This document shows positions 1-64,000 of a DNA stretch of 64,000 nt, one piece after another (position 1 is the stretch's first letter; each line of letters starts with the position of its first letter). The DNA is from Sorangium aterium (lineage in GTDB: Bacteria > Myxococcota_A > Polyangia > Polyangiales > Polyangiaceae). The stretch is taken from assembly GCF_028368935.1 (NCBI RefSeq), contig NZ_JAQNDK010000002.1, positions 744,001 to 808,000 of the forward strand, read 5' to 3'. The translations under genes and the position numbers were made by a program. The notes under the pieces are model-generated. The model made no database searches. It was given only the letters and a program-made list of their open reading frames with translations, and was not told the origin of the DNA.

Positions 1-81
1 GACGAGCCGGCATCGCCGGCGAACGATTCGGTGTCGCAGCCGCGCGCGGCCGCGTCGGGCGCCCGGCGCCAGCGGCGGTGA
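1..81 (+). CDS. Possible 3' end of an upstream gene (partial)
   Basis: The first frame is open from base 1 to a TGA at 79-81 and encodes 26 residues rich in Ala, Arg, Ser and Gln, like a disordered C-terminal tail. A GC-rich hairpin follows directly and the next gene is convergent, which fits the end of a transcription unit. The stretch is too short to assign to a family, and a chance open frame is quite possible at this G+C. Confidence 0.3.
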   Translation, partial: DEPASPANDSVSQPRAAASGARRQRR

Positions 82-89
82 CCGCCGGC

Positions 90-108
90 GAGGCCGCCCG
101 GCGGCCTC
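90..108. terminator. GC-rich hairpin between convergent genes
   Basis: A perfect 7-bp stem (GAGGCCG / CGGCCTC) closes a 5-base loop. It lies between a possible plus-strand gene end at 81 and the minus-strand stop at 124. There is no T-run, so this is at best a bidirectional stem-loop terminator lacking the U-tract. Confidence 0.35.
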
Positions 109-123
109 GTCTGACACGCGTAG

Positions 124-852
124 CTAGCGATCCCTGGTCGACGTCGCGCCGGCGCGCTCTCGCAGCTCCCTACGCGCGCGCATGTGCGCGCGCCACCGCG
201 CGCGGAGGGCGCTCGGCTTCTCGGCGTAGCGCTCGTCGAGGAACCTGGCGCTTGTCACGCGGTCCGAGCGGAAGTGGCGGAAGTCCTGGCGGAGCTCGCA
301 CCACGCCGCGAGGAGCCGCGTCGACTCGAGATAACCCACGATCACGGGCCACACGACGCGCTCGCTCTCGTGCCCCGTCTCGTCGCGGTAGCGAAGCGCG
401 ATCTTCGTGCCGGCGCGGATCGACGCGCGAACCTGGGCCAGGTCGAGCGCGTCGGGCGCCTGGACCCCCCCGACCGGCGCGCCCGTCGCCGGCTCGAACA
501 CGAAGGGCCGCAGCCGCTCGGGGACCGCCGCGGCGATCTTCGCGATGAGGTCCTGCGCCGCCCGCTGCAGGGCGACGTCCCCGCGCTGGGCGACCCACTG
601 CGCGCCGAGGACCGCGACCTCGATCTCGTCGGGCGTCAGCATCAGCGGCGGCATGTCGAAGCCGCGATCGAGCACGTACCCCGTGCCGGCCTCCCCGCGG
701 ATCGGGACGCGCTGGGCCAGGAGGTCCGCGATGTCGCGGTAGACGGTGCGCTTCGACGTCTCGAGCTCCTCGGCGAGCGCTGCCGCCGTGATCGGCGCCC
801 GCTGCCGGCGCAGGATCTGCAGGATCTGGAACAGGCGATCGGCGCGTCGCAC
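124..852 (-). CDS. YafY/DeoR-type HTH regulator with WYL domain
   Basis: This 242-aa protein has the layout of YafY-type regulators. A winged HTH lies at about residues 3-58, with the family signature of a segment in which cells are first grouped by RRADRLFQILQ and then the recognition helix SKRTVYRDI. A C-terminal WYL-like ligand domain lies at about 135-215. WYL regulators commonly sense small ligands and repress or activate a neighbouring gene. The gene is divergent from a GST-like gene, and a perfect inverted repeat sits 8 bases upstream of its ATG, so autoregulation and control of the neighbour are the natural inference. The start is the first Met of the HTH domain. Confidence 0.9.
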   Translation of the reverse strand: MRRADRLFQILQILRRQRAPITAAALAEELETSKRTVYRDIADLLAQRVPIRGEAGTGYVLDRGFDMPPLMLTPDEIEVAVLGAQWVAQRGDVALQRAAQDLIAKIAAAVPERLRPFVFEPATGAPVGGVQAPDALDLAQVRASIRAGTKIALRYRDETGHESERVVWPVIVGYLESTRLLAAWCELRQDFRHFRSDRVTSARFLDERYAEKPSALRARWRAHMRARRELRERAGATSTRDR

Positions 853-859
853 GGGGATG

Positions 860-877
860 CTGACACCAGGTTGTCAG
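860..877. promoter_or_regulatory. Palindromic operator CTGACA-N6-TGTCAG
   Basis: A perfect 6+6 inverted repeat with a 6-base spacer lies in the 85-bp divergent gap, 8 bases from the regulator's start codon and 60 bases from the GST start. Position and symmetry suggest the binding site of the adjacent WYL/YafY-type regulator. Binding is inferred, not shown. Confidence 0.6.
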
Positions 878-937
878 CAGGGCAGGGCTACATCAAGCGC
901 AGTCCACGGCGGACCCACAACAGCTCGGAGATTGCAC

Positions 938-1666
938 ATGATCACCCTCCACAGCTTCGGCCCCATGTTCGGCTTGCCGGAAGCCAGCCCCTACGTGACC
1001 AAGACCGAGGTCCAGCTCAAGCTGCTGGGCCTCCCCTACACGAAGGAGCGCGCGCGGCCCGATCAGTCGCCGAAGGGGCAGCTCCCCTTCATCGACGAGG
1101 ATGGCGCGCGTATCGCCGACTCGCACTTCATCCGCGAGCATCTGCAGAAGAAGTACGGCAAGGATCTCGACGCCGGCCTCGACGCCCGGCAGCGCGCCGA
1201 GGCGTGGGCCATCGAGCGCATGATCGAGAACAGCCTCACGCCGACCATGGTGTACTCCCGCTGGCTCATCCCGGAGAACTTCGCGAAGGGCCCGGCGAAT
1301 TTCGTCAACGGCGCGCCGGAGGAGGCGCGCCCGAAGCTGCGCGAGGAGCTCGTCGCGCGCGTCCGCGAGACGCTCCGCGCGGTCGGCGTCGCGCGCCACG
1401 CGAACGACGAGGTCGTCGAGCTCGGCGCGCGCTCGCTGGCGGCGCTCTCCGCGCTGCTCGGGGACAAGCCGTACCTCTTCGGAGCGCGCCCGGCGGGCGT
1501 CGACGCGACGGCCTTCGCGGCGCTGGCGGGCCTCCTCACGCCGTTCTTCGACTCGCCGCTGCGGCGGAGGGCCGAGGGCTTCGCGAACCTCACCGCGTAC
1601 ACCGCGCGGCTCATGAAGGAGTTCTACCCGGATCACCCGTGGGAGGCGCCGCGGCCGGGCGCCTGA
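938..1666 (+). CDS. Glutathione S-transferase-like protein (metaxin/FAX type)
   Basis: This 242-aa protein resembles the GST group with a metaxin or 'failed axon connections'-like N-terminal domain. An N-terminal thioredoxin-like part (about 1-80) carries the cis-Pro region at KGQLPFIDEDG and the IADSHFI segment. An all-helical C-terminal part (about 90-230) includes the KPYLFGARPAGVDATAFA signature, where the conserved Asp of GST C-domains is present. The open frame extends upstream to 746, but that part overlaps the divergent regulator. The start at 938 has a GGAG 8 bases upstream and begins exactly at the first beta strand. A detoxification or conjugation role is inferred from the family; the substrate is unknown. 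Confidence 0.85.
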   Translation: MITLHSFGPMFGLPEASPYVTKTEVQLKLLGLPYTKERARPDQSPKGQLPFIDEDGARIADSHFIREHLQKKYGKDLDAGLDARQRAEAWAIERMIENSLTPTMVYSRWLIPENFAKGPANFVNGAPEEARPKLREELVARVRETLRAVGVARHANDEVVELGARSLAALSALLGDKPYLFGARPAGVDATAFAALAGLLTPFFDSPLRRRAEGFANLTAYTARLMKEFYPDHPWEAPRPGA

Positions 1667-1730
1667 GCGGCGCAGCGCCGCCGGCCCGGACGGGGCGGCG
1701 GCGCTGCGGCCGAGCGCTGCCTGTTCGGCG

Positions 1731-4220
1731 CTACTCCTCGGGGGTGGGAGCCGGCTCGGGCGCCGGCGCGGGCTCCGTGACGCCGCCACCGACGCACGCG
1801 TATCCGACCGAGTCCGGGGTGGGCAGGGGCAGCGACGCCACCGGCGTCTCGAGGTCGTCGAGCGCGTTCACGAGCACGCCGCCCTGGGAGTACGAGTACA
1901 CGTAGTCCTCGATGAACAGGCCGCGCTGCACGGCGGCCCCGCCGTAGTAGCACCCCGACGGCACGCTGCTGAAGAAGCCGCTGTGGTCGACCGCGCCGAG
2001 CCGGCTGAACCCGTCCTCGATATCGACGTTGAACAGCTCGAGCGTGCTCGACATCGCGCCGGTCTCCCCGTCGAAGCTCACGAGCGGGAAGGCGAGCACG
2101 CCGAGCTCGCCATAGTACGTGAACGCCTTGTGGTTGTACTCGGCCTCGGAGTGCATGTACTTCGCCCCGTCGAGCGCCTCCTTGTGCAGCAGCGCGGGCG
2201 CCGACGCGTTCGTGACGTCGAAGATCTGGAGAGCGAGGCCGGTCACCGTGCCGTCCTCCTCGCCATCCCTGCCGATCGTCAGGAGGTGTCCGTCGTCGAG
2301 CGGGTGCATGTACTCGCTGAAGCCGGGGATCTTGAGCTCACCCGCGACGGAGGGGGACGCCGGGTTCGCGAGATCGATCACGAACAGCGGATCGACCCGG
2401 CGGAACGTCACGACATAGCCGCGATCGCCGACGAACCGGGTGGACTGGATGGTCTCGCCGGGGGCCAGGTCGGTGACGGCGCCGATCTGCGCGAGATCGG
2501 TCCCTTGCGCCTCGAGGACGAACACGTTGTTGCTGGTCGTCCACCTGGGCTCCGCCGACACCTGCGAGGTCGTCGAGACGCGGAGCTTGCCGTCGTGCTC
2601 ATCGAGCGAGAACTGGTTGATGATGTGGCCGGACACCGAGCCTGACGCGACGTACCCGGGCTGGCTCGGGTCGGCGATCAGATCGAACTTGTGCAGATGG
2701 GTGACGTTCGTGCCGACGAACACCTCGCCGGGCGCCGCCTGATGATCCCAGGACCGCGCGGCGACGTAGAGGGCGTCGTGGCTCGCGTACACGGTGTCGG
2801 TCGCGCCGACGATCGACGTCGACTCCGGCGTTGCGGCGAGGTCGGCGAGGTCGATCGACTCGATCTGCGTCAGGCCGTACGACGTCGTGCCGGCCTCCGG
2901 AACGTAGAAGTCCGAGCAGCTCGCGTCGAGCAGCTCCACGGCCTCTCCCTGCTTCTCGAAGCGGTACGGCAGCCACGTCGAGAGCGGGGCGTCCTCGATG
3001 ATCGCCGCGTTCTCGGCGCGGAGCTGCTCGAACGCCGCGGTCCACGCCTCGGCGGTCTCGGGATACTCGGTCAGGCCTGAGGGCCAGTAGGGGAGCGCGG
3101 GGCCGTGGGCGCCGCCGGTCAGCACCGTGCGCACGTTCGGGCCGGTGCGCCGCGCCGAGGTGTAGCCGCCCTCGAAGTAGAGCTCCTTGACCACGCTGGG
3201 GGCGCCGCCGGCGAGGCTCAGGACGGTCACCTTCGTGAGGGGGGCCCAGACGCCGCCCGAGCCGGGGTCGCTGACGTCGGGCGGCGGCTCAGCGGCCCCG
3301 CCGTCCGGCGGCGGGGGCGCCGGCGCGTCGCCGCCGGACGGCGCCTCGGCGTCGGGGGGGGCGTCGTCGGACGAAGGCGTGCCGCCGTCGGACGAAGGCG
3401 TGCCGCCGTCGGGCGGTGGCTCGGCATCGTCCGGCGGCAGCGGCTTCGCGTCTCCGCCGTCGGCGGGGGTCCCCGGGTTGCTGCTCGGCGCGCTGGGGGC
3501 TCCAGGCGTCGGCATGACGCCACCGCCGCCGACCATGGTGTCGACGAGCAGGTAGTCGTAATACCCCGGCCGCGGCGTGACGCCCGCCTGCTCGTAGATC
3601 GCGGCCCCGTTGACCGACGAATAGACGACGACCTTGTCGTCTGCCACGAACATCTCGTGGGGTGACCCCTCGATCGCGAGCGAGCTGCCCACGGCGAGCG
3701 ACGACGCCGGCCGCGCCGTCAGGGTGTAGAAGCTCTGGCCGTGGAGCACGTAGATGTTGTTGCCGTCGGTCTTGATGATATCCGCCTCATCGACGCCGGC
3801 GACCTGGGTGTTCGTCTCGGAGTGGGCAGGGTCGGCGCCGCTGCCGCTGCCATCTGCCGAGGTCTCCTGGCCGGTTTCCCCGTCGTCTGCTGTGGGCGGC
3901 ACCGGGGCGGGCGTGTCCGTGGGATCCTGGGCCCCTCCGGGGACGCCGACGCTGCCGTTGTCGACGCCGCCGACGACGCCGCCGCGGGGGTAGCCGTACG
4001 CCGAGTAGCTCTCGATCGTGGCGTCGATCTGGGCGTTCATCTTGGCGAGCGCGTCCTGCTTCAGCAGCGCTTCGAGGTCGTTGCAGGACTGAGCCCGGTG
4101 GAGCGCCGCGCGCTGAGAGCCGACCTGGTCGACAGGCGCGGACGCCGTCTCGCATCCGGCGGCGAGGAGGCCTGTTGTCAGGAGTAGCCAAAGGGAGGAA
4201 TGGGTGCGGTGGGTTCGCAT
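1731..4220 (-). CDS. Secreted beta-propeller lipoprotein (COG4880 type)
   Basis: This 829-aa predicted lipoprotein has an N-terminal hydrophobic signal with lipobox LAAGC (Cys23). The segment containing VAGVDEADIIKTDG is the hallmark of the family of secreted proteins with a C-terminal beta-propeller distantly related to WD40. About 120 residues of Pro/Asp/Gly/Ser repeats near residues 240-330 form a linker inside the first propeller part. The longer open frame to 4322 is rejected because the signal peptide begins at the Met encoded at 4218-4220. The function is unknown; a cell-surface or outer-membrane scaffold or binding role is inferred. The gene is convergent with the GST gene, with a 64-bp gap. 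Confidence 0.85.
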   Translation of the reverse strand: MRTHRTHSSLWLLLTTGLLAAGCETASAPVDQVGSQRAALHRAQSCNDLEALLKQDALAKMNAQIDATIESYSAYGYPRGGVVGGVDNGSVGVPGGAQDPTDTPAPVPPTADDGETGQETSADGSGSGADPAHSETNTQVAGVDEADIIKTDGNNIYVLHGQSFYTLTARPASSLAVGSSLAIEGSPHEMFVADDKVVVYSSVNGAAIYEQAGVTPRPGYYDYLLVDTMVGGGGVMPTPGAPSAPSSNPGTPADGGDAKPLPPDDAEPPPDGGTPSSDGGTPSSDDAPPDAEAPSGGDAPAPPPPDGGAAEPPPDVSDPGSGGVWAPLTKVTVLSLAGGAPSVVKELYFEGGYTSARRTGPNVRTVLTGGAHGPALPYWPSGLTEYPETAEAWTAAFEQLRAENAAIIEDAPLSTWLPYRFEKQGEAVELLDASCSDFYVPEAGTTSYGLTQIESIDLADLAATPESTSIVGATDTVYASHDALYVAARSWDHQAAPGEVFVGTNVTHLHKFDLIADPSQPGYVASGSVSGHIINQFSLDEHDGKLRVSTTSQVSAEPRWTTSNNVFVLEAQGTDLAQIGAVTDLAPGETIQSTRFVGDRGYVVTFRRVDPLFVIDLANPASPSVAGELKIPGFSEYMHPLDDGHLLTIGRDGEEDGTVTGLALQIFDVTNASAPALLHKEALDGAKYMHSEAEYNHKAFTYYGELGVLAFPLVSFDGETGAMSSTLELFNVDIEDGFSRLGAVDHSGFFSSVPSGCYYGGAAVQRGLFIEDYVYSYSQGGVLVNALDDLETPVASLPLPTPDSVGYACVGGGVTEPAPAPEPAPTPEE

Positions 4221-4345
4221 GGTGCCTGCTGCGTTCGCAAGGCCCGCGCCAGCCGCCCGCTCGCTTCGTTCACCGCGCTTCGCCCGCGCGCCGCTCCTGC
4301 CGCGCTGCGGAGAGCACGACATGCAAGCACTGGCCGCAGGCCGCC

Positions 4346-4361
4346 TGGCACACGTGTGCCA
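4346..4361. promoter_or_regulatory. Perfect 16-bp palindrome upstream of the propeller lipoprotein
   Basis: TGGCACACGTGTGCCA is a perfect palindrome about 125 bases upstream of the minus-strand lipoprotein start, and just beyond the end of a decayed gene fragment. It could be an operator for a dimeric regulator. It superficially recalls a sigma-54 -24/-12 site, but the GG-to-GC spacing is one base too short. Confidence 0.4.
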
Positions 4362-4388
4362 AACGGATGGTATGACGGTTGGTTTCCG

Positions 4389-4717
4389 TCAGCGCGAGAT
4401 CGGAGCGTAGCCGTCGCGCGACGACGAGAAGATGACCCAGCAACAGGTCTTGCCGTCGACGGTGGTGGCCTCGGGCGACCCTCGAGGGCAGCTGTCGTGG
4501 ATTCCAGGGCTCGTGACCCGAGGCAAGCGGGCGGGTCGTTGGCCGCGAGCCGCGTCGGCGCGCCGCCGGCCGCGGGGATGACGTGAAACCCGGAGTCGGG
4601 ATGATGGTACATCTCCCCCGGACCAGGCGTCCTGTTGAATGCGATCCGCCTGTCGTCGGGCGCGAAGGCCGGGCAGTGCTCGTTGAAATTCGGCGCCCCG
4701 CGGGGCCTGTCGGGGTG
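4389..4717 (-). pseudogene. Remnant of a TolB/PD40-type WD40-like gene
   Basis: Read on the minus strand from about 4717, the frame encodes a PD40-like segment (CPAFAPDDRRIAFNR, then FHVIPAAGGAPTRLAANDPP). After a one-base deletion near 4530 it continues in another frame with TSPGI, then DGKTCCWVIFSSSRDGYAP, and stops at a TGA at 4389-4391. The two pieces together look like about 107 residues of the C-terminal propeller blades of a PD40-repeat lipoprotein, a type common in myxobacteria. A TAG at 4718-4720 closes the upstream side. It has no start, no signal peptide and no full domain, so it is a relic. Confidence 0.6.
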
Positions 4718-4730
4718 CTAATTTCCTCGC

Positions 4731-5573
4731 GTGGCATCGCCGAATCGCATCGGGTTCCCCCTTACCCCTCGGCGTTCTCCCCGCGCGCTCGTGCTCCGCG
4801 ATCTGTCGCCGGAAGAGGCCGGCGCCGCGATCGACTGGTCCGGCTGGTATCTGCCCGATGACGCGGAGCGTCCTGACAAGGTCGAGCGGTCCGAGATCGT
4901 CCGCCTGTTGCTGTCGGTGGTCGCCCAGCTTGCGCGCGAGCGTGGCTGGGCCGACTTGTATGCTGGCACCGGGCAACTCTTCGCGTGGGTGCGGGGCGAG
5001 CCGCTGGTGCGCGTCCTGCCGGACCTCTACGTCCTCGATCACCGCCCGTTGCCGCCCGTCCCGCGGCAGTGGCAGACCTGGCTGCCCGGCCATCGTCCGC
5101 CGCGGTTCGCGCTGGAGGTGGTCTCGGGCGACTGGCGCCGTATCTACGAGGATGCGCCGGCGAAGTACTGGCAGCTCGGCTGTCCCGAGCTCCTGCTCTT
5201 CGATCCCGAGGCGGCTGCCGCCCGCGCGCCGCTCGCGGAGGAGCGGGTGCCTCTCCAGCTGTACCGGCGAGACGCGGATGGCACCTACCTGCGGGTCCAC
5301 GGAAGCGGCGATCCCGTCTGGATCGAGGCGCTCGACGCGCACCTCGTCGTGTTGAAAGACGGCCCGCACCCGACGTTGCGCGTCGCGCGGAGCTCCCGCG
5401 CGACGGATCTCGTGCCAGCCGAGGAGGAGGCCCTCCGGGCCGAGGGCGAGGCGCGCGCCCTGGAGCAGCGCGCCCGCGTCGCCGAGCAGCGCGCCCGCGC
5501 CGCCGCCGAGGCGCGGGTCCGCGAGCTCGAGGCGCGGGTGCGCGACCTGGAGGCCCGCGTGTCCCGGAGGTGA
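4731..5573 (+). CDS. Uma2-family (DUF820) PD-(D/E)XK nuclease-like protein
   Basis: This 280-aa protein is of the Uma2 family, which has a restriction-endonuclease-like fold. The putative catalytic residues are present: Asp98 in VLPDLYV, Glu129 in FALEVVS, and Lys145 in the following helix (APAKYWQLG). The C-terminal 60 residues (about 220-278) are Arg/Glu/Ala-rich heptad-like repeats predicted to form a coiled coil, a common tail in this family. The start is GTG with no clear ribosome site, and a downstream start is possible. Family members are very numerous in myxobacteria and cyanobacteria, but their biological role is not established. Confidence 0.85.
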   Translation: MASPNRIGFPLTPRRSPRALVLRDLSPEEAGAAIDWSGWYLPDDAERPDKVERSEIVRLLLSVVAQLARERGWADLYAGTGQLFAWVRGEPLVRVLPDLYVLDHRPLPPVPRQWQTWLPGHRPPRFALEVVSGDWRRIYEDAPAKYWQLGCPELLLFDPEAAAARAPLAEERVPLQLYRRDADGTYLRVHGSGDPVWIEALDAHLVVLKDGPHPTLRVARSSRATDLVPAEEEALRAEGEARALEQRARVAEQRARAAAEARVRELEARVRDLEARVSRR

Positions 5574-5590
5574 GCGCGGTGGCGCGCTCA
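5571..5590. terminator. Hairpin spanning the Uma2-family gene stop
   Basis: TGAGCGC and GCGCTCA form a perfect 7-bp stem around a 6-base loop. The stop codon of the Uma2 gene is the first three bases of the stem. It lies in the 36-bp gap before a convergent gene, so it may end transcription from both sides; there is no T-tract. Confidence 0.4.
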
Positions 5591-5609
5591 CGAGCGGGTC
5601 GTCGTGACG

Positions 5610-6251
5610 TCAGGGCGTGCAAGCGCAGCCGCAGACAGACATCTGGCCCGAGACGGTCGTGCTCCACTGCCCATTCCAGGCGCGGCTCGTGCCGCAGGCG
5701 GCCGGGCACTTGCTCGGGGCGTCGGCGCTGCTCCAGATGGGCCCGGCCTCGAGCGACACCGTGGCCGGCGGGGTGGTTGCGCACTCGCAGACGGACATCT
5801 GGCCCGGCACGGTCGTCCACCATTGCCCGTCCCACTTCGTTGCGCTGCTGAACGCGGCGCAGGTATTCGGACACTGCGTCTGAGCGTGGGTGTTGCTCCA
5901 GATGGGGCCGGCCTGCACGACGGCGGCAGGGCGCGGGCTGCACTCGCATACCGACATCGCGCCCGGAACGGTCGTCCACCACTGCCCGTTCCAGTTCATG
6001 TTCTGGGGATTGCAGACGTTCGGGCACTTGGTCTGGGCATCGGTGGTGTTCCAGATCGGGCCGGCCTCCAGCGCGAGGTTCTTGGCGACGCACGCAGGGC
6101 CGAGCGCCTGCGACGCCTCCTCGACGATCTCCTCGTCGGCGAACGCCTGTTCCGAGCCGCCTTCGTCCATCGGCACGCTGCAACCCGCGATGAGCAGGAT
6201 GCCGAACGCGCTGGAGGTGAAGAGTGCGGAGAGGATGTGTTTCGTGTTCAT
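5610..6251 (-). CDS. Three-domain MVL-type mannan-binding lectin lipoprotein
   Basis: This 213-aa protein has a lipoprotein signal (lipobox LIAGC, Cys24), an acidic linker, and three tandem copies of a domain like the Microcystis lectin MVL. They lie at about residues 62-104, 113-157 and 168-209. Each copy carries AGPIW, then an acidic/Gln helix start, then GQW, then MSVC. In MVL these residues build the oligomannose-binding pockets. Unlike MVL, every copy here has four conserved cysteines (CPxxC and SVCxC), presumably two disulfides per domain. The start at 6251 has AGGAG 7 bases upstream. The protein is likely anchored in a membrane facing the periplasm or surface and binds mannose-containing glycans. 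Confidence 0.85.
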   Translation of the reverse strand: MNTKHILSALFTSSAFGILLIAGCSVPMDEGGSEQAFADEEIVEEASQALGPACVAKNLALEAGPIWNTTDAQTKCPNVCNPQNMNWNGQWWTTVPGAMSVCECSPRPAAVVQAGPIWSNTHAQTQCPNTCAAFSSATKWDGQWWTTVPGQMSVCECATTPPATVSLEAGPIWSSADAPSKCPAACGTSRAWNGQWSTTVSGQMSVCGCACTP

Positions 6252-6465
6252 GGTCGGCTCCTGGAGTGGTCTGTCTGGTTGACGTCTTGGGTCGCGATGT
6301 TCGCCGCCCGTCCGATTCTGATTTCGGTTGTTTGCAGCCTGCGTGCCACCAGGGCGCGCCCTCCTCGGAAGCGCTCGGCGCTCCACGTCAGCAGGCAGAA
6401 TGCGAGCGGCACCCGTGCGTTTCCGGGGGCGCGGCGCGCCCGCCCATGGCCGCCTCGGCAAGACC

Positions 6466-6517
6466 TTGCCCGCAAGAGATCGCCGTCGCGAGTTGCCCGG
6501 CAAGAGTTTGCCGGCAA
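6466..6517. repeat. Array of three TTGCC-GCAA palindromes
   Basis: TTGCCCGCAA (6466-6475), TTGCCCGGCAA (6493-6503) and TTGCCGGCAA (6508-6517) lie within 52 bp, about 215-265 bases upstream of the lectin start. A further CGGCAAG half-site lies at about 6455. Repeated copies of one small palindrome suggest a multi-site operator, but no regulator is identified. Confidence 0.45.
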
Positions 6518-6663
6518 GGATGGGCCGAACGTAACAGCGGTGTCCTCCCGGCTCCCGCGGCCTTCGTCCAGATCGTCGCTCCGCCCGGCACGTGAGCCGG
6601 CTTGAGCTATTGGGCCGAGGCCCACCGGACATGACCGGGCGCGCCGGCAAACGTTGGCGCGCA

Positions 6664-6699
6664 ATGGAAATGGAAGTGGAAGTGGAAGTAGAAGTGGAA
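6664..6699. repeat. Hexanucleotide tandem repeat (GGAAGT-like, 6 units)
   Basis: Six nearly identical 6-base units of the type ATGGAA/GTGGAA run without interruption. They would encode Met-Glu/Val-Glu pairs if the long upstream frame of the sigma-54 activator were translated, but that start is rejected. A hexamer tract does not shift a frame when it varies. Confidence 0.7.
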
Positions 6700-6795
6700 C
6701 GCCCGCCCGCGGCGACCTGGCGACACAAACAGGAGCAGAGCGGCGCAGCGCCGCGCAGCGCGGCGGAGACTCACGAGCGGCGAGGTCCGTGGCTC

Positions 6796-6824
6796 TTGGA
6801 CCTTCCGAAAGAGCCTGATATAGA
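6796..6824 (+). promoter_or_regulatory. Candidate promoter for the FHA/sigma-54 activator
   Basis: TTGGAC and TATAGA are separated by 17 bases. Transcription would begin close to 6831, just ahead of the GGAG at 6837-6840 and the ATG at 6844, giving a very short leader. The -10 box matches four of six consensus bases and the -35 box only three, so support is limited. Confidence 0.35.
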
Positions 6825-6843
6825 GACCAGCGAGGCGGAGTGC

Positions 6844-8721
6844 ATGCGGTCAGGCAAGTCGGTGCAGGACGACGCGGCGAAGACCTGGACCCTGGCGGGG
6901 AGGTCGATCTCTGCCATTCAGCAGACCGCGACGCTGGGCATCGCGCTCGTCTGGCATCACGCCGGAAAGACGGAGAGACGATTGCTCTCGCCCGACACGC
7001 CGCTTGTCGTGGGGCGCGCCGCGCCTGCCGCGCTCTGCATCGACGATCGTACCCTGTCGCGGGAGCACGCCCGCTTCCTCCTCTCGCGCGGGCGGGTGTG
7101 GGTCGATGACCTGGAATCCAAGAACGGCACGTTCCTCGACGGCCGCCGCGTCTCCCGCGCCGGGATCGCGATAGGGGATGAGGTCGTGCTCGGCAGCGTC
7201 GCGCTGCGGGTGCAGGCGTTCGGCGCCGGGGGCGAGTCGCTCGATCTCGAGGGAGAGGAAAAGCTCTTGCGCCGCGTGGAGGACGAGCTGACGCGCGCCC
7301 GACATTTTCGCCGTCCGTTCGCCCTTCTCCACGTGCGCATGAGCGCGGCGGTGACGGCGGAGGGCTGGATCAACGCCGTGCGCGCGTGTCTTCAGCCCGT
7401 CCATCGCGTGGCGCTCTACGGCACCTGCGCTGCCCACGTGCTGCTGCCCGAGGCCGGCGCCGAGGAGGCGCACCGCGCCGCGCAGGCCATCGCAGCCTCC
7501 TTCGTCGGCAGCGACGCCCGGCTCCTCGTCGGCCTCGCCCTCTACCCGGACGCCGGAAGCACCGCGGACGAGGTCTTCGCGGCCGCGCGCGAGGCTGCCC
7601 GCCACGCCTCGCCCGAGCGCCCGGTGGCGTGCGGCCCGGCCGCGACCTCGGTGCTCGCGCGCGAGGAGCCGGAGGAAGGGGGGATCATCGCCGGCCAGCA
7701 GATGCGCGAGGTCATCGAGACGGTGAGGCGCGTGGGCGCCTCGCGCATCCCGGTCATCCTCCACGGCGAGACGGGGACCGGCAAGGAGGTCGTCGCGCGG
7801 ATGATCCACGAGGGCGGCCCGCGCAAGGGGCGGCGCGTGGTGCGCGTCAACTGCGGGGCGATCCCGAAGGACCTCGTGGAGAGCACCTTGTTCGGCCACG
7901 AGCGCGGGGCGTTCACCGGCGCGCTGCAGCAGCAGAAGGGCGTGTTCGAGGAGGCCGACGGCGGCACGGTGTTCCTGGACGAGATCGGCGAGCTGCCGCC
8001 GCCGGCCCAGGCCGCGCTGCTCCGCGTGCTCGAGTCGGGGTCGTTCAGCCGCGTCGGCTCGAGCCGCGAGATCGAGGTCGACGTGCGCGTCGTCGCGGCG
8101 ACGCACCGGGATCTCGAGGCGATGGCCGCGTCGGGCGCGTTCCGGGCCGATCTGTATTATCGGCTGGGCGGCGTCGTCATCGACATCCCGCCGCTGCGCG
8201 ATCGAAAGGACGAGATCGAGCCGCTCGCGCGGCATTTCCTGCGCGCGGCCAGCGCGGCCAACGGACGACGCGTCGAGGGCATCACCCCCGAGGCGCTCGC
8301 CCTGCTCTGCGCGTACGCGTGGCCTGGCAACGTGCGCGAGCTGCGCAACGTGATCGAGCGCGCGGTGGTGGTGACGCCCGGCGCGCTCGTCGGCCTCGAG
8401 GATCTGCCCCCGCGGGTGCGCGCGGCGGCGGCGCGCGGCGAGTCGGAGCGCCCCGCGGACCGGGGGACGGACGCGGAGCTCGGCCGCGCTCCGACCGACG
8501 TGGCCGTGTTCTGCCCCACGCCGTCCGCCCCGAAGGAGGCGCCCCCCGAGGGCGGGCTGGTCCGGGGGAAGGTGCAGCAGTATGAGGCCAAGCTGCTCCA
8601 GGACATGCTCGAAACCGCGGGCTGGAACCGCACCGAGGCCGCGCGGCGACTGGGGATACCGGTGCGCACGCTGTCCTACCGCATGAAGGTCCTGGGTGTG
8701 AAGCGGCCCTCTCCTCGCTGA
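6844..8721 (+). CDS. FHA-domain sigma-54-dependent transcriptional activator
   Basis: This 625-aa enhancer-binding protein starts with an FHA domain (about residues 35-105; GR at 57-58, SREH at 72-75, NGT at 94-96) that should read phosphothreonine. A degenerate nucleotide-cyclase/GGDEF-like segment follows (about 135-260). Then comes an AAA+ domain (about 280-520) with Walker A GETGTGKE near 308 and an intact GAFTGA loop near 355 for contact with sigma-54. A Fis-type HTH closes the protein (about 578-620). The start at 6844 follows a GGAG; upstream codons translate the hexamer repeat and look non-coding. FHA-linked activators of this kind are typical of myxobacteria and are often paired with Ser/Thr kinases, as here with the next gene. 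Confidence 0.9.
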   Translation: MRSGKSVQDDAAKTWTLAGRSISAIQQTATLGIALVWHHAGKTERRLLSPDTPLVVGRAAPAALCIDDRTLSREHARFLLSRGRVWVDDLESKNGTFLDGRRVSRAGIAIGDEVVLGSVALRVQAFGAGGESLDLEGEEKLLRRVEDELTRARHFRRPFALLHVRMSAAVTAEGWINAVRACLQPVHRVALYGTCAAHVLLPEAGAEEAHRAAQAIAASFVGSDARLLVGLALYPDAGSTADEVFAAAREAARHASPERPVACGPAATSVLAREEPEEGGIIAGQQMREVIETVRRVGASRIPVILHGETGTGKEVVARMIHEGGPRKGRRVVRVNCGAIPKDLVESTLFGHERGAFTGALQQQKGVFEEADGGTVFLDEIGELPPPAQAALLRVLESGSFSRVGSSREIEVDVRVVAATHRDLEAMAASGAFRADLYYRLGGVVIDIPPLRDRKDEIEPLARHFLRAASAANGRRVEGITPEALALLCAYAWPGNVRELRNVIERAVVVTPGALVGLEDLPPRVRAAAARGESERPADRGTDAELGRAPTDVAVFCPTPSAPKEAPPEGGLVRGKVQQYEAKLLQDMLETAGWNRTEAARRLGIPVRTLSYRMKVLGVKRPSPR

Positions 8722-8798
8722 TGCAGGGCTGCTGTCGACGGGCCCCCGCGTCTCGAACCTGAGCAAGCGCGCTGGGAGCTCGCTACACTGCGCTCACC

Positions 8799-10751
8799 AT
8801 GCTGAATCGCACGATCGCGCGGAAGTACGCGCTGAGACGAGAGATCGGACGCGGCGGGATGGGCGTCATCTGGGAGGCGTTCGATCAGGTGCTCCGGCGT
8901 CCCGTGGCGCTCAAGGTGATGACGCCCGAGCATGTCAGCTCCGACCCGGCGCGACGCCGGTTCGAGCGAGAAGCGACGGCGATCGCGCGGCTCCGCAACG
9001 AGCACATCATCCAGATACACGATTACGGTATCGACGAAGATTGCCCTTACATCGTCATGGAGCTGCTCGAAGGGGAGGACCTCGAGGCCAGGCTCACCCG
9101 GGAGCGGCAGCTCTCGCCGTCGGCGACGCTCGCCCTGCTCCGGCAGATCGCCATTGGCCTGCAGGTGGCGAGCTCCGCGGGGATCATCCACCGCGATCTC
9201 AAGCCGGCGAATGTCTTCCTAGCGCGGAAGGAGCCAGGAGAATGCGTGAAGCTCCTCGATTTCGGCGTGGTGTGGACGGTCTTCGAGTCGGACGAGGATC
9301 AGCAGGGATCGTTCGGCAGGGTCGTTGGTACGCCGTCATACATAAGCCCCGAGCAGGTGCGCGCCGTCGTGCCGGATCACCTGAGCGATCTCTGGTCGCT
9401 CGGCGTCATCACCTACAGGGCCCTCACGGGCCGGCTCCCGTTCGCGGCGAGCGGGATCGGGGAGCTGCTCATCAGCATCTGCACCGATCCGTTCCCGCCG
9501 CCGTCGAGCCTCGTGCCCGGTCTGCTGCCCGGCTTCGACCGCTTCTTCGAGCACGCGCTGGCGAAGGACCCGGCGCAGCGGTTCCAGTCCGCGGCCGATT
9601 TCGTGGCGGCGTTCGCGGCGGTGATCGAGGCCAGCGGGGGCCCCGCCAAGATCCTCATCGCCGACGACGAGCCAGACGTGGCGCTCATGATGAAGCTGCT
9701 CTTCCGGCAGAAGATCCGCGACCGGGTCTACGAGTTCATCTTCGCTGACAACGGTGAGAACGCCCTCGACGAGCTCCGGCGCCACCCCGACATCGACGTC
9801 GTCGTCACCGATATCAACATGCCCGTGATGGATGGGCTCACGTTCCTCGGGCGCGTCCCCGAGGTGAGCCCCTTTGCGAGGACGGTGATGATGTCCGCCT
9901 ACGGCGACATGGGGAACATCCGGAGCGCGATGAACCAGGGCGCGTTCGATTTCCTGCTCAAGCCGATCCAGCGGGGCGATCTCGAGGCGACCATCGACAA
10001 GACGATCAAGCACGTCGCGGAGCTGCGGAGGAACGCTCGCTCGGACGAGGAGAACAAGATCCTCCGTCAGTTCACGAGCGCGGCGTTGATCGAGCGGATC
10101 CGGGAGATGGGCCCCGCGATCGCGCTCGCGAGCGAGGCGGTCATGGCCACGGTGGCGTTCATCGACATCTTCCAGTTCACGCCCGTCACCCGGGAGAGGC
10201 TGCCCGGCGAGGCCATGCGGTTGCTCAGGGCGAACTTCGAGGTGATCGTCCCGGAGCTCGTCGCCAAGGGGGGGGTCGTGGACAAGTTCCTCGGCGACGC
10301 GGTGATGACGGTGTTCCAGGGGCCGGATCACCTGTCTCGGGCGCTCAGCGCGTGCGTGGCCGTCCGCGCGCAGATGGCGGCGGTGGCGCGCCGTGCCGGC
10401 GAGGGCTCGCCGTACACGCAGGGGATCTGCATCGGGCTCTCCACGGGGCAGGTCCTCTCCGGCAGCGTCGGATCCCAGGCGTACGGCCGGCTCGACTACA
10501 CGGTGCTCGGCGAGGTGGTCAACGCCGCAGCGCACCTCGCCAGGGCGTCGCGGCCAGGGGAGATCCTCGTTGAAGCGACGGTCCGCGAGGCCGCGCAGCA
10601 GCTCTTCGATTTCGAAGACGTCGGCGCGAGGAGCCTGCTGCCGGGAGCCCCTCCCGTGAGCGTCTTCAACCTGGTGAAGCGCGCTCCGGCCGATTTCGTC
10701 GCAGGTTGCGAGCCGACCATCGGCGTCCACTCGACGACCACCATGCGATGA
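8799..10751 (+). CDS. Ser/Thr kinase - receiver - class III cyclase fusion
   Basis: This 650-aa three-module protein begins with a complete Hanks-type kinase (about 9-270; Lys39, HRDLKPAN with Asp133, DFG Asp154, and an SPE in place of APE). A response-regulator receiver follows (about 284-400; acidic pair 289-290, phospho-acceptor Asp338 in VVTDINMP, Lys388 in FLLKP). The last module is a class III adenylate/guanylate cyclase-like domain (about 445-640; Asp456 and Asp500 in positions of the two metal ligands, DYTVLGEVVNAAAHLA motif). It has no transmembrane segment, so it is cytosolic. It begins 77 bases after the FHA activator and may phosphorylate it. The Asp residue in the receiver suggests input from a separate histidine kinase. 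Confidence 0.9.
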   Translation: MLNRTIARKYALRREIGRGGMGVIWEAFDQVLRRPVALKVMTPEHVSSDPARRRFEREATAIARLRNEHIIQIHDYGIDEDCPYIVMELLEGEDLEARLTRERQLSPSATLALLRQIAIGLQVASSAGIIHRDLKPANVFLARKEPGECVKLLDFGVVWTVFESDEDQQGSFGRVVGTPSYISPEQVRAVVPDHLSDLWSLGVITYRALTGRLPFAASGIGELLISICTDPFPPPSSLVPGLLPGFDRFFEHALAKDPAQRFQSAADFVAAFAAVIEASGGPAKILIADDEPDVALMMKLLFRQKIRDRVYEFIFADNGENALDELRRHPDIDVVVTDINMPVMDGLTFLGRVPEVSPFARTVMMSAYGDMGNIRSAMNQGAFDFLLKPIQRGDLEATIDKTIKHVAELRRNARSDEENKILRQFTSAALIERIREMGPAIALASEAVMATVAFIDIFQFTPVTRERLPGEAMRLLRANFEVIVPELVAKGGVVDKFLGDAVMTVFQGPDHLSRALSACVAVRAQMAAVARRAGEGSPYTQGICIGLSTGQVLSGSVGSQAYGRLDYTVLGEVVNAAAHLARASRPGEILVEATVREAAQQLFDFEDVGARSLLPGAPPVSVFNLVKRAPADFVAGCEPTIGVHSTTTMR

Positions 10752-10784
10752 GGTCGCGCCGCGCCGGCGCCGGCTCGACGCGCC

Positions 10785-13439
10785 TCAGCGCGCCGTGAGG
10801 CGGTGGCGGCCCTGGGGCACGCTCGTCGAGGCCGTGCCGCTGGCCGCGTCGTAGCGCGTCGGCGCGGGCTTGCCGTCGAGGGTGAGCTGCGTGTCCTTCT
10901 GCGAAACGGCGAGGCCGACCTGCGCCGCGCTGGAGAGCACCAGCTCCGCGGCGAGGCCGGGGCCCTCGGGCCAGAGCGACGCGGACACGGGCGAGGCGGC
11001 GAGCAGCAGGGCGCGGCCGCCGAGGCTCAGCGAGGTGCCGGCGTCGATCTGGGCGCGCTCGAGCGCCCTGTGGCGCAGGAGCAGCAGCGCGCTGCGGCCC
11101 TGCAGCTTCGCGGCGGGCACGGCGGGCACGCGAAAAGCGTCGCCCACCTCCACCGGCTGCGCGCCGTCGGAGACCAGCGCGAGATCCTGCGTGTCCTGCT
11201 CCGCCATGGAGACGAGCGCGGCCGAGCCGCTCCCGCCGCTCACCTTGAGCGCCTCGATCGCCGGCTTCGGCTCGCCCGCGGTGAGGTCGCGCGGGTAGAG
11301 CACGGTCAGCCATTGCGTGCTGGAGGCGATGTAGCGCGCCACCGAGAACGGGTGCCGGAAGGTCATGTTCGGGAAGAAGTTGGTGAAGCCGCTTCGATTC
11401 ACCGAGAAGGCGTCGGGTCGTGGGACGTAGACAACGTCGAGCTCGAGATCGCGCTTGCCGTCGTCGGTCCGCGTCGCCCACACCAGCCGGCCCGCCGTGG
11501 GAGCGGACGGAGCGCCGCCGCCAGCGCCCGGAGGCATCGGCTCGCTCGGGGCGAGCCCCGTCGCTGCCCCCGCCGCTGCCAGGTCGCTGGCCATCCGGAC
11601 CTCGCCGCAGACGTCGCCGCAGTCCACCTGTGTGCTGGACGAGGTGGGCCTGGAGGTGGCGTAGTCGGTGCAGATGGCGGGCGCGCCCGGCCGGCAGCCC
11701 AGCCAACCGCTGTAATGAAGGTGGGTGTCGTAATAGTGGAGCATCGGTTGGGCCGAGCCGATGGCCGCGGAGATCATGTGGTCGAAGACGACCACGTAGC
11801 TCCTCCGCGCGAGCGTCGCCGTCCGCCGCGTGGACACGTCGGGCACGTTGACGTAATCGTCGATCGTGACCGTCGAGGAGTCGAGCTCCCCGGTCAGGAA
11901 GGAGGCCTGCAGGATCGCCGGATCGTCCACGGGCCGGGTCAGGTCGCTGAAGATGCCGAGCTGGCGCCACGCGGGCGTCTGGTACGTATCCCGGATCCCC
12001 TTGAAGCTGTCGATGGTGACCAGGTTGTGCGACTCCGGGCTGAAGTTGACCCAGTAGAACAGCGAGGTGTGGGAGCTGCCCGCGGGGTCGTAGTTGCGGC
12101 CGTCGCCCGGATCGATGAGCAGGTATTGCCCCTTCGCGTGCAGGAGGAAGCTCGTCTGATCGGGCTGGCTGTGCGAGGACGGGCGGTACTCGTGCTCGGT
12201 CGTCATCAGCAGGTGAACCGCGTCCGCGCTCCAGCCGGAGCGCAGCGAGGTCATGTCCGAGGTAACGATCGAGGTGTACGCGGGCTCCTTGGGCTCCTGC
12301 GCCCCGGCGCCGGCCCTGGCGATGTCGGGATCGGTATAGAGGATGCTATAGACCGGGTTGTTGACGACGGCCTTGCCCTTCGCGCTGAGCCAGCCATAGA
12401 AGCCCTTCGCGTCGCGGCGCCCCTCTTTGTCGCTGAGCGCGCTGGCGGCGATGCTGCTCAGCTGCAGGGGCTCGCGCCAGCCGGTCTCGAGGGTGGCCGC
12501 GTTGCCGTCCGGCATGGAGAGGGCGCCCCCGTAGCGGAGCATGCGGGCGATGCGGGTGTCATCGCCCCAGACCGCGGGGGTGTTCACCGCGTTGATGTAA
12601 TCACGGCCGTCGCGAGCCCCGCCGGAGAGCCTCTTCATGGCCTGGAGGTAGGGCAGCATCACCGAGAACACGTCGTCCTGGTAGCTCGGGCCCTCGACGT
12701 AGGTGCCGTCCTTGGTCAGGCAGGCTTGCATGTAGGGGCCGTAGGAGCGGAGGGCGACGAGCGAGTCCAGCGGCTCGTCGCCGAAGAGATCGCGCTCGAC
12801 GGTGCAGGCGTGGTCGTGCTCGCCGAGGGCGTAGCTCAGCGTGGCCGCGCCGCTGCCCACGCGATAGCGGAAGTTGGTGACGTACGTCGTGTTGAACTCG
12901 CCGTACACCCCCATCGTCTTTCCGAGCGCGTCCTCCAGCTTGTCGCGGATGGCCGCGTCGTCGTCCGCGCTCAGCGCCGGCTGCACGAGGTCGTAGGCGT
13001 AGGCATAGTTGAGCAGGCTTCCGCCCCAGTACCAGGCGCCAGGCGTCTGGTTCCAGCCGGTGCTGGTGTCGCCCGCCTTCAGCAGCGTATCGCGCGCCGT
13101 CTTCAGCGCGTCGCTGCGCTGCTCGATCACCCAGGAGAGGGCCCCGTACAGCGCGCAGTTGGAGAGCTGGTATTCTTTTACGTCCGTATTCGTGGAGGGG
13201 GCCGCGCACGGGTGGCCCTGCCCCGGCGGGCCCCGGCGGACATCGTCCATCCAGGTCTTGTAAGGGTCCTGGGTGACCCGCTGCCTCAGGGCGGGGATGT
13301 CGTGGCGATCGAAGGCGATGAACGGGTGCTTCCGCTCCTGGATCTGGACGGGGGCGCACGGGGGCGGCTTGGGACAACCTCCGAGGCCCAGCAGCAGGAG
13401 CCACGGCACGAGGACCTTTCCCCCCATTGAACGGAGCAT
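10785..13439 (-). CDS. Heparinase II/III-like polysaccharide-degrading lipoprotein
   Basis: This 884-aa predicted lipoprotein (lipobox LGGC, Cys22) starts at an ATG preceded by AAGGA. An earlier part (about 40-390) looks like the alpha/alpha toroid of heparinase II/III and alginate-lyase relatives, with the family-like segment FDRHDIPALRQRVTQDPYKTW and the helix pair around WNQTPGAWYWGG. The later part (about 430-780) looks like the beta-sandwich heparinase II/III domain, with LRSGW and LLIDPGDGRNYDP. The likely substrate is an acidic polysaccharide such as uronate polymer, but this is not determined. The gene is convergent with the kinase fusion, with a 33-bp gap. The longer frame to 13634 is rejected because it includes a non-coding 11-bp tandem repeat. 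Confidence 0.8.
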   Translation of the reverse strand: MLRSMGGKVLVPWLLLLGLGGCPKPPPCAPVQIQERKHPFIAFDRHDIPALRQRVTQDPYKTWMDDVRRGPPGQGHPCAAPSTNTDVKEYQLSNCALYGALSWVIEQRSDALKTARDTLLKAGDTSTGWNQTPGAWYWGGSLLNYAYAYDLVQPALSADDDAAIRDKLEDALGKTMGVYGEFNTTYVTNFRYRVGSGAATLSYALGEHDHACTVERDLFGDEPLDSLVALRSYGPYMQACLTKDGTYVEGPSYQDDVFSVMLPYLQAMKRLSGGARDGRDYINAVNTPAVWGDDTRIARMLRYGGALSMPDGNAATLETGWREPLQLSSIAASALSDKEGRRDAKGFYGWLSAKGKAVVNNPVYSILYTDPDIARAGAGAQEPKEPAYTSIVTSDMTSLRSGWSADAVHLLMTTEHEYRPSSHSQPDQTSFLLHAKGQYLLIDPGDGRNYDPAGSSHTSLFYWVNFSPESHNLVTIDSFKGIRDTYQTPAWRQLGIFSDLTRPVDDPAILQASFLTGELDSSTVTIDDYVNVPDVSTRRTATLARRSYVVVFDHMISAAIGSAQPMLHYYDTHLHYSGWLGCRPGAPAICTDYATSRPTSSSTQVDCGDVCGEVRMASDLAAAGAATGLAPSEPMPPGAGGGAPSAPTAGRLVWATRTDDGKRDLELDVVYVPRPDAFSVNRSGFTNFFPNMTFRHPFSVARYIASSTQWLTVLYPRDLTAGEPKPAIEALKVSGGSGSAALVSMAEQDTQDLALVSDGAQPVEVGDAFRVPAVPAAKLQGRSALLLLRHRALERAQIDAGTSLSLGGRALLLAASPVSASLWPEGPGLAAELVLSSAAQVGLAVSQKDTQLTLDGKPAPTRYDAASGTASTSVPQGRHRLTAR

Positions 13440-13527
13440 GAGGGTCCTTGTTATCAGCACCGCAATGCGGGCGTCAACGTGGGCCGCCTCGCGGCCACCT
13501 CCGGCGCGAGGTGGCGCAGCGCGCGCA

Positions 13528-13571
13528 TGTTCGGTGCGTGTTCGGTGCGTGCTCGGTGCGTGCTCGGTCGA
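13528..13571. repeat. 11-bp tandem repeat, about four copies
   Basis: Units of TGTTCGGTGCG (13528-13538 and 13539-13549), TGCTCGGTGCG (13550-13560) and a partial fourth copy lie in the 254-bp divergent gap between the heparinase-like gene and the large kinase gene. The unit length is one helical turn, so repeated protein contacts on one DNA face are possible. Nothing else is seen in this gap. Confidence 0.7.
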
Positions 13572-13693
13572 AGGAGCGCCGGCCCGGCGGGGACATGGCT
13601 TTGTCCCGCGGACCGTGGTCCAATCCGCTCCCATGAGCGCCGCCCTCCGCCACTCGCCCCGCAGCCCCGCGGCGCATCGAGGCTAGATCCAGC

Positions 13694-16600
13694 ATGGTCC
13701 TGCCCGGGTACGAGATACAGGCTCAGGTCTACGACAGCACCAACACCCGCGTCTGCCGCGCCCTGCGCAAGGCGGACGGGGAGCCCCTCATCCTCAAGAT
13801 CCTGAAGCCCCTCCGCCCGTCTCCCGAGCGGCTCGCCTGGTTCCAGCGCGAATACGATATGCAGCGCGGGCTCGAGCTGCCCTGCGTCCCGCGGGTCTAT
13901 GGCCTCGGGCTCGAGCTGCAGGGCTGGACCATGGCTATCGAGGACTTCGGCGGGGAGTCGCTGGACAGGCTGCTGCGCCGGGGGACGCCGCCGCTCGCTG
14001 AGGCGCTGGACATCGCCGTCCGCATCGTGGACGCGCTCGGGCAGCTCCACGAGCAGCGCATCATCCACAAGGACATCAACCCCTCGAACATCGTCTGGAG
14101 CGCGGAGCGGGAGCGGCTCGCCATCATCGACTTTGGCATCTCCACCGTGCTGTCGCGGGAGAACCCCGTCCTCAAGAGCCCGGACGTGCTCGACGGGACG
14201 CTCATGTACATCGCCCCCGAGCAGACCGGCCGGACCAACCGGGCGATCGATTACCGCACCGACTTCTACTCGCTCGGCGTCACCCTCTACGAGCTCTTCA
14301 CCGGGGCGCTCCCCTTCCCGGCGCAGGACGCGATGGAGCTCGTGCATTGCCACCTGGCGAGGCTCCCGGCGCCGCCTCACGCGCGGACGAAAGGCGTGCC
14401 GAGGGCGGTGTCGGACGTGGTGATGCGGCTCCTGGAGAAGGCGCCCGAGGCGAGATACCAGAGCACGTACGGCATCAGGGCGGACCTCGCGGCGTGCATC
14501 GCGGCGCTCCGCGACACGGGCGCGGTGGGGGCGATCGACCTCGGGGCGCGCGACGTGCCGGAGCGGTTCCAGATCCCCCAGCGGCTCTACGGCAGGGAGC
14601 GCGAGGTGGAGGCGCTGCTCTCGACCTTCGAGCGGGTCGCGCAGGGCGCGAAGAGCGCCGTCGAGGGGGCGCGAGGCGCGGCCGAGCTGCTGCTCGTCAC
14701 GGGCTCCTCGGGCATCGGCAAGAGCGCGCTCGTGCGCGAGCTGTACGAGCCGATCACGCGGCGGCGGGGGTACTTCATCGGCGGGAAATACGACCAGCTC
14801 CAGCGGGCCACGCCCTACGCGGCCGTGGTGGCGGCGTTCCGGTCGCTGGTGCGGCAGATCCTCGGGGAGAGCCAGGCGCGGCTCGCGGGGTGGCAGGAGG
14901 CGCTGCGCGGCGCGCTCGGCCAGAACGGGCAGGTCATCCTCGACGTGATCCCCGAGGTGGAGGCGATCCTCGGGCCGCAGCCGCCCGCGCCCGAGCTCGG
15001 GCCGACGGAGACGCAGAACCGCTTCAACCTGGTGCTGGAGCGCTTCCTGCGGGTCTTCGCGAAGCGGGAGCACCCGCTCGTGATCTTCCTCGACGACCTG
15101 CAGTGGGCCGACGCGGCCAGCCTGCGGCTGCTCGAGCGGGTGCTCGGGGAGGATCGACCGGCGCACCTCTTCCTGATCGGGGCCTACCGGGACAACGAGG
15201 TGGGGCCGGCTCACCCGCTCACGATGACGCTCGCGGCCATCCGGGCGTACGGGACGGCGGTGCACGAGATCCACCTCGGGCCCCTCGGCCGCGAGCACGT
15301 GGAGGAGCTGCTCGGCCAGGCCATGCACGCGGAGCCGGAGCGGGTCCGCCCGCTGGCGGAGCTCATCCTGCGCAAGACCGAGGGCAACCCGCTGTTCGTG
15401 AGCGAGCTCCTGAAGGCGGTGCACAAGGAAGGCTTCATCGCCTTCGACCGGCAGCGGGGGCGGTGGCAATGGGATCTCGGCCGGATCGAGGCGAAGGGCG
15501 TCACCGACGGCATCATCGATCTCATGATCGGCAAGATCCGCAGCTTGCCGGCCGCGACCCAGCAGGCGCTCAGCCTCGGCGCCTGCATGGGCAGCGAGAT
15601 CGATCTGCGCGCGCTCTCGCTGGTGGCGGGCAGATCCGAGGAGGCGCTGTCCCAGCCGCTGTTCGCGGCGGCGCTGGAGGGGCTCCTGCTGCCGGCCTCC
15701 GAGCTCGAGGTGGTCCAGGACTCGACGAATCCCTCGCTGCTCGTGCGGCATTACCGGTTCCTGCACGACCGGGTGCAGCAGGCGGCGTATGCGCTCGTCG
15801 AGGAGGCGGAGCGGCCCGCGGTGCACCTCAGGATCGGGCGGCTGCTCCTCTCGAAGATCAGCGGGCCGGAGCGGGCCGAGCGGATCTTCCAGCTCGCGAC
15901 GCACCTGAACCAGGGGCGGGGCCTCGTCACGGATCCGGTCGAGCGGCTCGAGATCGCCCGGCTGAACCTGGAGGCCGGGAAGCGGGCGAAGAGCTCCACC
16001 GCCTACGCCGCGGCGCGGGAGTACCTCGCCGCGGGGCTCGCGCTCCTGCCCGAGGGCTCCTGGGGAGAGCACCACGATCTCACCGCGGATCTCCACCGCG
16101 AGCTCGCGGAGGCCGAGGGGCTCAACGGCAACCATGCGCGCGCCGAGGCGCTCGCCCGGGTGCTGCTCGATCAGGCGCGGACGCCGCTCGAGCAGGCCGG
16201 CGTGTACGACGCGCTGGTCAGCCATTGCACCATGGTCGGGCGGTACGCGGAGGCCATCGACGAGGCCCGGCGCGGGCTCGCCCTGCTCGGCATCGACCTG
16301 CCCGAGCGGGATCTCGGCGCGGCGCTCGAGGCGGAGCTCGCGGACGTCGACCGCCGGCTCGGCGATCGCCCGCTCGAGTCGCTGCTGGAGGCGCCCGCCG
16401 TGGAGGATCCCGCCGGCAAGGCCGCGCTCAAGCTGCTCTCGAACGTGCTCTCGGCGACGTTCTACGTGGACCGGCAGCTCTACGGGCTCACCGTCACGAA
16501 GTCGGTCGGCCTGAGCCTCCAGTACGGGCTCGCCCCCGGCGCCTGCTCGATCTTCGCGTTCTTCGGGATCGTGCTCTCGGGGTTCCGTGGCCAGCCGGTC

Positions 16601-17309
16601 GCGGGCTACGAGATGGGGGTGCTCGCGGTGCGGCTCGGCGAGCGGTTCAACAGCCCCGGCGACGTCTGCAACAGCTGCTTCGCCCTCGGCAACTTCCTTT
16701 TACCGTGGGTGAAGCCCCTGCCGGCGGCCCAGGCGGTCAACGACGCTGGATACAAGGCGGGGCTCGAGGCCGGGGAGCTGCGGTACGCGGGCTATATTCT
16801 CATCTACAAGCTGTTCAACCAGCTGTATGAGGGCAGGCCCCTCGCGCAGGTGCTCGCGGATCTGCCGGAGTTTCTGCACTTCAACCAGAAGAGCAAGAAC
16901 CAGATCGCGATCGACATCATCCGCGGGCTGGAGCTCGCGCTCGCGGACCTCTCGGGCAGGGCCGGGGGCGCCGCGCCGGATCCCGCCGCCGAGGCCGACT
17001 ACCTGGCCGCGTGCGAGGCGAACCAGAGCGTGATGGCGCTCTGTTACCATCACATCCTGAAGACGCAGACGCTGTACCTGCACGGCGATCTGGCGGGGGC
17101 GCGCGCCGCGGCGACGAGGGCCGAGGCGCTCATCTCGGCGGTCACCGGCAACGTGGCGTCGGCGGAGCACCAGTTTCATCACGCGCTCTGCCTCGCGGCG
17201 CTGGCCGACGGCGCCGGGGCGGACGAGCGGAGGGACTTCCAGGAGGCCGCCGCGGCGAGGCGGGATCAGCTGGGGCGCTGGGCGGAGGTCTGCCCCGAGA
17301 CGTTCTCAC
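13694..17309 (+). CDS. Ser/Thr kinase/AAA ATPase part of a frameshifted trifunctional kinase
   Basis: The first of two pieces of what should be one protein of roughly 1,780 residues. A kinase domain (about 5-275) has Lys35, HKD Asp127, DFG Asp146 and APE. It is followed by an orphan-type AAA ATPase (about 297-680) with Walker A GSSGIGKS at 337-344 and Walker B IFLDDLQWAD near 464-473, then a long TPR-like helical array to about 1200. Near 17300 the coding frame changes. The original frame stays open by chance to 19135 but encodes Arg/Gly/Ala-rich nonsense after this point. The true continuation (GAF and histidine kinase) is in another frame from 17310. The start ATG is at the beginning of the kinase domain. 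Confidence 0.8.
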
Positions 17310-17312
17310 ATG
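17298..17312 (+). other. Frameshift site inside the trifunctional kinase
   Basis: Up to ACG TTC TCA the upstream frame reads ETFS. Two bases appear to be missing, and the family-like sequence resumes as MHALVGAELARL in the frame of 17310. Restoring two bases would give ETFS-H-MHALVG. This is either a sequencing error, a real lesion, or a natural split that uses the ATG at 17310. The sequence is not an obvious slippery heptamer. Confidence 0.7.
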
Positions 17313-19040
17313 CACGCGCTTGTCGGGGCCGAGCTCGCGCGGCTCGCGGGCGAGATCGGGGAGGCCATCGAGCTGTACGAGCGCGCCATCACCTCGGCGA
17401 GGGCCCACGGGTTCCTCCAGGACGAGGCGCTCGCGAGCGAGCTCTACGGCAGGTTCTGGCTCCGGCGCGGAAAGGAGCGGCTCGGCAGGGATTACCTTGC
17501 CGACGCCCGCTATGGCTTCGAGCTCTGGGGCGCGCGGCGCAAGGTGGCGCTGCTCGACGCGGAGCTCAACCCGCCGCAGCCGCTGGCCGAGGCGCCCCTC
17601 GACCGGACGACGCTCACCACCACGAGCACCCGGCAGCAGACGTCGCGGGTGCTCGATCTGGGCAGCGTGCTCAAGGCGTCGCAGGCGATCGCCAGCGAGC
17701 TCGTGCTGGAGCGGCTGCTCACCAAGCTGATGACCATCGTCATCGAGAACGCGGGGGCCGAGCGCGGCGTCCTGCTGCTCGCGCAGGGCGAGGAGCTCAT
17801 CCCCAGCGTGGAGGCGCGCGTGGATCCGGCCGACCCGCGGGCCGCCCCCGCGGTCACGGAGCTGGACCTCGTGTCGTCCGTCGAGGGGGGGCAGTTCGCG
17901 GAGAGCATCGCCGTGTATGTGGAGCGGACCCGCGAGAGCGTGGTGCTCGCCGACGCGGCGCACGAGGGCGATTTCACCCAGAGCCCCTACATCACGCGGA
18001 ACCAGACGCGGTCGGTCCTGTGCATGCCGCTCCTCAACCACGGCAAGCTCATCGGCGTGCTCTATCTCGAAAACAACCTGGCCACGGGCGCGTTCACGCA
18101 GGAGCGGCTGGAGGTCTTGCGGCTGCTCTCGGCCCAGGTGGCCGTGTCCATCGAGAACGCGGTGCTCTACGGGCAGCTCGAGCAGCGGGTCGGCGAGCGG
18201 ACGGCGGAGCTGCAGAAGAAGAACGCCGACCTCGAGGAGGCGCTGCATCACCTCAAGGCGACGCAGTTCCAGCTCGTGCAATCGGAGAAGATGGCCTCGC
18301 TCGGGCAGCTCACCGCGGGCATCGCGCACGAGATCAAGAACCCGCTCAACTTCATCAACAACTTCGCCGAGGCGAACGTCGATATCACCGCCGAGATCCT
18401 GGACGGGCTCGCGTCGAACCGGGATCTCAAGGTCGCCGAGATCGAGGATCTGGTGGTGAGCCTGAAGCAGAGCGCCGAGAAGATCGCCGAGAACGGGCGG
18501 CGCACCGACGGGATCGTGCGGGGGATGATGCAGCACGCGAGCGGCGGCACGGGGGAGCGCCAGCGCGTCGGGCTGAACGGGCTGCTCGATCAATACGTGA
18601 GCCTCGCCTACCACGGGATGCGCGCGCAGAAGCTCGATCTGAACGTGATCATCGAGCGCGATTACGACGAGGCGGTGGGCGCGATCGAGCTGGTGCCGCA
18701 GGAGATCGGGCGGGTGTTCGTGAACCTCCTGACGAACGCCTTCCACGCGCTGCGAGAGAAGCAGCGCTCGGCGGCCGGGCCGTACGTGCCGACGCTGATG
18801 GTGAGCACGCGGCGGCTCGGGCGCGAGGTCGAGATCCGGGTGCGCGACAACGGGGTCGGCGTCCCCGAGGCGCTGCGGGCCAAGATCTTCCACCCGTTCT
18901 TCACGACGAAGCCCACGGGCCAGGGCACGGGCCTCGGGTTGTCGCTGAGCTACGACATCGTCCAGGCCCACCGGGGCACGCTCAGGGTCGATGGCCGGGA
19001 GGGCGAGGGCGCGACGTTCATCGTCGCATTGCCTGGCTGA
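17310..19040 (+). CDS. GAF-sensor histidine kinase part of the trifunctional kinase
   Basis: A 576-aa frame holding the C-terminal part of the trifunctional kinase. TPR-like helices end at about 90, a GAF domain lies at about 125-285, a coiled coil at 285-325, a HisKA domain has AHEIKNP with phospho-His340, and an HATPase_c domain has N-box NLLTNAFHAL, G1 DNGVGVP and G2 GQGTGLGLS. Codon use matches the rest of the gene, while the overlapping frame lacks recognisable domains. If translated alone from the ATG at 17310 it would be a soluble histidine kinase; there is no convincing ribosome site. It ends 12 bases before a convergent gene. Confidence 0.8.
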   Translation: MHALVGAELARLAGEIGEAIELYERAITSARAHGFLQDEALASELYGRFWLRRGKERLGRDYLADARYGFELWGARRKVALLDAELNPPQPLAEAPLDRTTLTTTSTRQQTSRVLDLGSVLKASQAIASELVLERLLTKLMTIVIENAGAERGVLLLAQGEELIPSVEARVDPADPRAAPAVTELDLVSSVEGGQFAESIAVYVERTRESVVLADAAHEGDFTQSPYITRNQTRSVLCMPLLNHGKLIGVLYLENNLATGAFTQERLEVLRLLSAQVAVSIENAVLYGQLEQRVGERTAELQKKNADLEEALHHLKATQFQLVQSEKMASLGQLTAGIAHEIKNPLNFINNFAEANVDITAEILDGLASNRDLKVAEIEDLVVSLKQSAEKIAENGRRTDGIVRGMMQHASGGTGERQRVGLNGLLDQYVSLAYHGMRAQKLDLNVIIERDYDEAVGAIELVPQEIGRVFVNLLTNAFHALREKQRSAAGPYVPTLMVSTRRLGREVEIRVRDNGVGVPEALRAKIFHPFFTTKPTGQGTGLGLSLSYDIVQAHRGTLRVDGREGEGATFIVALPG

Positions 19041-19052
19041 GGCCGGGGCTCT

Positions 19053-19505
19053 CTATTGGGGCGCGGATCCCTGGGGCCAGCGCCGCGCGAAGACATTGTT
19101 GTCCCAGGCGACCGCGACCGCCGCGCCGCCGTTGAGCTTCATCCCTATCGCCTCGTAAATGAGCTGCGTTCCCGGGACATAGCCGAGCTCCTCGAGCGCC
19201 AGCTCGACCGGCCGTAGAACCCAGCGGACCAGGTAGACGCCCTCCTGGCCGAGCGGCCTGGCGATCATGTCGCCCACGGCGAACGTGGTCCCGTCGGGGC
19301 GCAGGGTGGTGACCGAGTACGCGCCCGCGAAATCTCCCGTCGGGGGGCTGATTCTGGTTCCGATCTCGCGCGCGAGCTCCCCCTCGTAGAGGGCGAGGGC
19401 GAAGGTGCCGTCGACATTACCCGTCTGGAGATCGACGCGGAAGATGATGACGCCGCAGCTCGTCGGCGCCGACTGCTGCGGGTCGTTGATCTGAACGATC
19501 GGCAT
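19053..19505 (-). CDS. Hypothetical protein, 150 aa
   Basis: I do not recognise a family. The ATG at 19505 has a strong AAGGAG ribosome site at good spacing, and codon use is typical. The protein begins with MPIVQINDP, has no signal peptide or membrane segment, and contains alternating hydrophobic patterns suggesting beta strands (GVIIFRVDLQTGNVDG, VYLVRWVLRPVELALEELG). It is convergent with the kinase gene and lies downstream of the PH-domain gene with a 208-bp gap, in which I see nothing else. Confidence 0.75.
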   Translation of the reverse strand: MPIVQINDPQQSAPTSCGVIIFRVDLQTGNVDGTFALALYEGELAREIGTRISPPTGDFAGAYSVTTLRPDGTTFAVGDMIARPLGQEGVYLVRWVLRPVELALEELGYVPGTQLIYEAIGMKLNGGAAVAVAWDNNVFARRWPQGSAPQ

Positions 19506-19713
19506 GGGGCTCCTTACCCTGATCCAACGTGCGCGGGGTACACTGCCGAGCTCGGAAGCGCAGGATCCGAGGCTCGGGTGTGAGGCAGCGCTCGAGATCC
19601 AGTCTGAACGGCACCTCGCAGCGGCCGATCCTCCTCCGGGGAGCAGCGACCATGCCTCCGCGGACGGGCTCGCGCGATGAGCAGGGCGCGCGGCGCGCGC
19701 AGGCGACGGTGGA

Positions 19714-20796
19714 CTACGCCGGCCGCAGGATCTGCCGCACCGAGTCCACGTCCGCGACCCGGTGCAGCACCGGCTGGAGCCCGGCGCCCGGGGCCTCGCC
19801 GAAGGCGCCGCTCGCGGCGACGGCGCGGGCGCGCGGGCCGTCGAGCACGAGGAACACGTCCCGCAGGCCCCCGGCGCCCGGCGCGTCGATCACGTCGACG
19901 ATGCGCGAGCGATCGAGGTGCAGCTCCTCGTCGCCGCGCTGGATGAGCACGCGCCGGTCGGTGATGAGGTACCGCGTCCGCGCCGCGAGCCGCGCCGGAC
20001 GCACCACCGACATGTAGAGCATCGCCGCGCCCGCGGCGACGAGCAGCACGATCGTGAGCGAGAGGGACGCGACGAGCGCCACGAAGGAGACGCTCTCCGG
20101 ATCCATGCCCGCCGCGGTCACGATGCGGATGCTGCGCACGGCGTGCACCGCCGTGACCACCGCGAAGCCGCCGAGGAGCACGCCGAGCAGCACCGAGCCG
20201 ACGCCGCGCAGGCCGTTCGGGAGCCACTTGTGCCAGCCGTCGGCCGGGTGCGCCGACCAGAGCACCCGCTCGCCCTCGTCGAGGCGTTGCGAGAGCAGGC
20301 GGTGACCGTCGCCCGCGGGCGCCGACGGGACGACGCCCCGGAGGATCGCCCAGACGCGATCCGGGGCCACGACGCCGGTCAGCACGATCGACAGCCGCCG
20401 CCGGAGGGCGCCGGTCGGCACCGCCCTGACGAGCTCGAGGTCGCCGACGCCGGGGTGCTTCGGGTTCCAGTGGATGCGCGCGTAGCTGATCGACCGCCGC
20501 TCGATGGAGCGCCGGAGCTTCCCGCGCTGCACGACGATGTGCCGATCGGTGAGCATGTACTCCAGCTCCGAGCGCCACCAGCGCGGCAGGTAGCTGAACG
20601 CCACCGCGAGGCTCGCCATCCAGGCCGCGAAGGCGAGCAGCTGGTTCGGCGACGCGTCGAGGGCCTTGCTCACGACCACGGCGGACGCGGTGCTGATCGC
20701 GGAGGTCACGCCGCAGACGGCCGCGCCCACGAGGTAGAGCAGCGGCGTCGCGACGACCTTGGGACGTCCGGACCAGAGCACGACCTCATCGAACAC
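19714..20796 (-). CDS. Membrane protein with two bacterial PH-like domains
   Basis: This 360-aa protein is organised as a duplication. A hydrophobic pair (about 16-42 and 53-72) is followed by a PH-like unit marked by YMLTDRHIVVQRGKLRRSIERRSISYARI. A second hydrophobic pair (about 205-228 and 238-263) is followed by another unit marked by YLITDRRVLIQRGDEELHLDRSRIVDV. The 'Y-x-(I/L)-TDR-R/H-(V/I)-(L/V)-x-(Q)RG' signature is typical of bacterial PH domains of the DUF304/bPH_2 type. The function is unknown; the location is the inner membrane with cytosolic PH units. A 268-bp gap without features separates it from the TPR genes upstream. Confidence 0.8.
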   Translation of the reverse strand: MFDEVVLWSGRPKVVATPLLYLVGAAVCGVTSAISTASAVVVSKALDASPNQLLAFAAWMASLAVAFSYLPRWWRSELEYMLTDRHIVVQRGKLRRSIERRSISYARIHWNPKHPGVGDLELVRAVPTGALRRRLSIVLTGVVAPDRVWAILRGVVPSAPAGDGHRLLSQRLDEGERVLWSAHPADGWHKWLPNGLRGVGSVLLGVLLGGFAVVTAVHAVRSIRIVTAAGMDPESVSFVALVASLSLTIVLLVAAGAAMLYMSVVRPARLAARTRYLITDRRVLIQRGDEELHLDRSRIVDVIDAPGAGGLRDVFLVLDGPRARAVAASGAFGEAPGAGLQPVLHRVADVDSVRQILRPA

Positions 20797-21064
20797 GAGT
20801 CACGCATCTCGATGGAGCCTCCGTTCGGGGTGAGCTGGCCGGCGCCGCCCCCGCGCGCGAGGGCGACCACGTTAAGGTGAACCCGCCGGCCGGGGTCGTA
20901 AAGGGGCTCTCGCCATCGCGCCGCTGTACGACCAGAGCACCATCGGTGATCACGCGCACCACGCGCACGCGCGGCCATCCTTCGCCGGACGCCGCGGGCG
21001 CGGGCGCGGGCGCGGGCGGAAGCGGCGCTCGGCCGTCCAGACGTTGCAGCGGCCGCCGCCCGGG

Positions 21065-22081
21065 TCAGCGCCGCTGCGGCGCCGCGAGCTTGCGCAGGCG
21101 CTTCAACGTCTGTTCCCATTCCCTCTCGCACTGCGCTCGCCGCGCCTTCGCCAGCGGCAGCCAGTGATCGTTCCCGGGAGCGCGGGCGATGTAGGACTCC
21201 CACGCGGTCACGGCCTGCAGGTAGGCCTCCGCGCGCGCAGCGCCGAGCTCGGCGCTCCGCGCCGCGGCCCAGTGGCCGATCGCCGCGTACCAGGCCTCGT
21301 CGTAGGAAGGCACATAGAACCAGCCAGCGCCGTTGATCTGCTGGTCGGCCCGATCGTAGGTCCTCGCGAGCCGGATGCTCTCGATGCCTCCCTCCAGGTC
21401 GCCGGACCTGTCGAGCGCCACCGCGAGCCCCCAGAGCGTGGTCACGCCGTAACGGACCATGTCGAGCGACCCGAGGGTCGAGAGCGAGGCGCGGTACCCC
21501 TCGACCGCCGACGTGATGTCGCCGAGCGCCATGTAAGCCTCGGCCTGGTTGGCGAGCAGCAGCGCGCGCGAGGCCGCGTGCGGCTCGAGCACCAGCGCCT
21601 CGTCGTACGCCTCGATCTCGTCCGTGTACCTGCCGAGCCGCGCGTAGCAGACCGCCAGCGCGTGCCACGCGTCGGCCCGGAAAGGCGCCGGAGGATGGAG
21701 CCGCAGGAGCCCCTCGAGCGTCGCGACGGCGCCCTGCACGTCGCCGAGGTGCTCCAGGATGTCGGCGTAGCGCAGCCGCACCGAAGGGGTGCGCGAGGTC
21801 GCCGCGCCGGCGCGCTCGTACAGGGCGCGCGCCTCGCGCAGCCAGAGCGGTCCGATCTCCTCGACCCGCTCCAGGAGCGGCGAGCGCCGGAGCTGGTCGT
21901 ACCGCGCGAGGAGCGCGTCCGCCTGGGAGATGAGCTCCTCGCGCTCGTCGGCCGCCGGATCGAGCGCGCGGGACCAGACGGTCGGCGCTGCGCGGAGGGA
22001 TCCCGCCGCGAGCGAGAACGCAAGGAGCGCCGCGGCGCCCGGCAGGAGCGAGCGCCAGGGCAGGGGCGAGCGCCGCGTCAC
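21065..22081 (-). CDS. Periplasmic TPR-repeat protein
   Basis: This 338-aa protein has an N-terminal signal peptide (MTRRSPLPWRSLLPGAAALL, cleavage likely after SLRA) and a superhelix of TPR-like motifs (about 95-300; for example ADAWHALAVCYARLGRYTDEIEAYDEALVLEP and LLANQAEAYMALGDITSAVEGY). The start GTG at 22081 overlaps the stop of the upstream gene by four bases (GTGA), which indicates translational coupling. The open frame extends further upstream to 23293, but only as a shadow of that gene. It probably acts as a scaffold for protein contacts in the periplasm; the partner is unknown. Confidence 0.8.
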   Translation of the reverse strand: MTRRSPLPWRSLLPGAAALLAFSLAAGSLRAAPTVWSRALDPAADEREELISQADALLARYDQLRRSPLLERVEEIGPLWLREARALYERAGAATSRTPSVRLRYADILEHLGDVQGAVATLEGLLRLHPPAPFRADAWHALAVCYARLGRYTDEIEAYDEALVLEPHAASRALLLANQAEAYMALGDITSAVEGYRASLSTLGSLDMVRYGVTTLWGLAVALDRSGDLEGGIESIRLARTYDRADQQINGAGWFYVPSYDEAWYAAIGHWAAARSAELGAARAEAYLQAVTAWESYIARAPGNDHWLPLAKARRAQCEREWEQTLKRLRKLAAPQRR

Positions 22082-23256
22082 CGCGCTCCTCCTGGGTTCG
22101 GCCGCGGCGGCGGCGCCGCGCTCCGCTCCTGCGGGCCGCGCGCGGCCGCGCGCGTCGCCGCGCGCGCGGGCCGGTGGCCCCCGCCGCCACCTCGCCGGAG
22201 CGCGTCGAGGCGCGCGCGCGCCGCCGGGGCCCACGGCCCCTGGCCGCCGGCGCCCGACAGGTACGCCTCCCAGCGCGCGATCGCGGCCGCCGTCATGGTC
22301 CGCTCCAGCGCGAGCGCCTCGAGGGCGAGCCTGTCCTCCGGGACCGCGAGGTACTCGACGGTGCGCAGGCGCGCCGCCGCGCTGGCGAGGTCGTCCGCGG
22401 CCCGCTCGCGCGCGGCCGCTCCGGCGCTCCGATCTTCTGCCGCGCGCCCGCGCGGGGCCTCCAGCGTGGCCGCCTCGCCTTCGAGCGCGGCGTCCGCCTG
22501 GGCCTTGTCGCCGCCGCGGTCCAGCGCGAGCGCGAGCGACAGCGTGACGTCGCGGGCGAGCTGCGTCTGCGCGCGCAGGCGCGCCTCGCGCAGGTAGGCG
22601 ATCGCCTCGTCGAGGGCCCCGCGGGCGGCCGCCTCTCCGTGCGCGCCCGCAGGCGGCCTCGCGCTCGCGTCGGCGACGGACGCCGCGCCCGCCGTGGCCA
22701 TCGACAGGTGCGCCGCCTCGAGCAGCACGAGCGCGCGCTGGTCCGCGGTCCCGAGCAGATCGATCCGCGGGACGAGCGCGCGGTAGATCGCGATCGCCTC
22801 GCCGCGCTTGCCGGTGCGGGCGAGCGAGCGCGCGAGGTCGTGCATCGTCTGCGGATCCTCGACGCTGCGGGGATCGACGCTCCGCGCCCGCTCGAAGGCC
22901 CGCGCGGCGTCCTCGGGCGAGCCGAGCGCGAGGGCGGCGCGGGCGAGCAGGACCTGGGGCGCGGCGTGCCCCGGGAGGAGCTGGTCGGCGAGGCGCGCCG
23001 ACTCGCGCGCCGCCTCGGCGTCGCCGCCGAGCTGCGCCTGGCCGCGCGCGAGCAGGTCGCAGTAGCGCGGGAGCTCGGGCGCCCGCGCGCGCTCCCAGAC
23101 GGTGGGCCCCCGGGCGATGGCCCGGCCGGACCGCGCCGAGCACTCGGGCGGACGCCCCGCCGCCGCCGCGGCGGCGACCAGATCGCCGGCCTGTCCGGCG
23201 TGCGCGGCGAGCGGGAGGACGAGCAGGGCCGTGAGCAGCAGCGGGCCGAGGTGCAC
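22078..23256 (-). CDS. Periplasmic TPR-like protein, first gene of a coupled pair
   Basis: A 392-aa protein with a signal peptide (MHLGPLLLTALLVLPLAAHA, cleavage after AHA), TPR-like helical repeats at about 75-175 (LADQLLPGHAAPQVLLARAALALGSPEDAARAFERA) and an Ala/Arg-rich disordered tail. It starts with GTG at 23256. It overlaps the next TPR gene by GTGA, so the two are expressed together and may form one periplasmic complex. I cannot name a family beyond TPR. Confidence 0.75.
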   Translation of the reverse strand: MHLGPLLLTALLVLPLAAHAGQAGDLVAAAAAAGRPPECSARSGRAIARGPTVWERARAPELPRYCDLLARGQAQLGGDAEAARESARLADQLLPGHAAPQVLLARAALALGSPEDAARAFERARSVDPRSVEDPQTMHDLARSLARTGKRGEAIAIYRALVPRIDLLGTADQRALVLLEAAHLSMATAGAASVADASARPPAGAHGEAAARGALDEAIAYLREARLRAQTQLARDVTLSLALALDRGGDKAQADAALEGEAATLEAPRGRAAEDRSAGAAARERAADDLASAAARLRTVEYLAVPEDRLALEALALERTMTAAAIARWEAYLSGAGGQGPWAPAARARLDALRRGGGGGHRPARAATRAAARGPQERSAAPPPRPNPGGAR

Positions 23257-23442
23257 GGCGAGAGTGTACCAGGGAGGCGCACTGGAGGCTCACGCCGGGG
23301 CCGACGGCGCCGGGCTGCGATCCGGTTGATCGGGTGGGCGTCGGTCCGTTATGGTGCCCGAGGTGACAGCGTCGACGGGGGGCGTTCGCGGGTCGTGTAT
23401 CGCTGGACTCCGCAGCCTTGGAGCCTGAGGAGGATCGACATC

Positions 23443-24111
23443 ATGGGCGAGGTGATTCGCAAGGATGCGCCAGCGGACGACATCATCGGTGACGTGCGCG
23501 CGACGCTCCAGAGCGCTTCCGCGAAGGGCGGGCCCCTCCGGGAGCTCGCCGAGCAGCGGCTCGTGCCCGTGCTGACGCTCTTCGACGGGGTGGAGGCCCA
23601 GCGCAACGCCGCGCGCTCCGAGGCGGAGCCGCTGCTCGCCAAGGTCGAGGCCGAGTCCGCGCGCGCCGACGACGCGCTCGGCAAGGTCGCCGACGACGTC
23701 TGGAACGCCGTGGGCCGCCCCTCCGCGGATCCCGCGCTGTCGATCCTGTTCCCGGGCGGCGTCGCCTACTTCGCCGACAACGAGGACGGCGACCTCACGG
23801 GGCAGCCGGATCGGCTGGAGGTGCTCGCGCAGCTCCTCGGCTCCGGGATCCACCCGAAGCTCAGCCTGGACAAGGCGCAGGCCGCGGCGGCCGAGGTGAA
23901 GTCGGCGGCGGCGGCGGTGCGCTCGACGGTCGAGGCGACCCGGCTGCCACTCGAGCGGCTGAGCGTGCTCGACCGCATCCGCGCCTCGGTGGCGAAGAGC
24001 GCGCACATCGAGCTGGTGCACCTGAAGCGCCTCTACAGGGCCGCTGGCTTCAGCGAGGCGGAGATCCACGCGGTCATCCCGGATCGCGGCCGGGCACGGC
24101 GACGCCTGTAG
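23443..24111 (+). CDS. Hypothetical alpha-helical protein, 222 aa
   Basis: The ATG at 23443 is preceded by a strong GAGGAGG. No known domain is recognised. The sequence is mostly helical with long Ala/Glu/Lys/Asp stretches (about 40-85 and 145-190) and a central segment containing LSILFPGGVAYFADNEDGDL. It has no signal peptide or membrane helix, so it is cytosolic. The frame is open far upstream, but that region is antisense to the TPR gene. The gene is divergent from the TPR pair across 186 bp. Confidence 0.75.
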   Translation: MGEVIRKDAPADDIIGDVRATLQSASAKGGPLRELAEQRLVPVLTLFDGVEAQRNAARSEAEPLLAKVEAESARADDALGKVADDVWNAVGRPSADPALSILFPGGVAYFADNEDGDLTGQPDRLEVLAQLLGSGIHPKLSLDKAQAAAAEVKSAAAAVRSTVEATRLPLERLSVLDRIRASVAKSAHIELVHLKRLYRAAGFSEAEIHAVIPDRGRARRRL

Positions 24112-24243
24112 CGCGCCGCGCCCTTCCTCGTAGGCCCGTCAGAAACCCACCGGCTGCTTCCCGCTCCTTTCGAGCGTGGGGCGGCGACGCGCACGTCCCC
24201 CTCGCCAGGCGCCTTGGCGCGAGCGAGCCCTATCGGGCCGGCC

Positions 24244-25125
24244 TCAGGGGCGGGGGTACGGGCTGGGCGCGCCGAAGCCAGGCGGCGTGCTGCGGCCGTA
24301 AACCCCGTAGTAGGGGGAGACGGCGGGCGAGTAGGGCCCGTTGCCGCCGAAGTAGACGGGGCCGTAGGAAGGCGCGTTGTTGGCGAAGCCGCCGCCGTAG
24401 TTGCCGTAGTTGCCGTAGTTACCGTAATTGCCGTAATCGATGTAGTTGCCGTAGGTGCCGTAATTGCCGGAATAGGGAACGCCGGATGGATAGCCGCTCT
24501 CCGGAACGTACGGGCTGCCGATGAGCGCGAGGAGCGATGTGGCGAACGAGAGGTTACGCTTCGTGGCGCTCAGGACCTCCGGGACGAGGTGAGAGAGCCC
24601 CGGGTGCAGCTCGGGCCCCACGATGGCCATCTGTTCCTGGAGATGGGCGAGGAACTCCCGGTGTCGATAGATCTGAACGTTGACGAACGTCCAGTCGAAG
24701 CCGGGCCCCGCGAGCCCATCGAGCTGCTGCCGATCCGCCGTGCCCTGCTCGATCAGCGACAGGCTGATCTCGTTGTCCGCCGGCGCCATGCCCATCTGCG
24801 CGAGCGCGAGCGCGAGCTGCTGGCTCGCGGCGGTGTGATAGTCGAACAGCTGCGCGGCGAGCTCGAGGACGTGGGCGTCCGACGCCTTGGCCCGGGCCAT
24901 CTGCGCGTCGGTGATCTCGGTCGCGTTGAAGGCGGCGAGCACGGCGGCGAGCTGCGGCATGCTGAGCGAGAAGGCCTGTGAGGTGGAATCGACCGCCTCC
25001 TCCGAGCTGTCCTCGTCCGCCGCCACCAGAACACCGTCTTCCGCCGCGACGGAGCAAGCGCTGGTTCCCGCGAGCGCGAGGGCTGCCATGCATGCAAAAC
25101 GAAGAGAATCGGCTCGAATGTTCAT
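24244..25125 (-). CDS. DUF4142-type exported protein with Tyr/Gly/Asn repeat tail
   Basis: This 293-aa protein has an N-terminal signal (possible lipoprotein Cys24, although the -3 residue is Thr and not ideal) and an acidic linker. A DUF4142-like helical domain follows at about 55-200 (ITDAQMARAKASDAHVLELAAQLFDYH, then HREFLAHLQEQM). The C-terminal about 80 residues are a low-complexity tail of GNY/YGN repeats (about 216-245), then Pro/Tyr/Gly. Such tails often mediate adhesion or assembly; this is an inference. The start has GGGGGA just upstream. It is convergent with the hypothetical gene at 23443. Confidence 0.8.
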   Translation of the reverse strand: MNIRADSLRFACMAALALAGTSACSVAAEDGVLVAADEDSSEEAVDSTSQAFSLSMPQLAAVLAAFNATEITDAQMARAKASDAHVLELAAQLFDYHTAASQQLALALAQMGMAPADNEISLSLIEQGTADRQQLDGLAGPGFDWTFVNVQIYRHREFLAHLQEQMAIVGPELHPGLSHLVPEVLSATKRNLSFATSLLALIGSPYVPESGYPSGVPYSGNYGTYGNYIDYGNYGNYGNYGNYGGGFANNAPSYGPVYFGGNGPYSPAVSPYYGVYGRSTPPGFGAPSPYPRP

Positions 25126-25510
25126 AGTTCCCCCATGTCATTGACGGAAGCGGGGCCGGCGCTGGAGCGCTCGGCGGTGATGCCTGGCCCGCCCCGTCAC
25201 GTATCTTGAACCGTTGTTGGGCGGCGCAAGCCGCGAGAACATCAAATAGTCAATTCTCACCAGCGCGCAGGATCGGCTGAATCGTCCGTGCCGCGCGACG
25301 GACCGGCGCAGGGGTGCCACCTCTCGACGTCGATGAACGGACGCGGGCGCCGCACGGGCGGCGGCCCTGGAAACCTTGCGCGGGGGCGGGCGGGGGCGGG
25401 GAGCGGCGCTGTCGGAGGATCAGCGTGGTGCCGTGTCCGAGCTCGACGGAGATCGCAGGACGGAGTTCGCCGCTTTGCTGGAGGGCGGGCCCGGAATCGG
25501 GCTCTCGGTC

Positions 25511-25562
25511 ACCGTCACCTGGCACCGTCACCTGGCACCGTCACCTGGCGCCGTCACCTGGC
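25511..25562. repeat. Four tandem copies of a 13-bp unit
   Basis: ACCGTCACCTGGC repeats at 25511, 25524 and 25537, with a fourth copy (first base G) at 25550. It is the only notable feature of the 458-bp gap between the DUF4142 gene and the methyltransferase. The array begins 22 bases past the methyltransferase stop. The copies are contiguous, so it is not a CRISPR array. Confidence 0.85.
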
Positions 25563-25583
25563 CGCCGGGGCGGGAGCAGGACG

Positions 25584-26387
25584 TCAGTCGGAGGTCCTGG
25601 CCGGTTTGCGGGCCAGGACGCCGACGGTGCCGTAGTAGACACCCCACGCCGACGGATCGGCCGCGAACCGGGTGTAGCCGGCGAGATCTTCCGCGCTGAC
25701 CCGCCCTGTCGCGAGGTACCTGTGCTGGAGCTGGGTGGCTGAGATGCTCATGATCTCGGACAGCGGGTGACCGCCCGGGCACAGCGGCGCCTCGTTCTCG
25801 ACGGCCTCGATGGCGAGCCCTCGCGACGTCAGGATCGCGGGCAGGCGCAGGCCGAGGCCGGGGTCCTTGCCGTCGGCCTCGAACATCGCGAGGATCGACC
25901 GATTGACCCGATCGAACGCCTCGATATCCGGACCGGAGGCGCCCCTCGCCGCGGTGAAGTCGGGCTCCTCGAGCACCAGGTGGCCGCCGGGCTTCAGCGC
26001 TGCGAGCATGGCGTCGAGGAGATCCTGGAAATCCGCGTTGTGGATGAGCACGTAGCGCGCGTGCACCAGATCGAAGCGCGCCGCGTGGAAATTGAGCTGG
26101 CGGATGTCGCCCTCGATGATCCGGACCCCGGGCGGCGGAGAAGCGTCCATGAACCCGACATCGAGGTCGACCGCGACCACCTCGCCCTCGAGGCCCACGC
26201 GCTCTGCCATCCAGCAGGCGATCGACCCGGCGCCGGCTCCTACCTCGAGGCAGCTCCAGCCGGGTCCCATCCCGGACGCCTTGAGAAGGCGCCGGCTGCC
26301 GGGGTCGAAGAAGCCCTCGATCCGCCGCAGGCGCTCCAGCTCTCGCGCACGCTCCGAACCCGCAAATACGTAGCTGTTCTCGGCCAT
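25584..26387 (-). CDS. Class I SAM-dependent methyltransferase
   Basis: This 267-aa protein has a Rossmann-fold methyltransferase core. Motif I is LEVGAGAGSIA (residues 47-57), the acidic residue that binds the SAM ribose is in VVAVDLD, GDIRQL follows at motif II, and motif III is LVLEEPDF. The pattern is closest to UbiE/methyltransferase-11/25 types. The substrate is unknown and there are no biosynthetic neighbours to suggest it. No good ribosome site is seen before the ATG at 26387. The start is chosen by domain alignment. Confidence 0.85.
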   Translation of the reverse strand: MAENSYVFAGSERARELERLRRIEGFFDPGSRRLLKASGMGPGWSCLEVGAGAGSIACWMAERVGLEGEVVAVDLDVGFMDASPPPGVRIIEGDIRQLNFHAARFDLVHARYVLIHNADFQDLLDAMLAALKPGGHLVLEEPDFTAARGASGPDIEAFDRVNRSILAMFEADGKDPGLGLRLPAILTSRGLAIEAVENEAPLCPGGHPLSEIMSISATQLQHRYLATGRVSAEDLAGYTRFAADPSAWGVYYGTVGVLARKPARTSD

Positions 26388-27120
26388 AGGAATGGACAGA
26401 ATAGTCCATCCCGTGGAGGAAAAGCGAGCTTCTCCCTGCTGACTTCGCCCGACCTTCTTCCAGCGTCATCCATCTGTTGAGCGGCGCACAGCGGCTGAGC
26501 TGTTCGGTCCGGGCTGTAAAACGCGCTTGTCCCGACGATATGTCCAGACGATTTCAAGGGAGCGGGAGCGCGCCGTCACCGCCGGGCGTCCACGCGAGCA
26601 GCCTTGGGCGGAGCCACAAGAGGCCTGGCGCGGCGGGCGCGAGGGCTGCGAGCCCGGCGCGAGGAGAGACAGCACGGCGCGCTGTGGGCCCGCGCTGCCC
26701 ACGAAGATCTCTCGCCGGGGCGTCCGTGCCAGGCGAACGATAACGCGCCATGCGTTCAGGTGAGACGAGCCGGGCGAGCCGCGGCGAGGGCGGTTTGCGC
26801 GCCGCGTGTGGCGCGTGTGGATCGATTCGCTCGCTCCGACACCGGCTGAGCGCCTGTCGTCGAGCGCGCGCTTGGCGAGCGCGCGCCGGCCGGCGTCAGG
26901 CGTTGTTCGTGTCTCGAGGGCATATCGGCCTTCGATCGGGCGCGGCCCGATGCGTCGTTCCGGCGTCGTCTCGATCCCGAGGGCCGGATCCGGCCCCAGC
27001 ATGTCGAGCGCGGGACGCTACGCCGCCAGGCACCGGAGGCGGCCTTCGCGCGCATGGGCGCGTCCGCATCGCCGGCGGCTCGGCACGAGCCGCAAACGCA
27101 AACGACCTGGGAGACACATC
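26388..27120. other. 733-bp region without a supported gene
   Basis: Open frames here on both strands are Arg/Ala/Gly-rich shadows with no domains, ribosome sites or matching codon bias. I see no tRNA, terminator with T-run or clear promoter. It may hold the promoters of the divergent methyltransferase and lipoprotein genes. A 22-bp stretch near 26873-26894 is identical to part of hisZ but looks fortuitous. Confidence 0.5.
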
Positions 27121-27669
27121 ATGCGAAGCATGTTTCTGGTAGTCCTGACCGCGTTGCCGCTCATGGCCTGCGGGGGCAATAAAGGCGGACAGGCGGCCTC
27201 GCCGGCGCCCGCACCGACGGGCGGAGAGACCCCCGGCGCGCCTGGAGCCCCGGGAGCGCCCGAGGGCGGAACGCCAGGCGAGGGTACGATGCCTGGAGGA
27301 GAGATGGGAGAGCCGGGCGCAGGCGCCCAAGGCGCGCCAGGCACCCAGGGCGGCACGCAGGAGTGGGGCAGCGGCACCCAGCGCAGACCGGGCAGCGGTA
27401 CCGGCGGCACGCCGGGAGGCACGCCGGGCACCGGCGGCACGACGGGCGGCACGCCGAGCACGGGCGGCGCGCCGGGCACGGGCGGCACGCCGGGCAGCGG
27501 CACCGGCGGCACGCCGGGGGGCGGGGCCTACGCGCCGCCGAGCGGCGGAACCGGTACGCCGGGCGGGACCACCACGCCGGGCGGCGGCAGCGGCCAGCGG
27601 GGCGGCACGCCCGGCGGCGGAAGCAAGAGCGGCGGCTCCCACACGCATGGGGGCGGTTCGGGGCAGTAA
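27121..27669 (+). CDS. Gly/Thr/Pro-rich repeat lipoprotein
   Basis: This 182-aa protein has a short signal peptide with lipobox LMAC (Cys17), then a mature part made almost entirely of Gly, Thr, Pro, Ser and Ala. It includes runs of GGTPG and GTGGTPG at about 100-160 and some collagen-like G-x-y triplets (GAPGAPGAP). GGGAGA lies 7 bases before the ATG. It has no enzymatic domain. A surface spacer or matrix-like role is inferred only from composition. The repetitive sequence could vary by slipped-strand recombination. Confidence 0.75.
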   Translation: MRSMFLVVLTALPLMACGGNKGGQAASPAPAPTGGETPGAPGAPGAPEGGTPGEGTMPGGEMGEPGAGAQGAPGTQGGTQEWGSGTQRRPGSGTGGTPGGTPGTGGTTGGTPSTGGAPGTGGTPGSGTGGTPGGGAYAPPSGGTGTPGGTTTPGGGSGQRGGTPGGGSKSGGSHTHGGGSGQ

Positions 27670-27727
27670 TTCTCAAGGTATTCCCGCCTCGCCTCCCATC
27701 GCAGCGATCGACCCTGCGCAATCTCCC

Positions 27728-27791
27728 GCGCGATCGCGCAACCTTCGGCTCCACCTTCTGCGCGATCGCGCAACCCTCGGCTCGACCTCCT
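27728..27791. repeat. Two tandem 32-bp imperfect repeats with GCGCGATCGCGC palindromes
   Basis: Copies at 27728-27759 and 27760-27791 differ at a few bases, and each opens with the 11-12-bp palindrome GCGCGATCGCGC. They lie in the 340-bp gap upstream of the lipase-like gene. The rest of the gap shows nothing clear. They could be an operator pair, but GCGATCGC-type palindromes are also common by chance in such DNA. Confidence 0.6.
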
Positions 27792-28009
27792 GCGCGCTCG
27801 CCCGCCGCGACCGCCGCGTTGCGCGCGATCCGGCGGTGAGTCGGGCCGAGATCGCGGGGCGAGCGCGGATGGCGTGAGAGATGCCTGACTCCGCGACGAC
27901 AGCGGCGGGGACTACCCGGTCCGGTCGGCTGTTTCATCCCGGATAGATAACGGTACACGCCCACACGCCGAGCGCGGTAGGGCGATCACAGGGCGGAGAA
28001 CACGCATTC

Positions 28010-29392
28010 ATGGACGTGACGACTCGCACGGACGTGCCAAGGACTCATGTTGTCCTCGTACCCGGTTTCGGTGGCTTCGATGCCCTGGGATCGCTTCAAT
28101 ATTACCATGGCGTGACCGAGGCGCTGCGCGGCTGGAAGGGCGCGATGTACGACGCCCCGCTCACGCTGCACTACTTTCCGAACGTGCCCACGGCCGCCAT
28201 CGAGACGCGCGCGCGGCTCCTCCTCGACTGGCTTCTTGAGCGGTACAAGCGCGGGATCCTCCGCCTGAGCCGCGGCGATTCCCTCCACCTCGTCGGACAC
28301 TCCACCGGCGGCATGGATATCCGGTGGATGATGAAGCTCCTGCACGATCACGCGGAGCGCGCGGCGGACGGCGCGCAGATCGAGGAGCTGCCGGCGGAGC
28401 TGTTCATCAAGAGCATCTCCTCGGTGCAGTTCCTCTCCACGCCACACCGCGGCTCGAACCTGGCCCACGTGTTCACCCGCTGGTCCGGCGAGCTCCAGCT
28501 GCTCGCGACGGTGCTGTACGAGACCTGCCGCGCCCTGCGGCTGCCGGGTTCGCGCTTCCTGGCCGGCTCGATCAAGCGGCTCGGGTGGTCCGCGGGCTGG
28601 ATCGACGCGCTCCTCGACACGACGAGCCTGCTCGGCTCCTTCGATTCGAAGGATGGCCTGGTCCGCGCGCGGGCGAGGGCCAGCTACTTCGATACGCTGA
28701 GGTGGCTGAACGACGCCTCGGACGACTTCGGCGCCATGGCGGACCTCGATCCGGCCCGTCACGCCGAGGACCCTCTCCACGCGAAGATCTTCAGGACGAC
28801 CTACGGGCACGTGCGCGTCCGATCCATCGTGACCAGGGCCGAGCCGTACCCGAGCGCGCCTGCTTGGGATCTGTTCACGATCTGTCACCGGTGGACCGCG
28901 CACAACCCTGGAGCGGAGCTCGGTCCGGACTGCTCCGTTCGCAGGCTCGACGCCGCAGGCAGCGTGGCGCTCGTCCGTGCGCACAACGACGGCATCGTCA
29001 ACTCCGTATCCATGGTGTGGCCCACGCCGGAGGAGAGCGTCTACGTCGACGCGGACCACGCGGACATCATCGGGCACTACGGCGACTCGGACGCGCCGCA
29101 GGAGGACGTCGTGAGCCCCGACCGCGACTACAAGCGATATGGCCTCTTCATGTCCAGCTCCGGCTTCGGCCGCGCGCGGTTCCTGGACGTGTGGCGGTCG
29201 GTCCGCGGCTTCGTGCTCGACGCCGAGTCGGGCCGGGAGAGAAGGGCGCCCTCTTCCCGGGTCGTCCTGCCGGTGTTCTCCGCGAGGAGGACCGAGCCCG
29301 AGGCCGGCGCCGCCGCGGACAGCACGCCGGCGCCTCGCTCCGAGGCGAGCGTCCCTTCGTCGATCCGTGGAGCGGAAGGCGCCGCGCCGTGA
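28010..29392 (+). CDS. Alpha/beta-hydrolase, lipase-like
   Basis: This 460-aa protein resembles triacylglycerol lipases and PGAP1-like hydrolases. It begins with strand VVLVPGFGG (oxyanion loop, residues 15-22). The nucleophile elbow is GHSTGG with Ser98. A candidate acid lies in HNDGIVNS and a candidate His in HADIIGHYG, at the usual C-terminal places. It has no signal peptide, so it is cytosolic or exported by an unknown route. The C-terminal about 60 residues are disordered. The substrate is not known. A bacteriocin-type or toxin role has no support here. Confidence 0.8.
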   Translation: MDVTTRTDVPRTHVVLVPGFGGFDALGSLQYYHGVTEALRGWKGAMYDAPLTLHYFPNVPTAAIETRARLLLDWLLERYKRGILRLSRGDSLHLVGHSTGGMDIRWMMKLLHDHAERAADGAQIEELPAELFIKSISSVQFLSTPHRGSNLAHVFTRWSGELQLLATVLYETCRALRLPGSRFLAGSIKRLGWSAGWIDALLDTTSLLGSFDSKDGLVRARARASYFDTLRWLNDASDDFGAMADLDPARHAEDPLHAKIFRTTYGHVRVRSIVTRAEPYPSAPAWDLFTICHRWTAHNPGAELGPDCSVRRLDAAGSVALVRAHNDGIVNSVSMVWPTPEESVYVDADHADIIGHYGDSDAPQEDVVSPDRDYKRYGLFMSSSGFGRARFLDVWRSVRGFVLDAESGRERRAPSSRVVLPVFSARRTEPEAGAAADSTPAPRSEASVPSSIRGAEGAAP

Positions 29393-29560
29393 GCGCCGCG
29401 CGGGAGGAGGGCTCCACGAGGGGGAATGGATCCCGATACTCTCGAGGAGTAGTCCGATTACCAGTTCTGCGTTTCAGAGAGTTATGCAGCGAGCGGCTTC
29501 ACGGCTTCAGGATGACCGGCGCGCGGCGCTGAAGCGCCGATCAAGCAGCTGTATCGAGAG

Positions 29561-29640
29561 ATGAACCGCCAGGACGCCAGGCGCCAGAGAAGCAGAGGGA
29601 ATCCTCTCTTCCTCGCGTCCTCGACGTCCTGGCGCTTCAT
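29561..29640. repeat. 80-bp palindromic element with CGCCAGGACG arms; terminator-like
   Basis: Outer arms of 16 bases (ATGAACCGCCAGGACG against CGTCCTGGCGCTTCAT) pair with one mismatch, and an inner AGAGG-GAAT-CCTCT hairpin lies at 29594-29607. TTTTTAT follows at 29640-29646, so it could act as a terminator. The CGCC(A/G)GGACGCC theme recalls palindromes seen in unrelated bacterial genomes. It is the main feature of the 347-bp gap between the lipase-like gene and the TPR gene. Confidence 0.6.
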
Positions 29641-29739
29641 TTTTATCGGTGATTCCGCTTGATTATGGATCAGGGAAGTGTTGTTCTTCACCACGAGCCC
29701 TGCATTGCCGCCCAGAGCGCCGGCACGGAGGTACACAAC

Positions 29740-30447
29740 ATGAGCGATCCTCCTATCGCCGAGGCCGTTGGCCGCGCCAGAGAGCTCTTGAGGCGTGGAG
29801 CGTACGCCGAGGCCGAGGAGCTGCTCTCCGGGCTCATCCACGACATCGAATCGCGGTTGGGCGACCGCGCGCCGGAGCTGATCAACCCCCTTTACCAGTA
29901 CGCCAGGGCTGTGAGCCAGCAGTACCCGTGGACCACGCTGCCGCATCGCGAGAGGGCCGCGCTCGAGCGCGCGTTACGGCTCGCCGTCGAGCATCACGGC
30001 GAGGAGTCGCGTCCCGCGGCGCGGATCCAGGAAGCGCTGGCGCTGAGCCTGAACTCGTCTGGAGAAGCCGAGCTGGCGTGCACCCACATGATGAATGTCG
30101 TTCGGTTCACGGAGCGAGCCCATGGAGATGGCGTCCTGCTCGCTCACGCGCTGGGCGGGCTCGCTTATATGCTGCTGGATGCCGGGCGGTGGGAGGAGGC
30201 CCTCGCGACGTACGAGCGCGCGTCCGGCATCATGAGCGGCAGAGGAGACGGGTTGGCCGAGTTCACGCTGCTGTTTGGCAAGGGCCGTTGCCTCATCGCG
30301 ATGGGACGTCACCCCGACGCGGTTCCGGTCCTCGAGCGCGCGTACACCTGGTTCCTCGGGAGATTTGGCGACAACAGGAGGGCAAAGGAGCTGCTCGCCT
30401 GGCTCGATCGTGCCCGGCTCGGAGCGGCGGGAGCCCACGAGACGTGA
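29740..30447 (+). CDS. Cytosolic TPR-repeat protein
   Basis: This 235-aa protein is made of TPR-like helix pairs (RARELLRRGAYAEAEELLSGLI at the start, AHALGGLAYMLLDAGRWEEALATYERA near 150, GKGRCLIAMGRHPDAVPVLERAY near 190). The GGAGGT at 29728-29733, 6 bases before the ATG at 29740, selects this start over an upstream in-frame ATG at 29659. It has no signal peptide. It may be a kinesin-light-chain-like binding scaffold; the partner is unknown. It is convergent with purA. Confidence 0.8.
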   Translation: MSDPPIAEAVGRARELLRRGAYAEAEELLSGLIHDIESRLGDRAPELINPLYQYARAVSQQYPWTTLPHRERAALERALRLAVEHHGEESRPAARIQEALALSLNSSGEAELACTHMMNVVRFTERAHGDGVLLAHALGGLAYMLLDAGRWEEALATYERASGIMSGRGDGLAEFTLLFGKGRCLIAMGRHPDAVPVLERAYTWFLGRFGDNRRAKELLAWLDRARLGAAGAHET

Positions 30448-30597
30448 GTCCGACGGCGCCCGTGCCGGGGAGTGTGCAATGTAGTCAAACTGGACGCGGT
30501 CTTGTAACGCTCCGCCGGTGAGGGCCGGCGCCCGTTGTCTCACGGTGCCGGCCTTCTCTTCATCTCCTCGACGTGGGGCTTCGCGCTCGCTTGCCCC

Positions 30598-31881
30598 TCA
30601 GGCGAACGCGTTGCGCCGGACGATGGTCGCCTCGCGATCCGCGCCGACGGAGACGACGTCGACCGGCACGCCGGTCTCCTTCTCGACCATCTCCACATAC
30701 TGCCGCGCCGCCGCGGGCAGCTCGGTCATGGAGCGGGCGGCGTCGATGGACTCGCTCCACTCGGCCACCGTCTCGAGCACCGGCTTGGCCGTCGCGATGT
30801 CGTCGATGGGGAACTCCCGCGTGCGGCCCGACGGCGTGTCGTAGGCCACGCACACCTTGAGCTCCGGCATGCCGGTCAGCACGTCGAGCTTGGTGAGCGC
30901 GATCCCGTCGAGGCCGTTCACCCGCGCCGCGTAGCGCAGCGCGGGCAGGTCCAGCCACCCGGTCCGGCGCGGCCGGCCCGTCACCGAGCCGTACTCGCCG
31001 CCGACCGACCGGAGCCGCTCGCCGAGCTGGCCCTCGAGCTCGGTCGGGAACGGCCCCTCGCCCACGCGCGTGCAGTACGCCTTGGCCAGGCCGAGCACGC
31101 GGCGGATGCGCGTCGGGCCGACCCCGGCGCCGACGCACGCGCCGCCCGCGATCGCCGACGACGACGTCACGAACGGGAACGTGCCATGGTCGATGTCGAG
31201 CAACGTCCCCTGCGCCCCCTCGAGGAGCACGCGCTCGCCGCGGCGGAGCGCGCCGTCGATGAGCTGCGACGTGTCGGCGAGCAGCGGCGTGATGCGCTTC
31301 GCCAGCGGCGTGAGCTCCTCGAGGATCGCGTCGAGCGACGGCGGCTCGCCGCCCAGGGCGCGCAGCGTCGGCGTCCAGGCCTCGATCGAGCGCGACACGA
31401 GCTGCGCCAGCCGCTTCATGTCGCGCAGATCGCCGAGCCGCGCCCCGCGCCGCGACGCCTTGTCCTCGTAGCAGGGGCCGATGCCGCGCTTGGTCGTCCC
31501 GAGCCGCACGCCGTCCGCCGCCGCCGCCTCGCGGAGCGAATCGACGAGCGGGTGGAACGGCAAGATCAGGTGCGCGCGATCCGAAACGAACAGCCGCCCC
31601 TGCGTCGAGCAGCCCCGCGCCTCCACCGCGTCGATCTCGGAGACGAGCACCCCGGGATCGACCACCATGCCCTGCGCCATCACGCAGCGGGCGTTCGAGC
31701 GGAGGATGCCGCTCGGGATGAGCCGTACGATGAGCTTCTCCCCGCCCACCACCAGCGTGTGGCCGGCGTTGGGCCCGCCGGCGTAGCGCACCACGAGGTC
31801 GGCGCTCTCCGTATAAAGGTCGACGACCTTGCCCTTGCCCTCGTCGCCCCACTGTGCGCCGACGATCACGATCGCGGTCAT
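30598..31881 (-). CDS. purA: Adenylosuccinate synthetase
   Basis: This 427-aa enzyme converts IMP, aspartate and GTP to adenylosuccinate, the first committed step from IMP to AMP. The signature WGDEGKGK carries catalytic Asp13, and NAGHT carries His41. GTKRGIGPCYEDKASRRG (IMP loop) and the C-terminal GTP site near ALTKLDVLTG are present. The length is normal for the family. AGGAG lies 8 bases before the ATG. It is downstream of hisZ with a 112-bp gap; hisZ-purA adjacency is widespread in Proteobacteria and supports both calls. Confidence 0.97.
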   Translation of the reverse strand: MTAIVIVGAQWGDEGKGKVVDLYTESADLVVRYAGGPNAGHTLVVGGEKLIVRLIPSGILRSNARCVMAQGMVVDPGVLVSEIDAVEARGCSTQGRLFVSDRAHLILPFHPLVDSLREAAAADGVRLGTTKRGIGPCYEDKASRRGARLGDLRDMKRLAQLVSRSIEAWTPTLRALGGEPPSLDAILEELTPLAKRITPLLADTSQLIDGALRRGERVLLEGAQGTLLDIDHGTFPFVTSSSAIAGGACVGAGVGPTRIRRVLGLAKAYCTRVGEGPFPTELEGQLGERLRSVGGEYGSVTGRPRRTGWLDLPALRYAARVNGLDGIALTKLDVLTGMPELKVCVAYDTPSGRTREFPIDDIATAKPVLETVAEWSESIDAARSMTELPAAARQYVEMVEKETGVPVDVVSVGADREATIVRRNAFA

Positions 31882-31993
31882 TCCGAAGCTCCTCTTGGAT
31901 CACGTGGCCCGGCCTCGGCCCGCTCGTCACTCCGAGCGGCTCCGTCCGGGTCCAGGTTCGCCTTTACCCCAGGCTCGCTTGCCGAGCGAGCGT

Positions 31994-33421
31994 CTACTTG
32001 CCGCCCGGACGTCCTGCCCCCGTCTTCAGCACGATCGCCTGGGCCGCCGCGGCGTCGTCGAGGGCCGCCGGAACCTCGCCCGCGCTCGTCGCGGCCTCGC
32101 CGCCGCCGGATGTCGCCTCGACCACGAGCGCCCCGTCCCGCTCCCGCACCAGGTGGGAGAACCGCCAGGACAGCGCGTACCCCTCCGGATCCTGGTCCGG
32201 CGCGTGCGCAACGGCCGGGAGGCCCAGCCCCCGCAGCGCCGCCGCGAGCGACGCGGCGCGCTCCGGCCGCACAGCGACGAGCACCCGCAGCGCCGGCTCG
32301 TCCGCTGCGCCCGCGACGTCGCGCGCCCAGGCGATCGCGTCGAGGTTCAGCGCGAAGCCGACGGCCGGCATCGGCAGGCCGAAGCGGGAGAGCAGCATGT
32401 CGTAGCGCCCGCCCGCCGCGATCGCCTCCCCGGGGCCATCGGCGAGCACGTGGAAAATTGCACCCGTATAGTACGCCAGACCGCGGAGCTCGCCGAGGTC
32501 GACCCGGAGCGCCGGGCCGAGCTCGGGGCTCGCCCGCGCCGCGTCCCAGAGCGCGCGGAGCTCGGCGAGCGGCGCCTCGGCGGGCGTGCCGGTGAGGAGG
32601 CTCGTGGCGCGGTCGAAGACCGCGGCGCCGTCCGGGTCAGCCGCGCCGCCGCCCGCGAGGTCCGGCAGCGCGGCGATGGCCGCGACGATGCGGCGCGGGA
32701 CGTCGGCGGCCTTCGGGCTCGCGAGCACGGCGGCGAGGCGGGAAGCGTCCTTCAGCTCGAGCACCTCCGAGAGCTCGGCCGCGAGCCCCGCCGGGACGGC
32801 GTCGAGCAGCGCGCGCGCGATCATCGCGTGGCCGAGGTCCACAACGAAGTGCTCCAGGCCGGCCTCGCGCACCGCGGAGGCGGCGAGGCGGAGGATCTCG
32901 AGCTCGCCGGCGAGCGTGCCGACGCCGTAGAGCTCGACGCCGGCCTGCGGGATCTGCCGGTGGCGCCGCGCCCGCCCCTGGCGGCGGCGGAGGACGGTGC
33001 CCTCGTAGCAGAGGCGGATGGGGCGGGGCGCGTCCGCGAGCCGCGTGGCCACGAGCCGCGCGATCTGCGGGGTCATGTCCGGGCGGAGCGCCGCCACCTC
33101 GCCCGACTCGGGCTCGATGAAGCGCAGCACGTCCGCGGCGTCGAGCGTGCCGAGCCCGCGCTCGAGCACCTCGGCGAACTCGAACGCGGGCAGCGAGACC
33201 GGCTGGTAGCCGCACAGAACGAAGTGATCGAGCACACGCTTGGCGAGCGCGCGCCGGCGCCGCGCCTCCTCGGGGAGGAGATCGCGCATGCCAGCGGGCA
33301 GCGGGTGCGCCAGCGCGCGCGGCGGGGCGGAGGCGGACGGCGCTGACCGGTCCACCTCGGGCGTCGGAACGTGGCTGTTTCCCCCTCGGGGGGCTTCCCA
33401 TCGCGGAGCGTCGCTGGACAT
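31994..33421 (-). CDS. hisZ: ATP phosphoribosyltransferase regulatory subunit HisZ
   Basis: This 475-aa paralogue of histidyl-tRNA synthetase acts as the regulatory subunit of a short-form HisG in histidine biosynthesis. The catalytic-core-like part (about 40-350) includes GMRDLLPEEA, the motif 2 region ALRPDMTPQIARLVATR, and AIAAGGRYDMLLSRFG. It lacks a normal anticodon-binding domain, but the C-terminal about 90 residues keep an HGTP-anticodon-like fold remnant. The first 35 residues are an unusual Pro/Ser/Ala tail. Start chosen at the ATG at 33421, which removes an implausible Arg-rich extension. hisG is not in the window. Confidence 0.9.
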   Translation of the reverse strand: MSSDAPRWEAPRGGNSHVPTPEVDRSAPSASAPPRALAHPLPAGMRDLLPEEARRRRALAKRVLDHFVLCGYQPVSLPAFEFAEVLERGLGTLDAADVLRFIEPESGEVAALRPDMTPQIARLVATRLADAPRPIRLCYEGTVLRRRQGRARRHRQIPQAGVELYGVGTLAGELEILRLAASAVREAGLEHFVVDLGHAMIARALLDAVPAGLAAELSEVLELKDASRLAAVLASPKAADVPRRIVAAIAALPDLAGGGAADPDGAAVFDRATSLLTGTPAEAPLAELRALWDAARASPELGPALRVDLGELRGLAYYTGAIFHVLADGPGEAIAAGGRYDMLLSRFGLPMPAVGFALNLDAIAWARDVAGAADEPALRVLVAVRPERAASLAAALRGLGLPAVAHAPDQDPEGYALSWRFSHLVRERDGALVVEATSGGGEAATSAGEVPAALDDAAAAQAIVLKTGAGRPGGK

Positions 33422-33571
33422 CGTGGCCCCGCTTATACCGGCTGAGCACGCGGTGCGCACGTGGCGCGCACGTCCGTTGAGCTTGCCGTGGCAAGGCGTT
33501 TGCTGGTCGGTGCGCACAACCGGGCCCGTGGGCCGGAAGCGCACGCGGCGCCCTCGACGGAGAGATGGCTC

Positions 33572-34291
33572 ATGGCTCTGACCGCCGTTCCGACCGATGT
33601 ACCGAGCGCCAGCACCAGGCCTGAGACTCCTCTGGCGCCGTGCGGTCTCACCCCGCCTGGCGCGGTCGGGTCGCGCCCGTCGCCCCGCGCCGCGAGCGCG
33701 GGCCCGTTAGCCGAGGTCATCTGCCGCGCGAAGGACGGTGATCGGGAGTCGCTCGACGAGCTCACGCGGCTCATCCGCCCGCACGTGGAGCGGCAGCTCG
33801 CGCGCTACCCCGTGTCCGACGAGGATCGGCTCGACCTCGTGCAGTCGACGCTGCTGCAGGTGGTGCGGACGATCCGCTCGTTCCGGGGCGACTCGAGCTT
33901 CACGACGTGGCTTTTCCGCGTGACGGCGAACGAGGCGCTCATGCTGATGCGGTCGCAGCGGCGGCAGCGCGCGCGCATCGTCGAGGGGCTCGACTTCGAG
34001 GAGCTCGGCCTCTTGCCGACGATGCGCAGCACGATCGGCGAGGACGACGCCGCGTCCGCGGCGGAGCGGGAGGCGTACGTCCGCGAGGCGCTCTGCGAGC
34101 TGCCGGACGACTACCGCGACGTGGTGCTCGCGCACTACCACGAGGACCTCGGCCTCCAGGAGATCGCGCAGAAGCTCGCCGTGAGCGAGAGCGCCGTCCG
34201 CTCGCGGCTCCACCGGGCGCGCGTGCGCCTGCGGGCGATCCTCAACGCGACCGCGTTCGGGCGCGAGATCGCCGAGGGCGTCGCGGCCTGA
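33572..34291 (+). CDS. ECF-type RNA polymerase sigma factor
   Basis: This 239-aa protein has a 40-residue disordered N-terminus, then region 2 (about 48-118; includes LDLVQSTLLQVVRTIRSFRGDSSFTTWLFRVTANEAL) and region 4 (about 165-225; ELPDDYRDVVLAHYHEDLGLQEIAQKLAVSESAVRSRLHRARVRL). The start at 33572 has GGAGAG at proper spacing. There is no anti-sigma gene next to it; the next gene is convergent. It is divergent from hisZ across 150 bp. Confidence 0.9.
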   Translation: MALTAVPTDVPSASTRPETPLAPCGLTPPGAVGSRPSPRAASAGPLAEVICRAKDGDRESLDELTRLIRPHVERQLARYPVSDEDRLDLVQSTLLQVVRTIRSFRGDSSFTTWLFRVTANEALMLMRSQRRQRARIVEGLDFEELGLLPTMRSTIGEDDAASAAEREAYVREALCELPDDYRDVVLAHYHEDLGLQEIAQKLAVSESAVRSRLHRARVRLRAILNATAFGREIAEGVAA

Positions 34292-34410
34292 GGGGCGCGC
34301 GGGCAACGACGTCCTGCGCGTGCGGCGGGGAGAGAGGCTGACCGCGCGTGCAGTTCGGCCGTGCGCGCAAATCCGACGCGCACGCCGATCCGACGCGCGC
34401 GGGTGTGCAG

Positions 34411-35106
34411 CTAACGAACGGTGGAGAGCCTGACCGTCGCGTCGCGCCAGCGGCGGAGGACGTCCCAGAGCTCGCCCATGGTACGGAGGAGCACGTCGGG
34501 GCGGGCGTCGAGGAGCTCGTCTTGCGACGCGAAGCCGCCGAGGACGGCGATCGACCGCGCGCCCGCGCGGCGCGCGCACTCGATGTCCTGCGGGCCGTCG
34601 CCGACCATCACCATCTTGTGCGGCTGGACGCCGAGGCGCGCCGCGAGGTGGAGCAGCGGCGCCGGATCCGGCTTCTTGTCGGCGACGTCGCCGCCCGCGA
34701 CCACCGCGCGGAAGCGCGCGCCGACCCCGAGCGCGGCGAGCACCGCGTCGGTGGTCGAGCGCGGCTTGTTCGTGCAGATGCAGATCGCCAGATCGCCGAG
34801 GTCCGAGAGCCTCTCGAGCATCTCCTGCGCGCCGGGCATCCAGCGGGTGAAGTCGAGCGGGTGCCGCGCGTAGTACTCGAGGAAGTGCCGGAGGAGCTCC
34901 TCGACGCTCTCGGAGGTCTCGGGGAGCCTGGCCGCCCGCGCACACAGCGCGCGCGCGCCGTCGCCCACGTACCGGACGATCACCTGCCCGGGCAGCGGAG
35001 CCCGGCCCGTCGCCACGAGCGCATGGTTCACCGCCGCCACGATGTCGCCCCGGCTGTCGATCAGCGTGCCGTCCAGGTCGAACACGACCACCGTGGGAGT
35101 GAGCAT
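34411..35106 (-). CDS. HAD-family phosphatase (phosphoglycolate phosphatase-like)
   Basis: This 231-aa protein has the HAD motifs: nucleophile FDLDGTLIDS (Asp10, Asp12), motif II ICTNKP, motif III Lys in VADKKPDP, and motif IV MVGDGPQDI. The cap is the small helical type of the Gph/PGP subgroup. It may hydrolyse 2-phosphoglycolate, but specificity cannot be read from the sequence. The start at 35106 removes an N-terminal extension in the open frame that is unlike the family. A candidate promoter lies at 35164-35193. Confidence 0.85.
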   Translation of the reverse strand: MLTPTVVVFDLDGTLIDSRGDIVAAVNHALVATGRAPLPGQVIVRYVGDGARALCARAARLPETSESVEELLRHFLEYYARHPLDFTRWMPGAQEMLERLSDLGDLAICICTNKPRSTTDAVLAALGVGARFRAVVAGGDVADKKPDPAPLLHLAARLGVQPHKMVMVGDGPQDIECARRAGARSIAVLGGFASQDELLDARPDVLLRTMGELWDVLRRWRDATVRLSTVR

Positions 35107-35454
35107 CGCCGCAGAGCCTACGCCGGCGCCTTCGCTGACGGAAGGTACGGCGAGCACCCCGATGTCATAGAAACAGGACATGGTGTCCGTCAATCACGAC
35201 TCTATGTATGAAAAAATTGACATTGACCACGGGGTCAGTTACCAGTTCGAGGTGTCAGCAACCCCGACAGGGATCGCTGCCACCTCGAACCAGCGCGGCC
35301 GCGACGTGGGCGCCGCGAGCGCGGAGCGAGGCGAAACCGCGATGAAACAGAGCCTGGGCCGCGCGCGAAGCGGCGCAGGCGTCCGGCCATCTGCGGCCGG
35401 ATGTGTGGCGGGCGGAGCTCGTCTCCGGAAGGTCGCGCTGCCTCGGAGGGCAAG
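35107..35454. other. 348-bp divergent intergenic region
   Basis: It contains the candidate HAD-gene promoter at 35164-35193, a locally A/T-rich patch (35203-35222) with a TTGACA at 35217-35222, and an inverted repeat TGACC-N4-GGTCA at 35224-35237. The last could be an operator for the XRE regulator downstream. No gene is supported. Confidence 0.45.
35164..35193 (-). promoter_or_regulatory. Candidate sigma-70-type promoter for the HAD phosphatase
   Basis: On the minus strand TTGACG (35193-35188) and TATGAC (35169-35164) are 18 bases apart, about 60 bases upstream of the start codon at 35106. The -35 box sits in TGATTGACG, the same nine bases as the -35 region of the GH43 and esterase promoters in this window. 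Confidence 0.4.
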
Positions 35455-35550
35455 ATGACGTTCAAGAAATGGAACGCGGCGATCCTGCTGACTGGCCAGG
35501 CGCTGATCGCGGGCTGGCTGGTGCTCGATGCCGTGAGCGGTATCGGATAG
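35455..35550 (+). CDS. Small membrane peptide, 31 aa
   Basis: The ATG at 35455 is preceded by a strong GGAGGG with normal spacing. The peptide reads MTFKKWN, then a single hydrophobic helix of about 18 residues ([17 protein letters not shown]), then DAVSGIG and a stop. The XRE-type regulator starts four bases after its stop, so the two are probably co-translated. Small membrane proteins paired with YozG-like regulators are common; this one is shorter than usual and may be a remnant or a genuine microprotein. Confidence 0.55.
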
Positions 35551-35554
35551 CCCG

Positions 35555-35794
35555 ATGGGCAAGGGGCAGCCTCAGATCACCAACGTCATCCGCGCGCTGA
35601 GGTTTCAAGCGAGCGAGATGACGCAGGCGGAGTTGGCCGAGAAGGTCGGCGTCACCCGTCAAACCATCGTCGCCATCGAGCAGGGCCGCTACTCGCCCTC
35701 CCTCGAGGTCGCCTTCCGCATCGCGGCGGCCTTCGGCGTGCCGCTCGAGCACGTCTTTCAGTGGAAGGGCGGCGCGTCGGGCGAGCGGGGTTGA
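35555..35794 (+). CDS. XRE-family HTH regulator (YozG-like)
   Basis: This 79-aa protein is a single Cro/cI-type HTH (about 10-70): [40 protein letters not shown], followed by LEHVFQW. This is the compact family typified by YozG. It begins four bases after the small membrane peptide, and translation is likely coupled because no separate ribosome site is seen. It probably autoregulates; the inverted repeat at 35224-35237 is a candidate operator. Confidence 0.85.
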
Positions 35795-35830
35795 GCCGCG
35801 CGCCCGTCGGATGCCGGCGCCGGCGGCAGC

Positions 35831-35983
35831 GTGCGCGCCGTCATCGATCGACGCTATCCGATCGAGCGAATGGCCGAGGCCCACGCCGGTGTCGAACAAG
35901 GGCGCAAGAAAGGAAGCGTCGTTGTGATCACGAGCGCTGGCGACGACGAAGGCGCTGCGCGCGCGGCCGTGCTCCGCGCGTGA
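35831..35983 (+). pseudogene. C-terminal remnant of a zinc-type/quinone oxidoreductase (MDR) gene
   Basis: Fifty codons beginning at a GTG read VRAVIDRRYPIERMAEAHAG, then VEQGRKKGSVVV and a stop. This matches the last beta-strand and tail of medium-chain dehydrogenases/reductases (the usual form being 'x-x-V-I-D-R-x-Y-P-L-E-x-x-x-E-A-H'). The NAD(P) fold and catalytic domain are absent; the upstream sequence is the XRE gene. It is a 5'-deleted relic. Nothing else is seen up to the sigma factor at 36197. Confidence 0.6.
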
Positions 35984-36196
35984 GATGACGCGGATGCGGT
36001 ATGGGCAGCTCCCGGTCGGCGCGCTCGTGCGCGTCGACGTGCACTAAGGACCGCAATTTGCGCTGGTGCGGCGCTCGCTCGCGGCGCACGCCCGGTGCAG
36101 CTCTCCACGAGGTCCGCGCGGTCATCCGTGCTGCTGCTCGGCGCTGGCCTGTCGATTTTGTGATCGGTTCGCCTCGATCCGGAGATTGCACAAGGC

Positions 36197-36787
36197 GTGA
36201 GCCGTGGTGAAGCGCTGACCCTGATGCAGCTCCCCGCCGCAGTTCCGCCCGACAGCCGGGCGGCGGCCGGGCGCCTCACCGGGCTCGTGATGGACTATTC
36301 GGCGTTCGTCTGGCGCTCGCTGGTGCGGCTCGGCCTGCCGCGCGCCGACGCGGAGGACGCGGCGCAGCAGGTCTTCCTCGTGGCGGCCCGGCGGCTCGGG
36401 GACATCGAATCGGGCCGGGAGGCCGCGTTCCTGTTCAGCACGGCGCTGCGGATCGCCTCGCGCGCGCGGAGGACACAGCAGCGGCGCCGGGAGGTGCTGG
36501 AGGACGCGCCTTGCGAGCGCGTCGATCCGGCGCCGGACCCCGAGGAGATGATGGATCGCGCTCGCGCCCGCGCGACGCTCGATGCCATCCTCGACGCGAT
36601 GCCCCTCGAGCAGCGCGCTGTCTTCGTGCTGTTCGAGCTGGAGCAGATGACGACGGCGGACATCGCGGCGCTGCTCGATCTTCCGGCAGGCACGGTCGCG
36701 TCTCGCCTCCGCCGGGCGCGCGAGCACTTCCAGGCCGCCGTGAGGCGGATAGAGGCGCGGGCCCATTTCCGAGGTGAATCGCCATGA
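36197..36787 (+). CDS. ECF-type RNA polymerase sigma factor, coupled to a membrane partner
   Basis: This 196-aa protein has sigma region 2 (about 33-95; DAEDAAQQVFLVAARRLGDI) and region 4 (about 125-185; MPLEQRAVFVLFELEQMTTADIAALLDLPAGTVASRLRRAREHF). The start may be the GTG at 36197 or the ATG at 36224; neither has a convincing ribosome site. Its stop overlaps the next gene's start by ATGA, so the downstream membrane protein is very likely its partner or antagonist. Confidence 0.88.
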   Translation: MSRGEALTLMQLPAAVPPDSRAAAGRLTGLVMDYSAFVWRSLVRLGLPRADAEDAAQQVFLVAARRLGDIESGREAAFLFSTALRIASRARRTQQRRREVLEDAPCERVDPAPDPEEMMDRARARATLDAILDAMPLEQRAVFVLFELEQMTTADIAALLDLPAGTVASRLRRAREHFQAAVRRIEARAHFRGESP

Positions 36788-37725
36788 CCGATCCCGAGCG
36801 CCTTCTGGACCAGAAGGGGAGTGCTCTGCGAACGACGCTCCTCCGCGCGGCGCTCGACGAGAGCCCGCCGAGCGGCTTGACGCGGCGAATGCTCGTCGCG
36901 GTCGGCGTCGGGGCGGCTGTGACGGGCACGGGGGGCGCTGCCGCGGCGGGGAGCGCGGGAGCGGCGGGGAGCGCGGGCGCGGGGGCAGGGGGCGCGGGCG
37001 CGGGGGCAGGGGGCGCGGCCGCGGCGGGGAGCGCGGGCGCGGGGGCAGGGGGCGCGGCCGCGACGGGGGGCGCGGCCGCGGCGGGGGCGAGCGCTGCGCT
37101 GAAGGTGGCGGGCGTGGCGGGCGGGAGCGGGATCTTGAGCGCGCTCGGGATCGGCGCGCTCGCGGGGGTGCTCACGCTCGGGGTCGCGGAATGGACGCAC
37201 GTCGACGCGCCGATGCCCGCGAGGCGCGCTCAGGAGGCGGCGAGCGCGCCGGGGGCGCTCGCCGCGCCGCGCGCCCATAGCGCGGCCGAGGCGGAGCTGC
37301 ACGAGCGCGTCCCGGAGGAGCGGGCGGACGAGGCTCCGCCCATGGCCGCGCCCGCCGCAACGGCTCCTGCTGCCGCGGCGGCGAGCAGCCCGCGCGCACG
37401 CGAACGGAACGCGCCGACGCTGGCCGCCGAGCTTGCGCTGCTCGACACGGCGCGGCGCGCGCTGCGACGCGGTGATCCGGCGGTCGCCCTCGCGCTCCTG
37501 GCCCGCCACGCGCGCGAGTTCCCGAGCGCTCAGCTCTCCGACGAGGCCGCCGCGATCCGCGTCGAGGCGCTGGCGCGCAAGGGAGATCGCGCGGGCGCGC
37601 ACGCGGCGGCGCGGCGCTTCCTCGAGGCGCACCCGGGCAGCCCTCACGCCGATCGCGTAGAGTCGGCCGCCGGGCTCGGCGCGAGCGAAGGGTCCGCGCA
37701 CGGGAGGAACGGACCCGGAGATTGA
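36784..37725 (+). CDS. Membrane-spanning protein coupled to an ECF sigma factor (anti-sigma-like)
   Basis: This 313-aa protein overlaps the sigma gene by ATGA. The first 40 residues form a small charged domain (LLDQKGSALRTTLLRAALDE), followed by an extraordinary Gly/Ala repeat (about 42-105), one transmembrane helix (about 107-136) and a Pro/Ala linker. A TPR-like C-terminal domain follows (about 215-300; LLDTARRALRRGDPAVALALLARHAREFP). The layout of a cytosolic head, a membrane helix and an outer TPR domain is common in myxobacterial sigma-factor partners. It lacks a recognisable zinc anti-sigma motif, so the anti-sigma role is inferred from position. Confidence 0.75.
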   Translation: MTDPERLLDQKGSALRTTLLRAALDESPPSGLTRRMLVAVGVGAAVTGTGGAAAAGSAGAAGSAGAGAGGAGAGAGGAAAAGSAGAGAGGAAATGGAAAAGASAALKVAGVAGGSGILSALGIGALAGVLTLGVAEWTHVDAPMPARRAQEAASAPGALAAPRAHSAAEAELHERVPEERADEAPPMAAPAATAPAAAAASSPRARERNAPTLAAELALLDTARRALRRGDPAVALALLARHAREFPSAQLSDEAAAIRVEALARKGDRAGAHAAARRFLEAHPGSPHADRVESAAGLGASEGSAHGRNGPGD

Positions 37726-37828
37726 TACCGGAGGGGCCTCGCCATTGCGCGGCGGAACACCGCGGCCATGCGCTGCTGTTGCTCGGGGAGTACGGGCGCG
37801 CGCGACGCCGGCCACGCGCCCTTGAGGT

Positions 37829-39214
37829 ATGCTCCGGCGGACCGTGCCGCCGCCGAACCAGCGCTCCGACCGCGAGCGCGTCCTTGCGTTGCTCAAACGC
37901 CACGGATGGAACGCGACCTCGTTCCAGACCCTGGAGTCCGACTTTCGCTACTGGTTCCATGGCGACGACGCCTGCGTGGCTTACGTCGATACCGGCGGCG
38001 CCTGGGTCGCCGCCGGCGCGCCGATCACGGCGGCCGAGCAGCTGGCCGAGGTCGCGCAGGCGTTCGTGCAGGCGGCCGCGGCCGAGGGGCGGCGGGCGTG
38101 CCTCTTCGGCGCGGAGGCGCGGTTCTGCGAGCGGGTGTCGTGGAGCGCGATGCTCGTCGGCGAGCAGCCGGTGTGGGAGCCGGCGCGCTGGGGCGGCGTG
38201 CTCCGGTCGAGCCGGAGCCTGCGCGAGCAGCTCCGCCGCGCGCGCGCGAAGGGCGTGGTCGCGCGCTCGGTGAGCCGCGGCGAGCTCGAGGACCCCGGGA
38301 GCCCGCTGCGGGGCGAGGTGGAGCGCCTGATGGCGCGCTGGGCCTCGTCGCGGCCGATGGCGCCCATGGGCTTCCTCGTGCAGCTGGAGCCGTTCTCGTT
38401 CGCGGGCGAGCGGCGCTATGTCGTGGCGGAGGCCGGAGGCGCCGTGGTCGGCTTCCTCGCAGCGGTGCCCGTGTACGCGCGGCGCGGCCTCTTTCTGGAG
38501 GACCTGCTCCGCGACCCGTCCGCGCCGAACGGCACCACGGAGCTGCTCGTCGATCAGGCGATGCGCGCCGCCGCGGCGGAGGAGCGCCTGTATGTGACGC
38601 TCGGCCTCGCGCCGCTCGCCGGGCCTGTGCGGCGCGGGCTGCGCGCGGCGCGGCGGATCGGGGCTCGCCTGTACGATTTCCAGGGGCTTTACGCGTTCAA
38701 GGCGAAGCTGCGTCCCGACGGATGGGCGCCGATTTACCTGGTGGTCCCGCCGGGCGGCCATGGCCTCGTGGCCATCTACGACACGCTCGCGGCGTTCTCG
38801 CGCGGGGGGCTCCTGCGCTTCGGGCTCGCGACGCTGCTGCGCGGGCCAGCCGTGATCTTCGAGGTGCTCGGCTGGCTGCTCGTCCCGTGGACCGCGCTGC
38901 TCGCGCTCGCGCCCGCGGCGCGGTGGTTCCCGTCACCCGCCGTGAAATGGGCGTGGGTGGCGTTCGACGTGGGCCTCGCGCCCGCCATGCTGCGGCTGAG
39001 CCGCCGGTACGGGCAGCGGCTCTCGCTGGCGCTGGCCGTGCTGGTGACCTGCGACGCGGCGCTGACGCTGGGGCAGGCGCTGCTGTTCAACGTGCCGCGG
39101 GCGCGGGGGGCGTTCGAGGCCGCGGTCGTAGCGACGGCGGTGGCGGCGCCGGCGGTCGCGGCGGCCCTGCTGTGGAGCGCGCGGATGCACAAGCCGGAGC
39201 GGCGCTTCGGATAG
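37829..39214 (+). CDS. MprF-like lipid aminoacylase domain (DUF2156) with C-terminal membrane helices
   Basis: This 461-aa protein carries the DUF2156/LPG_synthase_C fold at about 12-330: ERVLALLKRHGWNATSFQTLESDFRYWF, then GGAWVAAGAPI, then LFLEDLLRDPSAPNGTTELLVDQAM, then GARLYDFQGLYAFKAKLRPDGW. In MprF this domain transfers an amino acid from a tRNA to phosphatidylglycerol, altering surface charge. Here three to four hydrophobic helices follow it (about 350-375, 405-428 and 435-455), whereas in classical MprF the membrane part comes first. It lacks the flippase module. The start at 37829 is the best by length, with only weak ribosome-site support. Confidence 0.8.
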   Translation: MLRRTVPPPNQRSDRERVLALLKRHGWNATSFQTLESDFRYWFHGDDACVAYVDTGGAWVAAGAPITAAEQLAEVAQAFVQAAAAEGRRACLFGAEARFCERVSWSAMLVGEQPVWEPARWGGVLRSSRSLREQLRRARAKGVVARSVSRGELEDPGSPLRGEVERLMARWASSRPMAPMGFLVQLEPFSFAGERRYVVAEAGGAVVGFLAAVPVYARRGLFLEDLLRDPSAPNGTTELLVDQAMRAAAAEERLYVTLGLAPLAGPVRRGLRAARRIGARLYDFQGLYAFKAKLRPDGWAPIYLVVPPGGHGLVAIYDTLAAFSRGGLLRFGLATLLRGPAVIFEVLGWLLVPWTALLALAPAARWFPSPAVKWAWVAFDVGLAPAMLRLSRRYGQRLSLALAVLVTCDAALTLGQALLFNVPRARGAFEAAVVATAVAAPAVAAALLWSARMHKPERRFG

Positions 39215-39272
39215 GCTCTCACGGGGATGAGGGCTATTCCAGGATCGTCAGAGACGGCTCGTGCCGTGCGAA

Positions 39273-40589
39273 TCACCTGTGTGTCGGGACGATCTTTCGG
39301 ATCGTCCCGTCGTCGTTGTAGTAGGCGCGATCGACGCAGGTGGACCTCCGGTAGCTGCCGCCGGTCGGCAGCGCGGCGTCGTGGTACGTGAGGTAGCTGG
39401 CCCCTTTGAACTCGAAGAGCGACTGGTGAATGGTGCTGCTGTTCGGCACCGGATCCAGGATGACGCCCCGATGTTGCCACGGCCCCTCCGGCGACGTGCT
39501 TGTCGCGTAGGAGATGCTCTCCGGGAACCCCGAAGCGTAGGTCAAATAATAGAGGCCGCCGTGCTTGGACAGAAAAGGCGCCTCGGTGTAGCCGGGGATG
39601 TTCTTGAGCACGTGGATCTGGGCGCCGCCGATGCTGCGGTTCTGCATCTTCCCGCCGCCGTCGGTCGTGTAGGTCTCACCCTTCAGGTGGATCATGTCGT
39701 CCTCGAGCTCGACCCAGTACAGGACTCCATTCCCCCAGTACATGTAGGCCCGGCCGTCGTCGTCGACGAACACCGTCGGATCAAGGTTTCGCCACGAATG
39801 GTCCGCCGTGCCGTCGGTGTCGGCCAGGAAGACGAGCGGGATCCCCCGTGCGTCCTTGAACGGCCCCTCCGGCTTGTCCGCGACCGCGACGCCGATCGAG
39901 ATCCCATAAGCCGACTGGCCGCCCTGCACCGGCGCGTAGAAGTAGAACTTCGGGTTGCCGCTCTCGTCATCGCGCTCGACCACCTGAGCCGCATTGGCGT
40001 TGCCCGTCGAGTCGCTGCCGCGAGCCCAGGAGAACACATCGTAGCGAATCACCGCGCCCTTGTTCTCCCAGTGGATCATGTCGGACGATGTCCAGAGCCG
40101 CCAGTCGAACATGCGGTAGCCCTCTGCACCCTCGGCCTGCTCGTCATGGCCGGTATAGAGGTAGACCTTGTTGTTCCAGGCCATGGCGGCGCCGTCCGCG
40201 GTAAAGATGTGGTCTCCGGGGCCGCTGGTCGGATCTGGCGCATCGTACTTGATGATGGGGTTGTCGAACGCTGTCGGGGGCGGCGTGCTGCCTGCGCCGC
40301 CGCCGCCATCCGCGCCGCCGCTGCCGCCTGCGCCGCCGCTGCCGCCTGCGCCGCCGCTGCCCGTCGCGCCGCCGCTGCCCGTCGCGCCGCCGCTGCCCAC
40401 CGTGCCACTGCTGACGCCCTCACCGCCGCTGCCGCCTGCGCCGCTGCTGCTCGAGCTATTGCTGGAGCTCGATGACGACGTTCCTGGGCCAGAGGTCGCC
40501 GTGTCCGGCTTCTCCTCACCACCGCCGCAAGCCCCGAGCCATGCCGAAAGTACAAGACCAGCAATCAGCTTCGAACGAGCGTAGTCCAT
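39273..40589 (-). CDS. GH43-type glycosidase lipoprotein (arabinan/xylan-active)
   Basis: This 438-aa protein has a lipoprotein signal (LGAC, Cys21), a Ser/Gly/Ala-rich linker (about 30-100), then a five-bladed GH43 catalytic domain. The family features include an N-terminal acidic segment (YDAPDPTSG, about 115-121), a second acidic motif (DPTVFVDDDGRAYMYWG) and the general-acid Glu in TEAPFLSKHGGLYYLTYA. The closest activities are endo-arabinanase, arabinofuranosidase or xylosidase; which one cannot be read here. AGGAGG lies 8 bases before the ATG at 40589. A promoter with a LacI-type operator lies at 40692-40728, facing this gene. Confidence 0.9.
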   Translation of the reverse strand: MDYARSKLIAGLVLSAWLGACGGGEEKPDTATSGPGTSSSSSSNSSSSSGAGGSGGEGVSSGTVGSGGATGSGGATGSGGAGGSGGAGGSGGADGGGGAGSTPPPTAFDNPIIKYDAPDPTSGPGDHIFTADGAAMAWNNKVYLYTGHDEQAEGAEGYRMFDWRLWTSSDMIHWENKGAVIRYDVFSWARGSDSTGNANAAQVVERDDESGNPKFYFYAPVQGGQSAYGISIGVAVADKPEGPFKDARGIPLVFLADTDGTADHSWRNLDPTVFVDDDGRAYMYWGNGVLYWVELEDDMIHLKGETYTTDGGGKMQNRSIGGAQIHVLKNIPGYTEAPFLSKHGGLYYLTYASGFPESISYATSTSPEGPWQHRGVILDPVPNSSTIHQSLFEFKGASYLTYHDAALPTGGSYRRSTCVDRAYYNDDGTIRKIVPTHR

Positions 40590-40691
40590 GTCGAGCACCT
40601 CCTCATCAGCCTATCCAGCACGACGACCATGGCGACGGTGAGCACCACCACGCCAAGCCGTGCCGTCCGGAAGTCCAGCCCCCGGCCAGCC

Positions 40692-40728
40692 AATGTGAGC
40701 GTTCACATTTATAGCGTCAATCAAAAAC
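40692..40728 (-). promoter_or_regulatory. Promoter/operator module, copy 1 (faces the GH43 gene)
   Basis: On the minus strand the order is GTTTTTGATTGACGC, six bases, then TGTGAACGCTCACATT. TTGACG (40720-40715) and CACATT are 17 bases apart and fit -35 and -10 boxes. The 14-bp TGTGARCGYTCACA core matches the LacI/GalR-family consensus TGNNARCGNTNNCA exactly, is nearly palindromic and covers the spacer and -10 region, a repressor-like position. It lies 103 bases upstream of the GH43 start codon. The same module occurs at 44985-45021. Confidence 0.7.
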
Positions 40729-40776
40729 CGGCGATCCAAGAGCTACATCTGTGGCCTGTACGGCAAGCACGTCTTT

Positions 40777-41463
40777 GTGCAGTCGCCGCTGCGCGCGTGG
40801 GACGTGCTCACGGATCCCACCGACATCGGCTCGGCCAATTCACCCGTCGCCACGCTGCCCGACTCGGCGTTCAGGGCCAAGGGGTACCCCGCTGGATCCG
40901 AGTACATGAGCTTCTCCGACGGCTATCTGTTCCTGGGTCACCTGCGGCCCGACGCCGGCGTCTCGAAGATCGACGTGCGCGACATCCACCGGATGTCGAT
41001 CGAGAATCGCATCTGGGGCCGGCTCGAGTTCACGAACGGCGACGACCAGTTCTCGATCTCGGTCGGCAGCCTGCTGGTGCTGGCCGACGACGAGCTGCCT
41101 TACCGCGGCATGGTCATCGCCGCGCACTCCACGGATCCGGACACCACGCCCCCGGCGGTCGACACGGTGTTGCCGAAGAACGGGGCGACGGGGCTGTCCA
41201 GGAAGTCGCGCATCGGCCTCAGCCTCACCGACAACATCGAGCTCGCCACGGTCCACCCGGGCAGCTTCATCGTCCGGCCGGTGGGCGGGCAGCCGGTGAA
41301 GGGCTCGTTCGGCCTGTACATGGGCATCGTGAACTTCGACCCCGACGAGGACCTGATGCCGAACACGACCTACGAGGTCGTCCTGCCCAAGGACGGCATG
41401 AAAGATCTCGTCGGCGACGGCATCGCGGCCGAGTTCAAGTCAACGTTCACGACAGGTCCCTGA
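40777..41463 (+). pseudogene. 5'-truncated Ig-like/propeller surface protein gene
   Basis: The 228-codon frame opens at a GTG, but in-frame coding continues upstream (SYICGLYGKHVFVQSPLRAWD) to about 40735. There it runs directly into the GH43 promoter with no signal peptide or ribosome site. It contains a propeller-like blade (GYLFLGHLRPDAG, ISVGSLLVLADD) and an SbsA-type Ig-like domain at about 130-228 (LPKNGATGLSRKSRIGLSLTDN, NTTYEVVLPKDGMKDLVG). The gene has lost its 5' part. It is followed three bases later by the next gene of what was an operon. Confidence 0.65.
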
Positions 41464-41466
41464 GCC

Positions 41467-43552
41467 ATGCGCTCGCTGCGGAGGGTCCTCGGCCTGCTCG
41501 GCGGCATCTGCTGGGCGGCGGCCTGGCCGGCCGAGGCATATGCCATCACGGCGAGCATCCCCGAGCGCGCGCCCTCGCTCGCCGGCGAGCCCGTCACGCT
41601 GGACCTGACGATCGGCGACGCTGTCGGCCCCGTGCAGGTGCGCTGGGACATGGGCGACGAGACGCGCACCGAGTTCACGGTCGACGACGTGCAGCAGGTC
41701 CACGCCTACGCCGCTCCCGGCCACTACCCGGTGCTCGTGACGGTCAAAGACGATGTCGGGTTCACCAGCGTCGCGTTCGTGCACACGGTGCACCGGCCGC
41801 TCGTCACGGGCAACGCAGCGGGCTCGACCGATCTCGTCTACGACCGGCCGAACGCGAAGATCTACACGGCCAACTACGAGAACGACAGCGTGAGCGTGGT
41901 CGACACGAACGCGCTGACCAGGCTCGCAGAGGTGCCGGTGGCGCGCGGCCCGGTCGGGGTCGCGCTCACGGCGCAAGGCAAGCTGTGGGTGCTGCACCTC
42001 CGGGGAGGGTCACGGCGAGGTGGCGCGCATCGACGCGGCGACCTTCCAGGTGAGCACGCGCTTCGAGCTCGCGGCGGACACCACGACGGAGGACACGGAT
42101 CAACAAGGGCGTGGCCTGCCGAACTACCTGTTTTCGGTGGGGCTCTTGCCCGACGGCCTGTTCGCGTGGGTGCCGGGCAAGAAGGACAACGTCTTTCGCG
42201 GTCCATTCCGGGATCAGCTCGCGCTCAGCGACGACAACACGGTGCGTCCGCTCGTGGCCCTGTTGAACGTCGCGGAGGGCGTCGAAGACGTCGCGCAGCG
42301 CATCGATCTGGACGATCGCAACCTGCCCAACCAGGTCGTGTTCACGCCGCTCGGCGACTATGCGTTCGTCAGCGTCGCCGGCTCGGCCCTGGTGGAGGTC
42401 CGCGACGCCTACACGGGCGAATTCGTGACCGCGCTGAAAGAGACGGGCTTTGCTCCGCGCGGCCTGGCGCTGACCGAGACCGACAGGCTGTTCGTGCACG
42501 CGTCGCTCAGCCGTACGGTGGCGGTCTACGACGTCGCCGACATCGTCAGCTCGCACGACCTCATCACCAAGAAGCTGGCCGACGTTCCGACCGTGGCCGC
42601 GGAGAAGCTCGACGCGCAGGTCTTGCGCGGCAAACAGCTGTTCTTCAACTCGGAGGACGTGCGCATGAGCGACCAGGGCTACATCAGCTGCGCGTCGTGT
42701 CACTTCGACGGCGCGGACGACGGGCGCGTGTGGGATTTCGGCAGCGTGGGGGAGGGGCTTCGCAACACCGTCTCGCTGCTCGGACGGCGCGGCACGGGCC
42801 ACGGCAACGTCAACTGGAGCGGCAGCTTCGACGAGATCCAGGACGCCGACGACAACATCCGTAACCTGTTCGGCGGCAAGGGGTTCCTCAGCGCCGAGCA
42901 GCTCGCCGTGGGGACCGTCGCCACGCCGCGCGGCGACAAGAAGGCCGGCCTGAGCCCCGAGCTCGACGCGCTGGCGGCGTTCCTCGGTTCGCTCGACACG
43001 CACAACCCGAGCCCCTTTCGCGACGCCGACGGCTCGCTCACCCAGGACGGCGTCGCGGGTCGCGCGATCTTCAAGCGCCTGGGGTGCGGCTTCTGCCACA
43101 CGGGTCCCGACGGGACCGACAGCGCGGGCGGCAAGCTGCACGACGTCGGCACCGTGAAGGCGTCCTCTGGCATGCGCGCGGGTGAGCCGCTGTTCGGGAT
43201 CGACACGCCGACCTTGAACGGCGTTTGGGAGACGGCGCCCTACTTGCACGACGGCTCCGCGCCAACGCTGCGCGACGTCCTCGTCACGGCCAACGCCGAA
43301 GATCGCCACGCCTTCACCAGCGCGCTCAGCGAAGCCGAGCTAGGACAGCTCATCGCTTACGTGCAGCAGCTCGACGGCACCGTCGACCTGGAGCCGAGCG
43401 AGGGGGACGGCGCGGATGAGGAGCCGACCGAGGAAGGCCTCTTTGGCTGCAGCGTGACGGGCGGGCGCGGCGACAGCCACGCGCCGCTCCTGGCGTTCGC
43501 GCTCGTGGCCGGGTTGATGACGTTCGGCGCCCGCCGAGGGAGGGTCGCGTGA
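41467..43552 (+). pseudogene. Frameshifted multi-domain c-type cytochrome gene (PKD, YncE-like propeller, di-heme)
   Basis: The first frame (41467 to about 42005) encodes a signal peptide, a PKD-like domain (about 35-110) and the start of a YncE-like propeller (YDRPNAKIYTANYENDSVSVVDT). At a GGGG near 42003 one extra base shifts the frame. The sequence continues from 42020 as more propeller, then two cytochrome c units with CASCH (about 42689) and CGFCH (about 43085) in a MauG/cytochrome c peroxidase-like region, and a C-terminal membrane anchor. With one base removed it would be about 694 aa. It overlaps the next gene by GTGA. Confidence 0.75.
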
Positions 43553-44957
43553 GACGCCTGCCGAGCCTGTGCCTGGTGTCGCTGCTGCTGGCGGCGTGCG
43601 TCGGCGAGATCGGCGGCGGCGCTGCGACTGACCAGACGACGAACGACTGGGACACGCTGCCGCCCGTGAACGCTCCCGACCCGGAGCTGTCGGACCTACC
43701 CAGGCGCGAGGCGCAGCACCGCGCGCTCTGCGCGACGCCGCGCGGCGACAGCTTCTGGCAGGCGGTGTGCGCCGAGCCCCGGCCGAACATCACCGACCTC
43801 GCCAGCTTGCTCCGCGTCGCGAAGCTCGACGAAGATCGCGCCTTCGCGCTCACCGGCACTCCACCTCGCTCGTGAAGAGCTCCGTCTCCGCCATCAATCC
43901 GCGCCTTATCCTCTTTCCGCGCGTGACCGAGCTGCGCGAGAGGCCGGCTGAAATGACCGCGCTCGGCTTCGTTCGCGGCGAGCCCTTCGTCGAGGTCGTG
44001 AGCCGCGACCTCTCGACCGGCGACTACAACTTCTACCTGTTCACGTTCGAGCGACAGTGTGATTACGACGGCGGCTGCGATCTGGCGAGCCTGCTCACCG
44101 AGGAGGTAGAGCACGGCTGGACCGCGTTCAGCATCTACAGCGAGGAAGACGTCGAGAATACGTCGTTCGACTGTCGCTCGTGCCATCAGCCCGACGGCTA
44201 CGGCACGAAGAAGATCTTGCGCATGCAGGAGCTGGAGTTCCCCTGGATGCACTGGTTCCCGCAGCGCTTCGTGCAGCGCACGGAGTCCGATCGGGTGCTC
44301 ACGGCGCAGTTCCTGGAGGCCCACGCGCGGGACGCGCAGTACGGCGGCATCCCCATCGCGGCCATCCAGAACGCCATCGACGAGGGCAGCGGCGCGCACC
44401 TCGAGGCATTGCTCGTGGCCGAAGGCCAGGCGGCGCAGCCGAACGCGTTCGACCCGCGCATCGAGGCCGAGGCCAAGGCCGGCTCGTCGAGCGCGATCTG
44501 GGAGAAGCAGTTCGCCGTGTCGCTGGCGGGTGACTCGATTTCGGTGCCTTACCCGCTCGTGGACGTGACGGATCCCGCGCTCCGCGCGGAGCGGACGAGG
44601 TCCTACCTCGACGTGGTGACGGGCGCAGCCCCGCGACAGTCCCTGCTCGATTTGCGCGATCTGTTCTCCGCGGACGCGAAGGTGAAGCTCGGCCTGGTGC
44701 CGCCGCCGGGAGCGAGCGGGCGCGCCGTGCTCACGCAGCTCTGCTCGCGCTGCCACGACGGTCGCGGGAACCCGGCGCTCAACCGCGCCAAGTTCAACGT
44801 GAAGGACCTGGACGGCATGTCGCGAGAGACGAAGGACAAGGCCATCTTTCGCTTGCAGGAGCCCGCGACCTCGCCGCTGCGTATGCCGCCGTGGCGCGCC
44901 GCCGACGCGCTGCCCCCCGCGGAGCTCGCCGCGGCCATCGAAGAGCTGGCCAAGTAG
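43549..44957 (+). pseudogene. Frameshifted di-heme c-type cytochrome lipoprotein gene
   Basis: It starts with GTG, coupled to the preceding gene (GTGA overlap), and has a lipoprotein signal (LLLAAC). The first frame stops at 43875. One base lost near 43856 (GGC ACT for an expected GGC CAC TCC) moves the coding sequence to the frame that ends at 44957. Two CxxCH motifs are present (CRSCH near 44172, CSRCH near 44742). Repaired, it would be about 469 aa. The likely role is an outer-surface electron carrier or peroxidase partner of the preceding protein. Confidence 0.75.
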
Positions 44958-44984
44958 CGCCGTCCGCGTAGCCGCCGCGCGCCA

Positions 44985-45021
44985 GTTTGTGATTGACGCC
45001 GGCTGTGTGAGCGTTCACATT
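44985..45021 (+). promoter_or_regulatory. Promoter/operator module, copy 2 (faces the esterases)
   Basis: GTTTGTGATTGACGC, six bases, then TGTGAGCGTTCACATT. The 15-bp block differs from copy 1 at one base and the 16-bp operator block at two (R/Y positions), with identical spacing. -35 TTGACG (44993-44998) and -10 CACATT are 17 bases apart. The nearest gene in this direction is the cutinase-like esterase at 45291, about 270 bases on; the leader between shows no other gene. It lies in the 333-bp gap after the damaged cytochrome operon. Confidence 0.7.
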
Positions 45022-45290
45022 GATCGCTCCAGAACTTCTTCTGCCTTGCCCTGGGTAGGCCATCACGCGCATCGGGCCCCGCGTCCTCCTGCGCGTTCAC
45101 CATCCACGGTCGCGCCAATGTTCCAGACGAGGCGCACGCAGGGGGAAAGCGCAGGAGTTGGGCTCGGCTGGGGACGACATCAGGGCGCGCTCCAGGTTCG
45201 GAACGTCTGGCGATCACCAGTCTGCCAATTTCATCCTTATCGGCCTGAAGCGAGCGCTTCGCGCTGGCGTGACGTGACCAGAGGGGCATC

Positions 45291-46343
45291 GTGTTCCACG
45301 AAAAGAAAGCCGTCAGGCGCTTCCATGTCTTCTGCTTGCTCTCGAGCGTCGCGATGCTGGCGTGCGGCGAGGAGAGCGGCGGAGCGGCGCAAGCCGCGGG
45401 CGCGGGCAGCTCGAGCGTGTCAGCCGTCAGCGGGGCGTCGGCCAGCGTGACCGCTGGGTCGGGTGGCGCTGCCAGCGGCAGCGGCGGCGCCGACGTGAGC
45501 GACGGTGGAATGGGCGGAGCGGGCGGAGCAGGTGACGGCGGCACGGGCGGGGCAGGTGACGGAGGCGCTGGAGCGGGCGGAGCCGGCGGCTCGCCGCTCC
45601 CGCCGATCACGGATTACTCTGCCGAGGGGCCGTTCGCGACGACCGTGGAGCGGAACGCGGGGCCCAGCGGAAACCACACGATCTTCAGGCCCGAACGCCT
45701 GGGTGAGAACGGCTTCTTGCATGCGCCGATCAGCTTTGGTCCCGGGATCAATACGCAGGTGACCGCCTACACGGCTCTCCTGTCGAACTTCGCTTCTCAC
45801 GGCTTCGTGGTGGTCGGCGCCAACCTCCTCACGGGCGGCCCCAACGCCCCGAACAACCTCGCGGCCATGCGCGAGGGGCTCGACTGGATCATCGCGCAAA
45901 ACAGCAAGGCGGGCAGCATCTACGAGGGCAAGATCGACGTGCGCCATGCCGTCTCCATGGGCTACTCGGTCGGCGGCACCGCCGCCGTGGAGCTCGGCGG
46001 CCATGAGGCCGTGGCCACCGTCGTCTCCATCCACGGCCACATCGCGACTGCCGCCCTGCACGGGCCCATGCTGCAGACCAGCGGAACGCAGGACACGGTC
46101 GGGCTTCCGATGCAGCAAAAGACGTACGACATGTCCCAGACCCAGACGTTCCTGGCGACGGTGATGGGCGCGGATCACGGGTACATCACGCGCGACGTGG
46201 GAGGCGTCCAGCGGCCGGCGATCGTGGCTTGGCTGCGTTACTGGATCTACAATGACACCGGTGGGAAGCACTATTTCTACGGTGATGATTGCGTGATGTG
46301 CACCTCGCCCTGGGTGAATCCCCAGCGCAAGAACTGGGAATGA
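45291..46343 (+). CDS. Cutinase/PET-hydrolase-like alpha/beta-hydrolase lipoprotein
   Basis: This 350-aa predicted lipoprotein (MLAC, Cys25) starts with GTG after GAGGGG. About 75 residues of Gly/Ala/Ser linker are followed by a hydrolase domain at about 105-335 with the layout of cutinase-like polyesterases: GPSGNHTIFRPERL, then NFASHGFVVVGAN, nucleophile GYSVGG (Ser226), acid Asp268 in SGTQDTVG, and His296 in GADHGYI. A C-terminal Cys pair (DDCVMC) is present. Substrates in this fold range from cutin and acetyl-xylan to polyesters; the shared operator with GH43 favours plant cell-wall esters. Confidence 0.8.
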   Translation: MFHEKKAVRRFHVFCLLSSVAMLACGEESGGAAQAAGAGSSSVSAVSGASASVTAGSGGAASGSGGADVSDGGMGGAGGAGDGGTGGAGDGGAGAGGAGGSPLPPITDYSAEGPFATTVERNAGPSGNHTIFRPERLGENGFLHAPISFGPGINTQVTAYTALLSNFASHGFVVVGANLLTGGPNAPNNLAAMREGLDWIIAQNSKAGSIYEGKIDVRHAVSMGYSVGGTAAVELGGHEAVATVVSIHGHIATAALHGPMLQTSGTQDTVGLPMQQKTYDMSQTQTFLATVMGADHGYITRDVGGVQRPAIVAWLRYWIYNDTGGKHYFYGDDCVMCTSPWVNPQRKNWE

Positions 46344-46398
46344 CCTCGCGCCGAGAAAGACGCCCTTCCGTGCCGCGCCTGCCTTGTAAAACCCCTTG

Positions 46399-46413
46399 GG
46401 TTGGATGCCAACC
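46399..46413. promoter_or_regulatory. Inverted repeat GGTTGG-ATG-CCAACC before the feruloyl-esterase-like gene
   Basis: A perfect 6+6 inverted repeat with a 3-base centre lies 13 bases upstream of the start codon and just before the GAGGAGAG ribosome site. It may be an operator or an RNA hairpin that affects initiation. Confidence 0.35.
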
Positions 46414-46426
46414 GAGGAGAGCACCC

Positions 46427-47551
46427 ATGTCGTCCATTGTTGGCTCCGTGAGCTCCGATTGCATGCACCGTCACTCTCGTTGGCTGCGGCCGATCTGGGG
46501 CGCCTTGGGCCTCTGCGCCGCGCTCAGCGTCGGCTGTAGCGACGACGCCGACGGCGGCGGATCATCCGCCGGTGAGACCTCCGCGAGCGGCTCCGGCGGT
46601 GGCGCTGCTTCCGGTAGCACGAGCAGCGGCACTACCTCCGGCAGCAACGGGGCGACCGCGGGCTCGGGTGGAGCGGACTCGGGTGGAGCGGGCTCGGGTG
46701 GAGCGGACTCGGGTGGCGCCGGCGGCGCGGGCGGTGCCGGCACAGCCGGGGCCGGCGGCGCGGGCGGTGCCAGCACAGCCGGGGCCGGCGGCAGCGGGGG
46801 CGGGGGTGACGCGATGAAGTCCGCCGGCTGCGGCAAGACGCGCACGCTTCAGAACGGCGCTGGCTCCGTGCAGAGCGGCGGGAAGAGCCGCAAATACGCC
46901 CTGCGCGTCCCCGACGATTACGATAACGACCACCCGTACCGGCTCATCCTCTCCTTCCACGGGGCCACGGGCAACAGCGGCCAAGTTGCGCCCTCGTACT
47001 TCGGGCTCTGGTCGCTCTCCGAGGGGAGCACCATCTTCATCGCGCCCGACGCCGTCGGCGGGATCTGGTCGGCCGGCGAGGATGTGACCTTCGTCGACGA
47101 CATCCTCAAGCAGGTCACGGGCGATCTCTGCATCGACACCTCGCGCATCGAGCTCGAAGGCTTCAGCCAGGGAGGTGCCATGGCGTGGACGCTGGCCTGC
47201 GCGCGTCCGGACGTTTACCGCGCCGCGGTGGTCCACTCCGGCGGCGGTCTCGCCCGGCCCGCGAGCTGCCAGCCGGTCGCCTTCATGTCTTCGCTCGGCC
47301 AGCAGGAGAGCGGCGGGGCCGGACAGACCTCCAACAGCGATTTCTTCGCCAAGCAAAATGGATGCACGGTGGAGTCCCTGGCCAAGGCGCCCAGAGGCGG
47401 CCACGCCTGCTCGGACTACAAGGGATGCTCCGAGGGGAATCCCACCCGCTGGTGTGATTACGACGGCGGTCATACGCCGTCGCCGAACGACGCCGGGCAG
47501 AACATGTCGTGGATGCCCCAGGAAGTCTGGACCTTCCTGAGCCAATTCTAG
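46427..47551 (+). CDS. Feruloyl-esterase/PHB-depolymerase-like (CE1 type) lipoprotein
   Basis: This 374-aa protein has a signal with lipobox SVGC, a Gly/Ser/Ala-rich linker of about 95 residues, and an alpha/beta-hydrolase domain of the CE1/LpqC type. It shows CGKTRTL at the start, PYRLILSFHGATGN (oxyanion loop), nucleophile EGFSQGGAMAW (Ser247), and GCSEGNPTRWCDYDGGHTPSPN holding the candidate catalytic His and a Cys pair. Such enzymes remove ferulate from arabinoxylan. It starts 83 bases after the cutinase-like gene and is probably co-transcribed from the 44985 promoter. Its TAG stop overlaps the first bases of the 127-bp repeat. Confidence 0.85.
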   Translation: MSSIVGSVSSDCMHRHSRWLRPIWGALGLCAALSVGCSDDADGGGSSAGETSASGSGGGAASGSTSSGTTSGSNGATAGSGGADSGGAGSGGADSGGAGGAGGAGTAGAGGAGGASTAGAGGSGGGGDAMKSAGCGKTRTLQNGAGSVQSGGKSRKYALRVPDDYDNDHPYRLILSFHGATGNSGQVAPSYFGLWSLSEGSTIFIAPDAVGGIWSAGEDVTFVDDILKQVTGDLCIDTSRIELEGFSQGGAMAWTLACARPDVYRAAVVHSGGGLARPASCQPVAFMSSLGQQESGGAGQTSNSDFFAKQNGCTVESLAKAPRGGHACSDYKGCSEGNPTRWCDYDGGHTPSPNDAGQNMSWMPQEVWTFLSQF

Positions 47552-47676
47552 AGCGGCGGTCACCCGCTTCGGATACGGGCCCACCTCGGCGTTTTCGGTG
47601 CTCAGCGCACGGGAGTGCGCTTGCGCGCCGAAAACGCCGATCTGGGCCCGTCTCCTGTGCGGGAGACCGCCGCTCT
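47550..47676. repeat. 127-bp palindromic repeat, copy 1
   Basis: The arms AGAGCGGCGGTCACCCGC and GCGGGAGACCGCCGCTCT, a second stem GGCGTTTTCGG / CCGAAAACGCC with a GGGCCC on each side, and an inner GCGCAC / GTGCGC hairpin nest into one long cruciform. It matches copy 2 (50648-50774) at 123 of 127 bases. It begins inside the TAG stop of the feruloyl-esterase-like gene. The rest of the 383-bp gap to 47934 shows only a short upstream region of the RsbR gene. Confidence 0.9.
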
Positions 47677-47934
47677 GCTGCGCGCGAGGGCAGCGCGCGA
47701 GGGCAGCGGAGGGGGCCGGCTGCCTCGCCGACGTACAGCATCAGTACCAAGCTCGATGCGCCCGCTCGCGGCACGACCCCATCCACGATGGGAACCGTGC
47801 AGCCCGCGCCCATCCCGTCGAATAGGGAATGTCTCGATGGGCAGCATCGTAGTGTGCCGGCGTACGGATCTTGCGTACATCTTCGGGGATGTCAATCTTG
47901 CAACCCCGAGCATGCTGTGGATACCGTCCGGCCA

Positions 47935-49275
47935 ATGGCGGATGAGGCGTTGGAGGAGATCGGGCGGCTCAGGGCAGAGATCGCGGCGCTGCACGCCCGC
48001 GTCGAGGAGCTGGAGAGCGCGCTGGCGGAGCGGTCGAGCGGCGGCGCGGCCGAGGGAGCGGCGCAGGCCGGCGCGGCGGGCGCGGACGTTCACGCCGCCT
48101 TCGGCGCGCTCGCGTGGCTGCTCACGCCGGCGCCGGCGCTGATCCGCTGGAGCCCCGACGGCACGGTGACGCGCTGGAACGATGGCGCCGAACGTGTTTT
48201 CGGCTGGAGCGAGGGCGAGGCCGTCGGGCGCAGGCTCTCCGAGCTCGTGGGCGCAGATCCCGTGTCCCCGGACGCGGTGCGTGCGCTCCTGCTCGACTGG
48301 ACGGAGAACCGGTTCGCCTCGGCCACGAGCGAGGGCACGACGAGAGACGGGCAGGCGCGCCTCTTCCGGTGGACCCACGCGGTGCTGCGCGACGACAGCG
48401 GCGGCGCGCGTGAGATCGCGGCGATCGTCGAGGATGCCGGCGACCCGCCGTGGAGGGAGCACGTGCTGCTCGGGCGGCTCCAGCTGCTCCTTCAGCTGCT
48501 GGACCACTCGCGCAATTCCATCTTCGTCAAGGACACCGAAGGGCGCTATGTCTTCGTCAACCGAGCTCACGCCGAGGTCCTCCAGCGGCACGTGTTCGAG
48601 GTCATCGGCAAGGATGAGGTCGAGTTGAGCCCCCTGGCCCCCGAGGCCATCGAGGACCTCTTGGCGAGAGAGCGTCACGTGATGGCCGGGGGGAAGGCGA
48701 TGCAGTACGAAGAGAGCCTGCTGCTCGGCGACACGAGCATTCATTTCTCCACCGTCAAGTTCCCGATCCTCGACGGACGCGGCGAGCCGGTCGGGCTCGG
48801 CGGCGTCGTCACCAACATCACCTCGCTCAGGCATGCGGAGGCCGAGCGGGCCGCGCTGCAGGAGAAGATCATCGTCGCCCAGCAGGCCGCCCTCCGGGAG
48901 CTGTCCACGCCGCTCATCCCGATCGCCGACCGGGTGGTGGCGATGCCGCTCGTAGGGACGATCGACAGCGCGCGCGCAGCGCAGATCATGGAGACGCTGC
49001 TGTCCGGGATCAGCAATCAGAGCGCACACACCGCGATCCTGGACGTCACCGGCGTGCGCGCTGTCGACGAGCACGTCGCCGATGCCCTGACGCGGACCGC
49101 GCGCGCCGCCCAGCTGCTCGGCACGCGCGTGGTGCTCACCGGCGTGCGCCCGGAGGTGGCGCAGACGCTGATCACCCTCGGCGCGGATCTGTCCGGTATC
49201 ACCACGCTGGGTACCCTGCAAAGCGGCATCGCGCACGCCCTCCGCCACCCGGGACACCAGCGGTCAGCAGGCTGA
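47935..49275 (+). CDS. Stressosome-type RsbR protein (two PAS domains and STAS)
   Basis: This 446-aa protein has an N-terminal coiled coil (about 5-30), PAS domain 1 (about 55-155; LIRWSPDGTVTRWNDGAERVFGW), PAS domain 2 (about 175-290; NSIFVKDTEGRYVFVNRA), and a STAS domain (about 320-440; RVVAMPLVGTIDSARAAQIMETLLSGI, ILDVTGVRAVDEHVADAL). RsbR proteins bind RsbS and RsbT kinase to sense stress. The first regulatory Thr (VDT in RsbRA) is Glu379 here, while the second (AQT) is Thr411. No RsbS or RsbT gene is nearby. There is no strong ribosome site; the start is placed at the coiled-coil Met. Confidence 0.88.
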   Translation: MADEALEEIGRLRAEIAALHARVEELESALAERSSGGAAEGAAQAGAAGADVHAAFGALAWLLTPAPALIRWSPDGTVTRWNDGAERVFGWSEGEAVGRRLSELVGADPVSPDAVRALLLDWTENRFASATSEGTTRDGQARLFRWTHAVLRDDSGGAREIAAIVEDAGDPPWREHVLLGRLQLLLQLLDHSRNSIFVKDTEGRYVFVNRAHAEVLQRHVFEVIGKDEVELSPLAPEAIEDLLARERHVMAGGKAMQYEESLLLGDTSIHFSTVKFPILDGRGEPVGLGGVVTNITSLRHAEAERAALQEKIIVAQQAALRELSTPLIPIADRVVAMPLVGTIDSARAAQIMETLLSGISNQSAHTAILDVTGVRAVDEHVADALTRTARAAQLLGTRVVLTGVRPEVAQTLITLGADLSGITTLGTLQSGIAHALRHPGHQRSAG

Positions 49276-49383
49276 ACCCGTCTGAAAGAGCAGAAGCTCG
49301 GACCGCCTGTCAGCCGTGTTCTTCGTCAAGCGGCGGCGGGCTCCTACCAGCGCCCGACGGATCGGTTACGTTGTCAGGACCCC

Positions 49384-50649
49384 ATGACGATCGACACCTC
49401 TCCCGACGCGCCCATCCCGTCGGTGCTGTCGAAGCTCGACGAGATCCGGCGGCGCATGGCCTCCCACACCGATCGGGACGACGAGCGGCGGATCCTGGAG
49501 ATCCTCGCGGGATCGACCGCCATCGAGCTCGACCAGCTGCTCCTCCAGCTCGATCTGCCCGCCCTGCTCGGAGACATCGACGATCGCCTCATCGGCCCCG
49601 ACAACCGCACGGCGCTGCTCGAGCTCCTGACCGCCGAGCGCCTCGGTGATCTCGGGATCCCGGCGCGCGCGGCGCTCGCCTCGGCGCTGCAGCGCGGCCG
49701 CACGGGCAGCCTCGACGAGCAGGCGCTGCGCCGCCTCTGGCTCGGCACGCGCGGCGCGGACGTCACGCGGCTCAAGAACGCGCTCGACGGCCGGGGTGGC
49801 TACCGCGACCTTCACCAGCTCTTCTACCACGATATCGACGATGACGCGTTGCGCGAGGAGCTCCTCGCGCACTTCGCGCGGGAGGCGGTCTCGGCGTCTG
49901 ACGCTCTCTCTGCTTCAGGTTCCGTGTCGGTGCGCGAGGTGAAGATCCTCTCCGATATCGACGACACGTTCTATGCGAACTGGAAGGACGCCCGGTACCC
50001 GAAGAAGACCGTCTATCCCGGCGTCCTGCAGTTCTATGCGGAGCTCGACCGCGGCCCTGGCCCCACGCCCGGGCGGGCCGGCGATCTGACGTTCGTCACC
50101 GCCCGCCCCGGCGATCGCCTCGGCCTCGTCGAGGACGCGACGATCAAGGCGCTCGCCGAGCGCGGTCAGCTCACCGCCAACGTGCTCACGGGCTCGTTCA
50201 CCCGCCTCATCGGCAACCGCACGATCGCGGAGAAGAAGCTCGAGAACTTCCTCGAGTACCGGCGGCTGTACCCGGAGTACGATTTCGTCTTCGTCGGCGA
50301 CAGCGGGCAGGGCGATATCCACTTCGGCCAGCGCATGCTCGAGCTCGCCTCGGAGGCGGTGAGAGCGGTCTTCATCCACGACGTGGTCGCGACACCCGAT
50401 CTCACGCGGAGGGAGCTCGCGACCTCGGGCGTTCACCTGTTCGATACGTACATCGGCGCCGCGCTCACGGCCCTCGAGCGCGGCCTCCTCGGCCCCGAGG
50501 GCGCGGCGCGCGTGGCCGAGGCCGCGATTGCGGCGTTCGCCGCGATCCCGTTCCCGTCGCAGGCGGACCAGGAGGCGCGCCGCCGCGAGGTGGCGCGCGA
50601 CGTCGCCCGGCTGAACGAGGCGCTACCTTCGTCGCTGCACATCCATTAG
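49384..50649 (+). CDS. App1-like (DUF2183) phosphatidate phosphatase-type protein
   Basis: This 421-aa protein has a helical N-terminal part (about 1-175) and a HAD-like catalytic domain (about 180-385). The hallmark SDIDDT at 190-195, TARPGDR for motif II and FVGDSGQGDIHFG for motif IV define the App1 type, whose yeast founder dephosphorylates phosphatidate. The exact substrate in bacteria is not established. The start follows a short AGGA. The stop TAG overlaps the second 127-bp repeat. It lies 108 bases after the RsbR gene. Confidence 0.85.
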   Translation: MTIDTSPDAPIPSVLSKLDEIRRRMASHTDRDDERRILEILAGSTAIELDQLLLQLDLPALLGDIDDRLIGPDNRTALLELLTAERLGDLGIPARAALASALQRGRTGSLDEQALRRLWLGTRGADVTRLKNALDGRGGYRDLHQLFYHDIDDDALREELLAHFAREAVSASDALSASGSVSVREVKILSDIDDTFYANWKDARYPKKTVYPGVLQFYAELDRGPGPTPGRAGDLTFVTARPGDRLGLVEDATIKALAERGQLTANVLTGSFTRLIGNRTIAEKKLENFLEYRRLYPEYDFVFVGDSGQGDIHFGQRMLELASEAVRAVFIHDVVATPDLTRRELATSGVHLFDTYIGAALTALERGLLGPEGAARVAEAAIAAFAAIPFPSQADQEARRREVARDVARLNEALPSSLHIH

Positions 50650-50774
50650 AGCGACGGTCACCCGCTTCGGATACGGGCCCACCTCGACGTTTTCGGTGCT
50701 CAGCGCACCGGAGTGCGCTTGCGCGCCGAAAACGCCGATCTGGGCCCGTCTCCTGTGCGGGTGACCGCCGCTCT
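50648..50774. repeat. 127-bp palindromic repeat, copy 2
   Basis: The same element as at 47550-47676, in the same orientation, with four base differences. One of them (GCGGGTGACC) makes the outer stem of this copy a closer match to its own left arm. It begins in the TAG stop of the App1-like gene and ends 35 bases before the stop of the convergent aminotransferase, so it could also act as a terminator. Confidence 0.9.
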
Positions 50775-50808
50775 GCTCGGCATGGTGCAGAGGTAGGCGG
50801 AAAGCGCT

Positions 50809-51981
50809 CTAGGCCTCGGTGAGCGCGGCGACGAAGCGGTCGACCTCGGATTCGTCGTTGTAATAATGGACCGAGGCGCGCACCAGATCGGGAATCCCGC
50901 GATCCTCGAAGTCGAGCAGCGTCCCGGCGGCGGTCGACACGCTGACGTGGATCGCCTGAGCGCCGAGCCGCGCCTTGATGGCCGCGGCGTCCTCGCCTGC
51001 CCTGGTGAAGGTCACGATGCCGCAGCGCCGCTCGCCGAGGTCGCGCACGGTGACCCCAGGGACCTCGGAGAGCCGCGCGCGCAGGCGCTCGGCCAGCGCA
51101 CCTACGCGGTCGCGGATCGCCGGCAGACCCAGCCGGAGCGCATACTCCGCGGCCGCGCCGAGCCCGAGCCGGCCGGCGACGTAGCTCTCCCAGTTCTCGA
51201 ACCGCCGGGCGTCGGGCCGCAGCTCGTAGCGGTCCGGCGCCGTCCAGCGGGCCGCGTGGAGATCGAGGAACGGCGGCTCCAGCCGGTCGAGCAGCGCGCG
51301 CCGGACATAGAGAAAGCCGGTGCCGCGCGGCCCGCGCAGGTACTTGCGCCCCGTCGCCGACAGGAGATCGCAGCCGATCGCCTCGACGTCGAGCGGCAGC
51401 TGCCCCACCGACTGGCAGGCATCGAGCAGGAAGGGCACGCCCGCGGACCGGGCGCGGCGGCCTATCTCCTCCGCCGGGTTGACCAGCCCGCCGTTCGTGG
51501 GGACGTGGGTGATGGCGATCAGCTTGACCCGCTCGTCGATCAGGCGATCGAGCGCGGGCAGCGACACCGCGCCGCGCTCGTCGCTCGGGATCGGGACGAT
51601 CTCCGCGCCGGTGCGCCGCGCGACCTGCAGGAACGCGATGTAGTTCGAGGCGTACTCGGTCCGCGCGGTCAGGATGCGATCCCCCGGGCCGAAGCGGAGG
51701 GAGTAGAACGCCATGTCCCAGGCGCGCGTGGCGTTCTCGACAAGCGCGATCTCGTCGGGCGCCGCGCCGATGAGCCGGGCGATCGAGCCGTAGACCGCCT
51801 CGAGCCGCGCGCCCGCCTCCTCCTCGGCCTCGTAGCCGCCGACGGCCGCCTCGCGGCGCAGGTGCTCGACCACCGTGTCGACCACCACGGCGGGAGGCAG
51901 CGAGGAACCGGCGTTGTTGAAGTGCAGGACGCCGGCGCAGGCCGGGGTGTCGCGGCGCAGCGCGGCGATATCCATCGTCAT
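50809..51981 (-). CDS. Class V aminotransferase (IPN-epimerase/cysteine-desulfurase-like)
   Basis: This 390-aa PLP enzyme has an N-terminal HFNNAGSSLPP, PLP-contact residues in LLDACQSVGQLPLDV (Asp187, Gln190), and the Schiff-base Lys213 in SATGRKYLRGPRG. Family members include isopenicillin N epimerase-like, EgtE-like and SufS-like enzymes; this one lacks a clear active-site Cys of SufS in the usual loop. The substrate is unknown. GAGGAG lies 7 bases before the ATG at 51981. It is followed upstream on the same strand by an AraC regulator gene 99 bases away. Confidence 0.85.
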   Translation of the reverse strand: MTMDIAALRRDTPACAGVLHFNNAGSSLPPAVVVDTVVEHLRREAAVGGYEAEEEAGARLEAVYGSIARLIGAAPDEIALVENATRAWDMAFYSLRFGPGDRILTARTEYASNYIAFLQVARRTGAEIVPIPSDERGAVSLPALDRLIDERVKLIAITHVPTNGGLVNPAEEIGRRARSAGVPFLLDACQSVGQLPLDVEAIGCDLLSATGRKYLRGPRGTGFLYVRRALLDRLEPPFLDLHAARWTAPDRYELRPDARRFENWESYVAGRLGLGAAAEYALRLGLPAIRDRVGALAERLRARLSEVPGVTVRDLGERRCGIVTFTRAGEDAAAIKARLGAQAIHVSVSTAAGTLLDFEDRGIPDLVRASVHYYNDESEVDRFVAALTEA

Positions 51982-52080
51982 GAGTCATCTCCTCGAGAGG
52001 CCGACACGCTGCCGGCTGGGCAGCTCCACGTCAATCGCGGCGGCCGCCGGCGGCAGCTCGCCGGTGAAGCGCGGTGCGGG

Positions 52081-52827
52081 CTATTCCATCAGCCCGCTGC
52101 GCAGCTCGCTCGGGGAGTAGCCGAGCATGCGGCGGCACGTCCGCGAGAAGTGCGCGAGGTCGGCGAACCCCGCCGCGTGGGCGGCGCCCGTGGCGTCGAG
52201 ACGCGCGAACGCCCCGAGCGCGACGAGCAGCCGGCGCCAGAGCTGGAACGTGCGGATGGGCAGCCCCACGTCGCGCACGAACAGCGCCTGCAGGTGCGCC
52301 TCGGAGATGCCGGCGCGAGAGACCGCGAGGCGCCGGTCCGCGGCCGGCTCGCGCAGCGCCTCCAGGACGCGGGCGACCCGCACATCCAGGGCGCGGCGCG
52401 GCGACTCCCTCGCGAGCCAGGACGCGACCTCGCGCGCGAGGCCGTCGAGCACGTCGGGGCGCGACAGGGACGCGCGGTGCGCCGCCACGGCCCCGTCGAG
52501 GCGCGAGAGGAGCCGGCCTTCGAGCGGACAGGGGCCGCCGCGCAGGCGCGCATGACCCGCCACGTGCGGCACCTTCTGCGGGTCGTACAGGAACCCGAGC
52601 GTCGGTCCGGGGCTCGTGGCGGCGTGCCACAGGTCGGGGGGCACCACGACCGCGCGCCCGCGCACGACCGCGCCGCCCGGCTCGGTCACGGTCACCTCGC
52701 GCTCGATCCCCACCAGGATCGCCGCGCCGTGCTCGGCGTGGAGCGTCGACCTCATCGCCGTCGAGGCGCGCACCGCGAAGGCGTCCGCGATCACGGCGCC
52801 GATCCGGGATTCGTTCAAGCGGCCCAC
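52081..52827 (-). CDS. AraC-family transcriptional regulator
   Basis: This 248-aa protein has a cupin-like N-terminal sensor (about 10-100; GRAVVVPPDLWHAATS) and a C-terminal AraC domain with two HTHs (about 150-245; ISEAHLQALFVRDVGLPIRTFQLWRRLLVALGAF, then ATGAAHAAGFADLAHFSRTCRRMLGYSPSELR). The start is the GTG at 52827, chosen because upstream codons are antisense to the P450 gene. It is divergent from the P450 gene with only 42 bases between the starts, so a P450-regulator relationship is likely. Confidence 0.88.
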   Translation of the reverse strand: MGRLNESRIGAVIADAFAVRASTAMRSTLHAEHGAAILVGIEREVTVTEPGGAVVRGRAVVVPPDLWHAATSPGPTLGFLYDPQKVPHVAGHARLRGGPCPLEGRLLSRLDGAVAAHRASLSRPDVLDGLAREVASWLARESPRRALDVRVARVLEALREPAADRRLAVSRAGISEAHLQALFVRDVGLPIRTFQLWRRLLVALGAFARLDATGAAHAAGFADLAHFSRTCRRMLGYSPSELRSGLME

Positions 52828-52869
52828 GACCCCTGATCCTACCCTGGCCTCCGCTGGAGGTCGTGAGCG

Positions 52870-54141
52870 ATGAACCTGTTCTCGGAAGAGATGCGCCGCA
52901 ACCCTTACCCCGTGTACGACCAGCTCCGGAGCCGCTCTCCCGTGCTCCACTACCCGCCGTCCGACGCGTGGATGATCTTCGATTACGAGGGCGTGAAGCG
53001 GGCGCTCCACGATCACGAGGCGTTCAGCTCGGTCGTGTCGCCGCCGGGCACCAGGACCGCCGAGTGGCTCATCTTCTCGGACCCTCCGCGCCACACCAAG
53101 CTGCGCGCGATCGTCATGCGGGCCTTCACCCCGCGCGCGGTCGCGGGGCTCGAGCCGCGCATCCGGCGGCTGTCGCGCGAGCTCCTGGACCGGACGATCG
53201 AGAGCGGCCAGATGGACCTCGCCGAGGACTACACGGTCCCGCTCCCCCTCCTGGTGATCGCCGAGATGCTCGGCGCCCCGATTGCGGACCAGCCGCGGTT
53301 CAAGCGCTGGAGCGACGCGATCCTGGACCTCAGCTATACGGTCTCCGGCAGCGAGGAGGCGGCCCGGGCGCTCGTCGAGTTCACGGCGGTGACGGCCGAG
53401 ATGCAGGCCTACCTGAGAGGCCTCATCGAGCAGCGGCGGGCGGCGCCGGAGGATGATCTCCTGACCAGGCTCGTCGAGGCCGAGGTGGACGGAGAGCGGT
53501 TGAACGAGGACGAGATCCTGGGCTTCTTCCAGCTCCTCCTCGTGGCAGGCCACGAGACGACAACGAACCTGATCGGCAATGCGATGCTGTGTTTCCTCGA
53601 GAACCCGGACGAGCTCGCCCGCCTCCGGGCCGCGCCCGATCTGCTGCCCTCCGCGATCGAGGAGGTGCTGCGCTACCGCTCGCCGGTCCAGGCGATGTTC
53701 CGCGTGACGAGGCGCGATGTCCCGATGCACGGAAAGGTGATCCCGGCCGGCAAGGCGGTGCTGGCGATGATCGGCGCCGCGAACCGAGATCCGGAGCAAT
53801 TTCTCGACCCTGGCCGCTTCGATATCGGGCGCGATCCCAACCCGCACATCGCGTTCGGGCACGGCATCCACTTCTGCATCGGGGCGCCGCTCTCGCGCCT
53901 CGAGGCCAGGATCGCGCTCTCCGATCTGGTCGCGCGGCTCGGTGGCCTCGAGCTCGCCAGCGACGCGCCGTGGGAGCCGCGCCGGGCGATCCACGTGCAC
54001 GGCCCGACCCGCCTGCCCATCCGATTCACGCCAGGTCCGCGCCTCGGCGGCGCCCCGGGCCGTCAGGGCACCCGCAGCGAGGCGGCGATGTCGAGCAGCG
54101 GCGCGAGCGCCTTGTCGTCCGCGGCGCCGGCGAAGAGGTGA
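52870..54141 (+). CDS. Cytochrome P450
   Basis: This 423-aa soluble P450 has I-helix AGHETT (226-231), ExxR in EEVLRYR (about 265-269) and heme-binding FGHGIHFCIGAPL with Cys336. Lacking a membrane anchor, it uses separate redox partners, none of which are here. Its likely role is hydroxylation of a small molecule; no biosynthetic genes are adjacent. The body ends around LPIRFTPG (about residue 390). The last about 30 codons extend into the 3' end of the convergent lipoprotein gene and look non-homologous, so the natural stop may be missing. Confidence 0.92.
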   Translation: MNLFSEEMRRNPYPVYDQLRSRSPVLHYPPSDAWMIFDYEGVKRALHDHEAFSSVVSPPGTRTAEWLIFSDPPRHTKLRAIVMRAFTPRAVAGLEPRIRRLSRELLDRTIESGQMDLAEDYTVPLPLLVIAEMLGAPIADQPRFKRWSDAILDLSYTVSGSEEAARALVEFTAVTAEMQAYLRGLIEQRRAAPEDDLLTRLVEAEVDGERLNEDEILGFFQLLLVAGHETTTNLIGNAMLCFLENPDELARLRAAPDLLPSAIEEVLRYRSPVQAMFRVTRRDVPMHGKVIPAGKAVLAMIGAANRDPEQFLDPGRFDIGRDPNPHIAFGHGIHFCIGAPLSRLEARIALSDLVARLGGLELASDAPWEPRRAIHVHGPTRLPIRFTPGPRLGGAPGRQGTRSEAAMSSSGASALSSAAPAKR

Positions 54142-55258
54142 ACGTCAGGCCCTTGATCTTCGGGTGCGGCAGGATCGCCTCCGCCATGACGCGCGTGGGG
54201 CTCATGGGCCAGACTTGCCAGCTCATCGCCTTTCCGAACACCTTGCCTGGCCTGGGCGTGGGGGTCACCTTCGCCTCGTTCTGGTTGTACTGGAACGACG
54301 GGTGACCACCGACATAGATGCCTATCGCGGACTGCGGCGCGCCGAGCTCCACGGGCAATCGCAGGCGGTGCACCGTGAAGTCCGGGCCGCGCTGCGCGGT
54401 GGTGCTCGCGCCTGCCGGGACCTTCACGAGGAAGCTGTCCTCGCTGCCCTGTCCCTTGAGGGTGCGCTCTCCTCCGCCCGCGTCGAGGCGCCGCGGCCCC
54501 GCGCTCACGGTGGCGGCGATCGCGCGCGCGAAGGCCGTGCATCGGGGCAGCTCGCCGGGCGCCGCCGGCAGCGCGCCCGCGCCGGCCGCGAGCGCGCTGC
54601 AGCCCGCCGCGTCCTTCGCGGCTGGCGGATTGACGTAGAAGGCGAGCATCTGCGCGAAGCCGTCCGGGTGCAGGACGTACAGGACGAGCACCGGGATGGC
54701 GACGCTGCCGCGATCCGCGCTCTTGGGGAACACGGCCCAGGCCTTGAGTTGCTCGTCGGACACGCCGAGCGGCTCCACCGTGGCGCCGCCCCCGGGGAAG
54801 TCCGTGGCCGCCGCGGCGCGCACGCCGCCCTCGGGATCCTTTCCGCCGAGCGCGAAGAGCTCGTAGGCCATGATCACGAAGCGCTCGTCGCCGGCGTCGA
54901 GCACCACGCGGGTCTCGTCCTCGTCCGGCTCCGCCGCGGCCATGACCGAGCGCGCGCGCGCCTCGATCCGCGCCCCCTCGGGCAGCCGCACCGCGAGGCG
55001 ACCCGAGAGCAGCGAGGTGGCCGGCCGCTTGCCCAGGAAGTCGGTCGAGGGCGCTGCGGGCCCGGGCGAGGCCTGGGTCGGCGCGATGGGCGTCTCGCCC
55101 TGCGGCGCGGGCGCGGGCGCCTCGCCCTGCGCTCTGGCCGGCGCCTTGCCCGGCGCGCCGCCGCTGCCGGAGCATGCGGTGCAGGCGAGGAGGGCTCCGC
55201 AGGCAAGCGCGAGCACGAAGGGAAGGCGGGAGAGGCGGGCTCGACGCATGCGGTTCAT
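54026..55258 (-). CDS. Lipoprotein of unknown function, frameshifted near its C-terminus
   Basis: As sequenced, a 410-aa frame with a lipoprotein signal (LLACTAC), a Pro/Ala linker (about 30-70) and an otherwise unrecognised domain rich in beta pattern (GARIEARARSVMAAAEPDE, YVLHPDGFAQMLAFYVNPP, GIYVGGHPSFQYNQNE). Near 54145 one C appears to be missing (TTCACC for TTCCACC). With it restored, the C-terminus reads FHLFAGAADDKALAPLLDIA and stops at 54063. As read, the last about 35 residues are Arg/Ser/Pro nonsense. It is convergent with, and overlaps, the P450 end. Confidence 0.7.
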   Translation of the reverse strand: MNRMRRARLSRLPFVLALACGALLACTACSGSGGAPGKAPARAQGEAPAPAPQGETPIAPTQASPGPAAPSTDFLGKRPATSLLSGRLAVRLPEGARIEARARSVMAAAEPDEDETRVVLDAGDERFVIMAYELFALGGKDPEGGVRAAAATDFPGGGATVEPLGVSDEQLKAWAVFPKSADRGSVAIPVLVLYVLHPDGFAQMLAFYVNPPAAKDAAGCSALAAGAGALPAAPGELPRCTAFARAIAATVSAGPRRLDAGGGERTLKGQGSEDSFLVKVPAGASTTAQRGPDFTVHRLRLPVELGAPQSAIGIYVGGHPSFQYNQNEAKVTPTPRPGKVFGKAMSWQVWPMSPTRVMAEAILPHPKIKGLTFTSSPAPRTTRRSRRCSTSPPRCGCPDGPGRRRGADLA

Positions 55259-55483
55259 TGAGCGCGACCGTAAAGCACCGCTTGCCAGCGGGCAATCGCG
55301 CTCGCGGCCGCATGTCACGAGGCGCTGAGGGCGGCGCGCCGCGAGCGTCTCGTTGCATGGATGGCTCGGTCGCGCGGTCCTCCAGCGTTCCTGATGCCTG
55401 CGGAGCTGATGCACGCCGGCCTCACCCGTCCTGCTGTGCGGTCCGGCGATACAAGCGGACGCGCCGCGATGGACCGTCAGGTT

Positions 55484-55523
55484 CGCCGCGCCGCCGCGCC
55501 GCCGCGCCGCCGCGCCGCCGCGC
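55484..55523. repeat. Five tandem copies of CGCCGCGC
   Basis: An exact 8-bp unit is repeated five times in the 500-bp gap (55259-55758) between the lipoprotein and the next gene. Open frames across it are repetitive Ala/Arg shadows. Nothing else is seen in this gap. Confidence 0.85.
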
Positions 55524-55758
55524 CGACGAGCTCGTCTGGGCCGGGCTGGCGCGTCGTGCGTGGCGCACGGCCGACGATGAGGGGAGGACCGCGGCGTCAT
55601 CGCCGCTCCTCGCACCGTGGCACCACCATTGCTGGATGTGATGGCGCCGATGCCGCTGGCGCCGACAGCATGAACGACGCTGCGACGCTGACGGCGCCCG
55701 GCGGACCGCCGTCCCGCGGCCGAGGTCGGCGACGGGATGGGCAGGCATGGAGGATTCG

Positions 55759-56478
55759 ATGAAAGACCAGACCTCCGTCGAGGTTTTTGTTCCACGTGAG
55801 ATGTCCTGGGATCAGAGACAGCAGCTCATCGACGAGCTCTATGGCTTACGCCGCGTGATCTTCGAGGGTGCGCAGAGGGAGAAGAGCTTCGCCACCCACG
55901 TCATCGACGCTGGCGCGGAGCACGGCGCCGTCGTGGTCCACAGGGGCGCTGACAGCCAGATCACCGGCTACTTCGCGGTTCAGATCATGGATCCGGAGCC
56001 TTCCGGCCCGCAGATCGCGATCTTCCGTGGCGAGTCCGGGGCGCTCGGCGAGCACGCCGGCGACGATGACGTCCTCCGCCACGTCCTTTTGCGCCTGATC
56101 CGGTACATGCTCGCCCACCCGGGTCGACCCGTGTTTTGCCTGTGCTCGGTGGCTCACCCGTCGAGCTATGCGCTGTTCTCGCGCTTCGTCGACATCGCGC
56201 GCACGAGCCCGCCGGAGGGCGCGGACGAGCTCATGTCCAGGCTCGCCTCCTCGTTCGACCCGGAGGCGAACGATCGAGGTGGCCCGTTCGTCTTCGAGGT
56301 CGGGCAGACGGCGGCCGAGCCGGCGGGCGGCTGCGACTTCCTGCACGTCTACGAGAACCCCTCGGCGCGCCCCGGCGCTGCGGAGGAGCGCGGGCTCGTC
56401 ACGCTCGTGCCGCTGCGCCTCGGCGGCATGCTGCGCGCTGCAGTGCGCTGCGCGCCGCCGGAGGCGAAGCGCTGGTAG
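55759..56478 (+). CDS. Hypothetical protein, 239 aa, possibly GNAT-like
   Basis: No family is recognised with confidence. GGAGGA lies about 5 bases before the ATG at 55759, which I prefer to the ATG four codons upstream. The first half (MSWDQRQQLIDELYGLRRVIFEG, GAVVVHRGADSQITGYFAVQI) resembles the first strands of acyl-homoserine-lactone synthase or GNAT acyltransferases. There is no signal peptide. It is convergent with hisC, with 16 bases between. Confidence 0.7.
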   Translation: MKDQTSVEVFVPREMSWDQRQQLIDELYGLRRVIFEGAQREKSFATHVIDAGAEHGAVVVHRGADSQITGYFAVQIMDPEPSGPQIAIFRGESGALGEHAGDDDVLRHVLLRLIRYMLAHPGRPVFCLCSVAHPSSYALFSRFVDIARTSPPEGADELMSRLASSFDPEANDRGGPFVFEVGQTAAEPAGGCDFLHVYENPSARPGAAEERGLVTLVPLRLGGMLRAAVRCAPPEAKRW

Positions 56479-56494
56479 CGCGCCACTCGCCGGG

Positions 56495-57577
56495 TCAGGC
56501 CAGCACGTCGGACAGGCTGTCGAGGAATCGCTGGTTCTCGCGCTCGGTGCCGATGGTGACCCGCAGGCTCGTCGGCAGGTTGCCGAAGGGCCGCACGATG
56601 ACGCCCTTCCGCAGCAGGGCGTCGTACACGGGGCGCGCCGGCCGCCCGACGTCCACGAGCACGAAGTTCGCCTGGCTCGGCGCCACCGACAGCCCGAGCC
56701 GCGTGAGCTCGCGCGTGAGCCGGTCGCGCTCGCGGAGGTTCAGCGCGCGGCTCTTCTCGATGTGCTCGGCGTCGTCGAGCGCCGCGACGGCGGCCGCCTG
56801 CGCCAGCGCGCTCACGTTGAACGGGGCGCGCACCCGGTTGATGTAGTCGATGAGCTGGGCCGGGCCCACGGCGTAGCCGACGCGGAAGCCCGCAAGGCCG
56901 TAGATCTTCGAGAAGGTGCGGAGCACGAGCAGCCGCTCGCGGAGCCCGCGGAGGCGCAGGGAGTCCGGGAAATCCGGCGCGTCCGTGTACTCGATGTACG
57001 CCTCGTCCATGACCACGATCACCTCGGGCGGGACCTCCCTGAGCAGGCGCTCGACCGCGGCGCGGCCGACGTGCGTGCCCGTCGGGTTGTTCGGGTTCGC
57101 GATGAACAGGAGGCGCGTCTTCGGCGTGACGGCCGCGGTCATGGCCTCGAGGTCGTGCCGCAGGTCGCGCAGCGGTACGGCCGTGAACGGGACGCCGTAG
57201 GCGAGCGAGGCGAGCTTGTAGACGACGAAGGCCGGGTCGGCGAACACGATGTGCGACCCGGGCGTCGCGAAGGTGTGCACGATCAGGTCGAGGAGCTCGT
57301 TCGAGCCGTTTCCCTGGACGATCTCCTCCATCGTGACGCCGTGGACCGCCGCGAGCCGCTCGCGCAGCCGGTAGGCCGCGCCGTCCGGGTAGAGGTGCAC
57401 GTTCGCGAGCGCCTGGCGCGCCGCCTCGAGGGCGCGCGGGCTCGGGCCGAGCGGATTCTCGTTCGAGGCGAGCTTCACGGCGTCCGTCACGCCGAGCTCG
57501 CGCGCGAGCTCGTCGAGAGGCTTCCCTGTCTCGTACGGCGCAAGCAGCTCGACGGAGGGCAGGACTATCGCAGACAT
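56495..57577 (-). CDS. hisC: Histidinol-phosphate aminotransferase
   Basis: This 360-aa PLP enzyme catalyses the transamination of imidazole acetol phosphate in histidine biosynthesis. The family residues are clear: NENPLGPSP, NGSNELLD, NPNNPTG (Asn163), DEAYIEY (Asp191, Tyr194) and the Schiff-base Lys224 in FSKIYGLAGFRVGY. The start at 57577 matches the family length; the longer frame to 57724 is a shadow of the kinase gene region. hisZ is in this window 23 kb away, so the his genes are dispersed. Confidence 0.93.
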   Translation of the reverse strand: MSAIVLPSVELLAPYETGKPLDELARELGVTDAVKLASNENPLGPSPRALEAARQALANVHLYPDGAAYRLRERLAAVHGVTMEEIVQGNGSNELLDLIVHTFATPGSHIVFADPAFVVYKLASLAYGVPFTAVPLRDLRHDLEAMTAAVTPKTRLLFIANPNNPTGTHVGRAAVERLLREVPPEVIVVMDEAYIEYTDAPDFPDSLRLRGLRERLLVLRTFSKIYGLAGFRVGYAVGPAQLIDYINRVRAPFNVSALAQAAAVAALDDAEHIEKSRALNLRERDRLTRELTRLGLSVAPSQANFVLVDVGRPARPVYDALLRKGVIVRPFGNLPTSLRVTIGTERENQRFLDSLSDVLA

Positions 57578-57707
57578 AGCGCGCACCCTATCACACCTTG
57601 GCCGTGGGGAGTGAGCCGGCTCGCAGGCGCCCTGCCGCGGGTTCGTCGCCGGGAGTCGCCGGGATCTGGCCTCGCCCATGGGGCTCCGTGTGATACTCGC
57701 CGTCCCG

Positions 57708-60700
57708 ATGAAACCCGGGGACATCGTCGCCGACCGCTTCTTGATCGAGCGCCTCGCCGGGTCGGGCGGGATGGGCTCCGTTTACCGCGCTCTCGACCGG
57801 CACACCGGCGAGACGGCGGCGCTCAAGGTCATGTCGGGCCGCGGCCTCGAGCACGGCGAGCGCTTCGCGCGCGAGGCGCAGGTGCTCGCCGAGCTGCGGC
57901 ACCCCGGCATCGTCCGGTACATCGCGCAGGGCGCCACCGAGAGCGGCGAGCCCTGGCTCGCGCTCGAGTGGCTGGAGGGCGAGAGCCTCGGCGACCGGCT
58001 GCGCCGGCGCGGGCTCACCATCGCCGAGAGCGTCACGCTCGGCCTCCGGATCGCCGAGGCGCTCGCCGAGGCGCACCGCAACAACGTCGTCCACCGCGAC
58101 CTCAAGCCGAGCAACCTGTACCTCGTCGACAAGTCGGTCGAGCAGGTCAAGCTCCTCGACTTCGGCATCGCCCGCCTCACGTCGCTCGCGCCCCTCACGA
58201 TGACCGGCGTCGTCATGGGCACGCCGTTCTACATGGCGCCGGAGCAGGCGCGCGGCGAGCGCGACGTCGGCACCCAGGCCGACGTGTTCGCGCTCGGCTG
58301 CGTCCTGTTCCACTGCCTCACCGGGCGCCCGCCGTTCATCGGCGACGACATCCACACCGCCCTCCTCCGCGTCGTGCTCGACGAGGCGCCGCGCCTCCGC
58401 GACCTGCGCGCCGACGTCCCCGAGAACGTCGACATGGCCGTCGCGCGCATGCTCGCCAAGGCCCCGGCGGAACGGCCCGCGAACGGCGCCGCCGTGGCGC
58501 TCGAGCTGCTCCGCGTCGGCGAGATCAAGAGCACCCCTCCCGCGCCCGTGAGCCGGCGCGCGAGCGCGCTCACGACCGGCGAGCGGCGCACGCTGTGCCT
58601 GATGCTCGCGCGCGTGGGGGCGCCGGAGGCCCCCTCGTGGCAGGGGCCCACCATGCCGATGACGCTCCCGATGACGGTGCCCCTCGCGCGCACCGTCCCG
58701 GAGGACGAGGTGAAGCGCGTGGCGTCGCGCTTCGGCGGGGCCTTGCAGACGCTTGCCGACGGGCTCCTGCTCATCACGCTCGAGGGGCGCGGCCTCATCA
58801 CGGACCAGGCCGCCCGCGCGGCGCGGTGCGCGATCGAGGTGCGGGACCTCCTGCCCGGCGTGCAGATGGCCCTCGTCGCCGGCCGCGGCTCCGCCGACGA
58901 CCGGCTCCCGATGGGGCCCACCATCGACCGCGCCGTGCGGCTGCTCGACCGCGCCGAAGGCGGGTCGATCCGCCTCGACGAGGTGATGGCCGGCCTGCTC
59001 GACGCCCGCTTCGAGGTCGGCGGCGACGCGACCGGCCTCGTGCTCCGCGCCGAGCGCGACCTCGTCGAGGCCGCGCGGACGCTGCTCGGGCGCACGACGC
59101 CGTTCGTGGGGCGCGACCACGAGCTCGCCATCCTCGACGCCGTGCTCGACGAGTGCGTCTCCGAGCCGACCGCGCGCGCGGTGCTCATCACGGCGCCCGC
59201 GGGGCTCGGCAAGAGCCGGCTGCGCTACGAGTTCTTGCGCCGCGTCGAGGAGCGCAAGGACCGGGTGCAGGTCTGGCTCGGCCACGCCGACCCGATGAGC
59301 GCCGGCTCGCCCTTCGGGATGCTGCGCCAGATGCTCCGCCGCGAGGCCGGGCTCTCCGGCGGCGAGCCGCAGGAGGTCCGCGAGCAGCGCCTCCGCGCCC
59401 GCGTGGGCCGGTACCTGAGCGACGCCGACCTCGACCGCGTGACCGAGTTCCTCGGTGAGGTGGCGCGGATCCGCTTCTCCGACGAGGGCAGGGTGGAGCT
59501 GCGCGCCGCGCGGAGCGACCCGATGCTCATGGGCGACCAGATCCGCCGCGCCTTCGAGGACTTCGTGCTCGCCGAGTGCCGGGCCGAGCCGGTGCTCCTC
59601 GTGCTCGAGGATCTCCAGTGGGGCGACGTGCCCACGGTGAAGCTCATCGACGCGGCCCTCGCGCTCCGCGACCAGCCGCTCATGGTGCTCGCGCTGGCGC
59701 GGCCGGAGGTCGAGACCGTCTTCCCCAAGGTGTGGGTCTCGCGAGGCGTCCAGGAGATCCGGCTGCGCGAGATCGGGCGGCGGGGGAGCGAGCGGCTCGT
59801 GCGCGAGGTGCTCGGCGACGCCGTGACGCCCGACCTCTGCGCGCGCCTGTGCGAGCGGGCCGGCGGCAACGCGTTCTACCTGGAAGAGCTCATCCGCGCC
59901 GCCGCCTCGGGCCGGACCGAGGCGCTCCCCGAGACGGTGCTGTCGATGGTGCAGGCCCGCCTCGAGTCGCTCGACGGCGAGGCGCGTCGGGTGCTCCGGG
60001 CCGCGAGCGTGTTCGGCCAGAAGTTCTGGCGCGGGGGGCTGATGGCGCTGCTCGGCGGCGAGCGCCGCGCCCCCCAGGTGGACGGCTGGCTCGCGGTGCT
60101 CGTCGATCGCGAGCTCATCGCGCGGCGGGGCGAGGGCAAGTTCCGGAGCGAGGACGAGTACGCGTTCCGGCACGCGCTCGTGCGCGAGGCGGCGTACGCG
60201 ACGCTCACGGACGAGGATCGCGCGCTCGGCCACCTGCTCGCCGGCGAGTGGCTGGACGCGGCCGGCGAGCGCGACGCGGCGCTGCTGGCGGACCACTTCG
60301 AGCGCGGCGGCGACGCCGAGCGCGCGGTCGTCTGGTTCCGGCGCGCGGCGGAGCAGGCGCTCGGGGCGAACGACTTCCGCGCCGCGATCCAGCGCGCCGA
60401 GCAGGGGGCCGCGAGCGCCGACGTGGACGGGGAGTTCTTCGCGGCGCTGCGCCTCGTCCAGGCCGAGGCGCACAAGTGGCTCGGCGAGGCGTCCCAGGCC
60501 GAGCGGTGCGCCGTCATGGCGATGCGGGGCTTCCCCCGGAAGAGCGCGCTCTGGTACGCGGCGGCCGGGGAGGCCGCGTCGATGCGCGTGCGCCTCGGCA
60601 TGGGCGACCGGCTCGCGGATCTCGTCGAGGAGCTCCGGGGGGCCGGCCCGGGCAGCGGGGACCGCGGCTCGTGGATCGACGTCGGGGAGGCGACCGGCGC

Positions 60701-61649
60701 CTCCGTGAGCGCGCTGGCGCGCATCGCGGGGTCGCTCCTGCACGGGGGCCAGTACGCCGCGGCGGAGGAGATCGTGCAGGAGCTCGCGCGGGTGGCGATG
60801 CCGCTCGCCGAGCGCGACGCGGCGGTGGCGGCGCGCATCCACGCGCTCCGGGCGTCGCGGGCGCTGTGCTACGGCGACCCTGCGGCGTCGCTCGCGTGCA
60901 CGGAGCAGAGCATCCCCGCCTACCTCCAGACAGGCGACCTCAGGAACGCGTGCCTGAGCCGCGTGAACGCGGCGCACTGCCTGCTGCAGCTCGGCGTGTA
61001 CGGCCGCGCCGAGGCCGAGCTGCGCGACGCGCTCGCGGAGGCGGGGCGGATCGGGCTCTACAACGTGGCGGCGTTCGCCAAGCAGAACCAGGGCCTGCTC
61101 TGGATCCAGCAGGGCGATCTCGGCGCGGCGCGCGCGGCGACGGCCGAGGCGATCGACGCCTTCGTGGCGCAGGCGAACCGGCGGCAGGAGGCGCGGTCGC
61201 GGGCGTACCTCGCGGCGATCCTGACGCGGCTCGGCGACCTCGACGCGGCGGACAACGAGGCGGGCGCGGCCGTGGCGATGCTGGCGCACGTGCCGACGCT
61301 CCAGGCGCACGCGCTCTCGGTGCGCGCGCGGGTGCTGCTCGAGCAGGGCCGGGCAGAGGAGGCGCTCGAGGCGGCTCGGCGCGGGCTCGGTCTGCTCGTG
61401 TCGGTCGGCGGGACCGAGGAGGGCGAGGCGCAGATCCGGCTCGTGTATGCCGAGTCGCTCCGCGCCTGCGGCCACCACGAGGCGGCGCGCGAGGCGATCA
61501 CGGTGGCGATGCAGCGGCTCGTCGCGCGGGCGCAATGGATCCAGGACCCGGCGCGGCGGCAGAGCTTTTGCCAGGCCGTGCCGGAGAACGCCAAGACGTT
61601 CGCGCTGGCGGCGCTCTGGCAGCAAGAAGCGGAGCCCACCCTGCAGTGA
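57708..61649 (+). CDS. PknK-like Ser/Thr kinase fused to an AAA ATPase and TPR array
   Basis: A protein of about 1,313 aa (1,323 if it starts at the ATG at 57678; the family usually begins MKPGDxVADRF). A kinase domain (about 7-270) has [15 protein letters not shown] and LDFG. A degenerate cyclase-like segment (about 290-450) is followed by an NB-ARC/STAND-type ATPase with Walker A APAGLGKS and Walker [12 protein letters not shown] long helical TPR-like array runs to the end (about 860-1310). The kinase part is complete. It is divergent from hisC by about 130 bp. A role in relaying stress or developmental signals is inferred from the family. Confidence 0.88.
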
Positions 61650-61980
61650 GGCCGCGAGTCGCGGCCGCGCTGCGGACGGAAGAGCTGAAGAGCTCATGTG
61701 TGCTGGCTCGCCCGGCTGCGCCGGCGGGCGAGGGCGACGCGCAGCGCGTATGTCACCGCGCCCCGGTGAGCGCGTCGAGCTGAGCCGTTGTCATGAGGAG
61801 TTCACTCACGCCATCTCCGCGGTAACCAATCGTGGCTGCGGGTGGAGGAGCGTGTGCAACGTGTGGGTGGGGCGTGGGTAGGGCGTGCGCGGGGCGTGGG
61901 TGGCGCGTGCGTGGGGAAGCGGCGACCCGGCCGCGGTTGCTTGACTGTGTGGCCGAGGTTCGAAAGAATCCTCAGCAGCC
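61650..61980. other. 331-bp gap with a G-rich run on the plus strand
   Basis: No gene is supported. The plus strand carries GGGTGGGGC-GTGGGTAGGG at 61865-61883, which fits a four-tract G-quadruplex, plus further G-runs to 61916. Otherwise it is the upstream region of the CapK-type ligase gene. Confidence 0.5.
61865..61883 (+). other. Potential G-quadruplex upstream of the CapK-type gene
   Basis: Four runs of three or more G (65-67, 69-72, 76-78, 81-83 within 618xx) have loops of 1, 3 and 2 bases, about 100 bases before the start codon and on the coding strand. Two more G-runs lie just downstream. Formation and any effect on expression are untested. Confidence 0.45.
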
Positions 61981-63351
61981 ATGTATTCAGCCCTCTTTCG
62001 GAACGTGCTCTTTCCGTTTTACGAGACGAAACTCCGAGGGAGAGCCACGCTGGCCTACCTGGGGGAGCTGGAGCGGTCCCAGTGGCGTCCGGAGCGCGAG
62101 CTCAGGGAGCTCAACTGGAGAAAGATGCTGGCGGCCCTCCGCTTTGCCGAGCAGAGCGTGCCCTTCTACCGGCGCCGCTTCGCCGAATACGGGGTGCGGG
62201 TCAAGGACGTGCACGCGCCCGAGGATCTCGCGCGCTTTCCGGTGTTGACCAAAGCCGATCTCCGCGCGCACGGCAGCGAGCTCATCGCTGATGGGTGGCG
62301 CGGCAAGCTCTTCAGGAGCGGTACGGGCGGATCGACCGGAGAGCCGGCGCGCTTCTTTTACGATCACACGACATACGAGTGTAGAAGCGCCGCGGCCCTG
62401 CGCTCCGACGCGTGGGCCGGCGGCCGGATCGGGGACAAGGAGCTGTACATCTGGGGGATTCCGACCCTGGAGCCCCGCTGGAAGAAGGCGAAGCGCACGC
62501 TGCACGAGGCGCTGATTCGGAAGAAGACGGTCAGCGCGTGGAACCTGGCGGAGGAGCGGCTCGCGGGGGTGGTGGACGAGATCCGGCGCTACCAGCCGAA
62601 CCTCGTTGTGGGGTACACGAGCCCACTCTACTACACGGCGCGCTATGCGCTCGAGACCGGGCACCGGCTGCCCACGCCGAAGGGGATCATCGCGACGGCG
62701 GAGCGGCTGTTCCCTCACCAGCGCGAGGTGATCGAGCGGGCGTTCCAGGCGCCGGTCTACGACCGTTATGGATGCAGGGAGATGATGCTGATCGGCGCGG
62801 AGTGTGAGCGCCACGAGGGCAAGCACCTCAACATCGAGAACGTCTTCCTCGAGGTGGTGCGCGGCGGCCGGCACGCGCGGCCCGGCGAGCCGGGCGAGGT
62901 GATCCTGAGCGATCTCGTGTGCCGGTCGATGCCGCTGATCCGTTACAAGAACGAGGATGTGGTGGTCGCGGCCGACAAGGCCTGCTCCTGCGGCCGCGGG
63001 CTGCCGCTGCTCGCCTCGGTCGAGGGGCGGGTGCTCGACATGATCGTCGGGACGGACGGCCAGCTCCTCTCGTCCGTGTTCTTCCCCTACTTCTTCAAGG
63101 ACAATCCGACGGTGGAGCGGTATCAGGTCCACCAGGACAAGACGCGGGCGATCACGATCAAGATCATCCCTGGCGAGGGGTACGGGCCGGAGACGTCGCA
63201 GGCCATCGAGCGCGATCTGCGCCGGTTCCTCGGGGAGCGGGCGGACATCCGGGTGCAGCTCGTCAGCGACATCCCGGTCACATCGGGCGGCAAGTTCCGC
63301 TTCACCATGACCGAGGTGCCGATCGAGTTCGGCCGCGAGGCCGCGGCATGA
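61981..63351 (+). CDS. CapK/PaaK-like AMP-forming ligase family protein
   Basis: This 456-aa protein is of the phenylacetate-CoA-ligase/CapK group, often found in polysaccharide or natural-product clusters. It shows the AMP-binding signature SGTGGSTGEPARFFYD (about 112-127), the YGCREMMLIG segment, and GEVILSDLVCRSMPLIRYKNEDVV. A C-terminal domain follows, with Lys/Arg in SGGKFRFT. A Cys-containing stretch (ADKACSCGRGLP) is typical of the group. The acceptor is unknown. The stop overlaps the next glycosyltransferase start by ATGA, so the two act together. There is no strong ribosome site. Confidence 0.88.
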   Translation: MYSALFRNVLFPFYETKLRGRATLAYLGELERSQWRPERELRELNWRKMLAALRFAEQSVPFYRRRFAEYGVRVKDVHAPEDLARFPVLTKADLRAHGSELIADGWRGKLFRSGTGGSTGEPARFFYDHTTYECRSAAALRSDAWAGGRIGDKELYIWGIPTLEPRWKKAKRTLHEALIRKKTVSAWNLAEERLAGVVDEIRRYQPNLVVGYTSPLYYTARYALETGHRLPTPKGIIATAERLFPHQREVIERAFQAPVYDRYGCREMMLIGAECERHEGKHLNIENVFLEVVRGGRHARPGEPGEVILSDLVCRSMPLIRYKNEDVVVAADKACSCGRGLPLLASVEGRVLDMIVGTDGQLLSSVFFPYFFKDNPTVERYQVHQDKTRAITIKIIPGEGYGPETSQAIERDLRRFLGERADIRVQLVSDIPVTSGGKFRFTMTEVPIEFGREAAA

Positions 63352-64000
63352 TCGGAGCGCCCGGGGTCCGGCCGGCGCCGTATGCCGCGCCGGGCCGGCC
63401 CGCGAAGGTCGCCCACGTCGTGCTGTCGCTCAACGTGGGTGGGCTCGAGCGGGTGGTGCTCCGGCTGCTCGACAGGATGGCGCGCGACCGGTTCGCGCCG
63501 GTGGTGTGCGCGCTCCAGGAGCCCGGCGCGCTGGCCGAGGAGCTGGCGCGGCTCGGCGTGCCGCTCGTGGTGCTCTCGCGGAAGCCCGGCCTCGACCCGG
63601 GGCTGCCGGTGCGGCTCTCGGCGTGGCTGCGCCGCGAGGGGATCGGGCTCGTGCACACGCACAACCCGGGGCCGCACCTCTATGGCGCGCTCGCGGCGGC
63701 CCTGGCGCGGGCGGCGGCGCTCCCCGGCGGCGGCGGGCCGCGCGTCATCCACACGAAGCACGGGCGCAACTACCCGAAGCAGAAGCGAAAGGTGCTGGTC
63801 AACCGGCTGGCCGCGGCGCTCACGGACCGGGTTGTGGCGGTGAGCGACGACGCGCGCGCGGTCGCGCTCGAGGTGGAGCACGTCGATCCGGCCAAGGTCG
63901 TGACGATATTGAACGGCGTGGACACGGACGTGTTCCGGCCGGGCGACGCGGTCGCGGCGCGGGCGCGGCTCGGGGTGCCGGCGTCGGGCTACCACGTGGG
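63348..64000 (+). CDS. GT4-type glycosyltransferase (partial, runs off the window)
   Basis: 217 codons are visible. After a 20-residue tail the protein begins a GT-B N-terminal domain (KVAHVVLSLNVGGLERVVLRLLDRMARD), with GLVHTHNPGPHLYGALAA and the acceptor-side motif HTKHGRNYPKQK. Then come VVAVSDDARA and the linker ILNGVDTDVFRPGD typical of GT4 enzymes. The nucleotide-sugar domain lies beyond 64000. It overlaps the CapK-type ligase by ATGA, pointing to a polysaccharide or glycolipid cluster beginning here. Confidence 0.9.
   Translation, partial: MIGAPGVRPAPYAAPGRPAKVAHVVLSLNVGGLERVVLRLLDRMARDRFAPVVCALQEPGALAEELARLGVPLVVLSRKPGLDPGLPVRLSAWLRREGIGLVHTHNPGPHLYGALAAALARAAALPGGGGPRVIHTKHGRNYPKQKRKVLVNRLAAALTDRVVAVSDDARAVALEVEHVDPAKVVTILNGVDTDVFRPGDAVAARARLGVPASGYHV

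What the first reader, a model, noticed from the sequence alone, without database searches (positions are those of the whole stretch)
47550..50774. A 127-bp highly structured palindrome in two copies, each starting inside the stop codon of a gene
Seen: copies at 47550-47676 and 50648-50774 match at 123 of 127 bases in the same orientation. Each begins with the AG of a TAG stop codon, and each folds as three nested stems (outer AGAGCG/CGCTCT, middle GGCGTTTTCGG/CCGAAAACGCC, inner GCGCAC/GTGCGC). They bracket the RsbR and App1-like genes. Inference: a REP- or MITE-like mobile element with a preference for gene ends, or a dispersed terminator. Several differences fall within the arms.
Basis: partly seen in the sequence, partly recalled or inferred. 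Interest (0 to 1): 0.68.

Follow-up and report, generated by a model that had tools for sequence, protein, structure and literature searches.

The report
Mobile hairpin seated in stop codons
A 125-base DNA palindrome sits in dozens of copies in soil bacteria of the genus Sorangium, mostly starting inside the stop codon of a gene, and distant relatives in other genera keep its tip and its place while its arms differ.

Summary
In detail: the two copies match at 123 of 127 bases and each starts in a TAG stop codon. They belong to a dispersed family. The window's Sorangium genome holds at least 54 intact copies, plus three split by an insertion sequence. All six Sorangium genomes have it; a tip-only model finds relatives in 31 of 183 genomes of the order.

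The element is one long hairpin. Its tip is conserved across genera; its arms vary, mostly with pairing kept.

Of 155 distinct Sorangium copies, 145 follow a gene read towards them. In 105 the stop forms exactly at the edge (TA|G 66, T|GA 39); in 137 it lies within -10..+4. In another genus 11 of 12 agree. The next gene is mostly convergent (83 to 9, 63 unclear).

It moves or has moved: 10 of 51 own copies have an orthologous copy in another genome; for 14 of the others, 0 of 56 orthologous gene ends carry one.

I read it as a REP/MITE-like element that seats in stop codons, probably at TA/CTAG, leaving a hairpin at the mRNA end. It is not a classical REP: the REP enzyme family (Y1_Tnp) was not found in 10 of 10 carrier genomes. 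Mobiliser and RNA effect are undetermined.

The parts
47549..47551 (+). TAG stop of the upstream gene (ORF 46289-47551); its AG is the first two bases of the element
47550..47676 (+). copy 1 of the palindromic element (GAGCG...CGCTC core is 47551-47675, 125 bp)
47598..47628 (+). conserved tip of copy 1: GTGCTC, 7-bp apical stem, 4-base loop (47611-47614), TGCGCGC
50647..50649 (+). TAG stop of the APP1-like gene (ORF 49384-50649)
50648..50774 (+). copy 2 of the palindromic element
50696..50726 (+). conserved tip of copy 2, placed by the register of copy 1 (no gaps between the copies)
50775..50811 (+). tail of copy 2 (GCTCGGCATGGTGCAGAGGTAGGCGGAAAGCGCTCTA), ending in the stop codon (CTA, read TAG on the - strand) of the convergent gene 50809-51981

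Best explanation
A short palindromic mobile element of REP/MITE type, without a gene of its own. Shown: it is dispersed, present at many sites that other species have empty, seated at stop codons in one main orientation, with a conserved hairpin tip and arms that vary mostly as pairs. Inferred: it enters at a TA, best in CTAG, and its first base G (or GA) rebuilds the stop (TA|G or T|GA), so the host protein usually keeps its end. CTAG is very rare in the coding sequence of this 72% GC genome and concentrated at stops, which explains much of the seat but not all of it. Also inferred: because the whole element pairs with itself, the mRNA of the upstream gene then ends in a ~60-bp hairpin that starts in the stop codon, mostly between convergent genes. 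There it most likely blocks read-through or 3' decay, or slows the terminating ribosome. The mobilising enzyme is unknown; the conserved tip with free arms suggests that the folded tip is what is recognised.
For: Copies: at least 54 intact in the own genome; 6 of 6 Sorangium genomes; all 104 stretches of genome contigs that hold an exact 40-base core are Sorangium. Mobility: for 14 own copies, 0 of 56 orthologous ends in five other genomes carry the element, with one 15-base relic in L279; window site 1 and site 2 each have 3 orthologous ends without it. Seat: 155 distinct copies, 145 with + strand coding upstream, TAG at -2 in 66, TGA at -1 in 39, 137 within -10..+4. Other strong hairpins behind stops (106 ends) show no peak at the stop. 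Other genus G165, found with a tip-only model: 11 of 12, 7 of them exactly TA|G; TA on both sides in 7 of 12. Native stop at the empty ends: TAG in 27 of 51 that have a stop there, against 56 of 314 other gene ends. CTAG: 30 coding, 86 intergenic, 29 at stops. In L002 the own gene ends at the element while three orthologues read on. Paired changes in the own genome: 33 both-side changes against 4.6 in shuffles.
Against: CTAG availability explains only part of the seat: 29 of 115 non-coding CTAG are at stops. It explains no orientation, yet the upstream coding strand is 142 + to 6 - (7 unclear). The T|GA class does not come from TA directly; L021 and its four orthologues all have TGA. Only 8 of 155 Sorangium palindromes have TA straight after them; 27 have a TA end in the tail, by a pattern I wrote after seeing the data (3 of 154 control stretches). 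So a clean target duplication is not shown. No enzyme found: no Y1_Tnp, and IS630-type DDE_3 was not found in GT47, which has many copies, and shares no ends with the element. At least 10 of 51 own copies are shared with another species, so a good part is old and not moving now. Some empty ends already read TAGAGCG (2 of 3 at site 1; 2 of 26 TAG ends, against 72 of 3742 TAG elsewhere): target preference or relics, not resolved.
Confidence: 0.6

Rival explanations
1. A functional gene-end RNA element (bidirectional terminator or 3'-end protector) that selection keeps at stop codons. Dispersal is secondary; the hairpin is the point.
For: Main orientation 142:6. Next gene convergent 83, tandem 9, unclear 63 of 155; in a stricter subset of 60 ends 34, 1 and 25, against 97, 164 and 53 of 314 other ends (Fisher p 1e-12, ends not all independent). 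Paired changes in the own genome and, with 0 or 1 mismatch in four of five, between orthologous copies of one gene. Seat and tip kept across genera. Host genes include cysteinyl-tRNA synthetase and DNA polymerase I. 10 of 51 own copies shared between species.
Against: No T-run and no terminator-like call at either copy. Only some tens of genes per genome have it, with no common function in the 29 host proteins searched. Many orthologous genes do without it (0 of 56, for copies not already known to be shared). A terminator would not need a conserved tip sequence.
Confidence: 0.35
2. The paired changes in the arms come from copying within the palindrome (template switching), not from selection on a fold.
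For: Both arms change together in the outer stem of five orthologous copies. Long palindromes are known substrates for such correction (recalled).
Against: Mismatches inside the core stay the same in nearly all of the 51 own copies, where correction should erase them.
Confidence: 0.35
3. A classical REP family moved by a RAYT (Y1) transposase.
For: REP ends that supply TAG stops, placement downstream of genes and between convergent or unidirectional genes are described for REPs (PMC3733652, passages).
Against: Y1_Tnp in 0 of 10 carrier genomes, while the control search finds it in 5 of 14 known genomes. The element is 121-133 bp against 20-40 bp for REPs (abstract of PMC3733652 in the listing), and begins with TA|GAG, not GTAG.
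Confidence: 0.08
4. A MITE of an IS630/Tc1-type transposon with TA duplication.
For: TA on both sides in 7 of 12 G165 copies; tail ends in TA in 27 of 155 Sorangium copies against 3 of 154 control stretches, by a pattern written after seeing the data.
Against: DDE_3 not found in GT47, and none of 15 DDE_3 loci in the other four genomes carries the element's core or tip or a matching pair of ends. Ends are not conserved beyond GAGC between Sorangium and G165, and less in other genera, whereas TIR-bound transposases need them (recalled).
Confidence: 0.15

Closest known systems
REP elements (GTAG-tagged, RAYT-associated)
   Same: dispersed palindromes downstream of genes, between convergent or unidirectional genes; ends that often supply the TAG stop (PMC3733652, passages); proximity to stops that can stall ribosomes (PMC12306157, passages)
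   Different: three to six times longer, one main orientation, conserved tip instead of conserved foot, no Y1_Tnp found in carriers
ERIC / RU-1 (enterobacteria)
   Same: 127-bp repeat; MITE-like; acts on mRNA in an orientation-dependent way (PMC2229807, passages); palindromic (recalled)
   Different: unrelated host group; the strict stop-codon seat and tip conservation seen here were not in the passages I read; no sequence comparison made
MITEs with TA duplication (RUP type)
   Same: TA flanks in part of the copies, no gene, inverted ends (PMC2229807, passages)
   Different: arms vary mostly as pairs; no parent IS found
ISRm22 and other IS elements that target REPs
   Same: three IS4-type IS copies sit in the loop of this element, as ISRm22 sits at the axis of REPs (PMC1525189, passages)
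   Different: the IS is a user of the element, not its mobiliser as far as shown; 4-bp duplication equal to the loop in two of three, against 6 bp in ISRm22

Membership tests
REP/RAYT | Y1_Tnp (RAYT) enzyme in the genome | tested here: not met
   0 of 10 carrier genomes, control 5 of 14; four of the ten are listed as 80-89% complete
REP/RAYT | 20-40 bp palindrome with GTAG or CGTC foot | tested here: not met
   121-133 bp, TA|GAGC foot in Sorangium and G165
REP/RAYT | high copy, extragenic, downstream of genes | tested here: met
   at least 54 intact copies; 137 of 155 within -10..+4 of a stop
MITE | terminal inverted repeats, no coding gene, many copies | tested here: met
MITE | target-site duplication | tested here: inconclusive
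   TA both sides in 7 of 12 in G165; left TA 76 of 155, right TA 8 of 155 (tail TA 27 of 155) in Sorangium
MITE | parent transposon with the same ends | tested here: inconclusive
   only DDE_3 (IS630 type) was tested: 15 loci in 4 of 5 genomes, no matching pair of ends; other transposase families not tested
Intrinsic terminator | GC-rich hairpin followed by a T-run | tested here: not met
   hairpin yes, T-run no; not called at either copy
Intrinsic terminator | stops transcription | not testable with these tools
   needs RNA data
Known Rfam family | match at gathering score | tested here: not met
   0 matches in the window

The most novel reading that the evidence does not exclude
A hairpin element that is recognised by its folded tip and cut at a fixed distance from it (about 125 bp in Sorangium, 121-122 bp in 9 of 12 G165 copies), and inserted into stop codons in one orientation by an enzyme that is not of the known REP (Y1) class. 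Gene 3' ends would be its niche, possibly found through the single strand that transcription or termination exposes there.
Probability: 0.18. Interest if true: 0.85.

Novelty: new variant of a known kind. Interest (0 to 1): 0.6.

Why it matters
Dispersed palindromes at gene ends are long known as REPs, but whether they are parasites, terminators or both is still argued (recalled; PMC3733652 and PMC12306157 passages list both kinds of role). Here is a large, easily recognised family in a group of bacteria for which my searches found no report of such elements. Its arms are free to vary and its tip and its seat are not, so the fold, the seat and the enzyme can be separated by experiment. It also offers a natural set of well over 100 stop codons with a ~60-bp hairpin starting in or next to them, useful for asking what such a hairpin does to a terminating ribosome and to read-through between convergent genes.

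Tried and rejected
Local duplication: rejected, flanks differ and there are at least 54 copies. RAYT: not found. IS630 parent: not found. IS4-type transposase as mobiliser: rejected, because it is only in the own genome (3 copies; elsewhere one marginal hit in G004, E 3.3e-4) while all six Sorangium genomes have the element; it uses the loop as target. A general Sorangium habit of hairpins starting at stops: not seen, other strong hairpins are spread from -12 to +49 (a few of those 106 may be parts of this element on the other strand). TAGAGCG as a general motif: not outstanding among TAG words outside the element. A regulon: no common function among 29 host proteins searched of 43 listed, 9 of them without a Pfam match. 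The E 9.6e-4 BLAST hit in G050 (L094) looked like chance. Four 'FILLED' labels came from a loose string test; BLAST of the element against all 56 regions gave only a 15-base relic in L279.

The 155 copies exclude half copies (BLAST span under about 90 bases), copies with less than 60 bases of flank, and duplicates; 40 of them are orthologous in 18 groups, so they are about 133 sites. They come from loci found by similarity or by an exact 40-base core pattern, so diverged copies are under-represented. The 16 copies tested for empty sites were picked by me from those with a clear upstream gene and not among the 10 already seen to be shared, so 0 of 56 is not the rate for all copies. Of 73 matches I fetched 56 (bits 86 or more) and dropped 17 weaker ones; one of the 56 (L247) ends 42 bases after the gene. 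Orthologues were found for 14 of the 16. Native-stop counts are by orthologue: by site, TAG is in the majority at 7 of 14. The alignment A3 places the middle stem imperfectly across genera (helix 1 only 70.5% paired; pairs changed on both sides 8 against 5.7 in shuffles, further pair types below shuffles), so covariation across genera is not shown by that count. R1 was built with the two bases before the hairpin, so it favours TA there slightly; R2 was not. Of the 31 genomes I looked at loci of six besides Sorangium (G064, G029, G006, G013, G165, G138); the rest are matches only. One search stopped with an error after the loci wanted had been printed.

Full report
What is there. The two copies in the window are 127 bp long, match at 123 positions, and begin with the AG of an in-frame TAG. 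Copy 1 folds as one hairpin with small internal loops at -108.5 kcal/mol, far beyond shuffles (z -13). Outside the element the two sites share only the T of the stop on the left and three bases on the right.

Dispersal. The window lies in a 13.5-Mb genome. A covariance model built from 51 own copies finds 108 matches there, which are 54 places hit on both strands; only the best 150 first-look candidates were scored, so this is a lower bound. A short core pattern with one mismatch allowed is found 138 times against 14 for the reversed control. Three further copies are split by an insertion sequence and two are halves. By BLAST all six Sorangium genomes have the element; of the other 53 relatives searched, one has a marginal hit that I take for chance. 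A scan of genome contigs with an exact 40-base core pattern gave 104 stretches, every one titled Sorangium.

Distant relatives. The same model in 60 genomes of the family found weak but clear relatives in four other genera (G064, G029, G006, G013). The 14 places fetched from these all lie at the end of a gene read towards them, with the stop between -7 and +13 of the hairpin base. Their arms differ in sequence yet pair, and the tip is shared: GTGCTC in most, a 7-bp stem ending in GTAC, four loop bases, GTAC, then T(G/C)CGCGC in most. A model of the tip alone (R2), which carries no information on stops, found 31 of 183 genomes of the order at E 1e-4 or better, 30 of them in this family, in 16 genera; E-values are rough. 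In a genus not used for the model (G165; 27 scored matches, 12 examined) 11 of 12 have an in-frame stop at -6 to -2 from GAGC, 7 of them exactly TA|G; one is unclear. TA is on both sides in 7 of 12, and 9 of 12 are 121-122 bp long. Of four places in G138, three show an in-frame stop within the first 25 bases of the fold and one shows none; their edges were not measured further.

The seat in the stop codon. Over 155 distinct Sorangium copies the upstream coding strand points at the element in 145; counting only clear scores it is 142 to 6 with 7 unclear. The in-frame stop is TAG at -2 in 66, TGA at -1 in 39, and within -10..+4 in 137. Other strong hairpins behind stops show no such peak. The next gene is convergent in 83, tandem in 9 and unclear in 63 of the 155. 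In a stricter set of 60 element ends from the window and the named Sorangium loci it is 34, 1 and 25, against 97, 164 and 53 of 314 other ends. In some copies the far end of the element also forms the stop of the convergent gene, as copy 2 does here.

Mobility and age. Ten of 51 own copies have a copy behind the orthologous gene in at least one other genome; one gene carries it in five genomes. From the others I took 16 and searched their last 100 coding bases in five other Sorangium genomes; 56 orthologous ends of 14 copies were fetched. None carries the element; one has a 15-base relic of its left end. The stop at these empty ends is TAG in 27, TGA in 22, TAA in 2, and no stop at that point in 5; TAG makes up 56 of 314 other ends. 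In L002 the own gene stops at the element while three orthologues read on. Each window site is empty in three other Sorangium genomes; at site 2 the matched parts of the two genes are 37 bases apart in the MAG G002 and 172 in the own genome. At some convergent spacers one species has the element behind gene A and another behind gene B, or with the tip turned round in place.

Structure. In the own genome 98.6% of cells pair, with 33 both-side changes against 4.6 in shuffles; they lie in the outer stem and in the tip stem, while the middle stem hardly varies. At the gene with copies in five genomes the outer stem differs in each; it pairs fully in one, with one mismatch in three and with a length difference in one. 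Not every old copy keeps its pairing: L093 does not. Selection on a fold and copying within the palindrome would both give this. The constant mismatches of the core speak somewhat for the former. Across genera the count on the tip alignment is only partly above its controls, because the middle stem is not well aligned.

How it may work. The G+C content is 72%, and CTAG is almost absent from genes (30 in 715 kb) but common at stops (29 in 1.5 kb of stop codons). An element that enters at TA or CTAG and begins with GAG would find stop codons often and leave them working. This accounts for much of the seat, not for the rest of it, and not for the orientation. Either insertion follows transcription, or only copies in this place and orientation persist because the RNA hairpin does something there. 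In E. coli, REPs within 15 bases of a stop can stall ribosomes (PMC12306157, passages; the original study was not read). ERICs change mRNA stability in an orientation-dependent way (PMC2229807, passages). Neither was tested here.

Compared with the known. A survey of REPs reports that GTAG REPs often supply the TAG of neighbouring genes and prefer convergent and unidirectional spacers (PMC3733652, passages). The kind of thing is therefore known. What differs is the length, the main orientation, the conserved tip with free arms, and the absence of the Y1 enzyme in 10 of 10 carrier genomes searched. The Sorangium genome paper, read in passages, mentions only CRISPR repeats under the words searched (PMC3696898). 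Searches of the open PMC library (listings only) showed no report of this element; subscription papers are mostly not held there.

The excluded shared copies, the 83:9 figure, the imperfect pairing of orthologous arms, the dropped matches and the G138 result were added. Confidence went from 0.62 to 0.60 and interest from 0.62 to 0.60, because the empty-site count is for a picked part of the copies.

Noticed in passing
L031, L032, L044 (L099, L101, L102); own genome contigs C1 and C3: An IS of about 1.46 kb with a 461-aa IS4-type transposase (Tnp_DNA_bind, DDE_Tnp_1) sits in the four-base loop of the element in 3 of 3 copies; the 4-bp duplication equals the loop in two, and the third has unlike flanks (AAGA/TCAC). 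Not in the other five Sorangium genomes apart from one marginal hit in G004.
   Followed up: yes
L204 vs L052; L124 vs L195; L176 vs L045: The tip of the element is turned round in place between species while the gene end stays the same, as if the arms had recombined.
   Followed up: partly
L244 600-1100 (So ceGT47): Head-to-tail triplicate of most of the element with a ~105-bp period; L188 of So ce26 also has two copies 96 bp apart.
   Followed up: no
G000 C1:1828413-1828569: A second own-genome stretch 90% identical to the last ~155 bases of the gene before copy 1; the match ends at the same stop codon, and no copy of the element is listed there.
   Followed up: no
L033, L055, L039, L196, L124 right flanks: Right arm plus following bases repeated two or more times in tandem behind several copies.
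   Followed up: no
L038 and L035: Half copies; L038 is a deletion of one side of the tip at a site that is intact in So ce26 and So0157-2.
   Followed up: partly
L207, L208, L252, L261: Empty orthologous gene ends that already read TAGAGCG: either the target resembles the element's end, or they are relics.
   Followed up: partly
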